Positions 1-64,000 of a stretch of DNA of 64,000 nucleotides are shown piece by piece. The stretch comes from Oscillibacter sp. (lineage in GTDB: Bacteria; Bacillota; Clostridia; Oscillospirales; Oscillospiraceae). Below the pieces are notes generated by a model. It was given only the letters and a program-made list of their open reading frames with translations. It did no database searches and was not told the DNA's origin. A program made the translations under genes and the position numbers. Positions within the stretch are counted from its first letter, which is position 1, and every line of letters starts with the position of its first letter. The stretch lies in NCBI GenBank assembly GCA_022652815.1, contig JALCRR010000001.1, positions 62,001 through 126,000 of the forward strand. Direction: 5' to 3'.

Positions 1-660
<660 letters not shown>

Positions 661-712
661 TCAATAGACTCCTTTCAAATTGGACGGCCTGCACGGATGG
701 TCGGGACCGTCA

Positions 713-783
713 AAAACGTTTGCGTAAACGTTTTGTTAAACGATTGCATCGTTAATATTAGCACATCTGCCATAGACCTTCAA
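713..783 (-). promoter_or_regulatory. gap promoter with two LacI-type operators
   Basis: On the minus strand a -35 TTGAAG (783-778) and -10 TAATAT (760-755) are 17 bases apart. Two palindromes lie at and after the start site: TTAAACGATTGCATCGTTAA (736-755) and AAACGTTTGCGTAAACGTTT (about 714-733). Central CG and AT-rich arms are typical of LacI-family operators, and their position suits repression. A third half-site, AACCGATTACA (803-813), lies upstream and recurs before galM. The 300 bases between gap and the next gene hold only these signals and the divergent promoter. Confidence 0.7.
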
Positions 784-881
784 CTGTCATTTTTAATAAT
801 GTTAAACCGATTACATTGTGCATTTTTTATAATTTTGCTGTCAGATTCCCCAAAAAAGGAGCAGAAAATGCGGAAAAGCAC

Positions 882-954
882 TTGACGGCGCCCGGTGAAT
901 GGCATATACTAAACTTAAGAAATTGATTACGCAAGTTACATAACGCTTACGCAA
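882..954 (+). promoter_or_regulatory. Promoter and repeated operator of the LacI gene
   Basis: TTGACG (882-887) and TATACT (905-910) are separated by 17 bases. Downstream of the predicted start site TTACGCAA occurs twice, at 927-934 and 947-954, exactly 20 bases apart. The same TTACGCAA is found on the minus strand inside the gap operator at 713-734. This suggests that the regulator represses both itself and gap. Confidence 0.6.
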
Positions 955-966
955 GAGGGTGAAAGC

Positions 967-1983
967 ATGAAAGTGACCATCAGCGATGTTGCGAAGATGG
1001 CGGGGGTATCCACCGCCACCGTGTCCCACACCATCAACAATACCCGCTATGTCTCCAGTGAGACGAAGGACAAGGTCTATCAGGCCATTTCCGAGTTGGG
1101 CTATACGCCGGACGCATCGGCTCGGAGCTTCCGCACCGGCAAGAAAAAGACCATCGGCTTTATTGTGCCCGATATTTCCAATAAATTCTTTGCCACGATG
1201 ATTGAATCGGTGGAAACCTATCTTTCCCAGCAGGGGTACCACTTGATTATCGCCAATACCAAGGAGAACGAGGAGCGGGAAGAAGTCAATATCCGCCTTC
1301 TATCTGCGGGACTGGTGGACGGACTGCTGATTGCCAGCACCATGGACAGCGCCGAGAAATTTGAAAGTCTGATTCCCGCCGGATTCCCGGTGGTTTTGGT
1401 GGATCGAACCTTCGATTCCAAGAATTTTTCCTCTCTGTGCGTTTCCAACTTTCAGCCCATTTACCGCAGCGTCTGCCGTCTGGCGGGCAAGGGCGATCAC
1501 AAGATCGGCATTATCGGCGGTCTGCCGCGGTTGAGCACCACCAAGGAGCGCATCTCTGCCTATCAGCAGGCAGTGACGGATTGTGGCCTTACCGTGGATG
1601 ACAACTTGATTCGCTACGGCAATTCTCTGGAAAACAGCGCCGCCGACTGTCTGGACGATCTTTTGGATCAGCACTGCGATGCCATTATCGCCACCAACGG
1701 CCTAATGGCCTCCGATACGATCATGTATCTGCACAAGAAGGGTCTGCAGTTGGCCAAGGACATTGACCTTGTCTGCTTTGTGGACTTCAACTCCAGCTTT
1801 TTCCAGATGTACTCCAACCAGATCGATTCCATTGTCCAACCGGTCGAGGAGCTTGGCGCTGCCGCTGGCGAGCAGATTCTCAAACGGGTAGAGGACCCGG
1901 AGGCACCCATTTTTGAAAAGGTGCTGACCTCCGCCTACCGCCCCTATAATCTGCCTAACTCCTGGAATCACTCTGACAGATAA
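967..1983 (+). CDS. LacI-family transcriptional regulator
   Basis: 338 residues, normal LacI/GalR length. The N-terminus (VTISDVAKMAGVSTATVSHT) is a classic LacI helix-turn-helix with hinge helix to about residue 60, followed by a periplasmic-binding-like effector domain (KKKTIGFIVPDISNKFFATM and onward). A ribosome site (GAGGGTGAA) lies just before the ATG. It is divergent from gap, and its promoter and the gap promoter share the TTACGCAA motif. A glycolysis or sugar-phosphate switch is a reasonable inference, since a related operator also sits before the transketolase genes; the effector cannot be told from sequence. A 12-base-pair-stem terminator follows. Confidence 0.93.
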   Translation: MKVTISDVAKMAGVSTATVSHTINNTRYVSSETKDKVYQAISELGYTPDASARSFRTGKKKTIGFIVPDISNKFFATMIESVETYLSQQGYHLIIANTKENEEREEVNIRLLSAGLVDGLLIASTMDSAEKFESLIPAGFPVVLVDRTFDSKNFSSLCVSNFQPIYRSVCRLAGKGDHKIGIIGGLPRLSTTKERISAYQQAVTDCGLTVDDNLIRYGNSLENSAADCLDDLLDQHCDAIIATNGLMASDTIMYLHKKGLQLAKDIDLVCFVDFNSSFFQMYSNQIDSIVQPVEELGAAAGEQILKRVEDPEAPIFEKVLTSAYRPYNLPNSWNHSDR

Positions 1984-2042
1984 TTGCACCCCCATTTCTC
2001 TCCCCGGGAGAGAAACGGCGGTGCACCGTCAAAGAGAGCAAA

Positions 2043-2676
2043 GGACACACCCCATAAAGAAAATCACCTGCCCGAAAAGGCAGGTGATTTTTTTACGGGG
2101 ACCTCGTGTCCGGGGAACGCACGGAGAAGATTGAATATTATCCGGGCGTTTTCCCGCGTCTTGCGGAAAGCCCCTGCGAGCTTGCGACGCAAACCTGAAA
2201 GGCTTTCAGCCACTTGCCCCGCGCGTTCCGCGCTACCCGGGCATTTACGGGGTTCCCGCTGCAGCCCAGCACAGCGGGTGCAGTGGGGAAAGGACGAGCA
2301 ACGGAGTGAGTGAGCCACAGGCCTTTGGACTGTGGAGAGGGATACGGAGTTTGTGAGGACGCGCGTAAGCGGGTGACGAAGCAGCGGCAATACAGTTTTC
2401 TGCCCCAGACTATACCAACTGAGCATTTTCGCGTCTACTGGATGCACCGAAGGTTTGCCGCAGACCAACTCCAAGCGCCTTTTTCATCCACCATGCAAGG
2501 CACATTCTTTTTCGGCAAGACGAAAAAGAATGGGGGTTGCATCCCTTGCGGCGGAGCGCCGCAGTTCCCTCCGCACATCAGTGTGGATTCCCGCGGCAGC
2601 GCCGCATTCCCGCGCCGTAAAGCGGCACGTTCTCCACGGCATCAGCCGCGTATTTCCGCAGGAAAGGTTTTGAACC
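2043..2676 (+). repeat. Interspersed ~430 bp element, copy A (with internal insertion)
   Basis: No gene in this gap. It shares ordered blocks with copies at 10.1, 12.1 and 18.1 kb: GACCTCGTGTCCGGGGAACG (about 2099), CCTGAAAGGCTTTCAGCC (2193), the TCTACTGGATGCACCGAAGG block (2431) and a terminal hairpin ATTCTTTTTCG/CGAAAAAGAAT (2504-2514 and 2521-2531) followed by TGGGGGTTGC. About 120 bases at 2270-2390 are absent from the other copies. The left hairpin seen in copies B-D is replaced here by the terminator at 2061. The remaining bases to 2676 are GC-rich, short direct repeats of GCGGCGGAGCGCCGC type. Confidence 0.75.
2061..2094 (+). terminator. Rho-independent terminator after the LacI gene
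   Basis: Perfect 12 bp stem AAATCACCTGCC/GGCAGGTGATTT with loop CGAAAA, running into a T tract (88-94 of 2000s). It sits where the left hairpin of repeat copy A (see 2043-2676) would be expected. Confidence 0.9.
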
Positions 2677-3603
2677 TTACAGTGCTTTTTTGATATCCTC
2701 GGCGATCAGATCGGCTGCGAGGCGATACTCCCGCAGAACATCCGCCGCCTTGCCGGACTGGCCGAACTCGTCCTGCACGCCCAGCTTGGTGAAGCCGCAG
2801 GCAACCTTGCCCATCAGCACGCTGGAAACGGCGTCGCCCAGGCCGCCGATGACACTGTGCTCCTCAACGGTGACGACCTTGCCGCACTGGAGGGCGTACT
2901 TCGTCACGCACTCGGCGTCAATGGGCTTGATAGTGGAAACGTTGATGACCGCAGCATCGATGCCGTCGGCGGCGAGCAGTTTGGCTGCTTCCAGGGCCTC
3001 GGAAACCATTAGGCCGCAGGCGAACACCGCCACGTCCTTGCCCTCACGCAGGACCGTTGCCTTGCCGATCTCGAAGGGATGCGCTTCCTCAAAAACGGGA
3101 GAAGCCAGACGGGACGTGCGCATATAGACGGGGCCGTTGTACTTGGCCATGGCGTACACGGCGGCCTTCGTCTCATTGGCGTCGGCGGGCACAATCACGG
3201 TCATGCCAGGGATGGCACGCATCAGCGCCAGATCCTCAATGCACTGGTGGCTGCCGCCGTCCTCACCGACGCTGACGCCGGCGTGGGACATGACCAGCTT
3301 GACGTTGAACTTGGGGTAGGCAACGGAGTTGCGCACCTGCTCATAGGCACGGCCTGCGCCGAACATGGCGAAGGTGGAGGCGAAGGGAATGAGGCCCATG
3401 GTGGAGAGGCCGGCGGCGGTGTCCACCAGATCGGCTTCTGCGATGCCCATATCGAAGAAACGGTCGGGGCAGGCGGCCTTGAAGTATTTCGTCATGGTTG
3501 CGCCGGCAAGATCTGCGTCCAGCACAACGACCTTGTCGTTTTGTGCGCCCAGCTCTACCAGAGCTCTGCCGTATGCTTCACGGGTTGCAATTTTTTCACT
3601 CAT
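2677..3603 (-). CDS. Transketolase, C-terminal subunit
   Basis: 308 residues, equal to the pyrimidine-binding plus C-terminal domains of transketolase in organisms that split the enzyme. Conserved stretches include FFDMGIAEADLVDTAAGLS (holding the catalytic Glu of the thiamine-diphosphate site) and GEDGGSHQCIEDLALMRAIP. It pairs with the N-terminal subunit encoded 4 bases upstream, and together they carry out two-carbon transfers in the non-oxidative pentose phosphate pathway. The closest alternative, a 1-deoxyxylulose-5-phosphate synthase half, is unlikely given the split and the neighbour. Confidence 0.95.
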   Translation of the reverse strand: MSEKIATREAYGRALVELGAQNDKVVVLDADLAGATMTKYFKAACPDRFFDMGIAEADLVDTAAGLSTMGLIPFASTFAMFGAGRAYEQVRNSVAYPKFNVKLVMSHAGVSVGEDGGSHQCIEDLALMRAIPGMTVIVPADANETKAAVYAMAKYNGPVYMRTSRLASPVFEEAHPFEIGKATVLREGKDVAVFACGLMVSEALEAAKLLAADGIDAAVINVSTIKPIDAECVTKYALQCGKVVTVEEHSVIGGLGDAVSSVLMGKVACGFTKLGVQDEFGQSGKAADVLREYRLAADLIAEDIKKAL

Positions 3604-3607
3604 GTTT

Positions 3608-4420
3608 TTAACCCTCCAGTTCCTTCAAGGCCTGCTCGCGCTGCTCGGCATTGGGTGCCTTGCCGTGCCAGCCTGCCTGATTTTCCATAAAGGACACGCC
3701 CTTGCCCTTAACCGTATGTGCCAGAATGCACTTGGGCTTGCCGGGGACGGTGGGCGCATTCAGCGCCGCGAGCACCTGCTCAAGATCGTTGCCGTCGGCA
3801 ACCTCGTGGAGGTCAAAGCCGAACGCACGGAGCTTGGCGGGGAAATCGCCCAGAGACATGACCTCGTCGTTGCTGCCGTCGATCTGCAGACCGTTCCAGT
3901 CGATGAGCACGGTCAGATTGTCCAGCTTGTAGTGGGCGGCAGCCATGAAAGCCTCCCAAATCTGGCCCTCCTGGCACTCGCCGTCACCGCACATGACATA
4001 CACCTTGGTGTCCTTGCCCAACAGCTTGGCGCCCATAGCCATGCCGTTTGCGATGGACACGCCCTGACCCAGAGAGCCGGTGGAGGCGTCTACGCCGGGA
4101 ACCTTTTTGGCGTCGGGATGGCCCTGCAAAATGCTGTGCAGCTGGCGGAAGTTCTGGAATTCATCCCGGGAGATGAAGCCTTTCTCGGCCAGCACGCCGT
4201 AATAGCACGGTGCTGCATGACCCTTGGACAGCACGAAGCGATCCCGATCCTCCCACTTGGGGTTCTTGGGATCCACCCGCATCTGGGTGAAAAAGACGCC
4301 GGTCATCAGCTCCACTGCGGACAAAGAGCCGCCGGGGTGGCCGCTGCCTGCGTTTGCCGTCATGTTGATGATATCACGACGGACCTGTTTGCACACTTGC
4401 GCAAGTTCCTGATTTGTCAT
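3608..4420 (-). CDS. Transketolase, N-terminal (thiamine-diphosphate binding) subunit
   Basis: 270 residues, the size of the N-terminal half in split transketolases. The ThDP/Mg motif GDGECQEGQIWEAFMAAAHY is visible near residue 145, and GHPGGSLSAVELMTGVFF near the start is the usual substrate-channel region. First gene of the pair with 2677-3603. Upstream at 4504-4515 is AAACGATTGCAT, identical to 12 bases of the gap operator, next to a -35 TTGACA; the pair therefore probably belongs to the same LacI regulon. Confidence 0.95.
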   Translation of the reverse strand: MTNQELAQVCKQVRRDIINMTANAGSGHPGGSLSAVELMTGVFFTQMRVDPKNPKWEDRDRFVLSKGHAAPCYYGVLAEKGFISRDEFQNFRQLHSILQGHPDAKKVPGVDASTGSLGQGVSIANGMAMGAKLLGKDTKVYVMCGDGECQEGQIWEAFMAAAHYKLDNLTVLIDWNGLQIDGSNDEVMSLGDFPAKLRAFGFDLHEVADGNDLEQVLAALNAPTVPGKPKCILAHTVKGKGVSFMENQAGWHGKAPNAEQREQALKELEG

Positions 4421-4472
4421 GACTTTTCCTCCATATTAGAAGTGATTTTTTCACAAAATCTCCAATACGAAA

Positions 4473-4515
4473 ACCGTATCATAGTTGCGCGAACCTGTCA
4501 AGCAAACGATTGCAT
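4473..4515 (-). promoter_or_regulatory. Transketolase promoter with LacI-type operator
   Basis: Reverse-strand -35 TTGACA at 4501-4496 and a weak -10 TACGGT at 4478-4473, 17 bases apart. ATGCAATCGTTT (4515-4504) abuts the -35 and equals part of the gap operator at 736-755. The -10 match is poor, so the exact start site is uncertain. Confidence 0.5.
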
Positions 4516-4583
4516 TAAATTTACAAAAAAGCGGGAGCACCCGCTCTGCCACCAGACCAATGGGACTCCGGGCAAATCCGGCC

Positions 4584-4612
4584 TTGCGCCGCTGACACAT
4601 CCTGTTTATAAT
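4584..4612 (+). promoter_or_regulatory. fumC promoter
   Basis: TTGCGC (4584-4589) and a perfect TATAAT (4607-4612) with a 17-base spacer. The start codon follows 37 bases after the -10, behind ACGGAGGA. Confidence 0.75.
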
Positions 4613-4648
4613 GGTAGTATCTCTATAAAATTAACGGAGGAACATCCG

Positions 4649-6010
<1,362 letters not shown>

Positions 6011-6018
6011 ACCCCAAT

Positions 6019-6060
6019 GAGGTGTGCATCCGCATGAGGAATCCGGATGCGCGCCTCTTT
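6019..6060 (+). terminator. Terminator after fumC
   Basis: GAGG-tgt-GCATCCG, loop CATGAGGAAT, CGGATGC-gcg-CCTC then TTTGT. The stem has one symmetric internal bulge, and the T tract is short. Confidence 0.65.
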
Positions 6061-6197
6061 GTATATTCACCGGGGCGGCATGTATTTACCACGCCTTAAA
6101 AATGAATAATCGGTGTGCATATGCAGAAAAAGCCGGGTTTCTTGTAAAACTATTCAAAACAGACCAAAGTTTTCCAGAAAAGTTGTGCAGGTTGATG

Positions 6198-6228
6198 CTT
6201 GAATAAATATGCAAGCAAGTTGTATAAT
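6198..6228 (+). promoter_or_regulatory. argG promoter with ARG box (ArgR operator)
   Basis: CTTGAATAAATATGCAAG (6198-6215) closely fits the Bacillus-type ARG box (CATGAATAAAAATKCAAK). It overlaps a -35 TTGAAT (6199-6204); TATAAT follows at 6223-6228 after 18 bases. Arginine-dependent repression by an ArgR/AhrC protein encoded elsewhere is the likely control. Confidence 0.75.
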
Positions 6229-6269
6229 TCAAGCATCAACAAAAACAAAAAACAAACGGAGGTTTCGTT

Positions 6270-7493
6270 ATGATTGATAAGACAAAAATCAAGAAGATTG
6301 TGCTGGCTTATTCCGGCGGACTGGATACGTCCATCATCATTCCCTGGCTGAAGGAAAACTACAACAACCCCGAGATCATTGCCGTGGCTGCTGACGTAGG
6401 TCAGGGCGACGAGCTGGACGGCCTAAACGAGAAGGCCATTAAGACCGGCGCTTCCAAGCTGTACATCGCAGACTTGACTGACGAGATGGTGGAGGACGTG
6501 ATCTGGCCGTCTTTGAAGATGGGCGCCAGCTATGAGCAGTACCTGCTGGGCACCGCATTTGCCCGGCCCATCATCGCCAAGAAGCTGGTGGAGATCGCCA
6601 AGGCCGAGGGTGCTGACGCCATCGCCCACGGCTGCACCGGCAAGGGAAACGATCAAGTCCGGTTCGAGCTGGGCATCAAGCGTTTCGCACCGGATATGCC
6701 CATCATCGCCCCGTGGCGTGAGTGGGAGATCAAGGGCAGAGACGAGGAGATCGACTATGCCGAGGCTCACAAGGTGCCGCTGAAGATCAACCGCGAGACG
6801 AACTACTCCAAGGACAAGAACCTGTGGCATCTTTCCCACGAGGGTCTGGATCTGGAGGACCCCGCCAACGAGCCGCAGTACGAAAAGCCCGGCTTTTTGG
6901 AGATGGGCGTTTCCCCCATCACCGCACCCGACAAGGCTACCTATGTGACCATCGACTTTGAAAAGGGCGTGCCCGTGGGTCTGGACGGCGAGAAGCTGAA
7001 GGGCTCCGACATCATCCGCAAGCTGAACAAGCTGGGCGGCGAGAACGGCATCGGCCTGCTGGACATCGTGGAAAATAGACTGGTCGGCATGAAGGACAGA
7101 GGCGTTTACGAGACGCCGGGCGGCACGATTCTCTACAAGGCACATCAGTGCCTGGAGATGATTACCGTCGACAAGGACTCCGCCCACATGAAGAGCAAGC
7201 TGGCTGTCGACTTTGCAGACCTCATCTATAACGGCAAGTGGTTCACCCCTGTCCGCGAGGCACTGAGCGCGTTTGCCGACAAGACGCAGGAGCATGTCAC
7301 CGGCTCTGTGAAGCTCAAGCTCTACAAGGGCAACATGATTACTGCCTCCGTCACCTCTCCCGAGACACTGTACTCCGAGGAGCTGGTCACCTTCAACGAG
7401 AGCAATTACGACCAGACCAACGCCACCGGCTTCATCAACCTCTGGGGTCTGCCCGATACCGTGCTGGCTCTGAGAGAAGAAGGAAAGCTTTAA
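6270..7493 (+). CDS. argG: Argininosuccinate synthase
   Basis: 407 residues. ATP-dependent joining of citrulline and aspartate, the penultimate arginine step. The PP-loop ATP motif [20 protein letters not shown] lies near the start, and [15 protein letters not shown] and the citrulline/aspartate-binding region with [19 protein letters not shown] are clear. GGAGG sits 8 bases before the ATG. First gene of a seven-gene arginine block, directly under an ARG box. Confidence 0.98.
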
Positions 7494-7500
7494 GAGACTT

Positions 7501-7716
7501 AAAGGGGGAGATTCTCTCCCCCTTTAGATTCCTCACCACCAGTGACATCGGTCACTGGTGTGTGCGCCCAAGGCGCACGGGTCAAAGTATTTTCGGCAGG
7601 CACATGTCCTGCCGAAAATGATTGAAATTTGTTCTGCCGCAAGCGGCAGAATCAGGGGCGAATCCCCTGAACCCCTTTTACCAACTACGCAAGTGGCGGG
7701 AGACATTGCTCCCGCC
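7501..7716 (+). repeat. Array of seven consecutive perfect hairpins between argG and argH
   Basis: Seven perfect inverted repeats almost end to end: AAAGGGGGAGA (7501-7525), CACCAGTGAC (7537-7560), GTGCGCC (7562-7578), ATTTTCGGCAGG (7589-7619), TTCTGCCGC (7632-7651), TCAGGGG (7652-7670), GGCGGGAG (7695-7716). Stems are 7-12 bp without mismatch and loops are 2-7 bases. The sequences differ from each other. None has a proper T tract, so a simple terminator does not explain them. Confidence 0.85.
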
Positions 7717-7753
7717 GTTTGCCGTATTTATCCCGATTGATAAGGAGAAACCT

Positions 7754-9136
7754 ATGAAGCTGTGGTCCGGGCGGTTCGGCAAGGAAACCGACGCCTTAGT
7801 AAACGATTTCAACGCCTCCATCCAGTTTGACCAGCGCCTCTACAAGGAGGATATCGCCGGCTCCATCGCCCACGCCACCATGCTGGGCGACTGCGGCATC
7901 ATCTCCAAAGAGGACGTTGCCGCCATTGTGGAGGGCTTAAATGGCATCCTGGCGGACATCGAGGCCGGCAAGGTGGAATTCACCGCCGACAACGAGGACA
8001 TCCACATGAACATCGAGAGCCTGCTCACCGCCCGCATTGGGCAGGCCGGCAAGCGACTCCACACCGCCCGTTCTCGGAACGATCAAGTGGCGGTGGATTT
8101 CCGGCTCTACGTCCGCAACGAGATCCCCACCATCGTCGATCAGATTCTCCACCTCCAAAGCGTCCTGTGCGCCCAGGCTGAGAAATACCAGACGGCGGTC
8201 ATGCCCGGCTACACCCATTTGCAGCGGGCACAGCCCATCTCCTTTGCCCAGCATCTCATGGCCTACGCCGCCATGCTCTCCCGGGATGTCACCCGGCTTC
8301 TGGACTGCCAAAAGCGCATGAACGAGTGCCCCTTGGGCTCCGGCGCGCTGGCCGGCACCACCTATCCCATCGACCGGTGGGAGACGGCAAAGGCGCTGGG
8401 CTTCGACGCCCCTATGGGCAACTCTCTGGACGGTGTTTCCGACCGGGACTATGCGCTGGAATTTTTAAGCGCCCTGTCCGTTTTGATGATGCACCTGTCC
8501 CGCTTCGCCGAGGAAGTGATCCTCTGGTGTTCGTGGGAATTTAAGTTCATCGATCTGGACGATGCGTATTCCACAGGCTCGTCCATCATGCCCCAGAAGA
8601 AAAACCCCGACGTTGCCGAGCTGGTGCGGGGCAAGACTGGGCGGGTTTACGGCGACTTGATGAGCCTGCTGACCGCCATGAAGGGCATTCCGCTGGCTTA
8701 CAACAAGGATATGCAGGAGGACAAGGAGCCGGTGTTTGACGCCATCGACACCGTGGAAATGTGCCTGCCGGTGTTCGCCGCCATGATCGACACCATGACC
8801 GTCCGCACGGACAACATGCGCAAGGCGGCGGGTCACGGCTTCATCAACGCAACGGACTGCGCCGATTACTTGACCAAAAAGGGCATGCCCTTCCGGGATG
8901 CCTATACCACGGTTGGTCATTTGGTCGCCCAATGCACCCAGACGGGCATCACGCTGGAAGAACTGCCGCTCAATGAGTTGCAGACAATTTCTCCGCTGTT
9001 TGAAGCCGACGTCTACGACGCGCTGAACCTGGAAAACTGCATGGCCCTGCGGGGAAGCTACGGCGGTCCTGCTGTGGCGGAAACCACACGCCAGATCAAG
9101 GCGGTTCGCAATTTTGTGGCCGCACATACCAGATAA
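7754..9136 (+). CDS. argH: Argininosuccinate lyase
   Basis: 460 residues. Splits argininosuccinate into arginine and fumarate. Signature GSSIMPQKKNPDVAELVRGK is present, with TAKLWSGRF-type start MKLWSGRFGKETDALVNDFN and the active-site TARSRNDQVAVDFRLY and TPGYTHLQRAQP-like stretch (MPGYTHLQRAQPISFAQHLM). Start chosen at ATG 7754 because AAGGAG lies 6 bases upstream and the family begins here; the frame upstream runs through the hairpin array. Confidence 0.98.
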   Translation: MKLWSGRFGKETDALVNDFNASIQFDQRLYKEDIAGSIAHATMLGDCGIISKEDVAAIVEGLNGILADIEAGKVEFTADNEDIHMNIESLLTARIGQAGKRLHTARSRNDQVAVDFRLYVRNEIPTIVDQILHLQSVLCAQAEKYQTAVMPGYTHLQRAQPISFAQHLMAYAAMLSRDVTRLLDCQKRMNECPLGSGALAGTTYPIDRWETAKALGFDAPMGNSLDGVSDRDYALEFLSALSVLMMHLSRFAEEVILWCSWEFKFIDLDDAYSTGSSIMPQKKNPDVAELVRGKTGRVYGDLMSLLTAMKGIPLAYNKDMQEDKEPVFDAIDTVEMCLPVFAAMIDTMTVRTDNMRKAAGHGFINATDCADYLTKKGMPFRDAYTTVGHLVAQCTQTGITLEELPLNELQTISPLFEADVYDALNLENCMALRGSYGGPAVAETTRQIKAVRNFVAAHTR

Positions 9137-9151
9137 AGAAGGTTGATTCCC

Positions 9152-10087
9152 TTGAAACCAAAGGTATACATCGACGGCAAGGACGGCACCACCGGCCTGC
9201 AGATTTACGAGCGGTTGGGCAAGCGCGATGACATTGACCTCCTGCTTATTGACGAGGATAAGCGCAAGGACCCTGCCGCCCGCAAAGCGCTCATGGACGC
9301 GGCGGACATCGTGTTTCTCTGCCTCCCGGACAAGGCGGCGATTGAGGCGGTGGAGCTGGTGGAAAGTCCCACCACCCGCATCATCGACGCCTCCACCGCC
9401 CACCGCACGGCGGACGGCTGGACTTACGGCTATCCGGAATTGAGCAAGACCCAGCGTGCGGCGATTGCAAGTTCCAAGCGGGTAGCCAACCCCGGCTGTC
9501 ACGCCACGGGCTTTATCTCCTCGGTTGCGCCGCTGGTGAAGCTGGGGATTGTCCCGCCGGATTATCCGCTGGCGGTCTACTCGCTGACGGGCTATTCCGG
9601 CGGCGGCAAAAAGCTGATCGCCGAGTATGAGGATGAGCACCGCGATCCCCACCACGATTCCCACCGCATTTACGGCTTGACCCTCCAGCATAAGCACCTG
9701 CCGGAGATGCAGAAGGTCTGCGGCCTGACCCGCACGCCGATCTTCTCCCCGATTCTGGGCGACTTTTACGAGGGCATGGCCACCACGATCATGCTCCACC
9801 GGGACTTACTTGCAAAGGACGTGTCCGGGCAGGACATTCAAGCGGCGCTGGCGGAGTATTACGCGGGTGAGCATTTCGTGACGGTTGCGCCTTACGGCGG
9901 CGACGAGAATGTGCTGTACGCCTCCACACTGGCAGGCACCAACCACTTGAAGCTGGAAGTCTGCGGCAATGAAAGCCAGATCAGCGTCACGGCGCTGTTC
10001 GATAACCTGGGCAAGGGCGCGTCCGGCGCAGCAGTGCAGAACATGAATATCATGCTGGGGCTAGACGAGAAAACGGGACTGGAATAA
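9152..10087 (+). CDS. argC: N-acetyl-gamma-glutamyl-phosphate reductase, type 2 (short form)
   Basis: NADPH-dependent reduction of acetylglutamyl phosphate to its semialdehyde. 311 residues, matching the short type-2 ArgC and not the ~345-residue type 1. The catalytic Cys is in VANPGCHATGFISS, and GYSGGGKKLIAEYE is present. Start set at TTG 9152 (MKPKVYIDGKDGTTGLQIYE), 9 bases after AGAAGG; a TTG at 9143 has no room for a ribosome site. Only 15 bases separate it from argH, so the two are co-transcribed. Confidence 0.95.
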   Translation: MKPKVYIDGKDGTTGLQIYERLGKRDDIDLLLIDEDKRKDPAARKALMDAADIVFLCLPDKAAIEAVELVESPTTRIIDASTAHRTADGWTYGYPELSKTQRAAIASSKRVANPGCHATGFISSVAPLVKLGIVPPDYPLAVYSLTGYSGGGKKLIAEYEDEHRDPHHDSHRIYGLTLQHKHLPEMQKVCGLTRTPIFSPILGDFYEGMATTIMLHRDLLAKDVSGQDIQAALAEYYAGEHFVTVAPYGGDENVLYASTLAGTNHLKLEVCGNESQISVTALFDNLGKGASGAAVQNMNIMLGLDEKTGLE

Positions 10088-10124
10088 TGCGCGGTGCTCC
10101 ACCGCGAAGATGCGGCCTGCTGGC

Positions 10125-10585
10125 CGCCGAGAGCTGCGGCCCCCATTCTCTCTGGTCTTGACCAGAGAGAACGCGCCCCGCACGGTGTAAGAGAGAGCCG
10201 CTAAGAGTTCGTCTTCTGCAAACCTTCGGTGCATCCAGTAGACGCGGGCATGCTCATTCTTGCCAGTCTGGGGCAGAAACCTGCATAGCCGCTGCTTCTA
10301 TAACGCTGATGCTTACCGTGATTTCCCGGGTAGCGCGTAGCGGAGCGGAACGCGCGGGGCACACCGTAAAGGCCATTCGGGTTTCCACCCCAAGCTTCTG
10401 CCGTACTCCCCGCAAGACGCGGGCAGCTGCCCGGTTAACCAACGCGCTTCTCCGCGCGTTCCCCGGACACGAGGTCCCCGCCGCAAGGCTTTGCGGTGGG
10501 GTGTGTCTAAAGCGTCTTTTTCTTCCACCTTGCAAGGCGCATTCTTTTTCGGCAAGACGAAAAAGAATGGGGGTTGCAGTTCTTC
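10125..10585 (-). repeat. Interspersed ~430 bp element, copy B (inverted relative to the others)
   Basis: No gene between 10088 and 10805. The element is bounded by two hairpins facing each other: TTCTCTCTGGT/ACCAGAGAGAA (10146-10156 and 10161-10171) and ATTCTTTTTCG/CGAAAAAGAAT (10541-10551 and 10558-10568), each flanked outside by a C or G run. Inside, on the minus strand, are the GGATGCACCGAAGG block (10224-10250), the GCGCTACCCGGG block and GACCTCGTGTCCGGGGAACG (10457-10477). Copy B runs opposite to A, C and D, showing that it can sit in either direction. Confidence 0.8.
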
Positions 10586-10597
10586 CCGGCGCAGCAG

Positions 10598-10765
10598 CGC
10601 CGCATCCCTCGCGGCAGAGCGCCGCATCCCTCGCGGCAGAGCGCCGCATCCCTCGCGGCAGAGCGCCACATCCCTCGCGGCAGCAGCGCCGCATCCCTCG
10701 CGGCAGAGCGCCGCATCCCTCGCGGCAGAGCGCCGCATCCCTCGCGGCAGCAGCGCCGCATCTGC
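10598..10765 (+). repeat. Tandem 22-bp repeat before argJ (eight units)
   Basis: The motif CGCATCCCTCGCGGCAGAGC begins at 10601, 10623, 10645, 10667, 10690, 10712, 10734 and, shortened, 10757. Periods are 22 bases, 23 when the unit carries CAGCAG in place of CAGAG. There are no unique spacers. Each unit can form a CCGC...GCGG mini-hairpin. It lies between repeat copy B and the argJ ribosome site. Confidence 0.9.
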
Positions 10766-10805
10766 TGAAAACCGTAAATGAATGTCTTCACAGGAGGAAA
10801 CAGAT

Positions 10806-12029
10806 ATGAAATGGATTGAAGGCGGCGTCTGCGCCGCACAGGGGTTCAAGGCCGCCGGCATGCATGTCGGCGTCAAGACTCACAACAAGGACAAGAAGGA
10901 CGTGGCGCTGATCGTTTCCGACGTAGAGTGCTCTGCGGCAGCGGTTTACACCACTAACGTGGTCAAGGCTGCACCCATCCACGTAGACAAGGAGCATCTG
11001 AAAAACGGCAAGGCTCGCGCGGCCATCATCAACTCCGGCAACGCCAACGCCTGCGCGCCCAATGGCGAGGAAAACGCCGAGAAGATGTGCGCCGCCGTTG
11101 CGGCAGCCGTTGGCTGTGAGGCAAGCGACGTGGTGGTTTCCTCCACCGGCGTCATCGGCCAGACCATCAACGTCAAGGTCATCGAGGACGGCGTGCCCGC
11201 ACTTTACAAGCAGCTTGCCCACTCCGCCGCCGGCTCTGACGCGGCGGCAAGCGCCATCATGACCACCGATACTGTGAAAAAGGAAGTCGCCGTGGAGACC
11301 ACCATCGGCGGCAAGACCGTGAAGATTGGCGGCATGTGCAAGGGCAGCGGCATGATCCACCCCAACATGGGCACCATGCTCTGTTACCTCACCACCGACT
11401 GCGCCATCTCCCCGGACATGATCCGCGCGGCGCTGCTGGAAACCGTGACCGTCAGCTTCAACCGCATCAGCGTGGACGGCGACACCTCCACCAACGACAC
11501 TTGCTGCGTGCTGGCAAACGGCATGGCAGGCAACGCCGAAATCACGGAAAAGAACGATGATTACGCTGCTTTTGTGGCGGCGCTGAAGGAAATCTGCACC
11601 AAGTTGGCGCGCGCCATGGCTTCTGACGGCGAGGGCGCCAAGCACCTTATCACCTGCACGGTCAACGGCGCAAAGAGCGAAAAGAGCGCCGAGACGATGG
11701 CAAAGTCCGTCATCGATTCGTCTTTGACCAAGGCTGCCATCTTTGGCGCCGACGCCAACTGGGGCAGAGTGCTCTGCGCCATGGGCTACTCCGGCGAGCA
11801 GTTTGACCCGGAAAAGGTGGACGTCCATTTCACCTCCGCCGCCGGCGACATCGAGGTCTGCCATCAAGGCCGCGGCCTTGCGTTTGACGAGGATGTGGCC
11901 AAGAAAATCCTCACCGAACATGACGTGGAAATCAACATCTTCATGGCCGAGGGCGGCGGAACATGTACCTGCTGGGGCTGCGATCTGACCTACGACTATG
12001 TGAAGATCAACGGAGATTATCGTACCTAA
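10806..12029 (+). CDS. argJ: Bifunctional ornithine acetyltransferase / N-acetylglutamate synthase
   Basis: 407 residues. Transfers acetyl from acetylornithine to glutamate, closing the acetyl cycle, and may also use acetyl-CoA. The self-cleavage region KGSGMIHPNMGTMLCYLTTD is present; the nucleophile Thr is the T of MGTML, preceded here by Gly where many relatives have Ala. Start at ATG 10806 (MKWIEGGVCAAQGFKAAGMH) with AGGAGG 9 bases upstream. No argA is seen, which fits ArgJ supplying acetylglutamate. Confidence 0.97.
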   Translation: MKWIEGGVCAAQGFKAAGMHVGVKTHNKDKKDVALIVSDVECSAAAVYTTNVVKAAPIHVDKEHLKNGKARAAIINSGNANACAPNGEENAEKMCAAVAAAVGCEASDVVVSSTGVIGQTINVKVIEDGVPALYKQLAHSAAGSDAAASAIMTTDTVKKEVAVETTIGGKTVKIGGMCKGSGMIHPNMGTMLCYLTTDCAISPDMIRAALLETVTVSFNRISVDGDTSTNDTCCVLANGMAGNAEITEKNDDYAAFVAALKEICTKLARAMASDGEGAKHLITCTVNGAKSEKSAETMAKSVIDSSLTKAAIFGADANWGRVLCAMGYSGEQFDPEKVDVHFTSAAGDIEVCHQGRGLAFDEDVAKKILTEHDVEINIFMAEGGGTCTCWGCDLTYDYVKINGDYRT

Positions 12030-12064
12030 TATTCGGCGGCTGCCGAAAGAGTTGCGGCGTTCCG

Positions 12065-12510
12065 CCGCAAAGAACTGGCCCCCCATTTTCTTTGCTCTTG
12101 GGCAAAGAAAATGCGCCGCCAGCGGTGGAAAAGAAAACCGCTTGAGACACACCCCGCCGCAAGGCTTTGCGCCGGGGACCTCGTGTCTGGGGAACGCACG
12201 GTGGGGTTCAGTGGTCATCCGGATCCCTGCCCGCGTCTTGCCGCAGCCATTACAAACTTGTGGTGCAAATCTGAAAGGCCGTAAGCATTTTGCCGCGCGT
12301 TACGCGCTACCCGGGCGGTAAATGTAAGCGCCAGCGGGTTAGGAGCTTGAGGCAATGCAGGTTTCTGCCCCGGGCTTTCACAACTGGGCATGAACGCGTC
12401 TACTGGATGTACCAAAGGTTTGCGAAAGACCAACTTTAAGCGCCTTTTTCTTCCACCTTGCAAGGCGCATTCTTTTTCGGCAAGACGAAAAAGAATGGGG
12501 GTTGCAGTTC
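12065..12510 (+). repeat. Interspersed ~430 bp element, copy C
   Basis: No gene between 12030 and 12693. Left hairpin ATTTTCTTTGC/GCAAAGAAAAT (12085-12095, 12102-12112); right hairpin ATTCTTTTTCG/CGAAAAAGAAT (12469-12479, 12486-12496). Between them, in the same order as copy D: a GCCGCAAGGCTTTGCGCC hairpin, GGACCTCGTGTCTGGGGAAC (about 12177), ACGCGCTACCCGGG, and TCTACTGGATGTACCAAAGG (12399). After it, GCATCAGCCGCG and AATGGGGGTTGCAGTTC recur at about 12492 and 12593, a partial second right end. Confidence 0.8.
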
Positions 12511-12693
12511 CCTCCGCGGCATCAGCCGCGAATTTCCCCGCCATTTGGGGGTCTTGAACGCTTCCGGCAGTCGCCGGAGTTACCCCATTCCCAATGGGGG
12601 TTGCAGTTCTTTCCCGCGGCATCAGCCGCGGCTATTCTCCCGCCAATGGCGGCAATCCTGCGGGAACCTCCCGCAACAAGGAGCTGAACAGCG

Positions 12694-13554
12694 ATGTCCT
12701 CACACGAACAGCAGGCCCGTACTCTGGTCGAGGCACTGCCCTACATTCAGAAATTCACCGGCAAGACCATCGTGGTCAAGTACGGCGGAAATGCCATGAT
12801 CTCCCCGGAGTTGAGCAAGGCCGTCATGAGCGATATTATTCTATTGTCTCTGGTCGGCATCCGCGTGGTCATGGTACACGGCGGCGGTCCGGACATCAAC
12901 GCCATGCTGAAAAAAATCGGCAAGGAGTCCAAATTTGTGGACGGCCTGCGCTACACGGACGAGGAGACCATGGAGGTCGTGCAGAGCGTGCTGTGCGGCA
13001 AGGTCAACAAAAATCTGGTGGCGCAGATCAACCGCCTGGGCGGTCAAGCCATCGGCCTGTGCGGCATGGACGGCGCGCTGTTCCAGGCCAAGTGCCTCAA
13101 TGAAAAGTACGGCCTCGTGGGCGAGATCACCGGCGTGAATCCCGAGCCGGTGGAAAACGCCTTGATGACGGGTTATATTCCCGTTGTGTCCACCGTGGCG
13201 CAAGGTGTGGACGCCGACACCGCTTACAACATCAACGCCGACACGGCAGCGGCAAAGCTGGCGGCGGCGCTTCAGGCCGAGAAGCTGATCCTGCTGACGG
13301 ACGTGCGCGGACTTTTGAGCGATCCCCACGACGAGGACACTTTAATCCACGTCGTTCACGCCTTTGACGTGCCCAGCCTCATCGCCAACGGCACCATCAC
13401 CGGCGGCATGATCCCCAAAATCGAGTGCTGCGTGGATGCCATCGCCGCCGGCGTGGAGCGCGTCCACATTCTGGACGGGCGAATTCCCCACTCCATTCTC
13501 ATTGAGCTTTTGTCGGATGCCGGCATCGGCACCATGCTGAAAAAAGAGGACTGA
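12694..13554 (+). CDS. argB: Acetylglutamate kinase
   Basis: 286 residues, amino-acid kinase family. Phosphorylates N-acetylglutamate using ATP. VVKYGGNAMISPELSKAV near residue 25 and VMVHGGGPDINAMLKKIG hold the glycine-rich ATP/substrate loops; GGMIPKIECCVDAI near the C-terminus is the second conserved region. ATG 12694 follows AAGGAG by 9 bases. The N-terminal extension before the kinase fold is of the type seen in arginine-inhibited enzymes, so feedback control is possible but not provable here. Confidence 0.97.
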   Translation: MSSHEQQARTLVEALPYIQKFTGKTIVVKYGGNAMISPELSKAVMSDIILLSLVGIRVVMVHGGGPDINAMLKKIGKESKFVDGLRYTDEETMEVVQSVLCGKVNKNLVAQINRLGGQAIGLCGMDGALFQAKCLNEKYGLVGEITGVNPEPVENALMTGYIPVVSTVAQGVDADTAYNINADTAAAKLAAALQAEKLILLTDVRGLLSDPHDEDTLIHVVHAFDVPSLIANGTITGGMIPKIECCVDAIAAGVERVHILDGRIPHSILIELLSDAGIGTMLKKED

Positions 13555-13560
13555 AGCGCT

Positions 13561-13800
13561 TCCAAAAAGTGCAAGCACTTTTTGGAGGGGGATGCGGCCT
13601 GCCGCAGCGCACTCGCCGCCCCGGCGGTTCGCACGTTTGCAGGCCGAGAAGTATGTTTGGCCATTCACCGTTGCGGCATTGTGATTTGCGTGCGTTTTTC
13701 GCCCGCCAATCACGCCGCTTCCTCGAAACAACCTCGCTTCTTCCGCCACAGGCGGCGCTTCGGTTGTTTCCTTGTCGCGGCCAAACATGATTGGATTTGA
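13561..13800 (+). repeat. Hairpin-rich, nested inverted repeats after argB
   Basis: TCCAAAAAGTGC-AA-GCACTTTTTGGA (13561-13586) is a perfect 12 bp stem. Further on TTTGGCC (about 13648) can pair with GGCCAAA (about 13776), and nested inside are GTGATT/AATCAC (about 13678 and 13708) and AAACAACC/GGTTGTTT (about 13727 and 13763). The arrangement could fold into one branched structure. No open frame of merit was found in the 462 bases between argB and argD. Confidence 0.6.
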
Positions 13801-13803
13801 TTT

Positions 13804-13944
13804 GCCGCCATGCGGGCGGCAAATTCGGTGAAACCCGGAGAAACGCACCTGCCGCCATGCGGGCGGCAAATTCGGTGGGACCCGGAGAAACGCACCCGCC
13901 GCCATACGGGCGGCAAACCCGGTGGGACCCGGAGAAGCCCAGCA
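13804..13944 (+). repeat. Three tandem 47-bp repeats before argD
   Basis: Units begin at 13804, 13851 and 13898 with GCCGCCATGCGGGCGGCAAA (third unit ATACGGGC), each continuing with TTCGGTG-GACCCGGAGAAACGCACC-type sequence. Each unit contains a GCCGCC-atgc-GGGCGGC hairpin. The repeats stop about 70 bases before the argD start. Confidence 0.88.
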
Positions 13945-14016
13945 TGCCCCAACAAACCACCCTCAAACCGAAAAGCCCGGTGGCAGGCCACCGTGAAACA
14001 GGAAAGGACGATTTTT

Positions 14017-15195
14017 ATGACTTCTGAAGAAATCAAGGCGCTTGACAGCCAGTACGTCATGCACACCTATGGCCGTTTCCCCGTGGCCATCGACCACGGA
14101 ACGGGCGCCAAGCTCTACTCCCCGGAGGGCAAAGAATACATCGACTTCACCAGCGGCATCGGCGTCACCGACCTCGGCTACGGCAACGACGCTTGGGTGG
14201 ACGCCATCGCGGCGCAGGCCAAAAAGCTGGGCCATGTGTCCAACCTCTTTTACACCGAGCCCTGCGCGCGCCTGGCTGAAATTCTCTGCAAGCGTACGGG
14301 CATGAGTAACGTGTTCTTCGCCAACGGCGGCGGCGAGGCCAACGAGGGCCTCATCAAGCTGGCGAGAAAGTACAGCTTTGATAAGTACGGCGAAGGCCGC
14401 GCCACCATCATCACGCTGAATAACTCCTTCCATGGCCGCACCATCACCACCCTCATGGCCACCGGACAGGATCAGTTCCACAAGTATTTCTTCCCGTTCA
14501 CCGAGGGCTTTCGCTACGCCGACGCCAACTCCATGGAGTCGCTGGAGAAAGCCTCCGGCAAGGACGTGTGCGCCGTGATGATGGAGCTGATTCAAGGCGA
14601 GGGCGGCGTGTTGCCGCTGGACAAGGAATATGTCAAGGCCGTCAAGGCGCTGTGCGAGAAGAACGACTGGCTGCTGCTGGTGGACGAGGTCCAGAGCGGC
14701 GTGGGTCGTACCGGCTCCCTGTTTGCCTTCCAGCAGTACGACATTCTGCCCGATGCCTGCACGTTTGCAAAGGGCATCGCAGGCGGTCTGCCCATGTCCG
14801 GCGTCATGGCAAATGAGAAGTGCCGCAACGTCCTAACCCCCGGCACCCACGCCACCACCTTCGGCGCAAACCCCGTGTGCGCGGCGGCTGGCCTTGTGGT
14901 GCAGGAGACGCTGTCCGACGCATTTTTGGACGACGTGAAGGCCAAGGGCCAGTATCTGCGCCAGCAGATCGAGGCGCTGAATCTTCCCTGCTTTGGCAAG
15001 ACCCGGGGCATGGGTCTGATGATCGGCATCGAAGTCAAGGACGGCTACAAGAACGGCGAGATTGCCATGAAGCTGATTGAAAACGGCCTGCTGGTGCTGA
15101 CCGCCGGCCCGGGCATGCGTCTGCTGCCGCCGCTGGTCATCACGAAAGAGGAGATGGACGCCGGCGTTGCCATCATGAAAAAGGTGCTGGCCTAA
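14017..15195 (+). CDS. argD: Acetylornithine aminotransferase
   Basis: 392 residues, class-III PLP aminotransferase. Converts N-acetylglutamate semialdehyde to N-acetylornithine with glutamate as amino donor. The PLP-binding Lys is in DACTFAKGIAGGLPMSG, with LLLVDEVQSGVGRTGSLFAF before it and FFANGGGEANEGLIKLARKY as the phosphate-binding region (usual SGAEA replaced by GGGEA). Start set at ATG 14017 after GGAAAGGA; the longer frame upstream only reads through the 47-bp repeats. Confidence 0.96.
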   Translation: MTSEEIKALDSQYVMHTYGRFPVAIDHGTGAKLYSPEGKEYIDFTSGIGVTDLGYGNDAWVDAIAAQAKKLGHVSNLFYTEPCARLAEILCKRTGMSNVFFANGGGEANEGLIKLARKYSFDKYGEGRATIITLNNSFHGRTITTLMATGQDQFHKYFFPFTEGFRYADANSMESLEKASGKDVCAVMMELIQGEGGVLPLDKEYVKAVKALCEKNDWLLLVDEVQSGVGRTGSLFAFQQYDILPDACTFAKGIAGGLPMSGVMANEKCRNVLTPGTHATTFGANPVCAAAGLVVQETLSDAFLDDVKAKGQYLRQQIEALNLPCFGKTRGMGLMIGIEVKDGYKNGEIAMKLIENGLLVLTAGPGMRLLPPLVITKEEMDAGVAIMKKVLA

Positions 15196-15268
15196 GCGTT
15201 CTCCTGCGCTTAAAAAGCGCACTGTTCCGATGACTTGATTCAATATTTTTCTGTTTTGTTTTTTGGTA

Positions 15269-15348
15269 CAACTGTAACTGTACCTGTTACAGTTGCCATA
15301 ACAAATCACTATAACATTTACTTTTGCAGTTACAGTTACAGTAACTGT
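15269..15348 (+). promoter_or_regulatory. Clustered GTAAC palindromes upstream of argF
   Basis: CAACTGTAAC-tgtacct-GTTACAGTTG (15269-15295, 10 bp arms) and ACAGTTAC-A-GTAACTGT (15332-15348, 8 bp arms) both repeat the ACAGTTAC word, and CAGTTACAGTTACAG overlaps the second. The stretch is AT-rich in an otherwise GC-rich locus. It could be an operator pair for a repressor of argF; it does not resemble an ARG box. Confidence 0.6.
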
Positions 15349-15382
15349 CGGATGAAACGACAAAAAAGAGAGGGGCAACCAC

Positions 15383-16366
15383 ATGAAAAATCACGAACAC
15401 TTTTTAAAGCTGCTGGACTTTACCCCCGCTGAAATTCAGCAGTTTCTGGACACGGCAGCCGACTTGAAGGCCAAGAAGAAGGCGGGGATTCCCCACCAGT
15501 ACCTCGCGGGCAAGAACGTTGCCTTGATCTTTGAAAAGACCTCCACCCGCACCCGCTGCGCCTTTGAAGTGGCTGCGCAGGATCTGGGCATGGGCTCCAC
15601 CTACCTCGGCCCCACGGGCAGCCAGATCGGCGTGAAGGAGTCCATCGCAGACACTGCTCGCGTCCTTGGCCGGATGTTTGACGGCATCGAGTACCGCGGC
15701 TTCGGTCAAGATCTGGTGGAGGAGCTGGCGCAGTACGCCGGTGTGCCCGTGTTCAACGGTCTGACCAACGAGTTCCACCCCACCCAGATTCTCGCAGATT
15801 TCCTAACCGTGCAGGAGCATTTCGGAAAGCTCAAGGGCGTGAAGCTGGTGTACATGGGCGATGCCCGGTACAACATGGGCAACTCTCTCATGGTGGGCTG
15901 CGCCAAGATGGGCATGCACTTTGTGGCCTGTGCGCCGGAGAAGTATTTCCCCGATGCCGCGCTGGTGAAGCAGTGCCAGGCCATCGCCGCCGAGACCGGC
16001 GCCACGCTGGAATTCATCACCGACCCCATGACCGCCACCAAGGGCGCCGACGTGCTCTACACCGACGTGTGGGTGTCCATGGGTGAGCCGGTGGAGGTCT
16101 GGGCGGAGCGTATCCGCGACCTCGGCCCCTATCAGATCACCAAGGCGCTGATGGACAACGCCGGACCCCAGTGCAAGTTCATGCACTGCCTGCCCGCCTA
16201 CCATGACCACAAGACCAAGGTGGGCCGTGAAATGGGCGAGAAGTTTGGCCGCGAGGCCATGGAAGTGACGGACGAGGTGTTCGAATCCCCGGCGTCCATC
16301 GTTTTTGACGAGGCCGAAAACCGGATGCACACCATCAAGGCCGTCATATACGAACTGATGAAATAA
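15383..16366 (+). CDS. argF: Ornithine carbamoyltransferase
   Basis: 327 residues. Makes citrulline from ornithine and carbamoyl phosphate. The carbamoyl-phosphate motif STRTR is in [20 protein letters not shown], and the ornithine-side motif HCLPA in [20 protein letters not shown]. Last gene of the arginine block, with its own upstream palindrome cluster, so probably separately controlled. A 12 bp terminator hairpin follows directly. Confidence 0.98.
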
Positions 16367-16381
16367 GTCAACTCCATGCGG

Positions 16382-16417
16382 GAAAGGCTCTCCAAAAGGA
16401 GAGCCTTTCTTCTTGTT
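16382..16417 (+). terminator. Terminator after argF
   Basis: Perfect GAAAGGCTCTCC-aaaa-GGAGAGCCTTTC (16382-16409) followed by TTCTTGTT. Confidence 0.85.
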
Positions 16418-16434
16418 CGCGTGGCCTCGCAGAG

Positions 16435-16600
16435 TTTCGCCGCCGGGGCGGCGAAAGAAAATGGAATTGATTTTCTGCCGCGACCGGCGCGTGGCAGAAA
16501 ATACTTCTCACGGAGCGAGCGTCGAAGCGTCCGCTTTAGCGGACAGGTGAGGCGCAGAGCGCAGTGCAGCCCCATCAAAAAAGTGGTGACACTTTTTTGA
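16435..16600 (+). repeat. Second array of perfect hairpins, after argF
   Basis: Following the terminator come TTTCGCCGCC-gg-GGCGGCGAAA (16435-16456), ATTTTCTGCC...GGCAGAAAAT (16470-16502), GTCCGC-ttta-GCGGAC (16529-16544) and TCAAAAAAGTG-gtga-CACTTTTTTGA (16575-16600). All are without mismatch. The layout is like 7501-7716 but with different sequences. The rest of the gap to 16759 holds no recognisable gene. Confidence 0.82.
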
Positions 16601-16759
16601 CGTAGGAACTCTTTTCTTATACGTGCAGATGTGCTATGATGGGGCAAAGCATTGCAAATGCAGCCTTGCAACCGGCAGTTGACAAAAAGAAACCCGCCGG
16701 TGGTGGCGCATTTTCGCGGGGCTGTGCTACGATCTCCCCATGAAAAGGAGGGCGCAATG

Positions 16760-18034
16760 ATGAGTGAAGCAACAACCCTTGGCACCCGGATTCAAGAGGG
16801 CCGCAAGGCCGCCGGACTTTCCCAGGAGGCGCTGGGCGAGCACTTGAACGTTTCCCGACAGGCCGTTTCCAAGTGGGAGAGCGACGCCGCCGTGCCGGAG
16901 CTTGACAAGCTGATCGCCATGAGCCGCCTGTTCGCCTGCACCATTGGGGAGCTTTTAGGCGTGGAGGAGGCGAAAGCCCCCGACGCCCCGTCCGGCGAAC
17001 TGACGGAGCGAGAGCTGGCGGCGGCGGAGGCCATTGCGGCGAAATACGCCGCGCAGGTGGGGCGCAAACCCGTCTGGAGCCGGAAGAAAAAGGGAATCGC
17101 GGGCGCAGTCTGCGCGATCATCGCGGCGGCGATCATCGCCGGCGTGTGCTGGGGCGTCCATTCCGTCAACCGGAAGTTTGACGATATGCAAAGTCAGGTC
17201 AACGGCATTCAAGGCAGCGTCGCGGGGCAGATTGGCTCCATCACGGCGCAGTTCCAGACCATTTTGGATGAGCAAAATGACCTGTTGGCGGACAAAAGCG
17301 TCCAGATTACGGACTTTGATTGGGAGAAGAAAACCGTGACCCTCAGCGTCACCGCCCTGCCCAAGGAATCTACCGCCACCACAACCGCCGTCTTTACCGC
17401 GAAGTGCGCGGACGGCCAGAAACTCACCGCGCAGGCGCAAAACGACAACGGGCACTTCTCCACCACCGACTGGGTGGTGCCCATGAGCGAGGAGCTTCAG
17501 ATTTCTGCCGTTTTCACTGACGGCGAGGCCTCCACCTCCGCCGTGCTGGACAGCGTCGGCGCCGGAGAGGACAATTTCAGCTTTAAGGTTTACGGGGGGT
17601 GGAGCAGTTCCTGGAACAGCAGCAGCGACACCGTTTCTCTTGGCAGGATGGATCTGTATATCGAAAACGATTATAGTTCACTTCTGACGAAACCGCTGGA
17701 ACTTACCGCCGTGGATCTGTGCCTGTTCCGCAACCGCAACAAATCCCCGGAAAAGACCTCCCCGGTGGAGGATGCGCCAGAACTGCTGAAATCTGCGGGC
17801 GTGGTGGACATGAGCGCTATGACGGGCTATGAGACATCGGTCAAGCTGGCGGAGGGCGACACCGTGATTGCAGCGGTGCGCATCCGAGACAACTATGGCC
17901 GCACGGTTTATATTCCCATGGATGCGTGGCGGCTTGCCGGAGGGGACATCACAACGCCGCAGCTTCCCTCAACGACATATTCTGACGGCAGTATGATGCC
18001 CGCACCCTGGACCCCGGGAACGGAATTGAATTAA
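16760..18034 (+). CDS. Membrane-anchored XRE-type helix-turn-helix protein
   Basis: 424 residues. Residues 1-70 are a Cro/C1-type DNA-binding domain (GLSQEALGEHLNVSRQAVSK, then WESDAAVPELDKLIAMSRLF). A basic stretch and one membrane segment follow at about 112-138 (GIAGAVCAIIAAAIIAGVCW), then a short coiled region and a Thr/Ser-rich outer part with beta-type sequence and no catalytic motif. The layout implies a one-component sensor: inner DNA binding, outer sensing. Start ATG 16760 is 7 bases after GGAGGG; ATG 16757 is the alternative. Ligand and target are unknown; it sits alone between argF and malQ. Confidence 0.85.
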   Translation: MSEATTLGTRIQEGRKAAGLSQEALGEHLNVSRQAVSKWESDAAVPELDKLIAMSRLFACTIGELLGVEEAKAPDAPSGELTERELAAAEAIAAKYAAQVGRKPVWSRKKKGIAGAVCAIIAAAIIAGVCWGVHSVNRKFDDMQSQVNGIQGSVAGQIGSITAQFQTILDEQNDLLADKSVQITDFDWEKKTVTLSVTALPKESTATTTAVFTAKCADGQKLTAQAQNDNGHFSTTDWVVPMSEELQISAVFTDGEASTSAVLDSVGAGEDNFSFKVYGGWSSSWNSSSDTVSLGRMDLYIENDYSSLLTKPLELTAVDLCLFRNRNKSPEKTSPVEDAPELLKSAGVVDMSAMTGYETSVKLAEGDTVIAAVRIRDNYGRTVYIPMDAWRLAGGDITTPQLPSTTYSDGSMMPAPWTPGTELN

Positions 18035-18099
18035 TTTGCGGCGTTTCGCCGCCGGGAATGCGGCGCTGCTGCGCCGTAGAGAACTGCGGCCCGCTGGCC

Positions 18100-18555
18100 G
18101 CGGAGAGCTGCACCCCCCATTCTCTCTGGTCTTGGCCAGAGAGAATGCGCCGTGTACGGTGGAAGAGAGAGCCGTTTGGGACACACCCCACGGCAAGGCT
18201 TTGCCGCGGGGACCTCGTGTCCGGGGAACGCGCGGCGGGGTGCAGCAGACAACCAAATTCCTGCCCGCGTCTCGCGGACAAATTGTTGCAATTCGTGGTG
18301 CGAACCTGAAAGGCTTTCAGCCTCTTGCCCCGCGCGTTCCGCTTTGCTACGCGCTACCCGGAAAATCGCGGTAAGCGCCAGCGTGATAGAAGCAGGGGCA
18401 ATACAGTTTTCTGCCCCAGACTGACGTAAATGAGCATTTTCGCGTCTACTGGATGCACCGAAGGTCTGCGAAAGATCGACTTTAAGCGCGTTTCTCTTAC
18501 ACCGTGCGGGGCGCGTTCTCTTTTCGCAATCGAAAAGAGAATGGGGGCCGCAACT
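18100..18555 (+). repeat. Interspersed ~430 bp element, copy D
   Basis: Between 18035 and 18814 there is no gene. Left hairpin ATTCTCTCTGG/CCAGAGAGAAT (18119-18129, 18136-18146); right hairpin TTCTCTTTTCG/CGAAAAGAGAA (18516-18526, 18531-18541). Inside are the GGCAAGGCTTTGCC hairpin, GGACCTCGTGTCCGGGGAAC (about 18209), CCTGAAAGGCTTTCAGCC (18306), GCAATACAGTTTTCTGCCCC (18399) and TCTACTGGATGCACCGAAGG (18446). From 18556 to 18814 follow short GC-rich repeats and a partial right end (AAAGAGAATGGGGGCC at about 18629). Confidence 0.82.
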
Positions 18556-18814
18556 CCTCCGGCAGTCGCCAGGATTCCCTCCGCGCAGCAGCGCGGATTC
18601 CTGCGGCAATCGCCGCAACCTTTGCGCACAAAGAGAATGGGGGCCTTGAACTCCCGCGGCAAGGCCGCATCCCCCGCGGCGGAGCGCCGCAGTTCTCTCC
18701 GCGCAGCAACGCGGGAATTCCTCCGGCCAGCAGGCCGCAGCTTTCGCCAGCCGCCGCATGTTTGTCACCGAATTTTCTGCCGCCCTACGGCGGCTTTCTA
18801 AAGGAGAAAACACC

Positions 18815-20308
18815 ATGAAACGTTCCGCTGGTATCTTACTTCCCGTCTTTTCCCTGCCCTCGCCCCATGGCATCGGCTCGCTGGGCAAGGCCGCCTTTTC
18901 CTTCGTGGACTTTCTCCACGCGGCGGGGCAGAGCTGGTGGCAGATTTTGCCCGTGGGCCCTGCCGGAGCCGGCAATTCCCCCTATTCCAGCGTGTCCACC
19001 TATGCGGGCAGCCCGCTGCTCATCGACCTGGACGCCCTTTGCGAGGACGGCTTGCTGACCGTCGAGGAGCTGGCAGCCGCCGATTTCGGCGGCGACGCCG
19101 CAGCCGTGGATTATGCGGCGGTGGAACAGGCGAAAATCCCCCTGCTGCGCAGGGCTTATGAGCGGGGACGGCAGCGGGACACGGAGGCTGTCCGCGCCTT
19201 TACGGAGGAAAACGCCCGCTGGCTGCCCGACTACGCCCTGTTTGCGGCGGCGAAGGCGCACTTTGGCGGCGCGGCGTGGCTAGACTGGCCGGACGCGGCG
19301 CTGCGTGACCGGGAACCCGGCGCGCTTGCGCGCTACCGGGCGGAGCTGGCGGACGCAATCGACTTTGAAATTTACGTCCAGTTCCTCTTTTTTGCCCAGT
19401 GGAAAAAGCTCCGGGCGTATGCAAAGAGCCAAGGCATTTCGATTCTAGGCGATCTGCCCATCTACGTGTCGCTGGACTCTCCGGACGTGTGGGCGGAGCG
19501 GCCCTTTTTCCAGCTGGACGCAACCGGACACCCGCTGGCGGTTTCCGGTGTGCCGCCGGACTATTTCTGCGCCGACGGTCAGCTTTGGGGCAACCCGCTT
19601 TACAACTGGGACGCCATGAAAGCGGACGGCTACGGCTGGTGGATTCGCCGGGTGGACGGCGCGCAAAAGCTCTTTGACGCCATCCGCATCGACCACTTCC
19701 GGGCGTTTGAAAGCTACTGGTCCGTCCCGGCAGGCGCCGAAACGGCCAAAGAGGGCAAATGGGTCACGGGACCCGGTCTGGACTTTTTGAAGGCGCTGAC
19801 GGGCTGGTTTACCGGCGTGCAGTTCATCGCGGAGGATTTGGGGTCGCTGACCCCCGCCGTCCACGAGGTGCGCAAGGGCGCGGGACTACCGGGCATGCGG
19901 GTGCTGGAATTCGCGTTTTCTGCCCCGGACAACGCCTACCTGCCCCAAAACTATGAGGAAAACACGATTTGCTATACCGGCACCCACGACAACGACACCA
20001 CCGTGGGCTGGTACGAAAGCGCACCCCAGACGGAGCGCGCCTTTGTGGAGGATTACCTGGGCACCTCCGGCGCAGAAAATGTCCGCCGGGCGCTGCTGCG
20101 CATGGGACAGACCTCCACGGCGGAGCTGTTCGTGGCGCAGGTGCAGGACTATCTAGGCCTTGATTCCGCCGGACGCATCAACACCCCCGGCACAGCCGAG
20201 GGCAACTGGCGCTGGCGGCTGACCCCCGGCGCGCTGACGGACGAATTGAGCGCAGAGGTGCGCCACCTCACCTGGCTTGCCCGCCGCTGCGAATCCGCGA
20301 ATCACTGA
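18815..20308 (+). CDS. malQ: 4-alpha-glucanotransferase (amylomaltase, GH77)
   Basis: 497 residues. Transfers maltooligosaccharide units between 1,4-alpha-glucans, releasing glucose. Opens MKRSAGILLPVFSLPSPHGI and has the family's QSWWQILPVGPAGAGNSPYS, the nucleophile region DAIRIDHFRAFESYWSVPAG and the acid/base stretch VQFIAEDLGSLTPAVHEVRK. AAGGAG lies 8 bases before ATG 18815. No glycogen phosphorylase gene is next to it; the following MBL-fold gene is 33 bases downstream and likely in the same transcript. Confidence 0.97.
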   Translation: MKRSAGILLPVFSLPSPHGIGSLGKAAFSFVDFLHAAGQSWWQILPVGPAGAGNSPYSSVSTYAGSPLLIDLDALCEDGLLTVEELAAADFGGDAAAVDYAAVEQAKIPLLRRAYERGRQRDTEAVRAFTEENARWLPDYALFAAAKAHFGGAAWLDWPDAALRDREPGALARYRAELADAIDFEIYVQFLFFAQWKKLRAYAKSQGISILGDLPIYVSLDSPDVWAERPFFQLDATGHPLAVSGVPPDYFCADGQLWGNPLYNWDAMKADGYGWWIRRVDGAQKLFDAIRIDHFRAFESYWSVPAGAETAKEGKWVTGPGLDFLKALTGWFTGVQFIAEDLGSLTPAVHEVRKGAGLPGMRVLEFAFSAPDNAYLPQNYEENTICYTGTHDNDTTVGWYESAPQTERAFVEDYLGTSGAENVRRALLRMGQTSTAELFVAQVQDYLGLDSAGRINTPGTAEGNWRWRLTPGALTDELSAEVRHLTWLARRCESANH

Positions 20309-20341
20309 CGCAAACCCGGAAACGGAAAGGAGAGGAATGTT

Positions 20342-21223
20342 ATGTATGAGCTTTGCCAGGTGGGGACAAACAGCTATTATATCGAGAGCCCCGCGAAGAT
20401 CGGTCTTGTTCGCCTGCAAGGGGACGATGTGTGCCTGATCGACAGCGGAAATGACAAGGACGCCGGACGTAAGATCCGCCAGATTCTGGACGCCAACCAC
20501 TGGCACCTGACCGCCATTTATAACACCCATTCCAACGCCGACCACATCGGCGGCAACCGCTATCTTCAGGGGCAGACCGGCTGCAAAATATACGCCCCGG
20601 GTATGGAGTGTGACTTTACAAACCATCCGGCGCTGGAGGGTGCGTTCCTCTATGGCGGCTTTGCGCCCCGTGATCTGCGGCACAAGTTTCTTCTGGCGCA
20701 GGACAGCACGGCGGAGCCGCTGACGCCCCAGACGCTGCCGGCGGGTATGCGCGCCATTCCTCTGCCGGGACATTTCTTTGACATGACGGGCTTTCGCACA
20801 GCGGACGACGTGGTGTACCTTGCGGACTGCCTGTCCAGTGCGGAGACACTGGAAAAGTATCAGATCGGCTTTATCTACGATGTGGCGGCGTATCTGAAAA
20901 CGCTCAAAACAGTGGAGACGATGGCGGCGGCGATGTTTGTCCCCTCCCACGCTGCCGCAACGGAGGAAATTGCACCGTTGGCCCGGCTGAATGTCGACAA
21001 GGTTCTTGAGATCGCGGAAAAGATTGTCTCCCTCTGCCGGGAGCCGATGGGCTTTGAGGAGCTTTTGCGCAAGCTCTTTGACGCTTACGGCCTCTCCATG
21101 GACTTCGCCCAGTATGTGCTAGTGGGCAGCACCGTCCGCTCTTATCTTGCCTGGCTGCGGGATACTGACCGGGTGGAGCCCGTCTTTGACGCAGGGCGGC
21201 TTTTGTGGCGCACGGTGGGTTGA
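20342..21223 (+). CDS. MBL-fold metallo-hydrolase with altered metal motif
   Basis: 293 residues. The metallo-beta-lactamase fold is shown by VCLIDSGNDKDAGRKI, then THSNADHIGG at residues 62-71, IPLPGHFFDMTGF and VPSHAAATEEIAPL, followed by a helical C-terminal part. The usual HxHxDH metal motif reads HxNxDH here (His63, Asn65, Asp67, His68), so one zinc ligand is replaced by Asn. Substrate unknown. Start is ATG 20342 after AAAGGAGAGG. Its stop codon overlaps the -35 of the next promoter, so the transcript probably ends here or reads into the leader RNA. Confidence 0.85.
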   Translation: MYELCQVGTNSYYIESPAKIGLVRLQGDDVCLIDSGNDKDAGRKIRQILDANHWHLTAIYNTHSNADHIGGNRYLQGQTGCKIYAPGMECDFTNHPALEGAFLYGGFAPRDLRHKFLLAQDSTAEPLTPQTLPAGMRAIPLPGHFFDMTGFRTADDVVYLADCLSSAETLEKYQIGFIYDVAAYLKTLKTVETMAAAMFVPSHAAATEEIAPLARLNVDKVLEIAEKIVSLCREPMGFEELLRKLFDAYGLSMDFAQYVLVGSTVRSYLAWLRDTDRVEPVFDAGRLLWRTVG

Positions 21224-21248
21224 CGCGACAGCCGGCTTCGGGTATAAT
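21220..21248 (+). promoter_or_regulatory. Promoter of the TM1266/ABC operon
   Basis: TTGACG (21220-21225) and TATAAT (21243-21248), spacer 17. The -35 overlaps the TGA of the preceding gene. The predicted start is near 21255, which gives a leader of about 200 bases. Confidence 0.82.
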
Positions 21249-21254
21249 CATAGG

Positions 21255-21431
21255 ACGTTCCCGGGAAGTTTTCTGACCGAGGAACCCGACACCATCATCT
21301 GCTTGTTCTGAAGGCGAGGATTGTTCCGAACCGCAAGACGGGGAAGAAACGCACAGGGGAGAAGTCTCCTGCGCGGGAAAAGCGAACCTTTTCATCTCCT
21401 CCGCCCGGAAAGGCGGAGGAGATGTTTTTAT
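21255..21431 (+). ncRNA. Structured leader RNA with terminator (candidate riboswitch, class not recognised)
   Basis: The leader ends in a perfect 13 bp intrinsic terminator CATCTCCTCCGCC/GGCGGAGGAGATG (21393-21405, 21412-21424, loop CGGAAA) followed by TTTTTAT, and the first coding ATG comes after it. A strong terminator between promoter and gene is typical of riboswitch or attenuator control. Upstream are smaller stems such as AGGGGAGA-AG-TCTCCT (about 21353-21370) and a GTTCC...GGAAC pairing. I compared it by eye with TPP, guanidine-I, Moco, T-box, FMN and cobalamin consensus motifs and found no convincing match. Confidence 0.6.
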
Positions 21432-21455
21432 GTCAACCGACAGGAGGAATGGATC

Positions 21456-21710
21456 ATGGAAACCCGCGTGGCAGTTCTTGCCATCATTGTGAAAGACCCG
21501 GACTCCGTGGCCGCGCTCAACGAGCTTTTGCACGGTTATGGGGCGTATATCATCGGGCGGATGGGGGTACCCTACCGCAGCCGCGGCGTCAACGTCATTT
21601 CCGTCGCCATGGACGCCCCGGCGGACGTGATTTCCGCCCTGTCGGGCAAGATCGGGCGGCTTTCCGGCATCACGGCGAAAACCGTGTACGCCCCGGAAAA
21701 CGCCCTGTAA
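21456..21710 (+). CDS. TM1266-type iron-only hydrogenase system regulator (small ACT-like protein)
   Basis: 84 residues. ETRVAVLAIIVKDPDSVAAL, then YGAYIIGRMGVPYRSRGVNV and ISVAMDAPADVISALSGKIG match the small TM1266 family, an ACT/NikR-C-like fold without a DNA-binding domain, often encoded near [FeFe]-hydrogenase genes. Its biochemical role is not established. Here it heads an ABC importer operon behind a terminator-bearing leader, and no hydrogenase gene is visible. Start ATG 21456 is 7 bases after AGGAGGA; the first codons lie just beyond the terminator. Confidence 0.8.
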   Translation: METRVAVLAIIVKDPDSVAALNELLHGYGAYIIGRMGVPYRSRGVNVISVAMDAPADVISALSGKIGRLSGITAKTVYAPENAL

Positions 21711-21729
21711 GAAGAAAGGAAGCTTGACC

Positions 21730-22755
21730 ATGAACAACTTGAAACGCTGGGCGGCAATCGCCCTGTCCGCCCTAATGATGACGGCGATCCTCGCCGGCTG
21801 CGGCCCCGATCGCTCCGGTGCCACGCCGTCCGCCTCTTCCGGAGTGGAGGAGGAACCCTTTACCCCTGCCAGCTACTCCGTTGCCGCCTTGAAAGGCCCC
21901 ACGGCCATGGGACTTGTGAAACTCATGAGCGACGCTGACGCCGGGGAAACCGACAATGACTACACCTTTACCATCGCCGCCAGCGCGGACGAAATCGCGC
22001 CCAAGCTCATCAAGGGCGATCTGGACATGGCCTGCGTCCCGGCGAACCTTGCAAGCGTGCTGTACAGCAAGACCCAGGGCGGCATCGTGACGCTGGCGGT
22101 GAACACGCTAGGCGTTTTGTACGTGGTGGAAAACGGCAACGCCGTCCAGTCCATCGGCGATCTGGCGGGGAAGACCATCGTGGCAGCGGGCAAGGGCTCC
22201 ACCCCGGAATACGCCCTGCGCTACCTGCTGGAGCAAAACGGCCTTGACCCGGACACCGACGTGACCATCGACTGGAAGAGCGAACACGCCGAGTGCGTCA
22301 GCGCACTGGCCTCCGGCGAGGCCACCATCGCCCTGCTGCCCCAGCCCTTTGTCACCGTGGCGCAGAGCAAGCTCTCTGATCTGCGGGTGGCGCTGGATCT
22401 GACGCAGGAGTGGGACGCGCTGAAAGGCGGCTCCAGCCTCCTCACCGGCGTCATCGTTGCCCGGAAGGAAATCACGGAGGAAAATCCGGCTGCCGTGGAC
22501 GCATTCCTGGCGGACTACGCCGCAAGCGTTGATTGGGTGAACGCCAACGTCTCTGACGCGGCGGCGCTGATCGGCAGCTACGACATTGTGGACGCAGTCG
22601 TTGCCGAAAAGGCGCTGCCGGCGTGCAACATCGTGTGTCTGACCGGAACGGATCTGAAAACCGCCCTGGGCGGCTATCTGGAGGTACTGTATGAGCAGAA
22701 CGCACAGTCCGTCGGCGGAGCAGTCCCCGGCGACGACTTCTACTACGGCGCGTAA
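21730..22755 (+). CDS. ABC importer substrate-binding lipoprotein, NMT1/SsuA-like
   Basis: 341 residues. Signal peptide with lipobox (MMTAILAGCGPDRSG, Cys about residue 24), so it is anchored outside the membrane. The NMT1/NitT-TauT fold is suggested by GDLAGKTIVAAGKGSTPEYA and VSALASGEATIALLPQPFVT. Start ATG 21730 follows AAAGGAAG; a TTG at 21724 is less likely. It works with the permease and ATPase that overlap it in order. The ligand of such importers ranges over sulfonates, pyrimidines, guanidine and nitrate and cannot be fixed by eye. Confidence 0.88.
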   Translation: MNNLKRWAAIALSALMMTAILAGCGPDRSGATPSASSGVEEEPFTPASYSVAALKGPTAMGLVKLMSDADAGETDNDYTFTIAASADEIAPKLIKGDLDMACVPANLASVLYSKTQGGIVTLAVNTLGVLYVVENGNAVQSIGDLAGKTIVAAGKGSTPEYALRYLLEQNGLDPDTDVTIDWKSEHAECVSALASGEATIALLPQPFVTVAQSKLSDLRVALDLTQEWDALKGGSSLLTGVIVARKEITEENPAAVDAFLADYAASVDWVNANVSDAAALIGSYDIVDAVVAEKALPACNIVCLTGTDLKTALGGYLEVLYEQNAQSVGGAVPGDDFYYGA

Positions 22756-23521
22756 GAAAACAGGCACCGTCCGCCTTTGGGCGGCAGCAGCGTGGATTGC
22801 ACTGTGGCAGGTGGGCAGCATGATCGTCTCGGCGGCGGTTCCCAACGGGAATCTGCTGCTGGCGTCGCCCCTTGCCACCCTTGCGCGACTCGCTGCCCTC
22901 GCCGCCACCGGGGAATTCTGGCAGACCATTGCCGCCTCGTCCGGGCGGATTTTAGGCGGCTTTCTCGTCTCCTGCGCGCTGGCGGTGTGCCTTGCCGCCC
23001 TGTCCGCCCGGTTTCGCCGGGTGCGGGAGGGGCTTGCCCCGGCGGTGGCGGTCATCAAGGCCGTGCCGGTGATGAGCTTCATCATTCTGACGCTACTATG
23101 GGTGAAGCCCGCGGCGCTGTCACCGCTGATCGCGGGGCTGATGGTGTTTCCGCCGGTTTACCTCAATCTGCTGACGGGCATCGACCACACGGACAGGGAG
23201 CTTTTGGAGATGGCGCGGGTTTTCCGCGTGCCGTTTTCCCGGAGGCTGACGGGCATCTACGTGCCCCAGACGCTGCCGTATTTCCGCTCCGCCGTGTCCC
23301 TCGCGCTGGGCCTCTGCTGGAAGGCAGGCGTTGCGGCGGAGGTGCTGGGCGTGGTGAAAACCTCCCTGGGCGGACAGCTCTATAACGCGAAAATCTACTT
23401 CGAGACAGCGGATCTCTTCGCGTGGACGCTGGTGATCGTGGGACTCTCGGCGGCGTTTGAATGGCTGGCGCTGCGGGTGTTGGACGCATTTGCGGGAAAG
23501 GTGGGCGGCGCATGGAAGTGA
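22691..23521 (+). CDS. ABC importer permease, NitT/TauT type
   Basis: 276 residues with about six membrane segments and the BPD permease loop around ELLEMARVFRVPFSRRLTGI, preceded by VFPPVYLNLLTGI. The start lies 65 bases inside the end of the substrate-binding gene, with GGAGG 8 bases upstream (22680), an overlap implying translational coupling. The coupling ATPase overlaps its 3' end by 10 bases. Confidence 0.9.
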   Translation: MSRTHSPSAEQSPATTSTTARKKTGTVRLWAAAAWIALWQVGSMIVSAAVPNGNLLLASPLATLARLAALAATGEFWQTIAASSGRILGGFLVSCALAVCLAALSARFRRVREGLAPAVAVIKAVPVMSFIILTLLWVKPAALSPLIAGLMVFPPVYLNLLTGIDHTDRELLEMARVFRVPFSRRLTGIYVPQTLPYFRSAVSLALGLCWKAGVAAEVLGVVKTSLGGQLYNAKIYFETADLFAWTLVIVGLSAAFEWLALRVLDAFAGKVGGAWK

Positions 23522-24084
23522 GAGTTGACCGCGTTTCCAAGGCCTACGGTGGCGTTTGCGTGCTGCGGGACGTAAGTTTGACGATCTCCCCCGCCGGCGT
23601 GACCGCGGTGATGGCACCCTCCGGTGCGGGGAAAACCACCCTGCTGCGCCTTGTCCTGGGGCTGGAACGCCCCGACAGCGGCACGGTCACGGTTCCCGCC
23701 CACACCCGCTTTTCCGCCGTCTTTCAAGAGGACCGCCTGCTGGACGGCGTCAACGCCGCGGGCAACCTCCGCTTTGTGTTGGGAAAGAGCGATGATGCGG
23801 AACGTGCCCGGACGATGCTGGACGCGCTGGGACTTTCCATTGCGGACGGCAAGATCGCGGGGGAGTATTCCGGCGGCATGCGCCGCCGGCTTGCTCTGGC
23901 GCGAGCACTGCTGGCGCCCTTTGACGTGCTGGCGCTGGACGAGCCGTTCACCGGACTGGACGGGGAAAACCGCAGCCGCGCCATCGCCTGCATCCAAAAG
24001 TGCGCGGCGGGAAAACCGGTTTTGCTTGTCAGCCATGACGAGCAGGACGCCGCCGAACTCCACGCCCAAATTTTTCGGCTGTAA
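23512..24084 (+). CDS. ABC importer ATPase, NitT/TauT type
   Basis: 190 residues, short for an ABC ATPase (usual 240-260) but complete: Walker A APSGAGKTTLLRLVLGLE, a Q-loop VFQEDRLLDGVNAA, signature YSGGMRRRLALARALL, Walker B DVLALDEPFTGLD and the H-loop VLLVSHDEQDAAEL. The missing part is the C-terminal extension. Start ATG 23512 overlaps the permease stop. Powers the importer encoded at 21730-23521. Confidence 0.92.
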   Translation: MEVRVDRVSKAYGGVCVLRDVSLTISPAGVTAVMAPSGAGKTTLLRLVLGLERPDSGTVTVPAHTRFSAVFQEDRLLDGVNAAGNLRFVLGKSDDAERARTMLDALGLSIADGKIAGEYSGGMRRRLALARALLAPFDVLALDEPFTGLDGENRSRAIACIQKCAAGKPVLLVSHDEQDAAELHAQIFRL

Positions 24085-24128
24085 CGTGTTTGCATGGGGA
24101 AAAGACGTTCCCAATAAGCTGTCAATCA

Positions 24129-24165
24129 AAAAGCACCTCATGCCCGAACGGCATGGGGTGCTTTT
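24129..24165. terminator. Bidirectional terminator between convergent genes
   Basis: AAAAGCACC-t-CATGCC, loop CGAAC, GGCATG-g-GGTGCTTTT. A and T tracts on the two sides let it serve the ATPase gene on the plus strand and the glycosyltransferase on the minus strand. Confidence 0.85.
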
Positions 24166-24180
24166 CTGGATGTAAGGGCA

Positions 24181-25455
24181 TCAGACCTGCTCCGTTTTCA
24201 CTTCCGGCGTGTGGCGGATGGGTTTCCATTCCACCTTGCGGAAAAGCGCGGTGACGGCGATGGGCAGATAGGTCAGCATAAACAGGGGAAACAGCGGCAG
24301 ATACCGCAGCTTTTGCCATGTTGTGGCGGGAATTCGCCGCCACTCGGTCAGTACGGTGACAAGGCCCGTCAGCAGCATCAGCCCATAGTACCCCACCGCC
24401 AGCAGCGCAAGACCCCGAACGGCCAGTGTGCCGATCAGCGCCGCTGCCGCGGCAGGGCGCGTTACGCGGAGGAATCCCGCCAGTGCGGCAAACAGCCCCG
24501 CACCGGCAAAGCCGTACAGCCCCGGCATCAGATTTGTCAGCATATCCCAGCAGGAAACGCCGTGGCGTCCGCCGTGAAAGCTCTCCCGCGCAAGGGCAAG
24601 GCCGTACTTGGCGTCCACTTGATAAAAGCCCTTGCTCCACCGCAGCCGCTGATCCCAGGACTGGGTAAAGACGGTGGGCTGCTCGTCAAAAATCACCGCC
24701 CGGTCGCAGTAGCCGATGGGGCAGCCTCGCACGGCGCAGTCGGCGGAAAACTCGATGTCCTCCGTCAAAAGATGGAACGGCCACCCGCCGTTTTCCCGAA
24801 TCAGACGGCTGGACACGAAAAAGCCCGTACCGCCCACGGCGCAGTTCAGCCCCAACAGGGAGCGGGGAAAGTTCAAAAACCGCGCTTGACGCAAAAACCA
24901 GATGGAATAGCCCGCGGAAATCCAGTTGGCGCCGAAATTCTTGGAGCTGCGGTAGCTGGTGATGGCGTCAAAATTCCCGCTGTCGTAGGTCTTGTTGATC
25001 TCCAGCACAAAATTCGGGTCTACGTAGTTGTCCGCGTCGAAGATCAGAAAACCCGCATAGCTCCGCCCGGCATACTCCGTGCGGATGCGGCGGAAGAGAA
25101 AATCCAGGGCGTAGCCCTTGCCGATTTCCTCTTGATTCCAGCGGCGAAACACCGTCGCGCCGGCTTTCGCCGCAGCCTCGGCAGTGCGGTCGGTGCAGTT
25201 GTCCGCCACCACAAAGATGTCCAGCTTGTCGGCGGGATAGTTCTGCGCCTTCAAGGATTGCACCAGTCCGCCGATCACACCCTCCTCGTTCCGGGCGGAG
25301 ATCACCGCCGCATAGCGGTGGAGGGTGCGCGCCTCCGGCTCGGCAAAGCGGAGCTTGTTCAATAGCCCCACCGCAACGCCAATCAGCTGGGAGACAAGGG
25401 CGGAGGTCAGAAGCAGCAGAAAAAATAATATTAGAATTTTGAGCAATACAACCAT
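24181..25455 (-). CDS. Membrane glycosyltransferase, family 2
   Basis: 424 residues. One N-terminal membrane segment (VLLKILILFFLLLLTSALVS), a GT-A domain with VISARNEEGVIGGLVQSLKA, the DxD-type FLIFDADNYVDPNFVLEINK, TEDIEFSADC and the QxxRW motif in WDQRLRWSKGFYQVDAKYG, then three C-terminal membrane segments. This matches processive or membrane GT2 enzymes that build polysaccharide. It has no synthase partner in the window; a diguanylate cyclase lies upstream on the same strand 190 bases away, and c-di-GMP often controls GT2 enzymes, but no PilZ domain is present. Product unknown. Confidence 0.9.
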   Translation of the reverse strand: MVVLLKILILFFLLLLTSALVSQLIGVAVGLLNKLRFAEPEARTLHRYAAVISARNEEGVIGGLVQSLKAQNYPADKLDIFVVADNCTDRTAEAAAKAGATVFRRWNQEEIGKGYALDFLFRRIRTEYAGRSYAGFLIFDADNYVDPNFVLEINKTYDSGNFDAITSYRSSKNFGANWISAGYSIWFLRQARFLNFPRSLLGLNCAVGGTGFFVSSRLIRENGGWPFHLLTEDIEFSADCAVRGCPIGYCDRAVIFDEQPTVFTQSWDQRLRWSKGFYQVDAKYGLALARESFHGGRHGVSCWDMLTNLMPGLYGFAGAGLFAALAGFLRVTRPAAAAALIGTLAVRGLALLAVGYYGLMLLTGLVTVLTEWRRIPATTWQKLRYLPLFPLFMLTYLPIAVTALFRKVEWKPIRHTPEVKTEQV

Positions 25456-25580
25456 GATGCATCTCTTTTTCGGGAGTAATTTGATTTTTCAGAACATCAT
25501 TATAGTGCAAATCCCAAAACTTGCAAGGGACAATTCGTCACCGTTTCCAAGATTGCAAAGTGGTTTTGCCAAAAAAGGAA

Positions 25581-25606
25581 GGCCGGTTCGCCAAAGCGAA
25601 CCGGCC
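25581..25606 (-). terminator. Terminator after the diguanylate cyclase gene
   Basis: Reverse-strand GGCCGGTTCGC-tttg-GCGAACCGGCC followed by TTCCTTTTTT. The 190 bases between the two minus-strand genes otherwise hold no gene. Confidence 0.85.
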
Positions 25607-25647
25607 CAAAATCTGTCGATCAACCCGAAAGCGTCCGGGCCCGAAAC

Positions 25648-26706
25648 TCAAAGCACAACGCAGTTTTTTCCGTTGGCTTTGCCTTGATACAGCTTTTCGT
25701 CGGCGTTTTGAATCAGCCCCTCGATGGTCTGCCCAACCTCATACTCGCTGACGCCGAAGGTCATGGTCACGCTGGTGGCGACAAATGCGTCTTGATCCTC
25801 GCCCAGATGGGTGATGTGTTCCTGCACCCGTTGCAAAACCGACTTGGCGGCAGCGCCGTGGGTGGCGGAAAACAGGATGAGAATTTCCTCGCCGCCCCAG
25901 CGGCACACGAAATCGCCCTCCCGGGTGGCGCATTGAATGGTGGTGGCCAGCATGGTCAAAATCTGATCGCCGTAGCTGTGGCCGTAAGTATCGTTAAAGG
26001 ATTTGAAGTTGTCGATGTCGCCCATGGCAACGGTAAAGGGCACACCGGATCGCTCCGCCTGCGCCCGGCAGAGCATCAGCAGTTCATTGATGCTCCGGCG
26101 GTTTGCAAGACCGGTCAGTGCATCGTGGGTTGCCAGATATTCCAGCTTTTTGGCGCGGTTTTGCAGCTTTTGCATGGCGTTTTGCGTCTGCTGAAACAGC
26201 AATTCACTCCAAAGAATCACGATCACGCAGTTCAAAAGCAGATTGACTACGAAAAAGGCGGTACAGCTGTTGTCACCCAGAGGAACCAGTGCGCTGAAGC
26301 GATTGGGGAACAGTCCGAACGTGAAAGCCACAACCAGAAGAACCAAAAAGGCGCTCAACTGCAGCCAGCGGTCGGATTGCAGATTTTGCCCCTGTACAAA
26401 AAGGCAGCAGGCCAGCATGGAAAGCGCATACAGGAAAAACCCACTCCCGCAGCCCAGCAAAATCGTCATGACCAGCGCAAAAAGGCACAGCTCATAGCGG
26501 ATCAGCCGGGATACAAACTCCGTGCGCGTCTTTCGCCAAAGAAAAACGGGAATATAAAGCAGCGCGCCCACGGCGGCGACAGATGCCGGCAGATAGAGCG
26601 CAAAACACAGGCACACAACCGCCGAAACGACGTGTGCCAAACACGCCGGACAAAAGAATGCCCGGCGTACCTGTTCTGTTTTCACTGAAGCTTTTCTGTT
26701 CTGCAT
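25648..26706 (-). CDS. Membrane diguanylate cyclase (GGDEF domain)
   Basis: 352 residues. Six or so membrane segments in the first 170 residues, a short coiled linker (QTQNAMQKLQNRAKKLEYLA), then a GGDEF domain beginning THDALTGLANRRSINELLML. The active-site loop reads RWGGEEILILF, that is GGEEI in place of GGDEF; Asp in MGDIDNFKSFNDTYGHSYGD is the metal site, so activity is likely. Makes cyclic di-GMP from GTP. Start at ATG 26706 because GGGGGAA lies 9 bases upstream; an in-frame GTG 18 bases earlier lacks a site. A TTGCAT-17-TATGAT promoter is at 26824-26796. Confidence 0.9.
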   Translation of the reverse strand: MQNRKASVKTEQVRRAFFCPACLAHVVSAVVCLCFALYLPASVAAVGALLYIPVFLWRKTRTEFVSRLIRYELCLFALVMTILLGCGSGFFLYALSMLACCLFVQGQNLQSDRWLQLSAFLVLLVVAFTFGLFPNRFSALVPLGDNSCTAFFVVNLLLNCVIVILWSELLFQQTQNAMQKLQNRAKKLEYLATHDALTGLANRRSINELLMLCRAQAERSGVPFTVAMGDIDNFKSFNDTYGHSYGDQILTMLATTIQCATREGDFVCRWGGEEILILFSATHGAAAKSVLQRVQEHITHLGEDQDAFVATSVTMTFGVSEYEVGQTIEGLIQNADEKLYQGKANGKNCVVL

Positions 26707-26795
26707 CACAGAAAATTCCCCCACTGGCTCTTCCGGAGAAAGGCCAAAACAACTTGAAATGGCAGAGAAACCAAAGAAATCAATACGTTTTTCCT

Positions 26796-26824
26796 ATCAT
26801 ATCACAAAAGAAAATACAATGCAA
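26796..26824 (-). promoter_or_regulatory. Promoter of the diguanylate cyclase gene
   Basis: Reverse strand: TTGCAT (26824-26819), 17-base spacer, TATGAT (26801-26796). Confidence 0.7.
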
Positions 26825-26843
26825 ATCCATTTCTGAATGAAAA

Positions 26844-27021
26844 AAGCGGACGGCCAAAGGCCATCCGCTTAGACAGCCAAAAAATTTTTTTGACTGTCTG
26901 GGCAAGTTTTAAAAAGAGAGGAGCCCTTCCTAGGCTCCTTTCGTCGCTATCTTCCTTCCCGCCATTCAGCTCTTTTGGGTATATCCACAAGCAAAAGCGG
27001 ACGGCCAAAGGCCGTCCACTT
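26844..27021 (-). terminator. Three hairpins in the galM-diguanylate cyclase gap, two nearly identical
   Basis: AAGCGGACGGCCAAAGGCCA (stem 26844-26870) recurs almost exactly at 26995-27021 (...GGCCGTCCACTT). On the minus strand both run into T tracts, so the second terminates galM and the first insulates the diguanylate cyclase promoter. Between them are AGGAGCC/GGCTCCT (26919-26939) and an AAAAAATTTTTTT palindrome at about 26878-26890. No gene in this gap. Confidence 0.75.
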
Positions 27022-27060
27022 CTTGTTCGGTTTGTTCGGTTTCCGGAACCTTTTCCACCG

Positions 27061-28086
27061 TCAATCGTGGGAGAAGGCGAAAACGGCGTGACGGACGTAG
27101 CGCTCCCCGGCCTTCAGCACGCAGGAGGGGAAGTCCGGGTGATGGATGGCGTCGGGGAAAACCTGCGTTTCCAGACACACGCCGCTGCGGGGGGCATACG
27201 CCGCGCCGCCCTTGCCCGTGCGGGGCGTGAGACTGTTGGCGGAGTAAAGCTGCACACCCGGCTGGTCGGTGGTAAGGGTCATGCGGATGCCAGACTCCGG
27301 CGCATAGAGCACGGCGGCGGGAGATGTGCCGTTCAAAACCAGATTGATGTCGTAGCCGCCGCACTGCTTCACGCAGATGTCGTCGGCGTCAATGTCCTGC
27401 CCGATGGCCTTTTCCTGCCGGAAGTCCAGCGGCGTGCCGGCAACGGGGAGAATCCGCCCGGTGGGGAGACACGCTGCGTCATTTTCCGTAAAGGTGTCCG
27501 CTTGAAGCTGCAGGCGGTGACCCAGCACGTCGCCCTGGCCGTTCAGGTTGAAATAGGCGTGGCTGGTGAGATTGATGATGGTGTCGGTATCGCTGTCCGC
27601 TTCATAGGTGAGGGACAAGCCGCCTTTTCCGCTCCAGCGTACGGTGACGCTGGCATGCAGAGTGCCGGGGTAGCCCTCCTCGCCGTCGGGAGAGGTGCGG
27701 GAAAACCGCACGCCGTCCGCCAGTGCTTCGCCGCGCCACAGCCGCTTGTCAAAGCCGCGCAGTCCGCCGTGGAGGTGGTTTTCGCCGTCATTGGCGGCGA
27801 GGGGATAGTCCTTGCCGTTCAGGGTAAAGGCCGCGCCGCCGATGCGGTTGGCAAACCGACCGGGGGTTGCGCCCACACAGCCGTCGTGGGCTTCGTATTC
27901 CTCCGCCGTGTCGTAGCCCAAAACAACGTCCGTGAGATGACCGCTGCGGTCGGGAACGCGCAGGGCATGCAGGGTGCAGCCGTAATCCAGAAATTCTGCG
28001 CAGGAGCCGTCGGTGTCAGCGATGCGCCAGAGAGTGACCGCTTCGCCGCGCTTGGTTTTGCCAAAGGGCATCTGGGTAATCTCCAT
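27061..28086 (-). CDS. galM: Aldose 1-epimerase (galactose mutarotase)
   Basis: 341 residues. Interconverts alpha and beta anomers of aldohexoses. Conserved regions are GATPGRFANRIGGAAFTLNG, NHLHGGLRGFDKRLW (His of the binding site), NLTSHAYFNLNGQGDVLGHR with the catalytic His and GYDINLVLNG plus the C-terminal Glu in GVCLETQVFPDAIHHPDFP. Alone on its strand. A LacI-type operator-like TGTAATCGGTTACC lies 57 bases upstream of the start (28143-28156). Confidence 0.95.
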   Translation of the reverse strand: MEITQMPFGKTKRGEAVTLWRIADTDGSCAEFLDYGCTLHALRVPDRSGHLTDVVLGYDTAEEYEAHDGCVGATPGRFANRIGGAAFTLNGKDYPLAANDGENHLHGGLRGFDKRLWRGEALADGVRFSRTSPDGEEGYPGTLHASVTVRWSGKGGLSLTYEADSDTDTIINLTSHAYFNLNGQGDVLGHRLQLQADTFTENDAACLPTGRILPVAGTPLDFRQEKAIGQDIDADDICVKQCGGYDINLVLNGTSPAAVLYAPESGIRMTLTTDQPGVQLYSANSLTPRTGKGGAAYAPRSGVCLETQVFPDAIHHPDFPSCVLKAGERYVRHAVFAFSHD

Positions 28087-28142
28087 GTTTTTTCTTCCTC
28101 CATCAGCGGCGTTTCACCGCAATTTCATGCAATATAATAGTA

Positions 28143-28156
28143 TTGTAATCGGTTAC
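28143..28156. promoter_or_regulatory. LacI/CcpA-type operator-like site upstream of galM
   Basis: TGTAATCGGTTACC is a near-perfect palindrome with central CG. The 11-mer TGTAATCGGTT also occurs on the minus strand at 813-803 upstream of gap. Whether it is a cre site or binds a dedicated repressor is not decidable here. Confidence 0.5.
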
Positions 28157-28517
28157 CACCGGAGTTTCAAGCGAAATTGGGAAAAAAGAAAATTCCACAG
28201 GGCAAAATCACAAAAAACGGCGGTCAGATTTGATGAATCCGCAGATTTACAGGCACAAAAATGTGTGGTATCGTTAAGTGAGGCAGTGTACTTAAACGAT
28301 TTCGCTGCCCGAAAATTACCATCGGCGGGGAAATGCCCGCCGCAGTTCAATCGGGCGTGTGACTCCACCTTTCTCACGCGTTCAGATCATGAAATGGAGG
28401 AAAAACATCCGTTTAACTCACGGTGCGGCAGTGTGGAGACCTGCCGTAAAGCAGACCGGCTGAACACCGGCTGCAAGGCAGACCCTTGCGGAGGCAGATC
28501 TGCCAGAGTGATTGCTT
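28157..28517 (+). other. Leader region before the sugar ATPase gene with palindrome at the ribosome site
   Basis: No gene. Contains CGGCGGG-gaaatg-CCCGCCG (about 28324-28343) and several partial repeats of GCAGAC/CCGGCTG. GGAGG at 28490-28494 is 23 bases from ATG 28518, with the perfect palindrome GGCAGATCTGCC (28493-28504) overlapping it. Folding of that palindrome could shorten the distance or hide the site. Confidence 0.4.
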
Positions 28518-29708
28518 ATGGCAACAGTTTCACTGAAAAGCATCAAGAAGCTCTATCCCAACACCGAGGGCAAGAAAAAGAAGAAGGGCGAGGAGCCGGA
28601 GAAGAAGCACAATCTGCAAATCACGGACGAGGGCGTTCTGGCTGTGCAGGACTTCAATCTGGAAATCGCCGACAAGGAATTTGTCGTCCTGGTCGGTCCT
28701 TCCGGCTGCGGCAAGTCCACGACGCTGCGCATGATCGCCGGTTTGGAGGAAATTTCCGGCGGCGAGCTGTACATCGACGGAAAGCTGATGAACGACGTGG
28801 CTCCCAAGGACCGCGACATCGCCATGGTTTTCCAGAACTATGCCCTCTATCCCCACATGACGGTCTATGAGAACATGGCCTTCTCCTTGAAGCTGAAAAA
28901 GACCCCCAAGGAGGAGATTGACCGCAAGGTGAAGGAAGCCGCCCAGATTCTGGACATTACCGAGTATCTGGACCGCAAGCCCAAGGCCTTGTCCGGCGGC
29001 CAGCGTCAGCGTGTGGCAATCGGCCGTGCCATTGTCCGGGACCCCAAGGTCTTTTTGATGGACGAACCTCTTTCCAATCTGGACGCCAAGCTGAGAAACC
29101 AGATGCGCGCGGAGATCATCAAGCTCCGCTCCCGCATTGATACAACCTTTATTTACGTCACCCATGACCAGACCGAGGCCATGACCCTGGGCGATCGCAT
29201 CGTCATTATGAAGGACGGCGTCATCCAGCAGGTCGGCACTCCGCAGGAGGTGTTCAACCACCCCGCCAACGCCTTTGTCGCCGGCTTTATCGGCATGCCG
29301 CAGATGAACTTCTACGACGCCGAGCTGGTGCGTGAGGCCGACGGCAAGTACGCCGTCAATCTGGAAAATGCCCATGTGGTGCTCTCCGACGAGAAGCAGG
29401 CCAATCTGAAAGCCCACGACGTGGCACCCCAGTCCATTACGCTGGGCGTCCGTCCGGAGCATATCATGCTGGCCGGTTCCGGCACCCAGATGATCCACGG
29501 CGTGGTGGATGTGTCCGAGATGATGGGCTCCGCCGTACATCTGCATCTGCGCGCCTGCGGCCGCGATACCATCATCATCGTGCAGACCATGGATCTGCAG
29601 GGCGAGAACAATGTGGACTTCGGCATCGGCCAGCCCATCGAGTTCACGTTCGGCGGCAACGTGGCTCACGTATTCAGCAAGGAAACCGGCCGGAATCTGG
29701 AATTCTAA
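28518..29708 (+). CDS. Carbohydrate ABC importer ATPase (MsmK/UgpC type)
   Basis: 396 residues. Walker A VGPSGCGKSTTLRMIAGLEE, signature LSGGQRQRVAIGRAIVRDPK, Walker B FLMDEPLSNLDAKLRNQMRA, H-loop FIYVTHDQTEAMTLGDRIVI and a C-terminal regulatory OB-like domain (about 245-396) typical of MalK/UgpC/MsmK. An insert of Lys-rich sequence (EGKKKKKGEEPEKKHNLQI) lies in the first strands. No permease is beside it, so it probably serves several sugar importers, including 36472-39792. Start ATG 28518; a TTG at 28512 is possible. Confidence 0.93.
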   Translation: MATVSLKSIKKLYPNTEGKKKKKGEEPEKKHNLQITDEGVLAVQDFNLEIADKEFVVLVGPSGCGKSTTLRMIAGLEEISGGELYIDGKLMNDVAPKDRDIAMVFQNYALYPHMTVYENMAFSLKLKKTPKEEIDRKVKEAAQILDITEYLDRKPKALSGGQRQRVAIGRAIVRDPKVFLMDEPLSNLDAKLRNQMRAEIIKLRSRIDTTFIYVTHDQTEAMTLGDRIVIMKDGVIQQVGTPQEVFNHPANAFVAGFIGMPQMNFYDAELVREADGKYAVNLENAHVVLSDEKQANLKAHDVAPQSITLGVRPEHIMLAGSGTQMIHGVVDVSEMMGSAVHLHLRACGRDTIIIVQTMDLQGENNVDFGIGQPIEFTFGGNVAHVFSKETGRNLEF

Positions 29709-29721
29709 AAGAACAACGAAT

Positions 29722-29758
29722 GGGGCCGGACAACTTCGTCCGGCCCCTGTTTTGCTTT
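29722..29758 (+). terminator. Terminator after the sugar ATPase gene
   Basis: GGGGCCGGAC-aacttc-GTCCGGCCCC followed by TGTTTTGCTTTT. Confidence 0.85.
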
Positions 29759-29778
29759 TGCCAAGGAAGGAGAACACC

Positions 29779-30417
29779 ATGACGCCAAAAGAAATTGGAA
29801 ACGCCGCACTTGCGGCGCTGGAGCGGATTGCCGACTGGTGCATCGTCAGCGCCTTTTTCCTGCTGTGCTGCGTGCCCGTGGTCACGGCGGGAAGTGCCTG
29901 CGCGTCCCTTTACGACACGGCGGCGCGGTACTTTCTGTCCCGGCACGGCAGTCTGAAAACCACCTTTTTCGCGTCCTTTCGCCGCAACTGGAAGCAGGGC
30001 ATCCCCCTGTCGCTGCTGCTTGCCGCGGCGGGAATTCTCGTGAGCGCGTACCTCTATCTGGGGGAAACTTACGCGCTCTCCGGCGGGTACGCGGTGGTTT
30101 ACTGGCTGGTGGTGGCGGTGGTGTCGGCGGTGGCGTTCGGCGTACTGGCGTGGGCGTTTCCGCTGCTTTCCCGGTTTGACCAAAAGACCGGCGCCATCTT
30201 AAAGGCGGCGTTCGCGCTGGCGGTGGGTGATCCGCTGCGGACGCTTGGCCTGCTTGTCATGCTGGCCGTGTGCGGCTTTGCCTGCCGCTGCGTGCCGATG
30301 CTCCTATTTTTGCTGCCGGGCATCTACGCCCAGCTTGCCGGACGTTTGCAGGAGCCGATTCTGGAAAAGCACACCGCACCGGGGGAGCGTCCCACCTGGG
30401 CGGAGGACGAGGAGTAA
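29779..30417 (+). CDS. YesL-family (DUF624) membrane protein
   Basis: 212 residues, about five membrane segments. ALERIADWCIVSAFFLLCCV, then PVVTAGSACASLYDTAARYF and FFASFRRNWKQGIPLSLLLA are characteristic of YesL proteins, which occur beside sugar importers and glycosidases in Firmicutes but have no settled function. AAGGAG lies 8 bases before ATG 29779. It follows the sugar ATPase gene by 70 bases across a terminator, so a functional link to carbohydrate uptake is inference. Confidence 0.82.
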   Translation: MTPKEIGNAALAALERIADWCIVSAFFLLCCVPVVTAGSACASLYDTAARYFLSRHGSLKTTFFASFRRNWKQGIPLSLLLAAAGILVSAYLYLGETYALSGGYAVVYWLVVAVVSAVAFGVLAWAFPLLSRFDQKTGAILKAAFALAVGDPLRTLGLLVMLAVCGFACRCVPMLLFLLPGIYAQLAGRLQEPILEKHTAPGERPTWAEDEE

Positions 30418-30437
30418 GATGCAGGAGGGGAATCTCT

Positions 30438-30875
30438 ATGAAAATTGCGATTCTTGACAAGGCGGACTATCCGCAGGCACTGCAATTTGTGTTTCGCGTG
30501 TTTTTGGAATATGAGGCGCCGGACTACCCGCCCTGTGGCGTGGAGACGTTCCGCAAATCCGTCCTGGAAAATCAAGCGTATCAGGACAGCCTGACCATCT
30601 ACGGCGCCTACGATGGCGCCCGGCTCGTGGGCGTGATCGCCACCCGGAACGGCGGATGCCACATTGCGCTCTTTTTCGTGGACGGCAGCTACCATAGAAG
30701 GGGCATCGGCAAGCTACTCTTTGCGAAAGTCGTCAGCGATTGCGAAGGCGGAACGATCACGGTCAACGCCTCGCCCTATGCCACGGAGGTGTATCATCAT
30801 CTGGGCTTTGTCGACACGGACACCGAGCAAATGACGGACGGCATGCGCTACACGCCCATGCAATACGAACGGTGA
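30438..30875 (+). CDS. GNAT-family N-acetyltransferase
   Basis: 145 residues. VDGSYHRRGIGKLLFAKVVS is the acetyl-CoA-binding motif A (R/QxxGxG/A), and YATEVYHHLGFVDTDTEQMT near the C-terminus is motif B. Acetylation target unknown. GGAGGGG is 7 bases before ATG 30438; only 20 bases follow the YesL gene, so they are probably co-transcribed. Confidence 0.88.
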   Translation: MKIAILDKADYPQALQFVFRVFLEYEAPDYPPCGVETFRKSVLENQAYQDSLTIYGAYDGARLVGVIATRNGGCHIALFFVDGSYHRRGIGKLLFAKVVSDCEGGTITVNASPYATEVYHHLGFVDTDTEQMTDGMRYTPMQYER

Positions 30876-30958
30876 GATAATTCCCCGCCTGTGCGCCAAA
30901 GGCACACGCGGCGAACTTGATCGGAGCTTGACAACGCGGAATTTGATGGAGGGAAAAC

Positions 30959-31384
30959 ATGAAAAAGATCATAACCACGTTACTATTGGTGATTGCTGTC
31001 TGCGGATTGGTGGGATGCGGAGAAAAAACGGCGTCTGAGGTAAAAATAGATTACGGTAATTCTACGCTCTATTCGGAAGAAGATATGGATGAAGCAATCG
31101 ATCAGATTAAAGCTGAATTCAACACATGGGACGGATGCGAACTTCACAGTATTTCTTATGGCTCAGACGATGATTCCAATTCCGAAAACATCGCGTGGAT
31201 GAACGATTTGAAAGACGGCGAATCCAGCGAGCCGTTCACGCAATGCATCCTGTTCAAAAGCGATTTCCACTCACCTAAGAAAGGCGGCGGAGCGTGGGAA
31301 GCAGATGAGGAGTATACGGACTGGCAATGGTGGCTTGCTCGCTGCGACGGAGGCACCTGGGAACTGATGACATGGGGCTATTGA
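30959..31384 (+). CDS. Small lipoprotein of unknown function
   Basis: 141 residues. Signal peptide MKKIITTLLLVIAVCGLVGC ends in a lipobox with Cys20. The mature part is acidic with Trp-rich patches (EEYTDWQWWLARCDGGTWEL) and no recognised domain. The base composition is visibly more AT-rich than the genes on both sides, which hints at later arrival. Start supported by GGAGG 8 bases upstream. Confidence 0.75.
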   Translation: MKKIITTLLLVIAVCGLVGCGEKTASEVKIDYGNSTLYSEEDMDEAIDQIKAEFNTWDGCELHSISYGSDDDSNSENIAWMNDLKDGESSEPFTQCILFKSDFHSPKKGGGAWEADEEYTDWQWWLARCDGGTWELMTWGY

Positions 31385-31548
31385 CGCAGTTAACCTCCTG
31401 TTAACAGGCGAAGCGCCTTTGCCATGGAAGATGCGGGGAAATCCCCGCATGTTCCGACCATCAAAAACCCAACTTGAAAAGACAGCAAGAAAAGTCGAGA
31501 ATTATTTTGCTCCTTGCGCGATAATAGCTCCTGTCAGGGGGGATCAAC

Positions 31549-32430
31549 GTGACGGAAAAGATTTTGGCGGTACAGCGGATGCAGGATTATATCGCAGCGC
31601 ATCTTACTGACCGAATTACCTTGTGCGACCTGTCCGAGGCGGCTCGGTTTTCTCCTTTTTATTGCGCGCGCATTTTTAAGGAGCTGACGGGGCTTGCACC
31701 GGCTGATTACATCAGGCGGTTTCGGCTGTCTCAATCCGCGCTGCGTCTGCGGGACGAAAAATGCAAGGTGATCGATCTGGCCTACGATACCGGCTACGAC
31801 AGTGTGGACGGTTATCAGCGGGCATTTCAGAATGAATTTGGCTGCAATCCCCGCAAGTACGCCCAATCGCCCATTCCACTCCCGCTGTTTACCCCCTATG
31901 GCGTGAAGTTTCGAACGTTGTGGAAGGAGACACAAACCATGAAGAATACGGCAAATGTTTTTATTCAGGTGATCGACAAGCCGGAGCGCAAGGTCATCAT
32001 CAAGCGGGGCATCAAGGCCAGCGAATACTGGGATTACTGCCAGGAGGTGGGCTGCAATGTCTGGGGCATCCTGACCAGCATGAAGTCCCTTTGCGGCGAG
32101 CCGGTCTGCCTGTGGCTGCCGGAAGCTTACCGCCCGCAGGGCACCTCGGAGTACGTGCAGGGCGTGGAAGTGACCTGCGAGGATCCCGGCGTGATCCCCG
32201 ACGGCTTTGACGTCGTGACCCTGCCGGCGGCAAAATATCTGATGTTCCAGGGCGAACCCTTTGGCGAGGAGGACTACTGCGAAGCCATCGAGGCCGTGGA
32301 ATCCTCCATGGAGCGGTACGACCCGTCCGTCATCGGCTACGCCTGGGACGAGACGAATCCCCGCATCCAGCTGGAACCTCGCGGCGAGCGGGGCTACATC
32401 GAGCTGAAAGCCGTTCGGCCTCTGGCATAA
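31549..32430 (+). CDS. AraC-family regulator with GyrI-like effector domain
   Basis: 293 residues. Residues 5-105 hold two helix-turn-helix units (ITLCDLSEAARFSPFYCARI and AYDTGYDSVDGYQRAFQNEF), followed by a GyrI/SRPBCC-type ligand domain from about 130 (VIDKPERKVIIKRGIKASEY to the end). This is the Rob/SoxS-like order, used for sensing small toxic or amphipathic compounds. Starts with GTG at 31549 behind GGGGGGA. No obvious target gene adjoins it. Confidence 0.9.
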   Translation: MTEKILAVQRMQDYIAAHLTDRITLCDLSEAARFSPFYCARIFKELTGLAPADYIRRFRLSQSALRLRDEKCKVIDLAYDTGYDSVDGYQRAFQNEFGCNPRKYAQSPIPLPLFTPYGVKFRTLWKETQTMKNTANVFIQVIDKPERKVIIKRGIKASEYWDYCQEVGCNVWGILTSMKSLCGEPVCLWLPEAYRPQGTSEYVQGVEVTCEDPGVIPDGFDVVTLPAAKYLMFQGEPFGEEDYCEAIEAVESSMERYDPSVIGYAWDETNPRIQLEPRGERGYIELKAVRPLA

Positions 32431-32514
32431 ATCCGGCCTTTCTGCCGGAGTCGCTGAGAGCACCCGCAAACAGCAGCACCCGTAAGATTGCGATTCTACA
32501 AACCGCATCAAAAG

Positions 32515-32590
32515 AGGGCGTCACCGCAAAAACGGTGACGCCCTGTCAGTATTTTCTTGTGAGCGCGGCATTTTGCCGCGCTCTTTTTTT
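32515..32590. terminator. Two terminators between convergent genes
   Basis: AGGGCGTCACCG-caaaaa-CGGTGACGCCCT (32515-32544) and GAGCGCGGCA-tttt-GCCGCGCTC with seven T (32561-32590). The second T tract touches the stop codon of the minus-strand phosphorylase gene. Confidence 0.88.
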
Positions 32591-35024
32591 ATCCCATGGT
32601 AACTGTGACGTCCGCTACTTCCCCGGCAGGCAGCACCGGCAACACGCCGCCGGTAATCGTTTTGCCGTTCATAGCAAGGGAAACCACGCCCTTTTCCACA
32701 CCTGCGGCGTTGTCCACCGTGATGCGGTACGTTGCGCCGCGATACGTGCGGCTGACGGTGAACCCCTTCCAGCTTGCGGGAATGCAGGGGTCAATCCGCA
32801 GTCCGTCCAGTGTGGGCTGAATGCCCAGAATGTACTGGGAGATGTTGGTGAACGTCCACGCGGCGGTGCCGGTCAGCCAGCTGTTTTTGCCCTCGCCAAA
32901 GGTGGGCGCATCACGTCCGGCCACCATCTGGCAGTAGGCGTACGGCTCCGTGCGGTGAATCTCGCCGATATCCTCCAGATAGACCGGGCAGGTCTTTTTG
33001 AAGATTTCAAATGCCCGCGTGCCGTGACCCAGCACCGTCTCGGCGCAGCTGACCCACGGGTTGTTGTGGCAGAAAATGCCCGCGTTTTCCTTGTAGCCGG
33101 GGGGGTAGGAGCTGATCTCGCCCAGCTCCGTGTGGTACTCCGTATAGGCGGGCTGCAGCAGGACGATGCCGTACTTGCTGTCCAGCTTTTCCTGCACGCT
33201 GCGCAGCGCCGTCTCCGCCTGCCCGGAATCCTTGCCGATGCCGGCCATGACGCACATGCCCTGGGGCTCAATGAAAATCTGCCCCTCTTTGCATTCCCTG
33301 CTGCCTACGGGGTTGCCGAAGGCGTCGTAGGCGCGGCGGAACCATGCGCCGTCCCAGCCGGCGGAAAGGGCGGCACGCTCCATAGCGGCGACTTCCGTCT
33401 CTGCGTCCGCCGCCTCATCGTCAAGACCTAAATGGCGGCACAGGTCCGCGTACTCCCGGCCATATTTGACGAACATGCCCGCGATGAAGACGCTCTCGGC
33501 CACCGGCCCTTCCGACGGGCCGAAGGTCTGAAAGCTCTCGCCGGGCTCGGTGGAAAAGCAGTTGAGGTTCAGACAGTCGTTCCAGTCCGCACGGCCAATC
33601 AGCGGCAGACCGTGGGGACCCTTGTGGGTCACGGTGTAGCGGAAGGAGCGGCGCAGATGCTCCAGCAGGGGAGCGGCTGCGGATTCGTCGTTGTCAAAGG
33701 CGCAGGGCTCCTGCAAAATCGAGAAATCGCCCGTTTCCCGCAGATAGGCGCCCACCGCCGCAATCAGCCACAGCGGATCGTCGTTAAAGCCGCTGCCCAC
33801 GTCCAGATTGCCCCGCTTGGTCAAGGGCTGATACTGGTGATAGGCGCTGCCGTCGGGGAACTGGGTGGCGGCGATGTCCAGAATCCGCTCCCGGGCACGC
33901 TGGGGAATCAGATGGACAAAGCCCAGCAGGTCCTGGCAGGAATCCCGGAAGCCCATGCCCCGTCCCAGACCGCTTTCGTAGTAGCTGGCGGAGCGGCTCA
34001 TGTTGAACGTGACCATGCACTGGTACTGGTTCCAGATGTTCACCACCCGGTTAAGCTTTTTGTCCCCCGTCTCCACGGAGAACTTCCCCAGAAGTCCCGT
34101 CCAGTAGTCCCACAGCTCCGCCATGGCGGTGTCAAACTGCGCATCGGTCTGGAACTTTGCCAAAAGCGCATCGGCAGGCGCTTTGTTGATGACGCCGGGG
34201 GCGGAGAATTTCTCCTCCTGCTTATTTTCGCAGTAGCCCAGCGTGAAGAGGAAGCTGCGCTTCTCACCGGCCTCCAGTTCCACATGCAGGTGGTGGCTGC
34301 CGATGGGTGCCCAGCCGTGGGCGATGGAGTTGCGGCTCTTGCCCTCCAACACGGCGGCGGGATCGCCGAAGCCGCGCATGGCGCCGCAGAAAGCGTCCCG
34401 GCTGGTGTCAAAGCCGGCCACCGGCGCATTGACGGAGTAGACGGCGTAGTGGTTGCGCCGCTCCCGGTATTCGGTCTTGTGATAGATGGTGCTGCCCGCA
34501 ACCTCCACCTCGCCGATGGAGAAGTTGCGCTGGAAGTTGGTCATGTCGTCCATGGCGTTCCACAGGCAGAACTCCACCAGAGAGAATACGTCCAGCACTT
34601 TGCGAGTGCTGCCCTCGTTGGTGATGGTCAGCCGGGTCACCTCACAGGGTGAGCCCATGGGCACCAGCACCTCCTGCCGGGCGCGCACGCCATTTCTACT
34701 GCCCTCCAGCACGGTGTAGCCCATGCCGTGACGGCAGGAGTAGGAATCCAGCGCTGTCCGGGTGGGCAAAAAGCCGGGGTTCCAGACGGTGTCGCCGTCC
34801 TTGATATAGCAGTAGTGCCCGTTGACGTCCCCCGGGCAGTCGTTGTAGCGGTAGCGGGTCAGGCGCAGGAGCTTGGCGTCCTTGTAAAAGCTGTATCCGC
34901 CGCCAGTGTTGGAAATCAGCGAGAAGAATTCCTCATTACCCAGATAGTTGATCCAGGGCAGGGGAGTCTCCGGTGTTGTCATCACATATTCCCGGCGCAG
35001 ATCGTCAAAATGTCCGTATTTCAT
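32589..35024 (-). CDS. Cellobiose phosphorylase (GH94)
   Basis: 811 residues, the normal cellobiose phosphorylase length. Phosphorolysis of cellobiose to glucose-1-phosphate and glucose in the cytosol. Family features: [20 protein letters not shown] at the N-terminus, [20 protein letters not shown], and [20 protein letters not shown] with the catalytic Asp. [15 protein letters not shown] and [20 protein letters not shown] also fit; cellodextrin or laminaribiose specificity cannot be ruled out. It is divergent from a LacI gene followed by a sugar importer, and both start regions carry CGAAAACG(A/T)TTAAG. Confidence 0.93.
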
Positions 35025-35050
35025 AAATCCACCAGCCTTTGAGAGTTGAG

Positions 35051-35364
35051 CGAAAACGATTAAGCGGAAAATTGCTTCTTAATAATACAAATTTAGCGGA
35101 TGACCTGCCGAAATGCAAGACAAATATTTGAAAAGATTTTGGGAAAATATGCAAAAATACAAAAAACGATAACTTTTACACAAACTTAAGGCAATGAAAG
35201 CAAAAACTTTGCAGAAAATAAAAAACAAAAAAACGCGGAATAAGCATAATGCACAAAATTCACAAAAGAGTTTTAGCAAAACGGTAAAAGTTAGAAAAAC
35301 TGCCAAAAAACCTCTTGCAAATGGCGCAAAACCGACGTATGCTAAAGCTACGAAAACGTTTAAG
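35051..35364. promoter_or_regulatory. Divergent control region with paired LacI operators
   Basis: CGAAAACGATTAAG (35051-35064) lies before the phosphorylase gene and CGAAAACGTTTAAG (35351-35364) before the LacI gene. The second directly follows TTGCAA (35315-35320) and TATGCT (35338-35343), spacer 17, so it overlaps the start site. Between them about 270 bases are strongly A-rich with no gene, in contrast to the GC-rich surroundings. Confidence 0.72.
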
Positions 35365-35410
35365 AAATAGCGCGAATCCTTGACAATTCAAGGATTTCGG
35401 AGGTGAGGGC

Positions 35411-36421
35411 ATGGTTTCCATTAAAGATATATCCGCTGCCTGCGGCGTCTCCACGGCGACAGTCAGCAAGGCGCTGAACGGCGCCCACGACGTCAGCGAG
35501 GAAACGCGGGAGCGCATCTGCGCCGCAGCGGAGGAGATGGGATACCGACCCAACGCCGCCGCCCGTTCGCTCAAGACAAAGCGTACTTATGATATCGGCG
35601 TCCTCTTCAAGGACGAGGCCGGCAGCGGCTTGACCCACGAGTATTTCTCCGCGGTGCTGGAGGGCTTCAAGAACGAGGCCGAATCCAAGGGCTTTGACAT
35701 TACCTTCATCAACACCAACAACGAGACCATGAGCTATCTCGACCACTGCGTGTACCGCAATGTGGATGGCGTAGCCATTGTGTGCGCCCCGTTTGCCGAT
35801 CCCAAGGTGCTGGAGCTGGCTAAGAGCAATTTGCCGGTGGTGACCATCGACTATGTGTTCAACGGCAAGACGGCGGTGCTGTCCGACAACCTGCAGGGCA
35901 TCACGGATTTGTTCCGGCATGTTTACTCGCTGGGCCACCGGAAAATCGCCTATATCCACGGCGCACCCTCCGGCGTAACCGAAACCCGTACCGTTGGCTT
36001 TTACCGGGCGGCGGAAGAGGCACATCTGGAAATTCCCGATGCCTATGTCCGCGAAGGCGTGTTCCACGATCCCGCCACCTGCGCCCGCATCACGGCAGAG
36101 CTACTGAATTTGAAGGACCCACCCACCTGCATTCTCTTTCCCGATGACTTCTCCGCACTGGGCGGCATCCGGGAAATCCGCCAAAAGGGTCTGCGCATTC
36201 CCGAGGACATCTCCGTGGCCGGCTACGACGGCATCCACATGTCACAGGTGTTGGATCCCCCGCTGACCACGCTGCACCAGAAAACCCGCACCATGGGTGC
36301 GGCGGCTGCCCGGCAGCTGATCGAGCAGATCGAGCATCCCAAGACCACGCTGGCCCGCACCACGGTGATCGGCGGCGATCTGTGGGAGGGAAAGAGCGTA
36401 GCACCCCTAAAATCCAAGTGA
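35411..36421 (+). CDS. LacI-family regulator of the cellobiose locus
   Basis: 336 residues. Helix-turn-helix SIKDISAACGVSTATVSKAL, hinge YRPNAAARSLKTKRTYDIG, then the sugar-binding domain with DDFSALGGIREIRQKGLRIP and SVAGYDGIHMSQVLDPPLTT. It sits between the phosphorylase and the importer genes and has a copy of the same operator at its own promoter, so local repression relieved by a beta-glucoside is likely. GGAGG is 8 bases before the ATG. Confidence 0.93.
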   Translation: MVSIKDISAACGVSTATVSKALNGAHDVSEETRERICAAAEEMGYRPNAAARSLKTKRTYDIGVLFKDEAGSGLTHEYFSAVLEGFKNEAESKGFDITFINTNNETMSYLDHCVYRNVDGVAIVCAPFADPKVLELAKSNLPVVTIDYVFNGKTAVLSDNLQGITDLFRHVYSLGHRKIAYIHGAPSGVTETRTVGFYRAAEEAHLEIPDAYVREGVFHDPATCARITAELLNLKDPPTCILFPDDFSALGGIREIRQKGLRIPEDISVAGYDGIHMSQVLDPPLTTLHQKTRTMGAAAARQLIEQIEHPKTTLARTTVIGGDLWEGKSVAPLKSK

Positions 36422-36471
36422 CTAACCGAACAGGTTACGATAAATCCCGCACAATATGATAAGGAGGACTC

Positions 36472-37881
36472 ATGATGAAAAAGTTTTTTGCACTGATTCT
36501 CGCACTTGCCATGACGACCTGCCTGCTGGCAGGCTGTGGCAACTCCGGCGCCTCCAGCGCCGCAGCAAGCGCCTCCGGCTCTGCCGCTGCAAGCGCATCG
36601 ACCTCCGCCCCCGCAATTCCCGAGAACACCATCACCGGCGATCCCTCCGCTGACGGCGCATTTGTGATCTGGGGATGGAACACCGACTTTGTGACCATTC
36701 TGGAGCAGGTTCTTCCCAATTACCTCTCCGCTGACGAGCTGAGCCGCGTTGTCTTTGTCAACGCCGGCGGCAGCGACTATTATCAAGACAAGATCGATGA
36801 GATTCTGGCCGATCCCTCCAACGATCTGTATCCCGACATCATGCTGTTGGAAGTTGGCTACGTGCAGAAGTACGTCCAGTCCGACTACCTGCAGGACGTG
36901 TCTGCTCTGGGCATCACCAAGGACGACATGGCCAACATGTATGACTACAATGTCCAGCTGGGCACCGATACCGCTTCCGGCACCACCAAGGCACTGTTCT
37001 GGCAGGCCACTCCCGGCTGCCTGCAGATTCGTGCAGACCTGGCTGAAAAGTACCTCGGCACCACCGATGCAGCCAAGCTGCAGGGCATGCTGGACTCCTG
37101 GGACAAGGTTGTCGCTGTTTCCAAGCAGGTCAACGAAGCTTCCGGCGGCAAGGTCAAGCTGCTCTCCGGCTATGACGATCTGAAGTACATCTTCTGCAAC
37201 GGCGCTCGTACCCAGGCTTGGTATGACGAAAACGACACCATCGTGGTGGATGACGCCATGAAGCAGTACATGGACGTTTCCAAGCAGCTCTATACCGATG
37301 ACTCCACCTTCAACACCAACCAGTGGGGCACTGACTGGGCCGCACTGAAAGACGGCGACGGCGAGAGCACCGAAGCCTGCATCGCATTCTGCGGCTGCCC
37401 CTGGTACACCTATTGGTGCCTGACCGACACCTGGAGCGCCAACACCGTTCTGATTCAGGGCCCGCAGTCCTTCTTCTGGGGCGGCACCGGCCTGGCTGCC
37501 ACCTCCGACTGCTCTGACAGTGAGCTTGCCGGCAAGATCCTGCGCTACACCGCCTGCGATACCCAGGCAATGATCGACATCAACTCCGCCAACGGCGACT
37601 TCGTGAACAACAAGGCTGCCATTGACTACATCGACGCCAACGGCTCCGGCACTACCTCCACCTTCACCTGCTACAACGATCAGAGCATCGTTGGCTTCTT
37701 CAAGGACAAGTGCGAAGGCATCAACGCTTCCCTGGCCAAGGGCGAAGATCAGAAGATCTGCGAAGTGTTGTTCCCCGTGGCTGTCACTGCTTATGCAAAC
37801 GGCTCCAGCGATCTGGATACCTCTCTTGCAAACTTCAAGGCATCCGTGCATGATATGTACTCCTACCTGAAGGTCGACTGA
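36472..37881 (+). CDS. Sugar ABC importer substrate-binding lipoprotein
   Basis: 469 residues. Signal peptide FALILALAMTTCLLAGCGNS with lipobox Cys, then an Ala/Ser linker (residues 25-45) and a family-1 solute-binding fold. Codon usage is strongly biased toward frequent codons, suggesting high expression. Placement between the LacI gene and two MalFG-type permeases points to cellobiose or cellodextrin uptake, feeding the phosphorylase. AAGGAGG precedes the ATG; the next codon is also ATG. Confidence 0.9.
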   Translation: MMKKFFALILALAMTTCLLAGCGNSGASSAAASASGSAAASASTSAPAIPENTITGDPSADGAFVIWGWNTDFVTILEQVLPNYLSADELSRVVFVNAGGSDYYQDKIDEILADPSNDLYPDIMLLEVGYVQKYVQSDYLQDVSALGITKDDMANMYDYNVQLGTDTASGTTKALFWQATPGCLQIRADLAEKYLGTTDAAKLQGMLDSWDKVVAVSKQVNEASGGKVKLLSGYDDLKYIFCNGARTQAWYDENDTIVVDDAMKQYMDVSKQLYTDDSTFNTNQWGTDWAALKDGDGESTEACIAFCGCPWYTYWCLTDTWSANTVLIQGPQSFFWGGTGLAATSDCSDSELAGKILRYTACDTQAMIDINSANGDFVNNKAAIDYIDANGSGTTSTFTCYNDQSIVGFFKDKCEGINASLAKGEDQKICEVLFPVAVTAYANGSSDLDTSLANFKASVHDMYSYLKVD

Positions 37882-37957
37882 GCAGACTGAACCGTTCGCA
37901 GTGCTCTTCCCCGCCAAAAGCGGGGGAGAGCACTCGTGATAAAGGAGGAGATTTCCT

Positions 37958-38935
37958 GTGAATAAAGAAAAACCCCAGCGGATCAAGAGCGTCAGTTACA
38001 GCAAGTACGGCCTTTTGTTCATCGCGCCGTTCTTTATCGCGTACATCCTGTTTTCCCTGTGGCCGCTGCTCTCCACGTTCTATTACAGCTTTTTTGAGTA
38101 TGTGACCCGCAACTTAAAGACCACGGTGGAATTCTGCGGACTTCAAAACTACAAAAACATCCTCGGCCTTGCAGACGGTGAGCGTGCCTATTTCCTCACC
38201 TACCTGGGCAATACCCTGCGGCTGTGGATCTTGAACTTTATCCCCCAGGTGCTGCTGGCGCTGCTGATTGCCGCCTGGCTCACCGACAACCGCGCCCGGC
38301 TGCGGGCAAAGGGCGCCTACAAGGTGCTAGTCTATATGCCCAACATCATCACGGCGGCCTCCATCTCTCTGCTGTTCTACGCCCTGCTGTGCAAATTCGG
38401 CCCTGTGATGTCGACCTTGCGCTCGTGGGGTCTGGTGGGCTCGTCATCCGACTTGATGACCAGCAAATGGGCAACGTCTCTGACCATCTCCTTTATCCTG
38501 TTCTGGATGTGGTACGGCAACTCGACGCTGCTGCTGATCGCCGGCATGATGGGCATCAATCCCAGCCTTTACGAGGCTGCGGACATTGACGGTGCAACCA
38601 GCCGCCAGAAATTCTTCCATGTCACGCTGCCACTTTTAAAGCCGGTGCTTCTTTACGTTTTGGTCACGTCGGCCATCGGCGGCTTGCAGCTCTATGACAT
38701 TCCGGCGCTTTACAACACCGGAGCCGGCGGCGGTCTCATCGGCCTTCCCAATGACACCTCCACCACCATTACCATGTACATTATGCGGCTCCATTCCAGC
38801 GATACGGGTAGAGCCGCTGCGGTCTCCGTGCTGCTGTTCATCATCACGCTGATCATCAGTCTGATTTTCTTCCGGGTATTCCGGGAGGACGACGGTCGCG
38901 GCAGACACCATAAGGGAAAGAAGGTGGGCGCATGA
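37958..38935 (+). CDS. Sugar ABC importer permease, MalF type
   Basis: 325 residues, six membrane segments. The coupling loop EAADIDGATSRQKFFHVTLP has the EAA motif. Starts with GTG behind AAAGGAGG. Overlaps the next permease by 4 bases (ATGA), so they are translated together. Confidence 0.93.
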   Translation: MNKEKPQRIKSVSYSKYGLLFIAPFFIAYILFSLWPLLSTFYYSFFEYVTRNLKTTVEFCGLQNYKNILGLADGERAYFLTYLGNTLRLWILNFIPQVLLALLIAAWLTDNRARLRAKGAYKVLVYMPNIITAASISLLFYALLCKFGPVMSTLRSWGLVGSSSDLMTSKWATSLTISFILFWMWYGNSTLLLIAGMMGINPSLYEAADIDGATSRQKFFHVTLPLLKPVLLYVLVTSAIGGLQLYDIPALYNTGAGGGLIGLPNDTSTTITMYIMRLHSSDTGRAAAVSVLLFIITLIISLIFFRVFREDDGRGRHHKGKKVGA

Positions 38936-39792
38936 AGATCGAGAGCGATGCAAAGCTTCTGCGCCGCCGGAAGATTTTCCGCAACATTGTGTTGGTTTTC
39001 CTGTGCTTTTTAAGTCTGCTGCCCTTCTACTTGATGTTCGTCAATGCCACCCGCAGCTCCAACGAGATTAAGGCGGGCATTTCCTTCCTGTTTGGCTCCA
39101 GCCTGTCGGCGAACTTGAAAAACTTCGCCAGTGCGCAGGTGGGTCTTGGCATCACGGTGCTGGGCTCCATGGTGAACTCTTTTAAGATCGCCCTGCCGTT
39201 CACCGTTTTGTCCGTCTATTTCTCCGCACTGACGGCTTACGGCATGTATGCCTACAACTTTAAGCTGAAAAAAGTGGCATGGGGCTTTATCATGGCCGTC
39301 ATGATGGTGCCCACGCAGGTGTTTGCCATCGGCTACTACCGGTTCATGATCCAGATTAACCTCATCGACACCTACTGGCCTTTGATTATCCCCGCCATCA
39401 CGACTCCGGCGGTGGTGTTCTTCATGCGCCAGTATTTGCAGGGTGCGTTGAGCCTGGAAATCATTGAAGCCGCCCGCATCGACGGCTCCGGCGAGTTCCA
39501 CACCTTCAACACCATCGTCCTGCCGCTGATGAAGCCGGCGTTGGCAACCCAGGCCATCTTCCAGTTCGTGTTCAGCTGGAACAACCTCTTCATGCCGACG
39601 CTGATTATCTCCTCCTCCAGCAAAAAGACGCTGACCATGTTCGTGCAGATGCTCACGGCGGAGTCCTTCCGCGCCGATTACGGCGTGGTGTTTCTGGGGC
39701 TTGCTATCACGATTCTGCCCATGTTCATCATGTATTTTATTCTCTCCAAGTTCATTGTCGAGGGCGTGTCCCTTGGCGGTGTCAAGGAATAA
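38932..39792 (+). CDS. Sugar ABC importer permease, MalG type
   Basis: 286 residues, six membrane segments. EAA loop EIIEAARIDGSGEFHTFNTI followed by VLPLMKPALATQAIFQFVFS. Together with 36472 and 37958 it makes an importer without an ATPase gene; the MsmK/UgpC-type ATPase at 28518-29708 is the nearest candidate. Confidence 0.93.
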   Translation: MKIESDAKLLRRRKIFRNIVLVFLCFLSLLPFYLMFVNATRSSNEIKAGISFLFGSSLSANLKNFASAQVGLGITVLGSMVNSFKIALPFTVLSVYFSALTAYGMYAYNFKLKKVAWGFIMAVMMVPTQVFAIGYYRFMIQINLIDTYWPLIIPAITTPAVVFFMRQYLQGALSLEIIEAARIDGSGEFHTFNTIVLPLMKPALATQAIFQFVFSWNNLFMPTLIISSSSKKTLTMFVQMLTAESFRADYGVVFLGLAITILPMFIMYFILSKFIVEGVSLGGVKE

Positions 39793-39817
39793 GACATCTT
39801 TTCAATCTCCTCCAAAC

Positions 39818-39849
39818 AAAAAAGAACGCCTTGTGGGGCGTCCTTTTTT
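39818..39849. terminator. Bidirectional terminator
   Basis: AAAAAAG-a-ACGCC-ttgtgg-GGCGT-c-CTTTTTT between the convergent permease and MATE genes. Confidence 0.8.
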
Positions 39850-39862
39850 GCTGCCTGTCTTG

Positions 39863-41257
39863 TTATTCTCCCAGTATTTTGCAGGCGTAGCGGATGCACA
39901 CGGCGGAAATGAGGAAGGTCAAAACATCCGCTACCGGCATGGAGTACAGCACGCCATCCAGACCGAAAAAGACCGGCAGCACTAGCGCAAATCCCACGCC
40001 GAACACCACCTCCCGAATCATGGACAGCAGCGTGGACATCAGCGCCTTGCCTAAAGACTGCAAATAGATGAACGTGGCCTTGTTTACGCAGGCCAGCGGC
40101 ATCATGCAAAGGTAAATGCGAAACGCCTTTTTGGCAAACGTCGTATAGTAAACGCTCTCACCCGCAGCACCGAAAATGCCGATGAGCTGGGTCGGCAGGA
40201 ACTCCACAATCAAAAGCGCCACCGCGCCCACAAGCGCCTCGGCGGTCAGAAGGCGAATAAAAAGTGCCTTCGCCCGATCCTTGCGTCCCGCACCGATGTT
40301 GTAGCCCACGATGGGGATGCAGCCTGCGGCCATGCCCACCACGATGGAAATGACGATCTGGAAGAATTTCATCACGATGCCCACCACCGCCATGGGGATC
40401 TGGGCAAATTCCGCCTGAGAGAAAACTGCGTCCATGGCGCCGTATTTGCGGATCATGTTGTTGATGGCTGCCATAGCCGCCACCAGAGAAATCTGGGAGA
40501 GAAAGCTGCAAATGCCCAGCGGCAGAAACTTCCCGATGATGCTCCCGCGCAGGCGGAAGCTGTCTTTTCCCAGCTTCACCGCCTTCAGGTGGAACAGGTA
40601 CCACACGGCAAGTATCGCCGTCAAAATCTGACCGAGGACGGTGGCCACGGCGGCGCCCATCATGCCCCAGTGCAGGCCGTAAATCATCACGGGATCGAGA
40701 ATCAGATTGACCACCGCGCCCGCCAGCGTGGAGATCATGGCGAACCGGGGAGAGCCGTCGGAGCGGATGATGGGGTTCATGGCCTGCCCGAACATATAGA
40801 ACGGGATGCCCACGGCGATGTAGGTGAAATACACCTTGGAAAAGCCGAATGTCTCGGCGTTGACCTTTCCGCCAAACAGCGTCAACAGCGGCTCCTGAAA
40901 GAGAAAGTACGCCGCCGTCAGCGCGGCGCTGAACAACACGCACAGCACAATGGAATTGCCGATGCCCCGGTGGGTGCTCTCCGCGTCTCCGGTGCCCAGA
41001 CGGATGCTGACGAAGGCACAGCAGCCGTCGCCGATCATCACCGCGATGGCCAGCGCCACCACGGTCAGCGGAAAGACCACCGTGTTCGCGGCGTTGCCGT
41101 TGGAGCCGAGATACGCGGCGTTGGCGATAAAGATCTGGTCGACGATGTTGTACAGCGCCGCCACCAGCAGGGAAATGATGCAGGGTACGGCATATTTGCG
41201 CATCAGCGTAGAAATTTTCTCTGTCTCCAGAAAGGAGTTTGCCTTTTGATTGTCCAT
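39863..41257 (-). CDS. MATE-family multidrug/cation antiporter
   Basis: 464 residues, 12 predicted membrane segments, typical MatE pair. Start placed at MDNQKANSFLETEKISTLMR, where GGAGG precedes the ATG; the open frame continues 44 codons upstream without a site. VDQIFIANAAYLGSNGNAAN and NPIIRSDGSPRFAMISTLAG are conserved MATE loops. Exports cationic compounds using Na or H gradients. Divergent from a TetR gene with a strong palindromic operator, a usual arrangement for regulated efflux. Confidence 0.93.
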   Translation of the reverse strand: MDNQKANSFLETEKISTLMRKYAVPCIISLLVAALYNIVDQIFIANAAYLGSNGNAANTVVFPLTVVALAIAVMIGDGCCAFVSIRLGTGDAESTHRGIGNSIVLCVLFSAALTAAYFLFQEPLLTLFGGKVNAETFGFSKVYFTYIAVGIPFYMFGQAMNPIIRSDGSPRFAMISTLAGAVVNLILDPVMIYGLHWGMMGAAVATVLGQILTAILAVWYLFHLKAVKLGKDSFRLRGSIIGKFLPLGICSFLSQISLVAAMAAINNMIRKYGAMDAVFSQAEFAQIPMAVVGIVMKFFQIVISIVVGMAAGCIPIVGYNIGAGRKDRAKALFIRLLTAEALVGAVALLIVEFLPTQLIGIFGAAGESVYYTTFAKKAFRIYLCMMPLACVNKATFIYLQSLGKALMSTLLSMIREVVFGVGFALVLPVFFGLDGVLYSMPVADVLTFLISAVCIRYACKILGE

Positions 41258-41289
41258 AAAAACCTCCAAAAAAATAAAGAAAGTGTGCC

Positions 41290-41425
41290 GCCAAAAGCTG
41301 GATTTATGCCTTTGGCTACACGCTTCTCTGAATGAATATGAACTTTTCCGTGCCCCGTTTTGGGCAAAAAAATACAGCATGAGAAGCAACTGGATTTACG
41401 CAGTTACGCCACACGCTGTATCTAA
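41290..41425. repeat. Imperfect direct repeat upstream of the MATE gene
   Basis: CTGGATTTATGCCTTTGGCT (from 41298) and CTGGATTTACGCAGTTACGC (from 41390) are both followed by ACACGCT, 92 bases apart. The remaining part of this 384-base gap holds a GCCTTGCCGCAAGGC hairpin (about 41504-41518) and the TetR promoter. No gene seen. Confidence 0.45.
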
Positions 41426-41572
41426 AATGATAGATCATTTCCACAAAAAATGCAAATGTTTTTTGTGCAAGCCGGCGGGAATTGTGCCGTTTTCTCTACA
41501 TGAAAGCCTTGCCGCAAGGCGGCAATCACCCCGCATTTCGGCAATCCTTCACCATGGTTTAAAAAATTTCTC

Positions 41573-41623
41573 TTGACAAGTGACCGATCGTTTACTAGAA
41601 TACAGGTAAACGGTCGGTTACTT
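41573..41623 (+). promoter_or_regulatory. TetR promoter and palindromic operator
   Basis: TTGACA (41573-41578), 17 bases, TAGAAT (41596-41601). The -10 is framed by an 18-base inverted repeat, AAGTGACCGATCGTTTAC (41578-41595) and GTAAACGGTCGGTTACTT (41606-41623), 15 of 18 positions matching. Binding there would block the promoter, so the gene is probably self-repressed. Confidence 0.85.
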
Positions 41624-41641
41624 ATTTGCGGGAGGTTCAAG

Positions 41642-42241
41642 ATGAAAGATACAAGGGAAAACATTTTGCTGGTGGCGCTTCACCTGTTTGCGCAAAACGG
41701 GTACGAGGCGGTGTCGGTCAGCGAAATCGCCGGGGAGCTGGGCATCACCAAGGGCGCGCTTTACAAGCACTATCAGAGTAAGCGGGACATTTTCGACCAG
41801 ATTGTTGCCCGCATGGAGCAGCTGGACGGCGAGCGTGCCCGGGCCTTTCAACTGCCGGAGGGAACGCTTTCGGACATGGCGGATGCGTACCGCGCTGCCT
41901 CCATGGAGCAGATGATTGCGTTCTGCCGCGCGCAGTTTCGCTATTGGACGGAGGAGGACTTCCCTGCGTCCTTCCGCCGGATGCTGACGCTGGAGCAGTA
42001 CCGCAGCGAGGAGATGGCGGCGCTTTATCAGCAGTATCTTGTCTCCGGACCCCTTGACTATGTGACGGATCTCTTTCGCTCCTGGAATGTGCAGAATCCG
42101 CAGAAAAAAGCGCTGGAATTGTACGCACCCATGTTCCTCTTTTACGGCATCTACGACGGTGCGGCGGACAAATCCACGGCGACGGATGTCTTCAACGCTC
42201 ATCTGGACGGCCTTTGCGCCGCGTGGGAGAGGGAAGGATGA
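41642..42241 (+). CDS. TetR-family transcriptional regulator
   Basis: 199 residues. N-terminal helix-turn-helix SVSEIAGELGITKGALYKHY within residues 5-50; ligand domain after it is not assignable. Start ATG 41642 behind GGGAGG. The promoter is covered by its presumed operator, and a MATE pump is divergent. Its stop overlaps the rsgA start (ATGA). Confidence 0.93.
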   Translation: MKDTRENILLVALHLFAQNGYEAVSVSEIAGELGITKGALYKHYQSKRDIFDQIVARMEQLDGERARAFQLPEGTLSDMADAYRAASMEQMIAFCRAQFRYWTEEDFPASFRRMLTLEQYRSEEMAALYQQYLVSGPLDYVTDLFRSWNVQNPQKKALELYAPMFLFYGIYDGAADKSTATDVFNAHLDGLCAAWEREG

Positions 42242-43299
42242 ATCCACCCTTGACTGATCTTCAGTCCTGGGGACTGACGGAGCGGTTTGCAGCGCTGGCT
42301 TCCGAATTTCCAACCCTCACCGTGGGGCGGGTTGTCCTGCAGGAAAGAGGCACCTACCGCGTGATTGACGTCGGGGGAGAGCGAAACGCCGCGGTGTCCG
42401 GCAAATTCCGCTATGAGGCAAAGGGGCCATCGGACTATCCCGCCGTGGGCGATTTTGTGATGCTGGATGGGGCAGACGGCTGCGGTCCGGCGGTGATTCA
42501 AACGGTGCTTCCCCGCAAGAGCGTGTTTATCCGCAAGGCCGCCGGCACGTCCAACTGCGAGCAGGTGGTTGCGGCCAACGTGGATCTGGTGTTGATCTGC
42601 ATGTCGCTGAACAATGACTTTAATCTGCGGCGACTGGAGCGGTATCTGTCCATCGCCTGGGAAAGCGGCGCAGTGCCGGTGGTGCTTCTGACGAAGGCGG
42701 ATCTGTGTGCAGAACCGGAAGAAAAGCTCGCTGCGGCGTCCGACGTGGCCGCTGGCGCAGACGTTCTGACGGTTTCCAGTCTGATAAGCGGCGATTGGGA
42801 GCGGGTGCTGCCGTATCTCAAAAAGGGCTGCACGGTGGCGCTGATTGGATCTTCCGGCGTTGGAAAATCCACGCTGATTAACTGTCTGCTGGGGGAGGAT
42901 CGCCTGAAAACCAACGGCCTTCGGGGCGATGACAAGGGCCGTCACACAACCACGCACCGGGAACTGCTCCGTCTGCCCCGCGGCGGCATTGTAATCGACA
43001 CGCCGGGTATGCGGGAGATGGGCATGTGGGATGCCGCCGACGGACTTGAAAAGACCTTTACAGAGATCGAGGCGCTGCTGACCGCCTGCCGCTTTCCCCG
43101 CTGCACCCACACGAAAGAGCCCGGCTGCGCCGTGCGCGCCGCGCTGGAAAGCGGGGAACTCTCACCTGAGCGTTGGCAGTCCTATCAAAAGCTCCAGGCG
43201 GAAAACGCCTATATGGAAAACAGCGAACGCTATCTCGCCGCCAAAAAGCAAAAATTTAAAGACATTTCCAAACGCAATAAGTTGAATCGAAAAAAGTAG
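42238..43299 (+). CDS. rsgA: Ribosome small-subunit GTPase RsgA
   Basis: 353 residues. Circularly permuted GTPase that checks late 30S assembly. An N-terminal OB fold (1-95) is followed by G4 LLTKADL, G1 GSSGVGKSTLINCLLG and G3 VIDTPGMREMGMW in that order, then the zinc motif CRFPRCTHTKEPGC. Translationally coupled to the TetR gene by a 4-base overlap, an odd partner for a housekeeping GTPase. Confidence 0.95.
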   Translation: MNPPLTDLQSWGLTERFAALASEFPTLTVGRVVLQERGTYRVIDVGGERNAAVSGKFRYEAKGPSDYPAVGDFVMLDGADGCGPAVIQTVLPRKSVFIRKAAGTSNCEQVVAANVDLVLICMSLNNDFNLRRLERYLSIAWESGAVPVVLLTKADLCAEPEEKLAAASDVAAGADVLTVSSLISGDWERVLPYLKKGCTVALIGSSGVGKSTLINCLLGEDRLKTNGLRGDDKGRHTTTHRELLRLPRGGIVIDTPGMREMGMWDAADGLEKTFTEIEALLTACRFPRCTHTKEPGCAVRAALESGELSPERWQSYQKLQAENAYMENSERYLAAKKQKFKDISKRNKLNRKK

Positions 43300-43336
43300 T
43301 GCCGTCAGGCAATTTGCAATTAGGAGGAATCTATTT

Positions 43337-44056
43337 ATGAAGTATCCCCGCAGTGAAGCATATAACACCCCCGCCTTGCAGGCGAAAATCATGGGGCCAA
43401 ATCCCGTCAAGCTGGAAGAAGAGCTGCTGCAAAACCATCAGATTCCGGCGGGAGCCGTGGTCTGCGACCTTGGCAGCGGGCAGGGACTGACCTCCGTATT
43501 TCTTGCAAAGGAATACGGCTTTACGGTCTATGCCGCCGATCTTTGGAGCGACCCCGCCGAAAATCAGGCGTTCTTTGATGAAATGGGGGTTCCCGTCGGG
43601 AAAATCATCCCCGTCAAGGCCGATGCGGAGCATCTGCCGTTTGAACCGTCCTTTTTCGATGCCGTGGTCAGTACGGACTCCTACAACTACTTTGGCCGCG
43701 ATCCCAAGTATCTGGACGAGAAGCTGCTTCCGTTCGTCAAGGACGGCGGACTGATTTACATTGCCATTCCCGGCATGAAGCGGGACTGCCACGAGGATCT
43801 TCCCCGCGAGCTGCTGCTGTCCTGGACACCGGAGCAGCTGGACTACATGCACGACGTGGCCTACTGGACAGCCATGGCGCATCAGTGCCGTGGCGCCGAG
43901 GTGCTCTCCGTCCGGGAGATGGAAAGCAACGACGAGGTCTGGGCGGACTGGCTGAAGCAGGAAAACGAATATGCCGTAGGAGATCGCAAATCCATGGAAG
44001 CCGGCGGCGGGAAGTACCTCAATTTCATTTCCATCGTTCTGCGCAAAAAGGGGTAA
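43337..44056 (+). CDS. Class I SAM-dependent methyltransferase
   Basis: 239 residues. SAM motif I is VVCDLGSGQGLTSVFLAKEY, followed by VYAADLWSDPAENQAFF (motif II) and FDAVVSTDSYNYFG (motif post-II). Resembles the small-molecule methyltransferases of the UbiE/type-11 group; the substrate is unknown. AGGAGG is 9 bases upstream, 37 bases after rsgA. Confidence 0.85.
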   Translation: MKYPRSEAYNTPALQAKIMGPNPVKLEEELLQNHQIPAGAVVCDLGSGQGLTSVFLAKEYGFTVYAADLWSDPAENQAFFDEMGVPVGKIIPVKADAEHLPFEPSFFDAVVSTDSYNYFGRDPKYLDEKLLPFVKDGGLIYIAIPGMKRDCHEDLPRELLLSWTPEQLDYMHDVAYWTAMAHQCRGAEVLSVREMESNDEVWADWLKQENEYAVGDRKSMEAGGGKYLNFISIVLRKKG

Positions 44057-44098
44057 GCATCGCCCAATGAAAAAACCGGCATGAAGCCGCAAAAGAAG

Positions 44099-44142
44099 CA
44101 GGGAGCCATATTCCGCGTGGAATATGGCTCCCTGTTGAAGTT
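44099..44142 (+). terminator. Terminator after the methyltransferase gene
   Basis: CAGGGAGCCATATTCC-gcgt-GGAATATGGCTCCCTG, a perfect 16 bp stem, then TTGAAGTTTT. Beyond it, to 44437, I see only AT-rich sequence and the ribosome site of the next gene. Confidence 0.88.
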
Positions 44143-44437
44143 TTCCGATGAACCCGAAAAAGCAGCGTGACGAAAGAAGCTCTTTTTTCAAAATAAGTTG
44201 CTATTATTGGCTGGTTCAAATATAATGTCAGTATGTAATGAAGTAAAATTTATCCTAATTCGGCAGAATATGCCAGATGTTGAATTGGCGCTCGGCGTAT
44301 GCATGGACAGCTGCCGCCCGGGAGAATGTTATTTCCATGCGTTACGGTTTTTTGATAAGAGCCCGATTTTCGGCGATGACAGACACATCTGCCGGCAATC
44401 TGATCTCTGAAAAAGGGCGTGACAGCGGAGGTGAGGA

Positions 44438-45184
44438 ATGATGCTGCGTATTGCGATCTGTGATGATATGCCGGATCAAGTGGAGAAAATCAAAGCCGCC
44501 GAAAAGCAATATTTCAGCGGACATCCGGAGTTTCAAACAGAAACGGTTACCTATTATAATCCCCTCGTTTTTCTGGAGAGTCTGGACAAAACGGGCGGGT
44601 TTGACCTTCTGCTTCTGGACGTGTGTATGCCCGGGATCGACGGGACCCAGGTAGGGGCGGAAGTCCGCAGACGGGGAGACAAAAGCGAGATTATCTTCTT
44701 GACCACAAGCGACGAGTTTGCGGTGGAGGCCTTTGCCTTGAAAGCTGCGCATTATCTGGTCAAGCCCTTCACACAGGCGCAGTTTACCGAGGCGATGAAC
44801 CGGGCCTTGGCACGCTTTGCGCAAAATGCTCCCAAAAACATCACCTTTTATTCCGAGGGCGGCGTATTGCGCACGGTGGCTGCGGATGACATTCTCTACA
44901 TGGAAAGCTGCGGCCACTGCCAGACAGCCTACCTGTCCGACGGAATCTGTACCGAGGGCCGCCGCTCCCTTTCCCGCATGCAGGCGGAACTGAACAAGCT
45001 CTGCCCGGGCCAGTTCGTCAGCCCGTGCAAAGGCTATCTCGTCAATCAAAGGGCAATCCGCACGGTGAAGCCGCGACAGATCATTCTGCATTCGGGTCAC
45101 ACGATCCCTCTGGCGCGGGGCGCGTTCCGCACGTTTTCCGACCAGTATTTTACCTACCAGTTTTCCCGGAGAGAACGGTTGTGA
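44438..45184 (+). CDS. LytTR-family response regulator (orphan)
   Basis: 248 residues. Receiver domain 3-125 with acidic pair CDD (9-10), phosphoacceptor Asp61 in LLLLDVCMPGIDG, Thr region FLTTSDE and Lys in HYLVKPF. LytTR DNA-binding domain from about 140 to 240 (NITFYSEGGVLRTVAADDIL, FVSPCKGYLVNQRAIRTVKP). Such AgrA-like regulators usually answer to a peptide-sensing kinase and control peptide bacteriocin genes. No kinase gene is here, but the peptide export cluster begins 340 bases downstream, so a link is plausible. Confidence 0.9.
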   Translation: MMLRIAICDDMPDQVEKIKAAEKQYFSGHPEFQTETVTYYNPLVFLESLDKTGGFDLLLLDVCMPGIDGTQVGAEVRRRGDKSEIIFLTTSDEFAVEAFALKAAHYLVKPFTQAQFTEAMNRALARFAQNAPKNITFYSEGGVLRTVAADDILYMESCGHCQTAYLSDGICTEGRRSLSRMQAELNKLCPGQFVSPCKGYLVNQRAIRTVKPRQIILHSGHTIPLARGAFRTFSDQYFTYQFSRRERL

Positions 45185-45252
45185 GGGGGTCCTCACAGAA
45201 AAGACAGCTGTTCCTTTACCAAACCATTCCGCCGCTGAACAAAAATCATCTG

Positions 45253-45290
45253 AAAAGCACCTCCTGACAACCTGCCAGGAGGTGCTTTTT
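45253..45290 (+). terminator. Terminator after the response regulator gene
   Basis: AAAAGCACCTCCTG-acaacctgc-CAGGAGGTGCTTTT. It is followed at 45300 by TTGACA, but no matching -10 could be placed, and the 230 bases up to 45520 contain only a weak open frame without a ribosome site. Confidence 0.88.
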
Positions 45291-45520
45291 CACCCTTTAT
45301 TGACATGTTGCGCAAAGATATGACAGTTTATGCAAAACTTTCCGCAGATAAATTTGGAAATGTTATCCTATGTGTATCAAAAAGCGTCCATCGCAAAGAA
45401 AAACGATCTGCCTTTGCTGCTGAAAATCAAGGACGCCGCAAGATCAGATTCCGGCAAGCACACGGTGCGTTTCCGGTGCAGCGCATGCTACATTTGTAAA
45501 AAGGTGGGGGGACCTGCAAT

Positions 45521-45724
45521 ATGAACGTTTTAACAGATCGGACAGGCGAGATCGAGCAGAAACTCAGAGCAATCCATATCGAGACGCAGGACGGCTGCTC
45601 CTTCTGGAAAGCGCGGGATGGCGGCATGGTTCAAATTCGGCAATGCTGGTATTGTGCTCATAGTCAGTTTGACCGGGAAAATCCGGATGTTCACCAGAAA
45701 GGGCTGTGCAAATTCAAGCGGTAG
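45521..45724 (+). CDS. Small Cys-rich protein at the head of the peptide cluster
   Basis: 67 residues, MNVLTDRTGEIEQKLRAIHI then a C-terminal CWYCAHSQFD...GLCKFK. The C-x2-C-x-H pattern with later His and Cys could bind zinc or an iron-sulfur group. A GGTGGGGGG stretch lies 10 bases upstream of the ATG. It is 85 bases before the first precursor gene. I do not recognise the family; a role in the peptide pathway is only suggested by position. Confidence 0.5.
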   Translation: MNVLTDRTGEIEQKLRAIHIETQDGCSFWKARDGGMVQIRQCWYCAHSQFDRENPDVHQKGLCKFKR

Positions 45725-45809
45725 CCCTTCTTTTGAAAGAGACGGCAAAGTAGTCCAAAAATGCGATTCGTACTGCAAACAGACCAATATGAAAAGGGAG
45801 GAAATGACC

Positions 45810-46148
45810 ATGAAAAACATCGACTTGACCCCTGCACTGCTGGAACAGGCAAAGACTGCCCCCTCCGCTGCGGCGCTGCTGGCGCTGGCGAAGGAAAACG
45901 GCGTGGAACTGACCGCCGAGGAAGCGGCGTATTTCTTCGTCAGCCTCCATCCCGAGACTGGCAAGCTTTCTGATGAGGAACTGGACAGCGCGGCCGGTGG
46001 TGGTGGCTTCCAATATTATGACGGATTAAAAAAATCCTGCCCGAAATGTCACAATGCACATATGCGGCTGTGCACAGATCCCGCTAATCCTTTGACGAAT
46101 ACCTGGCTGATTTGCGACGCCTGCGGTCACAAGCAGCGGCCTACTTAA
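45810..46148 (+). CDS. Nif11-type leader precursor peptide 1 with zinc-ribbon-like core
   Basis: 112 residues. Leader to residue 65 (NIDLTPALLEQAKTAPSAAA, then LALAKENGVELTAEEAAYFF) is of the Nif11-like type found in NHLM systems and ends in LSDEELDSAAGGG, a double-glycine site for a C39 peptidase. The core of about 48 residues has five Cys: CPKC, a single Cys, and CDAC in SCPKCHNAHMRLC and WLICDACGHK. This looks like a zinc ribbon, unlike a thioether or heterocycle substrate. Start ATG 45810, 8 bases after GGGAGG; ATG 45804 is too close to it. Confidence 0.88.
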   Translation: MKNIDLTPALLEQAKTAPSAAALLALAKENGVELTAEEAAYFFVSLHPETGKLSDEELDSAAGGGGFQYYDGLKKSCPKCHNAHMRLCTDPANPLTNTWLICDACGHKQRPT

Positions 46149-46172
46149 ATTGTAAGAAGTGAGGAAAAGACC

Positions 46173-46490
46173 ATGAAGGACAACGACTTGACCCCCGCAC
46201 TGCTGGAGCAGGCAAAGACCGCCCCTTCCGCCGCGGCGCTGCTGGCACTGGCGAAGGAAAACGGCGTGGAACTGACCGCCGAGGAAGCGATGTATTTCTT
46301 CGTCAGCCTCCACCCCGAGACTGGCAAGCTTTCTGATGAGGAACTGGACAGCGTGGCTGGTGGTGTAAATCAAGAGTTGATCGTCTGCCCACTCTGCGGC
46401 GCCCAACTAGAAACAGCCCATTTTATGGGGGGTTCGTTATATTACGATACCTCGAAACAGTGTCCGAACTGCGGGTGGTGTGAGCTTTAA
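46173..46490 (+). CDS. Nif11-type leader precursor peptide 2 with CxxC core
   Basis: 105 residues. The leader is almost identical to precursor 1 in protein and DNA, so the pair arose by tandem duplication; the cores are unrelated in sequence. The core begins after DSVAGG and has CPLC, then CPNC followed by GWC, again two CxxC knuckles about 30 residues apart. Leader conserved and core changed is the usual pattern in modified-peptide families. GAGGAAAAG precedes the ATG, 24 bases after precursor 1. Confidence 0.88.
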   Translation: MKDNDLTPALLEQAKTAPSAAALLALAKENGVELTAEEAMYFFVSLHPETGKLSDEELDSVAGGVNQELIVCPLCGAQLETAHFMGGSLYYDTSKQCPNCGWCEL

Positions 46491-46615
46491 GCCTAAAAAA
46501 TGATCCGCCCCGAAATGCTGCTGCCCGAACGCAGGGCAGAGGATAAATGGAACATACCGTTTCGTTTCGCCGCGCGGTTTTGTCAGCGAAACGAAAACAG
46601 ATAAGGAGCAATCAT

Positions 46616-47092
46616 ATGCAAAAGAACGCCATCTTTCGTAAAGCCAGCCTGGATCGGGTGTCCTCGCCGGAGCAGCTGAATGACTACATCAAGGTTTCCC
46701 GCCCCGGCGTGTGGCTGATTTTGGGGGCGGTGGTGGTGCTGCTGATCGGCGTATGCGTGTGGGGCGTTCTCGGTTCCCTAACCACCACCTGCGACGGGGT
46801 CGCAGTGGTGCAGGGCGGTGCGGCCACCTGCTATGTCTCGGTGGAGGACGCCAAGGCGCTTGCCGCCGGCATGGAGGTACAGATAGACGGTGCCGTGGGC
46901 AGCGTCCAAAGTGTGGCTGCCGTGCCTGTGGAAGTCGCCGCGGACTTTGACGCCTATGCCCTTTATCTGAGCGGACTCAAGCCGGGAGACTGGGTGGTGC
47001 CGGTGGAGGTGGAGGTTTCCGCCCCTAATGGCGCATACATGGCGAGCATTGTGGTGGAGGCCGTTTCGCCCATCTCCTTTGTGCTGAATTGA
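46616..47092 (+). CDS. NHLM export system adaptor (HlyD-like), short form
   Basis: 158 residues. The N-terminus RKASLDRVSSPEQLNDYIKV and a membrane segment (VWLILGAVVVLLIGVCVWGV) match the start of NHLM secretion proteins. It is far shorter than the roughly 400-residue family: no coiled-coil hairpin, only a small beta domain. It may act as a minimal adaptor in a single-membrane cell. AAGGAG is 7 bases before ATG 46616. Its stop meets the exporter gene with no gap. Confidence 0.78.
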   Translation: MQKNAIFRKASLDRVSSPEQLNDYIKVSRPGVWLILGAVVVLLIGVCVWGVLGSLTTTCDGVAVVQGGAATCYVSVEDAKALAAGMEVQIDGAVGSVQSVAAVPVEVAADFDAYALYLSGLKPGDWVVPVEVEVSAPNGAYMASIVVEAVSPISFVLN

Positions 47093-47100
47093 GGCGGCGT

Positions 47101-49284
47101 ATGGGAAAGCAGCAAAAAAGACGAAAGCAGCCTGTTCAAAAGGGCTGCGTAAAGGTGCCTGTGGTCATGCAGCTGGAAGCGCTGGAGTGCGGCGCGGCAA
47201 GCCTTGCCATGATTCTGGCCTACTATGACAAGTGGGTGCCGCTGGAGCAGGTGCGCGCCGACTGTGGCGTCTCCCGGGACGGCTCCAAGGCGTCCAACAT
47301 TCTGAAAGCAGCCCGCAATTACGGGCTGAAGGCGCAGGGCTTTCGCTACGAGCCGGAGCAGCTGCGGGAAAACGGCGTCTTTCCCTGCATCATTCACTGG
47401 AACTTCAACCACTTTGTGGTGCTCTGCGGATTCAAGGGCGGCAAGGCCTATCTGAATGACCCGGCAAAGGGAACATACAGCGTCACCATGGAGCAGTTTG
47501 ACAAGGCGTTTACCGGCGTGTGCATTTTTTTCGAGCCGGGGGAAACCTTCGTCCCGGACGGCAGACCCAAAAGCACCTGGAGCTTTGCCAAAAAGCGTAT
47601 GGCGGGTACCGGCGCGGCGGTGGCCTTTGTGGCGCTCACCACGGCCATTACCTCGCTGCTGGGCATCATCAGCCCCGCATTTTCCCGCATCTTCTTGGAC
47701 CGGCTGCTCACCGGGCGAAACCCGGAATGGCTGATGCCCTTTGTGGCAGCTCTGGCTTTGATGACTGCCGTGACACTGCTGGTGGCGTGGGTGCAGGCCA
47801 TTTATACGCTGAAGCTGAACGGAAAGCTTGCCATCGTGGCCAACTCCTCGTTTTTGTGGCACGTGCTGCGGCTGCCGATGGAGTTTTTCTCCCAGCGCAT
47901 GGCCGGCGACATCGCCATGCGCCAGGCGCTGAACGAGGGCATCGCAAACGCGCTGATTACGACCCTTGCACCGCTGGTGCTGCAAACGGCTATGATGATC
48001 TTTTACTTCGTGGCCATGCTGCGGTACAGCCTCGTGCTGACGGCGGTGGGCGTGGGTTCCATTCTCATCAACTTGATGATGGCGCGGATCATCTCCCAAA
48101 AGCGGGTCAACGTCACGCGGGTACAGATGCGGGATGCCGGCAAGTTGGCGGGCGCCACCGTGGCGGGGATCGAGATGATTGAGACCATCAAGGCCAGCGG
48201 CGCGGAAAATGGCTTTTTTGAAAAATGGGCGGGCTATCAGGCCGGCGTGAACACCCAGACGGTGAAGTTCGCCAACGTAAACCACTATCTGGGGCTGGTG
48301 CCTCTGCTGGTGTCCACTCTGACCAACACCGCCGTACTGGCGCTGGGCGCATATCTGGCCATACAGGGCCAGTTTACCGCAGGCATGATTCTGGCGTTTC
48401 AAGGCTTTTTGATTGGGTTTACCGGCCCGGCGCAATCCCTCATCGGCGCGGGACAGACCATTTCGGAAATGCGCACCAATATGGAGCGCATCGAGGACGT
48501 CATGGAATACCCCACCGACGTAAAAGAGCAAGCCGGCGTGGATGAGACGGTCGAGTACGACAAGCTCTCCGGCGAGGTAGTAATGCGAGATGTGTCCTTC
48601 GGCTATTCGCCGCTGAATCCGCCGCTGATCGAGCATTTCGACCTGCATTTAAAGCCCGGCAGCCGGGTGGCATTCGTGGGACCCTCCGGCTGCGGAAAGA
48701 GCACCCTCAGCAAGCTGATTTCGGGCCTGTACCAGCCGTGGAGCGGCGAAATTCTATTCGACGGCAAGCCCATCGACCAGATTGACCACAGCGTTTTCAC
48801 TGGCTCGGTGGCGGTGGTGGATCAAGACATCATCCTCTTTGAGGACACGATTTCAAACAACATCAAAATGTGGGACAGCTCCATTGAGGACTTCGAGGTC
48901 ATCATGGCTGCCCGGGATGCCAGTCTCCACGAGGACATCATGGGACGGGACGGCGGCTACGGCTACAAGCTGATGGAGGGCGGCAAGGACTTGTCCGGCG
49001 GACAGCGCCAGCGCCTGGAGATTGCCCGCGTGCTGGCCCAGGACCCCACCATCATCATCATGGACGAGGCTACCTCCGCGCTGGACGCGAAAACCGAGTT
49101 TGAGGTGGTCAACGCCATCAAAAACCGGGGCATCACCTGCATCGTCATCGCCCACCGTCTGTCTACAATTCGGGACTGCGACGAGATTGTGGTTATGGAA
49201 AAGGGCAAGGTGATGGAGCGTGGCACCCACGACGAGCTGTACGCAAAGGGCGGAGTCTATACCTTGCTGGTAGCCAGTGAATAG
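47101..49284 (+). CDS. NHLM peptidase-containing ABC exporter (PCAT)
   Basis: 727 residues. C39 protease domain 1-140 with catalytic Cys in QLEALECGAASLAMILAYYD and His in HWNFNHFVVLCGFKGGKAYL, six membrane segments at about 165-450, and an ATPase with Walker A VAFVGPSGCGKSTLSKLISG, signature DLSGGQRQRLEIARVLAQDP and Walker B TIIIMDEATSALDAKTEFEV. Cuts the leader after the double Gly and exports the core. Substrates should be the precursors on both sides, which share the (T/S)DEELD(N/S)A(S/A)GG box. Start ATG 47101; a TTG at 47089 is the other option. Confidence 0.95.
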   Translation: MGKQQKRRKQPVQKGCVKVPVVMQLEALECGAASLAMILAYYDKWVPLEQVRADCGVSRDGSKASNILKAARNYGLKAQGFRYEPEQLRENGVFPCIIHWNFNHFVVLCGFKGGKAYLNDPAKGTYSVTMEQFDKAFTGVCIFFEPGETFVPDGRPKSTWSFAKKRMAGTGAAVAFVALTTAITSLLGIISPAFSRIFLDRLLTGRNPEWLMPFVAALALMTAVTLLVAWVQAIYTLKLNGKLAIVANSSFLWHVLRLPMEFFSQRMAGDIAMRQALNEGIANALITTLAPLVLQTAMMIFYFVAMLRYSLVLTAVGVGSILINLMMARIISQKRVNVTRVQMRDAGKLAGATVAGIEMIETIKASGAENGFFEKWAGYQAGVNTQTVKFANVNHYLGLVPLLVSTLTNTAVLALGAYLAIQGQFTAGMILAFQGFLIGFTGPAQSLIGAGQTISEMRTNMERIEDVMEYPTDVKEQAGVDETVEYDKLSGEVVMRDVSFGYSPLNPPLIEHFDLHLKPGSRVAFVGPSGCGKSTLSKLISGLYQPWSGEILFDGKPIDQIDHSVFTGSVAVVDQDIILFEDTISNNIKMWDSSIEDFEVIMAARDASLHEDIMGRDGGYGYKLMEGGKDLSGGQRQRLEIARVLAQDPTIIIMDEATSALDAKTEFEVVNAIKNRGITCIVIAHRLSTIRDCDEIVVMEKGKVMERGTHDELYAKGGVYTLLVASE

Positions 49285-49359
49285 GAAGAGGACGAGCAAC
49301 GCAATGGAGCGGCTATCCGGCTTTTTGCCGGATGAAGCGGAATGGAGTTTGTGAGGACG

Positions 49360-51570
49360 ATGGGCTGGTTTGACGAACAAATTAAACAGCGGATAAAGAC
49401 GGACGATGACGCCTTCGCAGAGGCCTTTGCCTCCATGGCGGGGGTGGTCATGGGACGCAGTGCCCAAAGTGCCCTACTGGATGAGCGGCAAAAGACCAAA
49501 AATGCGGTGGACGAGATTTTAAAGTTCTACCGCGTGAAGTCTGTGGAGCTGCCCGATGAGCTGACGGATCTGGACGAGCAGCTGGAATACCTGCTGCGAC
49601 CCTCCGGCGTCATGCGGCGGGTGGTGCATTTGGAGGGTGACTGGTACAAGGACGCGGTGGGCGCGTTCATCGGCACACTGAAAAGCGGCGACGTGGTGGC
49701 GCTGCTGCCCCACGGACTTTCCGGTTACGCCTACTTTGACCATGAGAGTGGAAAAACGGTGAAGCTGAATCGAACCACGGCGGCACTTTTAAACAGCGAG
49801 GCCATTTGCTTTTACAAGCCGCTGCCTCTGCGCAAGCTCTCCATCCGCGACCTGCTTGTGTACATCGCCCAAAGCATTTCTCCGGCGGATTACGCCATGG
49901 TGGCGGCTGCCACACTGGCGGTCACCCTAATCGGTATGCTGGGGCCAAAGCTCAACAGTATCCTCTTTTCCAGTGTCACCGAAAGCGGCAATGTGCGGCT
50001 GCTTGTGGCCGTCACGGTGATGCTGGCGGCTACCGGAATTGCAAGCGTGCTTATGCAAACGGTCAAAACCATCGTACTGGAGCGCCTGCAAACCAAGACC
50101 GGCGCGGCGGTGCAGGCGGCCTCCATGATGCGCGTGCTGTCCCTGCCGGCGGAATTTTTCAAGGAATACAGCGCCGGCGAGCTGAGTAGCCGCGCCCAAA
50201 GCATCAACAGCCTGTGCGTGATGCTGGGCGACGCCATTTTGTCCACCGGGTTGACCTCGGTATTCTCGCTGGTATACATCGCCCAGATTTTCAACTATGC
50301 GCCGGCACTGGCCGTTCCCGCACTGGTGATTATGCTGGCGACGGTGCTCTTTACCGTGATCACCACGCTGGTGCAGATCAAGCGCTCTCAGCGGATCATG
50401 GAGCTTTCTGCACAGGAATCGGGCCTAAACTACTCCCTAATTTCCGGTGTCCAGAAGCTGAAGCTCTCCGGGGCGGAAAAGCGCGCCTTTTCCAAGTGGG
50501 CGGTGCTCTACCGCCAAAAGGCAAGCCTCACCTATGACCCGCCGCTGTTTCTCAAGCTGAACACGGTGATTTCCACGGGCATTTCCTTGGTGGGCACTCT
50601 GGTACTTTATTACGCGGCGGTCAGATCGGGCGTAAGTGTGGCGGACTATTTCGCATTCAACGTGGCTTACGGCATGGTGAGCGGTGCGTTCCTCTCCCTC
50701 TCCGGCATCGCGCTGACGGCGGCAAATATCAAGCCGGTGTTCGAGATGGTCAAGCCCATTCTGGAGACGGTGCCGGAAGTGTCCACCGGCAAAAAGGTGC
50801 TCACCCGCATCTCCGGCGGCATCGAGCTTTCCAACGTGTCCTTCCGCTATTCGGAAAGCATGCCCCTAATTGTGGACAACCTGTCGCTGAAGATCAAACC
50901 GGGACAGTATGTGGCACTGGTGGGCAAAACCGGCTGCGGAAAGTCCACCCTCATGCGGCTGCTGCTGGGTTTTGAAACGCCGCAAAAGGGCGCGATTTAC
51001 TACGATGGCAAGGATATTTCCACCATTGATTTGAAGTCCCTGCGGCGGCGCATCGGCGTGGTGATGCAAAACGGCAAGCTCTTCTCCGGTGATATTTTTT
51101 CCAACATCACCATTTCCGCCCCGTGGCTGACCATGGACGAAGCCTGGGCGGCGGCGGAACTGGCCGGTATCGCGGATGACATCCGGGATATGCCCATGGG
51201 AATGCACACCATGATTTCCGAGGGCAGCGGCGGTGTGTCCGGCGGACAGCGCCAGCGGCTGATGATTGCCAGAGCCGTTGCGCCAAAGCCCCGGGTGCTC
51301 ATGTTCGACGAAGCCACCAGCGCACTGGACAATCTGACGCAAAAGACCGTGGCGGACTCGCTGGCAAGCTTGAAATGCACCCGCATCGTCATCGCCCACC
51401 GCCTGTCCACCATCCGGGAATGTGACCGGATCATTGTGCTGGACGAGGGGCGGGTCATTGAGGACGGCGGTTATGACGAGCTGCTTCAAAAAGACGGCTA
51501 CTTTGCCGAACTGGTGGCGCGCCAGCGGCTGGACGACACGCAATTTGTGGGCAAGACCACATTGTTCTAA
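49360..51570 (+). CDS. NHLM second ABC protein (transmembrane plus ATPase, no peptidase)
   Basis: 736 residues. N-terminal region of about 165 residues special to this family (MGWFDEQIKQRIKTDDDAFA), membrane part, and ATPase with Walker A VALVGKTGCGKSTLMRLLLG, signature SGGQRQRLMIARAVAP and Walker B RVLMFDEATSALDN. In NHLM loci it pairs with the peptidase-containing exporter, probably as a heterodimer. ATG 49360 is chosen since family members begin here; ATG 49342 gives six more residues, and neither has a well-placed ribosome site. Confidence 0.92.
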   Translation: MGWFDEQIKQRIKTDDDAFAEAFASMAGVVMGRSAQSALLDERQKTKNAVDEILKFYRVKSVELPDELTDLDEQLEYLLRPSGVMRRVVHLEGDWYKDAVGAFIGTLKSGDVVALLPHGLSGYAYFDHESGKTVKLNRTTAALLNSEAICFYKPLPLRKLSIRDLLVYIAQSISPADYAMVAAATLAVTLIGMLGPKLNSILFSSVTESGNVRLLVAVTVMLAATGIASVLMQTVKTIVLERLQTKTGAAVQAASMMRVLSLPAEFFKEYSAGELSSRAQSINSLCVMLGDAILSTGLTSVFSLVYIAQIFNYAPALAVPALVIMLATVLFTVITTLVQIKRSQRIMELSAQESGLNYSLISGVQKLKLSGAEKRAFSKWAVLYRQKASLTYDPPLFLKLNTVISTGISLVGTLVLYYAAVRSGVSVADYFAFNVAYGMVSGAFLSLSGIALTAANIKPVFEMVKPILETVPEVSTGKKVLTRISGGIELSNVSFRYSESMPLIVDNLSLKIKPGQYVALVGKTGCGKSTLMRLLLGFETPQKGAIYYDGKDISTIDLKSLRRRIGVVMQNGKLFSGDIFSNITISAPWLTMDEAWAAAELAGIADDIRDMPMGMHTMISEGSGGVSGGQRQRLMIARAVAPKPRVLMFDEATSALDNLTQKTVADSLASLKCTRIVIAHRLSTIRECDRIIVLDEGRVIEDGGYDELLQKDGYFAELVARQRLDDTQFVGKTTLF

Positions 51571-51598
51571 AAGAAACCGTATTGAAAGGAGCATGTTT

Positions 51599-51826
51599 AT
51601 GGCGAAGAAAGATTTAATGGCCAATGGAAACGCTCTGACCGATGAGGAACTGGACAACGCATCCGGCGGTGCGAATGAGATCAGTATTGTGGAAAATCCG
51701 ATGCCGGTTGCGCCGGGTATTCCACTGCCGCCCACTCCGGGCAATCCGACGGTCCCCACTCTGGAAATGCCGGAATCGCCCGTAACCCCAACTGCCCCGT
51801 TCCAACAGAACAAATATATAAACTAA
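51599..51826 (+). CDS. Proline-rich double-glycine precursor peptide 1
   Basis: 75 residues. Very short leader, MAKKDLMANGNALTDEELDN then ASGG at 21-24. The core of 51 residues starts ANEISIVENP and is built of xxP triplets (PMPVAPGIPLPPTPGNP, then TVPTLEMPESPVTPTAP), ending FQQNKYIN. No Cys, Ser only once. The leader end matches the Nif11 leaders, so the same exporter should process it. AAGGAG lies 7 bases before ATG 51599. No known peptide class matches by eye. Confidence 0.85.
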   Translation: MAKKDLMANGNALTDEELDNASGGANEISIVENPMPVAPGIPLPPTPGNPTVPTLEMPESPVTPTAPFQQNKYIN

Positions 51827-51839
51827 AGACAAACGATCA

Positions 51840-52388
51840 ACACCTCGAGACTGCGTGCGTGCGCTATTCAGATAGGAGGTTTTTACGATGAAAGAAAACA
51901 AACGGTTTCCGCAGGGAAATGCCCTGAGCGATGAGGAGCTGGACAACGCGTCCGGCGGTGCGAATGAGATCAGCATTGTGGAAAATCCGATGCCGGTTGC
52001 GCCGGGTGTTCCACTGCCGCCCACCCCAGGCAATCCGACGGCCCCCACTCTGGAAATTCCGGAATCGCCCGTAACCCCGGCGAACCCGTTCCAACAGAAC
52101 AAATATATAAACTAAAAGCAAACGATCAACACCCCGAGACTGCGTGCGGGCTCTATTCAGATAGGAGGTTTTTACGATGAAAGAAAACAAACGGTTTCCG
52201 CAGGGAAATGCCCTAAGCGATGAGGAGCTGGACAACGCGTCCGACGGGTTAAATGGAATCGGCGTTGAGAAAAATCCCATGCCGGTTGCGCCGGGCGTTT
52301 TACTGCCGCCCTCTCCGGGCAATCCGACGGGTCCCACTCTGGAAATGCCGGAATCGCCCGTAACCCCAGCGAGCCCGTTCCGGCAGAA
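51840..52388 (+). repeat. Tandem duplication of the proline-rich precursor gene (289-bp unit)
   Basis: The block from AAACGATCAACACC (51830s) through GGAGGTTTTTACGATG and the coding region recurs 289 bases later (starts at 51888 and 52177). The second copy of the block ends about 52388, where similarity stops after CCGTTCCGGCAGAA and sequence of another gene begins. Confidence 0.85.
51888..52115 (+). CDS. Proline-rich double-glycine precursor peptide 2
   Basis: 75 residues, MKENKRFPQGNALSDEELDN followed by ASGG. The core differs from peptide 1 at a few places only (V for I, A for V, I for M, AN for TA), all between the prolines; every Pro is kept. That pattern suggests selection for the proline spacing. 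AGGAGG is 9 bases upstream. Confidence 0.85.
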   Translation: MKENKRFPQGNALSDEELDNASGGANEISIVENPMPVAPGVPLPPTPGNPTAPTLEIPESPVTPANPFQQNKYIN

Positions 52389-52428
52389 TTTTATTTCATT
52401 GCACACGGCATCAAGCTCGGCAGCGTGA
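52177..52428 (+). CDS. Proline-rich precursor peptide 3, decayed copy
   Basis: 83 residues. The ribosome site and first 20 residues equal copy 2, but the cleavage site reads ASDG in place of ASGG and the next residues (LNGIGVEKNP) differ. After PASPFRQN the natural end KYIN is lost and the frame reads FISLHTASSSAA through sequence that in another frame encodes a SPASM domain. A deletion joined this copy to the neighbouring gene. Without the second Gly, C39 processing is doubtful. Confidence 0.7.
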   Translation: MKENKRFPQGNALSDEELDNASDGLNGIGVEKNPMPVAPGVLLPPSPGNPTGPTLEMPESPVTPASPFRQNFISLHTASSSAA

Positions 52429-52697
52429 AGGAGCAGGCACTTGCACGGCTCCTGTCACAGCGTTCCTACTTGGATGCGGTCTGCACCACCGTGGGAGCGC
52501 TTGTCCGACACAATGAACAATGCCGCAGCTGCCGCTGGTGGAAGCGCTGCACCCGCGGTTGCCGCGCCAGTGGCCTTTTCTCCACCGACGACCCTCTAGG
52601 GGAGGACAAGGCAAAATGCGTCTACTTTAAAAACGGATATTTGGGAAAAACCGCCGCAGCTTTTGCGGGAAACACCGCATGGCGGGGAATGAAATAG
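52389..52697 (+). pseudogene. C-terminal SPASM remnant of a radical-SAM peptide maturase
   Basis: In one frame 52389-52697 reads FYFIAHGIKLGSVKEQALAR, then LLSQRSYLDAVCTTVG and CRSCRWWKRCTRGCRA...KCVYFKNGYL. The spacing C-x2-C-x5-C-x3-C plus a later Cys before YFKNGY is the SPASM auxiliary-cluster pattern of radical-SAM enzymes that modify peptides. The SAM barrel is absent and the similarity begins without a start codon exactly where precursor 3 breaks off. A GTG at 52425 could start an 90-residue product coupled to precursor 3, so a small SPASM protein is the alternative. Confidence 0.72.
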
Positions 52698-52711
52698 AGA
52701 GGATGCGTTTG

Positions 52712-53272
52712 ATGAAAGAAATCAAGATGAAGGGGAGCAGGGTGAGCGAGGCACTGGCGCAGATCGATGCGCTGGAGGATTTAAGCCCCAAGAACAAGGG
52801 CTGTCTGCGGCTGCTCACCGAGGAAATGTTCTCCATGTGCAAAGAGCTTCTGAATGCGCAGGTCGTAGACTTTGAAATAAAGCGCGATCAGGAGCGGTAC
52901 ACCTTGCGCGTGACGACCCAGACGCGGGTGAATGAAGCGGCGCGGGAACAGTTTCTCTCCATGAGCAGCAGCGGCAAAAATGCCGCCAATCAAGGCATTA
53001 AGGGCATGCTGGGCGCTGTTTTGGAGGCGCTGTCCTTTGCAAATAACGATCCCACGCTCTCCAACGCCTGCTGGACTTACGGGATGAGCACACCGGGAGG
53101 CGAGTACGCCTGCATGTGGTCGCTCTCGCATTACATGGATGTCGCCCCGGCCGAAACGGTGAAAAGCGACTGGGACGGCATGGAAAAATCCATTATCGCA
53201 AACTTTGCCGACGACGTATCCATCGGGGTGCGCGGCGACAGGTTGGAAATGACAGTAACCAAAAATTTTTAA
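52712..53272 (+). CDS. Degenerate GHKL-type ATPase-like protein
   Basis: 186 residues. The arrangement fits an RsbW/SpoIIAB-like ATPase fold: LSPKNKGCLRLLTEEMFSMC in the place of the N-box helix, and a beta-rich C-terminus (VSIGVRGDRLEMTVTKNF). The N-box lacks its Asn and no clear DxGxG box is seen, so ATP binding is uncertain. It is 17 bases upstream of a STAS gene, the usual partner of such ATPases. Start ATG 52712, 9 bases after AGAGG; ATGs at 52679 and 52703 are less likely. Confidence 0.65.
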   Translation: MKEIKMKGSRVSEALAQIDALEDLSPKNKGCLRLLTEEMFSMCKELLNAQVVDFEIKRDQERYTLRVTTQTRVNEAAREQFLSMSSSGKNAANQGIKGMLGAVLEALSFANNDPTLSNACWTYGMSTPGGEYACMWSLSHYMDVAPAETVKSDWDGMEKSIIANFADDVSIGVRGDRLEMTVTKNF

Positions 53273-53289
53273 TGATGGAGGAATAAAAA

Positions 53290-53586
53290 ATGACAATCAA
53301 CAAAACGACGAACGCAGCAGAACTGACGGTGGCTCTGGCCGGCCGACTGGACACCAGCACGGCGCCCCAGCTGGAAGCGGAACTGAAAACCTCTTTGAAC
53401 GGCGTGACGAGTCTCGTGATGGACTTTACCGAACTGGAGTACATCTCCTCCGCCGGACTGCGTGTGCTGCTCTCGGCGCAAAAGGTCATGAACAAGCAGG
53501 GAAAAATGGTGATCCGCCATGCAAACGAGACCATTATGGAGGTCTTTGAGGTCACCGGCTTCACGGATATTCTCACCATCGAGTGA
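53290..53586 (+). CDS. STAS-domain anti-anti-sigma-type protein
   Basis: 98 residues, a complete SpoIIAA/RsbV-like STAS domain. SLVMDFTELEYISSAGLRVL carries the phosphorylation loop, with Ser53 or Ser54 as the likely target. In partner switches it is phosphorylated by an RsbW-like kinase and freed by a PP2C phosphatase, both of which are encoded just downstream. GGAGGAATAAAAA precedes the ATG. Its stop codon shares a base with the next start. Confidence 0.93.
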   Translation: MTINKTTNAAELTVALAGRLDTSTAPQLEAELKTSLNGVTSLVMDFTELEYISSAGLRVLLSAQKVMNKQGKMVIRHANETIMEVFEVTGFTDILTIE

Positions 53587-55385
53587 TGAGACAATCACCC
53601 TCCGGCGCCCTAACGGACGACGGCAGCTTCATTCAGCAAACCTTTTACCATCACCTCGCACCGGCCATGCTCTCCATGTTCGGCGTAATGGCCAGCACCA
53701 TGGCCAACACCTTGATTACGGGCAATGTGCTGGGCGCAGACGGACTGGCCGCCATGAGCGTGGTCATGCCCATCTATTTCGTGTTTGCCACCATCGGCTC
53801 GCTGGTGGGCGTGGGCGGATCCACACTGGCCTCCCATGCCATTGGCCGCAACAGGCAGGCTGACGCGGACGGAGCGCTCACGCTCTCGGTGGTGCTGGCT
53901 GTGGGTCTGGCGCTGGCGGTTTCCGCACTGGGACTGCTTTTTCTGGATCCGATTTTGCGCCTGCTGGGGGCGCAGGGCAACCTGTACCCCATGGCGCGGG
54001 CGTATAGTCTGATCTATGTGGCCGGGGGCGTGGGAACCACCGTGTTTTACCTGCCCTATAACTTTCTGAAGTTGATGGGCCGGCTGCGGCTGCTGACGGC
54101 GCTGTTTTTCGGGATGGCGGTCATGAATGTGGCACTGGATCTGCTGTTTCTGCTGCCGATGGGAATGGGACTTGCCGGCGTGGCTTTGGGCACGGTACTG
54201 GCCTCTTTGATTACGGCGGTGGCGGGAACCGTATGCCTTGTGCGGGGTCCGGGCGCATTCCACCTGGTGAGCCTGCGGGGACGGGGCAAGGATGCGCTGC
54301 GGCTGATGGAGCAGGGCAGTCCGTCTGCCCTCAACAATTTGGCCACGGTGCTGCGTTCCATGCTTTTAAACCGCATCGTCTTGTCGGTGGCGGGCAGCGT
54401 GGGACTGGCCGCTCTCAGCATTGTCTCCACCACGGCCAACCTATCCCTCACGGTGCTGTCCGGCCTTCCGCAGGCCACGGCACCGTTCGTGGGCGTTTTC
54501 ACCTGCCAGCGGGATAACACCAGCCTGCGCCAGATGGAAAAATTGGCCCTGGGCGTGGGAATGGGTCTGATGTGCGTGTTTGCGGCGCTGGTGTCGGTGT
54601 TCGCCGGACCCTTGTGCCGCCTGTTCGGCGTGGTAGATCCCCTGACGCTGGCAAAAGCCGCCCATGCAGTGCGGCTGTTTGCCGCAAGCCTGATCGCGGC
54701 GCTGCCCTGCTGCCTGCTGATTACCTATTATCAAGCTGGCGGGCATACGGGACTTGCCAACCTGATGACGGTGTGCCGGGCATTCGTGTTTGTCGTGGGG
54801 CCGGCGTGGCTGCTTGCTTCTCGACTGGGCCTTTCCGGCGTATGGGCTGCCTTCAGCGCAGGGGAGTGGGCAACACTGCTGATTCTTGGAATTGTGCTAA
54901 TCTTTTGCCGAAAAAAGGGACGGTATTCGCCCATTTTGCTGCTGGATCGCAACATCGAGCAAAACGGCGCCTACATTTCCTTTGCGGTAAAAGCCGAAAG
55001 TTCCGCCATTGCGGAGTGTGCCGAGCAGATCGAGGATTTCTGCACGCAAAATGAGCTCAGCCCCAAGCGCACCATGCTGGTCAGCCTCTCGCTGGAGGAA
55101 ATGCTGACGGGCATCCGCGACCACTGCTTCCCGGACGAACCCCAGCGCACCATGGACGTGCGCATTCTGGTGGTGCCCGACCAGACCCGCAAGGATGACG
55201 TGGTGGTCATCCGCATTCGCAGCGGCGGACCTGCCTTTAACCCCATCGCCTACTACGAAAGGCGCGCAGAGGAGTCCCCAGAGAATGTGGGAGACTCACT
55301 GGGTATTGGAATGATTGTCAAAGCCGCCGAGGTTGTGGACTATAAGAGTACCTTCGGGGTCAATAACCTAACGGTCATGCTCTGA
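53586..55385 (+). CDS. MATE-type transporter fused to an RsbW-like ATPase domain
   Basis: 599 residues. Residues 15-450 are a MATE transporter with 12 membrane segments (LAPAMLSMFGVMASTMANTL at the first). A soluble C-terminal domain (about 465-599) has LVSLSLEEMLTGIRDHCFPD as N-box, RSGGPAFNPIAYYERR as G1-like box with the Asp replaced by Ser, and GDSLGIGMIVKAAEVVDYKS then NNLTVML, the RsbW/HATPase_c_2 pattern. The fusion ties a serine-kinase-type domain to a membrane pump. Start ATG 53586 touches the STAS stop; GTG 53583 is possible. Confidence 0.85.
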   Translation: MRQSPSGALTDDGSFIQQTFYHHLAPAMLSMFGVMASTMANTLITGNVLGADGLAAMSVVMPIYFVFATIGSLVGVGGSTLASHAIGRNRQADADGALTLSVVLAVGLALAVSALGLLFLDPILRLLGAQGNLYPMARAYSLIYVAGGVGTTVFYLPYNFLKLMGRLRLLTALFFGMAVMNVALDLLFLLPMGMGLAGVALGTVLASLITAVAGTVCLVRGPGAFHLVSLRGRGKDALRLMEQGSPSALNNLATVLRSMLLNRIVLSVAGSVGLAALSIVSTTANLSLTVLSGLPQATAPFVGVFTCQRDNTSLRQMEKLALGVGMGLMCVFAALVSVFAGPLCRLFGVVDPLTLAKAAHAVRLFAASLIAALPCCLLITYYQAGGHTGLANLMTVCRAFVFVVGPAWLLASRLGLSGVWAAFSAGEWATLLILGIVLIFCRKKGRYSPILLLDRNIEQNGAYISFAVKAESSAIAECAEQIEDFCTQNELSPKRTMLVSLSLEEMLTGIRDHCFPDEPQRTMDVRILVVPDQTRKDDVVVIRIRSGGPAFNPIAYYERRAEESPENVGDSLGIGMIVKAAEVVDYKSTFGVNNLTVML

Positions 55386-55414
55386 CCCGATACCAGGCAA
55401 GGAGGAAACGAAAG

Positions 55415-56443
55415 ATGTATCACACGCTCACCAATGAAAAAGACGGCCGGTGCATTCAGGTGCAGTTCCGCCCTTTTCAGGACAAGGATGCGCCCGAGCT
55501 CATTCGCTGCATCCGTTCGGAATATGCGGACACCTATTTTAAGCGTGGCTTTTACACGCCCGAAACCCTAATTCGGGAAAATGCCAGCGGCCACATTCGC
55601 TTTTTGACGGCGGAGCTTTCTGACGGCGGCGTGGCGGGTATGTTGGCGCTCAAACGTTTCCTGCCGAGGGAGGATATGTGCGAAATCGCCTCCCAAATTT
55701 TCAAGTCCGAATATCGCGGCTTTCACATGGCATGGCCGTTTTTCCAATACGGCATGGAGCAGATTGACCGAATGGATGTCTCGGCGGTCTACTGTCTGCC
55801 GGTGGTGTTCCACGACATCACCGAGGTACTGATGGAGCGCATCGGCCTGATGCCCTGCGGCTTTGTCTTTTCGGTGTTTCGCATGGACGTCATTCACCAC
55901 TCCTACCCCCGGGACGAAAACTTCAAGCATCCCCAGGGCATCATGGTGCAGCCCAAAAGCAAGCGCGATGGGGGCAGAATTTTCGTGCCGGCGGAGCACA
56001 GCGCCTTTGCCCGGGACATCTACGGTTCTATGAAAGCGGACTGTGCGCCGGATTCCACCGCCGTCCCTCTCACTGGAGAGAGTAACCTGTTTTTTGAAAA
56101 CGATGAGATTCAAAAAAGCTGCGCCATCCATGTAGATCGCGCAGGCGCCGATCTGGCGGCGCGGATTTTGGCCATCCGGGCAGCGAACCCCGAACCTCTG
56201 CAAACCTTCAATGTATTTCTGAACATCAGCGATGAAAGCGCTGTGGCGGCTTATGAAGCTTTGACGGCGCTGGGCTTTTTCTTCGCGGGCTTCCAGCCTT
56301 TGTGCAGCGCTCGGGAGATCATGGTGCTCCACGATCCCGGCAGCGTGCCGCTGTATCTGGATGCGCTTGCATTGACGCCCCGCTTTCAGCGGGTGCGGGA
56401 CTACATCAAACCGTTCTATGAAAAGAGGAGGGCGCGGGAATGA
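55415..56443 (+). CDS. GNAT-like protein in the partner-switch operon
   Basis: 342 residues, about twice a single GNAT domain. The first half reads like an acetyltransferase fold (QFRPFQDKDAPELIRCIRSE, AELSDGGVAGMLALKRFLPR). The second half repeats the fold weakly (NVFLNISDESAVAAYEALTA, LGFFFAGFQPLCSAREIMVL). No classical R-x-x-G-x-G acetyl-CoA loop is visible, so activity is uncertain. It overlaps the phosphatase gene by 4 bases (ATGA) and follows the MATE fusion by 29, so it belongs to one transcript. Confidence 0.65.
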   Translation: MYHTLTNEKDGRCIQVQFRPFQDKDAPELIRCIRSEYADTYFKRGFYTPETLIRENASGHIRFLTAELSDGGVAGMLALKRFLPREDMCEIASQIFKSEYRGFHMAWPFFQYGMEQIDRMDVSAVYCLPVVFHDITEVLMERIGLMPCGFVFSVFRMDVIHHSYPRDENFKHPQGIMVQPKSKRDGGRIFVPAEHSAFARDIYGSMKADCAPDSTAVPLTGESNLFFENDEIQKSCAIHVDRAGADLAARILAIRAANPEPLQTFNVFLNISDESAVAAYEALTALGFFFAGFQPLCSAREIMVLHDPGSVPLYLDALALTPRFQRVRDYIKPFYEKRRARE

Positions 56444-58998
56444 AACTGCGGATTGGACAAAAGGTCGTGGCGCTGGTGGTGGCGTGCAGCGCCCTGTCGA
56501 TTTTGATCTTGAGCGGGATTTCCCTCTATGGCATCACCGGCGTGCGCCAAAGCGCGGTGAACGCAGGCACCCAGCTGGGTGACAGCGCGGCGGAAAACAG
56601 CCGCTCGGCTCTGGAAAATCAGGCCAAGGAGCAGCTGGCTGCCCTCGCTCTGGAAAAGGCCCGCTATACGGAGTCCAAGCTTCAGACCATCAGCGATAAT
56701 GTGGAGATTTTGGCCAGCGAAATGACGCAGCTGACCTCCAATCCCCGCAGCTATGCGCCGCGCTCCGTTGCACCCCCTCGGCGGGAGAATGCCGGGCAGA
56801 TCACGCCCCAACTGCTCCTCTCCGCATCGGTGACCAACCCCAACGATCCCGCTTTACAGGCGGAAATCGGCACAGCGGCCAACATTCAAGATTTTCTGGT
56901 GCGCATGAATGCGGCCAGCGACGTGGTAGCTTCCTCCTACATCGCCTCCAAAAACGGATTTGTCATCATGGCGGATAAAATTGCGGATCAGAAATTTGCC
57001 GACGCTTCCACAACCCAGCCCGCCCCATACGAAGCCTTTGCACGTCCCTGGTACAAAAAGGCGTCTGCGGAGCAGAAGCTGGTGTTTACCGACGTGGTCA
57101 ACGACATCAACGGCGGCGGCCTGTGCATCATCTGCGCCGCGCCCTATACCGACAACGGCACATTTGCCGGAGTCGTGGGCATGGGCTCCTACCTCACGGA
57201 AATCAATCAGATCGTGCTGAGCACCCAGATCGGGCAAAACGGCTTCGGCTTCATTTTAAACGGGAAAGGCGAGGTCACCATCTCTCCCAAGACCGAGGGC
57301 GAGCTGACTGCCGACCCGGATAACCCCACCGATCTGCGCGAAAGTGAAAATGCCGGGCTTGCCGACCTCGCCTCCCAGATGACCGCCGGCGGCAGCGGCG
57401 TGGCGCGGGTGACGCTGGACGGCAAGGACTGCTATCTGGCCTATTCACCGCTGTCCAGCGTGGGCTGGAGCTTCGCCACTGTCATTGAAACCAGCGAGGT
57501 CGTTGCCCCCGCCCAGCAGACCCAATCCGCCATTCACGACCTGACCAATACGGCAGTGTCCGACATGAACGGGCGGATCAGCGGCATGCTGGTGATGATG
57601 GTTGTTGCCGCCGCGGTACTGCTGGCACTGGTGGCTCTGGTTGGCTGGAATCTGGCCTCTCGTCTGGCACGGCCCATCCGCAAACTCACCGACGGCGTGC
57701 GGGATATCAGCGGCGGCAATCTGGATCTCAAGCTGGACATCCATACCGGCGACGAGATCGAAAGCCTTGCCCTCTCCTTCAACGCCATGACGCAGGAGCT
57801 ACACGAATACATGGACAACCTGACCAGAATCACGGCGGAAAAGGAACGCATCGGCGCGGAGCTGGACGTGGCCAAGCACATTCAGGCCAGTATGCTGCCC
57901 TGCATTTTCCCGGCATTCCCCGAGCGTCCGGAACTGGACATCTATGCCACCATGACCCCTGCCAAAGAGGTGGGCGGCGATTTCTATGACTTCTTCCTGG
58001 TGGATGACGACCATCTGGCCATGGTCATGGCAGACGTATCCGGCAAGGGCGTTCCGGCGGCACTGTTCATGGTGATTGCCAAAACCCTGCTGAAAAACGT
58101 GGCCCAGACGGGCCTATGCCCCAAGGCCGTGCTGGAAAAGGTGAACAACCAGCTGTGCGTGGGCAACGAGGCGGAGATGTTCGTCACCGTCTGGCTGGGC
58201 ATTCTGGAAATTTCCACCGGCACGATGACCTGCGCCAATGCGGGACATGAGTACCCCGTTGTCAAACGGGGAAGCGGCGACTATGAGCTTGTCCGCGACA
58301 GGCATGGCTTCGTGTTGGCGGGGATGGAAGGTTCCCGCTACAAGGAGTATGAACTGCACATGGACCCGGGTGATCGGATTTTCCTTTACACCGATGGCGT
58401 AGCCGAGGCTACCGATGCAAATAACGAACTTTACGGGACGGATCGGATGCTTGCGGCGCTGAACCGCAGCAAGGGAGCAACCTGTGAAACCCTTCTCGGT
58501 CTGCTGAAGCAGGACATTGATGCGTTTGTGGGAGAGGCTCCCCAGTTCGACGACATCACGATGCTGAGCCTGGAGCTGAAGCCGCAGAGCGGCTCTGCCA
58601 TGAAGCGGTTGAAGCTGGCACCCTCACTGGATGCCATCGACAGCGTGACGGCCTTTGTGGAGCAGGAGCTGGAGGCGGCGGACGTTCCCATGAAGGTCAT
58701 CATGCAGATGAATATTGCTGTGGACGAGATTTTCTCCAACATTGCCCGCTATTCCGGTGCCACCGATGCCACGGTGGGCGTGGGCGTATCGGACGGCGTT
58801 GCGACGCTGCGCTTTGCCGACAACGGCAGCCCCTATGACCCCACCCAGAAAGCCGACCCGAACATCGCCCTCTCCGCCGAGGAGCGGGACGTTGGCGGCC
58901 TTGGCATTTTCATGGTCAAAAAATCCATGGACAGTGTGGAATACGAGTATCACGACGGCTTGAATATCCTTACACTCAAAAAACGAAGCGGCATGTAA
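56440..58998 (+). CDS. Sensor PP2C (SpoIIE-type) phosphatase with Cache, HAMP and ATPase domains
   Basis: 852 residues. Membrane segment 9-31, outer Cache sensor about 35-365, membrane segment 381-403, HAMP 405-458 (RPIRKLTDGVRDISGGNLDL), PP2C domain about 490-710 with EVGGDFYDFFLVDDDHLAMV, MADVSGKGVPAALFMV and FDDITMLSLEL, and an ATPase domain 725-852 with N-box DEIFSNIARY, DNGSPYDP and GGLGIFMVKK. It holds phosphatase and kinase-type domains in one chain, so it can reset the STAS protein both ways. Ribosome site GAGGAGGG lies inside the upstream gene. Confidence 0.93.
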   Translation: MKLRIGQKVVALVVACSALSILILSGISLYGITGVRQSAVNAGTQLGDSAAENSRSALENQAKEQLAALALEKARYTESKLQTISDNVEILASEMTQLTSNPRSYAPRSVAPPRRENAGQITPQLLLSASVTNPNDPALQAEIGTAANIQDFLVRMNAASDVVASSYIASKNGFVIMADKIADQKFADASTTQPAPYEAFARPWYKKASAEQKLVFTDVVNDINGGGLCIICAAPYTDNGTFAGVVGMGSYLTEINQIVLSTQIGQNGFGFILNGKGEVTISPKTEGELTADPDNPTDLRESENAGLADLASQMTAGGSGVARVTLDGKDCYLAYSPLSSVGWSFATVIETSEVVAPAQQTQSAIHDLTNTAVSDMNGRISGMLVMMVVAAAVLLALVALVGWNLASRLARPIRKLTDGVRDISGGNLDLKLDIHTGDEIESLALSFNAMTQELHEYMDNLTRITAEKERIGAELDVAKHIQASMLPCIFPAFPERPELDIYATMTPAKEVGGDFYDFFLVDDDHLAMVMADVSGKGVPAALFMVIAKTLLKNVAQTGLCPKAVLEKVNNQLCVGNEAEMFVTVWLGILEISTGTMTCANAGHEYPVVKRGSGDYELVRDRHGFVLAGMEGSRYKEYELHMDPGDRIFLYTDGVAEATDANNELYGTDRMLAALNRSKGATCETLLGLLKQDIDAFVGEAPQFDDITMLSLELKPQSGSAMKRLKLAPSLDAIDSVTAFVEQELEAADVPMKVIMQMNIAVDEIFSNIARYSGATDATVGVGVSDGVATLRFADNGSPYDPTQKADPNIALSAEERDVGGLGIFMVKKSMDSVEYEYHDGLNILTLKKRSGM

Positions 58999-59041
58999 GC
59001 GTAAGGGACGCCGAATCTTTCCCGCAAGAAGGAGAATGATG

Positions 59042-60013
59042 ATGAACACAGAAAAACGGCCAGCTCTTTGTGGAGACAGCCCCTCAAAAGCAAGGAACAG
59101 AATCGGGAACGTTGCCCTAACCTTGGCGGCGATGCTGTGCCTGTTGTGCGGGTGTGCTTCTTCCCCTGCGGCGGACACAGCAGCATCCGCATCGGCAGCA
59201 GGCGCATCGACGGACACAGCAGCCGCGCCCACGCTGACGGCGGAGCAGGCCGCGCAGGTCAACACGGTGGCGTATTTGCTGGGACACTATCAAACCGTGA
59301 CCTATGCCCAGCTCAACTACGCCAACGGCGACACTATCCACAGAATTTATTATACCGATGACGACGGAACGCTCTGCGCCACAGGGGACGGCTCCGGCTA
59401 CTCCGAATATCTGACCGACGACTTCTATTATTACCATCCGGAACCGGGTGAGAGCGTGTACATGCTCTCAGTGGCAGAGGGAACGTATGTCAGTGACTAT
59501 CTCTTTATGGTTTCCTCCGGTGATTTTACCGCCCAGACCACGGACGCAAACGGCAATCTGGTCTGTACGGCGGAATCGGATATTGACCAGGCGTACGCCG
59601 ATGGCCTGTCGGATTTTGGAACGATTACCACCGAAGATAAAATGGTCACCACCACCGTGTTTGTGCCTGACGACTTCCGGACGCTGACCATTGATTTTTC
59701 CATTCGCCGCCCGGACGGCACGGAAATTCCAATCGCCTCCGGCGCCCTGTTTTACGATCAAGAGGTGCAGCACGCCGACGCGGTGCAGCGCTATTTGGAC
59801 GAGCCCAAGGTCACGGTGTCTATTCAAATGCCCGATGGCACCGCCCGGACGGCAAAGCTCCCCCGGGGCGCAGCCTTTGAATGGGAATGCGACGAGGGCA
59901 ATGCGCTCTATCTCGACCCGGAGGGAAACAACCCGGTGCCGGAGACCTCCCAGCCGGTGCAGGCGGATTTGACGCTGTACTGCCTGCCAAATTCGCAAGG
60001 CGGCCAGAGGTAA
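59042..60013 (+). CDS. Lipoprotein of unknown function
   Basis: 323 residues. Long n-region, hydrophobic core VALTLAAMLCLLCGCASSPA with lipobox Cys near residue 35, then an Ala/Thr linker. The mature part has repeated Tyr/Asp-rich turns (YLTDDFYYYHPEPGESVYML) and no recognised domain. Start ATG 59042, 7 bases after AAGGAG; ATGs at 59036 and 59039 are alternatives. It follows the phosphatase gene by 43 bases and may be its outer partner, but this is speculation. Confidence 0.75.
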   Translation: MNTEKRPALCGDSPSKARNRIGNVALTLAAMLCLLCGCASSPAADTAASASAAGASTDTAAAPTLTAEQAAQVNTVAYLLGHYQTVTYAQLNYANGDTIHRIYYTDDDGTLCATGDGSGYSEYLTDDFYYYHPEPGESVYMLSVAEGTYVSDYLFMVSSGDFTAQTTDANGNLVCTAESDIDQAYADGLSDFGTITTEDKMVTTTVFVPDDFRTLTIDFSIRRPDGTEIPIASGALFYDQEVQHADAVQRYLDEPKVTVSIQMPDGTARTAKLPRGAAFEWECDEGNALYLDPEGNNPVPETSQPVQADLTLYCLPNSQGGQR

Positions 60014-60143
60014 CGAACATAACCTGCCGATAAAAAAGACAATCCCACGGCTTTTCGCAGTACCGATGGCGCTGCCTTTCGCAGTGCCTGCGCACACCCC
60101 CTCTTCCCAGCGGGAATCATCCATCCGGAAAGGAGTACCCGCC

Positions 60144-61494
60144 ATGACCGGAATCCCCCTTCTTTTCGTGTTTTTGGGCTGCATCGCGGCCATGATTTTT
60201 CTCATTGCCCAGTGCCATGTCCATCCCTTTCTGGCACTGCTGACGATCTCACTGGTGCTGGCGCTTGCCGGAGGCATCGGCCTGCGGGACATCCCCAGCA
60301 TCGTGGGAAGCGGTTTTTCTGGCGTATTCGGCAGCATCGGCCTTGTGATTTTGCTGGGCATGCTGATCGGCAATCTGTTGGAAAAGACGGGCGCGGCGCT
60401 GACCATGGCGGAATGCGCCGTTCGTCTGGCCGGAAAGCGCCGCCCGGAACTGGCGCTGGCGCTGGTGGGTGGTTTCCATCCCGGTTTTCTGCGACAGCGG
60501 CTTTGTCATTTTAAACCCCATTCGCAAGGCACTCTCCGCCCGCACAGGCCGCTCTTCCGTGGCCTGCACGGTGGCGCTGGGCTCCGGGCTGCTGCTCTCC
60601 CACTGCCTGATTCCCCCCACACCGGGGCCTTTGGCTGTTGCCGGGACCCTTTACGGGGTGGACGGATTGCATACAGAGGTTGATCTTCTGACCGTGATGG
60701 GTGTGGGCGCACTGTGCAGCATCCTTCCGTTCCTTCTCATCTGCCTGCTTGTTCGCCGACTGGGAAAGACGCCGGATTTGGCTGCGCCGGAGGAGCTGGA
60801 CGCGCAAAATGTGCCCGAACAAAGCCGACCCTCCGCGTTTTGGGCATTTGCGCCCATTGCGGTGCCGATCATTTTGATGGGGCTGGCCTCCCTGCTGGAA
60901 ACGGCGGGGCACTGCCCGGATGTGCTCTATTTTCTGGGTCAGCCCATGGCGGCATTGACGGTGGGTCTGCTGTTGGGACTGCTCCTGCTGCGGCAAAGCG
61001 CCCTGCCCGACAAGGCCAAGCTGCTGCGAGAACTCACCGAAGACACCCTGCGCACCGGCGGCCCCATCCTGTTCATCACGGCTGCGGGCGGCGTGCTGGG
61101 CGCGGTGATTAAAAACACCAATCTCGTTCAATTTGTCGCGGACAACGCCGGAGCGCTTGAACCGCTGGGCTTTGCGTTTCCGTTTCTCATCGCGGCGGCG
61201 CTGAAATGCGCGCAGGGCTCCTCCACCGTGGCCATGACCACCACGGCGGGAATCGTGGCTCCGCTGATGACCACGCTGGGCTGGACCACCCCCATGAGCG
61301 CCGCACTTTTGACCGCCGCCATCGGCGGCGGGTCCATGTTGGTCTCCCACGCCAACGACAGCTTTTTCTGGGTCGTCACCGGCTTTGGCGGGCTGGATGT
61401 AAAAACCGGCTACCGCACATACACCGTGGCGACATTGCTCTGCGGTCTTTCCGTTCTGGCCGGGGTGCTGCTCCTATCAGCACTGTTTTTATAA
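60144..61494 (+). pseudogene. GntP-family permease interrupted by a frameshift
   Basis: The first frame from ATG 60144 (TGIPLLFVFLGCIAAMIFLI to ELALALVGG) carries the N-terminal half of a gluconate/hydroxyacid:proton symporter. The continuation VSIPVFCDSGFVILNPIRKA and all later segments, to LLLSALFL, are in the next frame from about 60472. Together they give about 450 residues, the full GntP length, with a single one-base shift in the run GGTGGGTGGTTTCC. It is either a fresh mutation or a sequencing error, since both halves are otherwise intact. Confidence 0.85.
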
Positions 61495-61521
61495 CTCCAC
61501 TGCAAAGAGAGGCAATCTGTC

Positions 61522-64000
61522 ATGAAACAAAAACTGACACGGGTCTGCGCACTGGCACTGGCTGTGCTGACCATCATCAGCCTGCTGGCGGGCTGCAAAC
61601 GTGAGGAAAAGCTGACGGCTACGCAGGCGTCCGAGATGAACGACGCAGCCTGTACCATCGGCGTACCCGCCGGGACAACGGCGGAAAACGCGGTGGAATC
61701 CGCGCTGCCCCAGGCCAAGACGATCCAGTTCAACAGCCTGTCGGACGCCTATCTGGCCGTGCAGCAGGGGAAGGTGGACGCCTTTGCCTTTGACCGGTAT
61801 CTGCTGGGCTTTGCCATTGCAAACGGTCTCACCGGCGTGCGGATTCTGCCCGGGGATGTGGGCGGCACGGATGACGTGGCGGTGGGCATTTCCAGAAACT
61901 CCGCCATCCCCGATTTGCAGGGGAAGATCAACGATTGTCTGGCTGCGCTGCAATCTGACGGCACACTGGACGAGATGTTCCAGCGCTGGGTGGTCAATGC
62001 GGACGATACCATGCCGGACATTCCCACGGCCTCCAATCCCGACATGACGCTGACGGTAGCCACCTCCGGCACGGTGCAGCCCTTTAGCTATTATCAAGGC
62101 GACCAGCTGACCGGATATGATCTGGAGCTGGCGCAGCGGCTGGCTCTGGCGATGAACGCGGAGCTGGTTATCAAGATCTACGATTATGACGGTTTCCCCT
62201 CCGCCGCAGAGGCGGGTGCCATCGACTGCATTCTGGCCAACCTCAATGCCACGCCGGAGCGTCGAGAGACCATGGATTTTTCCACTCCGCTCTACCGCAC
62301 CCAAACCGCGCTTCTGGTGCGGGATGACGGCGCGGCGGCAACTGCGGTGGATCTGGAAACCGCCAATTACGGCGTGATGACCGGCTCAACCGGAGAAAGC
62401 TACGTGCTGGAGACCTATCCCAATGCCCAAATGAGCACCTTTGCCTCCAATGCGGATTCCTTTGCCGCCTTGGCCGCCAATAAAGTGGACTATGTGGTGA
62501 CGGCGTATACCGTCTGCCAAAACGCCGTGCAGACCAACAGCGCCCTGGCCATCTATCGCTCGGATTTGCGCGACCAAGAGGTCGGCATGGCGGTGAGCAA
62601 GGACAACCCGGCGCTTTTGGAAAAGCTGAATGGAATCATCGAACAGTATGCGTCTGACGGCACATTGGACGAGATTTGCCAGCGCTGGCTCCATGCGGAC
62701 GGAAACTATACACCCGTGGACATTCCCGAGGCAGAGGGTAAAAACGGAACGCTGACGGTGGCCATGACCGGAAACCAGGAGCCGTTTAACTTCCTGCTGG
62801 ACGGAACATATCAAGGCGCCGACTGTGAGCTCATCGCGCGGATTGCCTATGACCTCGACATGAAAATATCCTATCAGACCATGCAGTTCGGCGGGCTGAT
62901 TGCGGCGCTGTCCTCCGGCAAGGCCGATGTGATCTGCTCTGCCATGGCGATCACCGAAGAGCGCAAGCAAACGGTGAATTTCACCGATCCTTACCTAAAT
63001 AACCCCTTGAGCATTGCCTGCCGGAAAGAGGATCTCCCGGCGCAGAGCGCCTCGGACAACCCGCAGACGGTTTCCCCCGAAACCGCTCGCTACGGCATCA
63101 CCAGCGTGGTGGCGCAGGATTATCTTACGCAACGCTATCCCCAGGCCAAGCTGTCCATGTTCCCCGCGGCGGCAGATGCGCTGCTGGCGCTGGAAAGCGG
63201 CAAGCTGGACTATGTGATGACCTCCCGTTCCACCGCCGGATATATGATGAGGGCGGGGAACGCAATTAAGATTTCGCAGGACGATCTGGTCAACGAGGCG
63301 TGCTACATCGCCGTGTCCAAACAACAGCCGCAGCTGTGCGTGAAGGTGGACGAGATTCTCTCCAAATTCAAGGCGGACGGCACACTGGGAGAGCTGTGTG
63401 GCCGCTGGGCGCTGGATGGCCCGGATTATTACCGTACCAAGTACATCGAGCCTGCCATCGGAACCAACGGCATACTGAAAGTGGCACTTTCCCCGGACGT
63501 ACCGCCCATCTGCTTTGTGCAGGACGGGCAGAACGTGGGCATCAATGTGGAGCTCATTGAGCTCATTGCCAGAGAATTGGATATGAAGGTGGAGTTTTCC
63601 ACCATGGATTTTGACGCACTGCTCCCGGCCATTCAGTCCGGCAAGGTGGATTTGGCCATCTCCGACATCAATGCCACCGATGAACGCCGCCAGCTGGTGG
63701 ATTTCACCCAGAGCTATTTTGACAATCCGCAGGTGCTGGTGACCCGGGAAGAAATACAAACCGATACCAGAGTGCCGGAATATACCGAGCTTTCCCAGCT
63801 TTCCGGCAAGGTGGTGTCCGCCCAGACTGGCACCGTGGTGGATATTCTGGTGGACAGCGCGGTGCAGGATGTGACGTACAGCTTCTTCAACAACCGCACG
63901 GATCAGCTTGCGGCGCTGGAAAGCGGCAAGGTGGAAGCCTTCCCGTGTGATGAGCCGGTGGCGCTTTTGGCGGTGGCCCAAAACCCGGATCTGACCATTC
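61522..64000 (+). CDS. Lipoprotein with multiple tandem SBP_bac_3 domains (3' end outside window)
   Basis: At least 826 residues, still open at the window end. Signal peptide with lipobox (TIISLLAGCKREEK). Half a domain (about 40-165, C-terminal lobe only) is followed by full amino-acid-binding-type domains starting near residues 175 (LTVATSGTVQPFSYYQGDQL), 410 (LTVAMTGNQEPFNFLLDGTY) and 650 (LKVALSPDVPPICFVQDGQN), each about 235-240 apart. Single SBP proteins are ~260 residues, so this is a sensor-type array, perhaps joined downstream to a membrane and signalling domain such as GGDEF or a kinase. AGAGAGG is upstream of ATG 61522. Confidence 0.85.
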   Translation, partial: MKQKLTRVCALALAVLTIISLLAGCKREEKLTATQASEMNDAACTIGVPAGTTAENAVESALPQAKTIQFNSLSDAYLAVQQGKVDAFAFDRYLLGFAIANGLTGVRILPGDVGGTDDVAVGISRNSAIPDLQGKINDCLAALQSDGTLDEMFQRWVVNADDTMPDIPTASNPDMTLTVATSGTVQPFSYYQGDQLTGYDLELAQRLALAMNAELVIKIYDYDGFPSAAEAGAIDCILANLNATPERRETMDFSTPLYRTQTALLVRDDGAAATAVDLETANYGVMTGSTGESYVLETYPNAQMSTFASNADSFAALAANKVDYVVTAYTVCQNAVQTNSALAIYRSDLRDQEVGMAVSKDNPALLEKLNGIIEQYASDGTLDEICQRWLHADGNYTPVDIPEAEGKNGTLTVAMTGNQEPFNFLLDGTYQGADCELIARIAYDLDMKISYQTMQFGGLIAALSSGKADVICSAMAITEERKQTVNFTDPYLNNPLSIACRKEDLPAQSASDNPQTVSPETARYGITSVVAQDYLTQRYPQAKLSMFPAAADALLALESGKLDYVMTSRSTAGYMMRAGNAIKISQDDLVNEACYIAVSKQQPQLCVKVDEILSKFKADGTLGELCGRWALDGPDYYRTKYIEPAIGTNGILKVALSPDVPPICFVQDGQNVGINVELIELIARELDMKVEFSTMDFDALLPAIQSGKVDLAISDINATDERRQLVDFTQSYFDNPQVLVTREEIQTDTRVPEYTELSQLSGKVVSAQTGTVVDILVDSAVQDVTYSFFNNRTDQLAALESGKVEAFPCDEPVALLAVAQNPDLTI

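What the first reader, a model, noticed from the sequence alone, without database searches (positions are those of the whole stretch)
45810..52697. NHLM peptide-export locus with two unrelated precursor families sharing one cleavage box
Two Nif11-type precursors (45810, 46173) and three short proline-rich precursors (51599, 51888, 52177) flank one C39-peptidase exporter pair. Leaders differ in length (about 65 versus 24 residues) but share the box (T/S)DEELD(N/S)A(S/A)GG. This suggests that the peptidase reads only this 13-residue box and that the long Nif11 part serves another purpose. NHLM exporters are known; this mixed substrate set is unusual.
Basis: partly seen in the sequence, partly recalled or inferred. 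Interest (0 to 1): 0.85.

Follow-up and report, generated by a model that had tools for sequence, protein, structure and literature searches.

The report
One peptide exporter, two leader types
A bacterium carries a standard peptide-export operon whose protein cutter recognises a short tag shared by two unrelated kinds of small precursor; that rule was already known from a close relative, and what is odd here is that the enzyme that should modify the peptides has been cut down to a stub.

Summary
The two Nif11-like and three proline-rich genes flank one NHLM exporter, as stated. Corrections: proline-rich copy 3 has lost the cleavage site (ASDG, not ASGG), and its 3' end runs into a 101-residue stub of a radical-SAM/SPASM peptide maturase. 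Mixed long and short leaders are not exceptional: 12 of 89 other loci with detected precursors have them, and in one Lachnospiraceae locus a 24-residue leader is visibly a Nif11 leader with its middle deleted. New here: (i) the proline-rich family was found in no other genome searched; (ii) the operon has lost its maturase, and no other SPASM domain and no LanM was found in this genome, so the precursors are probably exported unmodified; (iii) relatives of the downstream STAS, MATE-HATPase and SpoIIE genes recur beside such exporters (any of the three in 25 of 59 loci, 0 of 32 control stretches), which suggests that a partner-switching circuit belongs to this operon type. Verdict: a new variant of a known kind, of moderate interest.

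The parts
45810..46148 (+). Nif11-like precursor 1: 64-residue leader ending KLSDEELDSAAGG, core with CPKC...CDAC (zinc-ribbon-like)
46173..46490 (+). Nif11-like precursor 2: leader 178/192 nt identical to that of gene 1, ends KLSDEELDSVAGG; different core with CPLC...CPNC
46616..47092 (+). short HlyD-type adaptor (158 aa), best match to the first 54 positions of TIGR03794; short forms are usual in relatives
47101..49284 (+). ABC1: NHLM exporter with N-terminal C39 peptidase; C39 domain 103/146 identical to LahT147 (6MPZ), catalytic Cys, His, Asp and the Gln kept (ATG read from the ORF; the searches used 47104)
49342..51570 (+). ABC2: second NHLM ABC permease/ATPase
51599..51826 (+). proline-rich precursor 1: 24-residue leader ending ALTDEELDNASGG, 51-residue anionic Cys-free core
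51888..52115 (+). proline-rich precursor 2: leader ending ALSDEELDNASGG
52177..52428 (+). proline-rich copy 3, damaged: cleavage site ASDG, 3' end replaced from about 52389
52392..52697 (+). stub: last ~100 residues (SPASM end) of an NHLM-associated radical-SAM maturase (461-478 aa in relatives); first ~360 residues absent
52703..53272 (+). divergent RsbW/SpoIIAB-like protein (no Pfam match; fold search of a low-confidence model points to anti-sigma kinases); start uncertain (52679, 52703 or 52712; the searches used 52709)
53290..53586 (+). STAS-domain protein (anti-sigma-antagonist type)
53583..55385 (+). MATE transporter with C-terminal HATPase_c_2 domain
55415..56443 (+). 342-aa protein without Pfam match; relatives between MATE and SpoIIE genes in L135 and L062
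56440..58998 (+). dCache-HAMP-SpoIIE phosphatase-HATPase_c_2 protein

Best explanation
This is an NHLM-type (LahT-like) peptide-export operon that has lost its maturase. The exporter's C39 peptidase docks the last ~13 residues of a leader (Leu-12, Leu-7, a hydrophobic residue at -4, Gly-Gly), so it serves both the 64-residue Nif11-like leaders and the 24-residue leaders (inferred from a tested homologue with 70.5% identity; not tested here). The Nif11 body is most likely the docking part for a modifying enzyme; in relatives a radical-SAM/SPASM maturase sits beside long-leader precursors, whereas here it is reduced to a C-terminal stub, probably by a deletion that also took the 3' end of the third proline-rich gene. 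The two four-cysteine Nif11-like peptides and two proline-rich peptides are therefore probably exported unmodified; the third proline-rich copy is probably dead. The proline-rich peptides occupy the slot just after ABC2 where relatives keep other GG-leader peptides, often short-leader ones. The RsbW-like, STAS, MATE-HATPase and SpoIIE genes that follow on the same strand have relatives beside many such exporters and probably regulate the operon (inference).
For: C39 domain 103/146 identical to LahT147, catalytic residues kept; anchor residues L-12, L-7, A or V at -4 and GG present in four of five precursors. Box DNA identity between the two families (26-29 of 39 nt) is no higher than expected from the shared residues (P 0.10-0.43), which fits constraint on the protein rather than recent copying. 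The stub aligns from about residue 366 of 463 with maturases from the same family; it is the only SPASM match in the genome at E 0.01, no LanM was found, and no other piece of this maturase was found. Counterparts with a full-length maturase: L131 has ABC2 (cut by the contig end), a 28-residue-leader precursor, three precursors with 55-61-residue leaders, maturase, another long-leader precursor, STAS, MATE-HATPase, SpoIIE in one direction. Congener L049 has ABC2, a 25-residue-leader GG peptide, a sigma-70-family gene and a maturase whose two halves lie on two contigs. A Nif11 body can be lost while the box stays: L201's 24-residue leader matches the first 36 nt (31) and last 39 nt (34) of its neighbour's 65-residue leader, which passes TIGR03798 at 41.9 bits. 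STAS, SpoIIE or MATE relatives near exporters: 25 of 59 loci against 0 of 32 control stretches, Fisher P 3e-6.
Against: No cleavage, export or expression was measured. The genome is a 69-contig draft, 96.5% complete, so a maturase could be missing; YcaO and other modifiers were not searched, and three generic radical-SAM matches exist. The 342-aa protein at 55.4 kb is unassigned. Copy 3 does not look strongly relaxed by dN/dS (copies 2-3, core: dN 0.147, dS 0.314). The window's 24-residue leaders show no clear similarity to the 5' end of its Nif11-like leaders (13-15 of 36 nt), so they need not have arisen as in L201. The long leaders of L131, the best full counterpart, do not match TIGR03798, so it is not proof for Nif11 in particular. 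No cassette relative was found in 34 of 59 exporter loci (several on short contigs), and the RsbW-like protein has relatives in only 3 of 59.
Confidence: 0.65

Rival explanations
1. The Nif11 body still has a working partner: another enzyme or chaperone encoded in this genome binds it, and the Nif11-like peptides are modified before export while the proline-rich ones are not.
For: The two Nif11-like leaders are well kept (178 of 192 nt; 9 silent against 4 replacement codon changes), as if still selected. Three generic radical-SAM matches are present elsewhere, and a methyltransferase-domain gene lies at 43337-44056.
Against: The only SPASM match in the genome is the stub and no LanM was found; no recognised peptide modifier lies between 45.8 and 59.0 kb, though the 342-aa protein there is unassigned.
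Confidence: 0.2
2. The proline-rich genes were substrates of the lost maturase and are now remnants; the 3' part of the peptide operon is decaying.
For: They sit directly upstream of the stub, copy 3 is damaged, and no other genome searched has them.
Against: Copies 1 and 2 keep box, frame and Shine-Dalgarno-like sites, and their cores show dN below dS (0.062 against 0.151). Around relatives of the maturase, 32 of 52 loci with precursors have long leaders only and 4 short leaders only.
Confidence: 0.12
3. The stub and the damaged third copy are an assembly fault and a full-length maturase gene exists.
For: Draft genome of 69 contigs.
Against: The junction lies inside a 153,828-base contig, the genes on both sides are those found beside such maturases and exporters in other loci, and no other piece of the maturase was found in the assembly.
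Confidence: 0.08

Closest known systems
LahT / lah locus of Lachnospiraceae C6A11 (PMC6363468)
   Same: C39 domain 103/146 identical; one peptidase cuts many leaders through the last 13 residues; Nif11-type leaders
   Different: In the passages read, the lah cluster has nine precursors with relatively conserved Nif11-type leaders; here there are Nif11-like plus 24-residue proline-rich precursors, and a maturase stub
NHLM export system with N11P/NHLP precursors (TIGR03794/96/97/98; Haft et al. 2010, PMC2887384)
   Same: exporter pair over both curated cut-offs; shared motif before Gly-Gly across leader families, including short bacteriocin leaders
   Different: short HlyD, Nif11 scores just below cut-off, no recognised modifying enzyme left beside it
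Class II double-glycine leader bacteriocins (TIGR01847 type) and pheromones (ComC/BlpC, recalled)
   Same: 23-24-residue leader with the same box; unmodified linear product likely
   Different: core is anionic and 25% proline and passes no family cut-off in NCBIfam or Pfam
RsbU/RsbV/RsbW or SpoIIE/SpoIIAA/SpoIIAB partner switching (general scheme recalled)
   Same: SpoIIE-type phosphatase, STAS protein and an RsbW-like protein in one run of genes
   Different: includes a MATE transporter fused to a HATPase domain and follows a peptide exporter; I identified no sigma-factor gene in this run here, though congeners L049 and L052 have one between ABC2 and the maturase

Membership tests
NHLM export system | C39-containing ABC1 over the TIGR03796 cut-off | tested here: met
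   940.2 against 853.3 bits
NHLM export system | ABC2 over the TIGR03797 cut-off | tested here: met
   742.9 against 709.4 bits
NHLM export system | HlyD over the TIGR03794 cut-off | tested here: not met
   40.7 against 156.2 bits; in relatives 54 hits in 53 of 59 loci lie in open frames of 69-299 residues, against a model of 421
Nif11 leader (TIGR03798 / PF07862) | score over curated cut-off | tested here: not met
   30.1 and 29.9 against 32.3; 22.3 and 22.4 against 23.8. Hence called Nif11-like; leaders in L127 and L201 pass (33.5, 41.9, 40.2)
Nif11 leader (TIGR03798 / PF07862) | similarity ends at a Gly-Gly site followed by an unrelated core | tested here: met
   match runs to model position 68/68; the two cores differ while leaders are 178/192 nt identical
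LahT-type C39 substrate | Leu-12, Leu-7, hydrophobic -4, Gly-2 Gly-1 | tested here: met
   four of five precursors (-4 is A or V); proline-rich copy 3 fails at -2
LahT-type C39 substrate | actual cleavage | not testable with these tools
   needs purified domain and peptides
RiPP locus (radical-SAM/SPASM or LanM type) | full-length modifying enzyme of that type | tested here: not met
   SPASM stub only; no LanM found; other modifier types not searched
Proline-rich antimicrobial peptide | cationic proline-rich peptide | tested here: not met
   net charge -3 by K+R-D-E, 25% Pro; the definition is recalled
Zinc ribbon (Nif11-like cores) | paired CxxC knuckles on a beta hairpin | tested here: inconclusive
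   four Cys invariant in 8 aligned precursors; model of pLDDT 67 with a hairpin between the Cys pairs; several leading fold matches are zinc ribbons, all E above 0.1
Partner-switching module | STAS protein and SpoIIE-type phosphatase | tested here: met
   Pfam STAS 53 bits, SpoIIE 162 bits
Partner-switching module | RsbW-type kinase | tested here: inconclusive
   protein at 52.7 kb has no Pfam match over cut-off; a single-sequence model (pLDDT 59) has anti-sigma kinases (SpoIIAB, RsbW, UsfX and relatives) as its first 13 fold matches, E from 2.3e-4, with high rmsd

The most novel reading that the evidence does not exclude
A class of NHLM/long-leader/radical-SAM peptide operons in Clostridia is run by its own partner-switching circuit (SpoIIE phosphatase with a Cache sensor, STAS protein, RsbW-like protein, and a MATE transporter fused to an anti-sigma-kinase-like domain). 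In this genome the operon has shed its maturase and become an exporter of unmodified zinc-ribbon-like and anionic proline-rich peptides, so the Nif11 leader body is a relic. Both halves are directly testable.
Probability: 0.33. Interest if true: 0.62.

Novelty: new variant of a known kind. Interest (0 to 1): 0.42.

Why it matters
It points to natural experiments on what a long RiPP leader is for. Within single loci the same four-cysteine core type occurs behind a 64-65-residue Nif11 or Nif11-like leader and behind a 24-residue leader (L151, L201), and in L201 the short leader is a visible internal deletion; in the window the maturase is gone while leader and exporter remain. If the linked partner-switching genes do control these operons, they would supply a signal input for RiPP clusters that are otherwise hard to switch on. 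The original idea, that the C39 domain reads only the box, matters less because it is already established for LahT150.

Tried and rejected
Proline-rich family elsewhere: 85 congeners (two weak hits, E 0.0034 and 0.0088, each with an in-frame stop, set aside), 399 other genomes of the family, some of them the same congeners, a scan of the 84,980-species collection (258 pattern stretches, none confirmed), viral contigs (400 stretches, none confirmed), plasmids and phages by DNA: no relative. The species and viral scans rest on two short peptide patterns and find close relatives only.

The idea that the box was recently copied between the two precursor families in the window: rejected, DNA identity no higher than expected. 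The idea that HlyD is broken: rejected, short forms are usual. Proline-rich antimicrobial peptide: rejected, anionic. Box census: the rules were too strict and missed known precursors; the rule is looser, gives at least one evident false positive in the window itself (a 96-residue leader) and still misses boxes such as ADEALDAVAGG (L057, L058, seen). Of its 9 mixed exporter loci (window included) and 6 mixed loci without exporter on the contig, L160 and L217 were dropped by hand because the short start lies inside a longer leader. Promoter-like and terminator-like sites were near background (9 against 6.0, sd 2.3; 20 against 16.5, sd 5.3); no Rfam match at the gathering threshold. A profile of the 52.7-kb protein gave no Pfam or solved-structure match worth keeping (weak leukocidin matches, E 0.6, treated as chance). 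While checking this report I scanned L131's long leaders, which I had called Nif11-like by eye, and withdrew that name; I lowered the main confidence by 0.01 for it.
Full report
What is there. On the + strand from 45.8 to 59.0 kb lies a close run of genes: two Nif11-like precursors, a short HlyD, the NHLM exporters ABC1 (with C39 peptidase) and ABC2, three proline-rich genes, a radical-SAM/SPASM stub, an RsbW-like protein, a STAS protein, a MATE-HATPase fusion, a 342-aa protein without Pfam match, and a dCache-HAMP-SpoIIE-HATPase protein. Both exporters pass their curated cut-offs. The Nif11 matches fall just short of theirs, so I call these leaders Nif11-like. The genome is an unnamed draft of 2.25 Mb in 69 contigs. 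Stretches identical to two other members of its family appear in the named collection as an Oscillospiraceae and a Clostridia MAG (L183 and L138).

The box. The Nif11-like leaders are 64 residues and 178 of 192 nt identical to each other, with unrelated cores behind them. The proline-rich leaders are 24 residues. All five carry LxDEELD before the cleavage site, but copy 3 reads ASDG, and the stated formula fits 3 of 5 letter by letter. These are the only five such ORFs in the window under that rule; 20 random windows gave 5 in all. At the DNA level the box is no more alike between the two families than the shared residues require (P 0.10-0.43), which fits constraint by the peptidase rather than recent copying.

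The peptidase. The C39 domain matches LahT147 (6MPZ) at 249.5 bits, 103 of 146 residues identical, with the Cys, His, Asp and Gln named for the LahT active site in place. For LahT150 it has been shown that 13 leader residues suffice, that -4, -7 and -12 matter while Glu-8 and Glu-5 can be changed, and that Nif11, nitrile-hydratase and short leaders are cut (PMC6363468, passages and sections 8 and 9; review PMC10885120, passages). The common motif across leader families of average length 23 to 87 was tabulated in 2010 (PMC2887384, passages). That copy 3's Asp at -2 prevents cutting is inferred from the Gly requirement of this peptidase class, not from a call.

Is the mixture unusual? NHLM ABC1 genes were found in 6 of 86 genomes of the genus (own included) and 50 of 400 of the family (own included). 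I fetched 59 other neighbourhoods, 13 around relatives of the stub, and the best 80 of 191 loci from a species-wide scan with the maturase. With the window and after removing overlapping copies, 146 loci remained, 104 with an exporter and 90 with at least one detected precursor. Among the 63 loci with both, the rule gave 33 with long leaders only (50 residues or more), 18 short only (35 or fewer) and 9 mixed; the other 3 had middle lengths only. Of all 15 mixed loci I dropped two as miscalled starts; that leaves 12 besides the window, of 89 other loci with precursors. Two place the same core type behind both leaders: L151 (64 and 24 residues) and L201 (65 and 24), all with four invariant cysteines. 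In L201 the 24-residue leader matches the first 36 nt (31) and last 39 nt (34) of the neighbouring Nif11 leader, with the middle missing; that neighbour passes TIGR03798. L127 has five long leaders of 68-69 residues (one scanned, over the Nif11 cut-off), LanM, a maturase and two 24-residue leaders, one with a proline-bearing core. The census has some false positives and misses some real precursors, so the counts are approximate.

What is unusual. First, the proline-rich family: no relative in 85 congeners, 399 other family genomes, or the species scan. The stretch within 1.8 kb after ABC2 holds GG peptides in 46 of 88 loci checked, the window included, many with short leaders; the window's cores have the highest proline content of that list (25%; the next is 19%) and are anionic and free of cysteine. 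In the congener L049 a 25-residue-leader peptide starts about 80 nt after ABC2, followed by a small gene, a sigma-70-family gene and a maturase gene.

Second, the maturase stub. It aligns to the last ~98 residues of 461-478-aa radical-SAM/SPASM proteins, several of which lie beside long-leader precursors and NHLM exporters. The first ~360 residues are absent here and were not found elsewhere in the assembly, the stub is the only SPASM match in the genome, and no LanM was found. Likeness of proline-rich copy 3 to copy 2 ends within a few bases of where the maturase homology begins, as a deletion would leave it. L131, in the same family, shows a fuller version of the order: ABC2 (cut by the contig end), 28-residue-leader precursor, three precursors with leaders of 61, 55 and 61 residues, maturase, a precursor with a 63-residue leader, STAS, MATE-HATPase, SpoIIE. 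Its long leaders do not match TIGR03798 at E 0.01, so it parallels the layout but not the Nif11 identity.

Third, the regulatory cassette. Relatives (over 60 bits) of the window's STAS, SpoIIE and MATE-HATPase proteins occur in 19, 18 and 8 of 59 exporter loci (25 with any) and in 0 of 32 stretches from the same set of genomes; 51 of 53 hits lie on the exporter's strand. The RsbW-like protein has relatives in 3 of 59 and the 342-aa protein in none at that threshold. The control stretches were chosen by contig number, not at random by position, and total 596 kb against 905 kb. The protein at 52.7 kb has no Pfam match, but a low-confidence model finds anti-sigma kinases first. I noticed no paper on this linkage among the titles and abstract starts listed (2 of 2 papers listed; 12 of 651; 8 of 8; 8 of 14), in an open library that misses most subscription journals; so this is a weak statement of absence.

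How it most likely works. Shown: gene content, order, box, homology to LahT, loss of the maturase in this assembly, recurrence of the cassette. Inferred: the C39 domain cuts four of the five precursors after GG while ABC1 exports them; the Nif11 body once docked the maturase and is now idle or used by an unknown partner; copy 3 is not cut; the cassette senses a small molecule through Cache, dephosphorylates STAS, and thereby frees a target. What the exported peptides do is unknown; zinc-ribbon-like cores and anionic proline-rich cores argue against classical cationic bacteriocins, and a signalling role is possible given a LytTR response-regulator gene upstream at 44.4 kb.

Verdict. The maturase loss, the proline-rich peptides seen in this genome only and the partner-switching linkage make it a variant worth a modest follow-up.

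Noticed in passing
window 52703-58998; exporter loci L015 and L049-L106: STAS, MATE-HATPase and SpoIIE genes recur beside NHLM exporters (any of them in 25 of 59 loci, 0 of 32 controls) and look like a regulatory module of these operons; I saw no report of it in the listings searched.
   Followed up: partly
window 46616-47092: The HlyD adaptor is only 158 aa, far shorter than the 421-position TIGR03794 model; short forms are usual in the family's NHLM loci, as might suit cells without an outer membrane.
   Followed up: partly
L201 12357-12584 and 12632-12949; L158 8424-8669: Short leaders that look like Nif11 leaders with an internal deletion of the helical body (L201 checked at the DNA level; L158 by eye).
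   Followed up: partly
L057, L058, L059, L062 just after ABC2: Groups of peptides with GG leaders of mostly 18-24 residues and four-to-six-cysteine zinc-ribbon-like cores without any Nif11 body.
   Followed up: no
L067, L084, L088, L090: A family of 23-residue anionic cores (GDPFA.PR.PE.PIDD.LRKDG or similar) with 27-35-residue leaders near NHLM exporters.
   Followed up: no
L049 979-1458, L052 1820-2338: Sigma-70-family genes (Sigma70_r2 68 and 65 bits) between ABC2 and the maturase in two congeners; possible targets of a partner switch.
   Followed up: partly
L069, L073, L102, L133, L049: A recurrent small protein with a 48-51-residue leader-like part (MLE..LFDYQRF...LSDDDLALAAGG or similar) near these exporters.
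   Followed up: no
window 44438-45184: LytTR-type response regulator upstream of the Nif11-like genes; I saw no kinase gene beside it in the ORF list.
   Followed up: no
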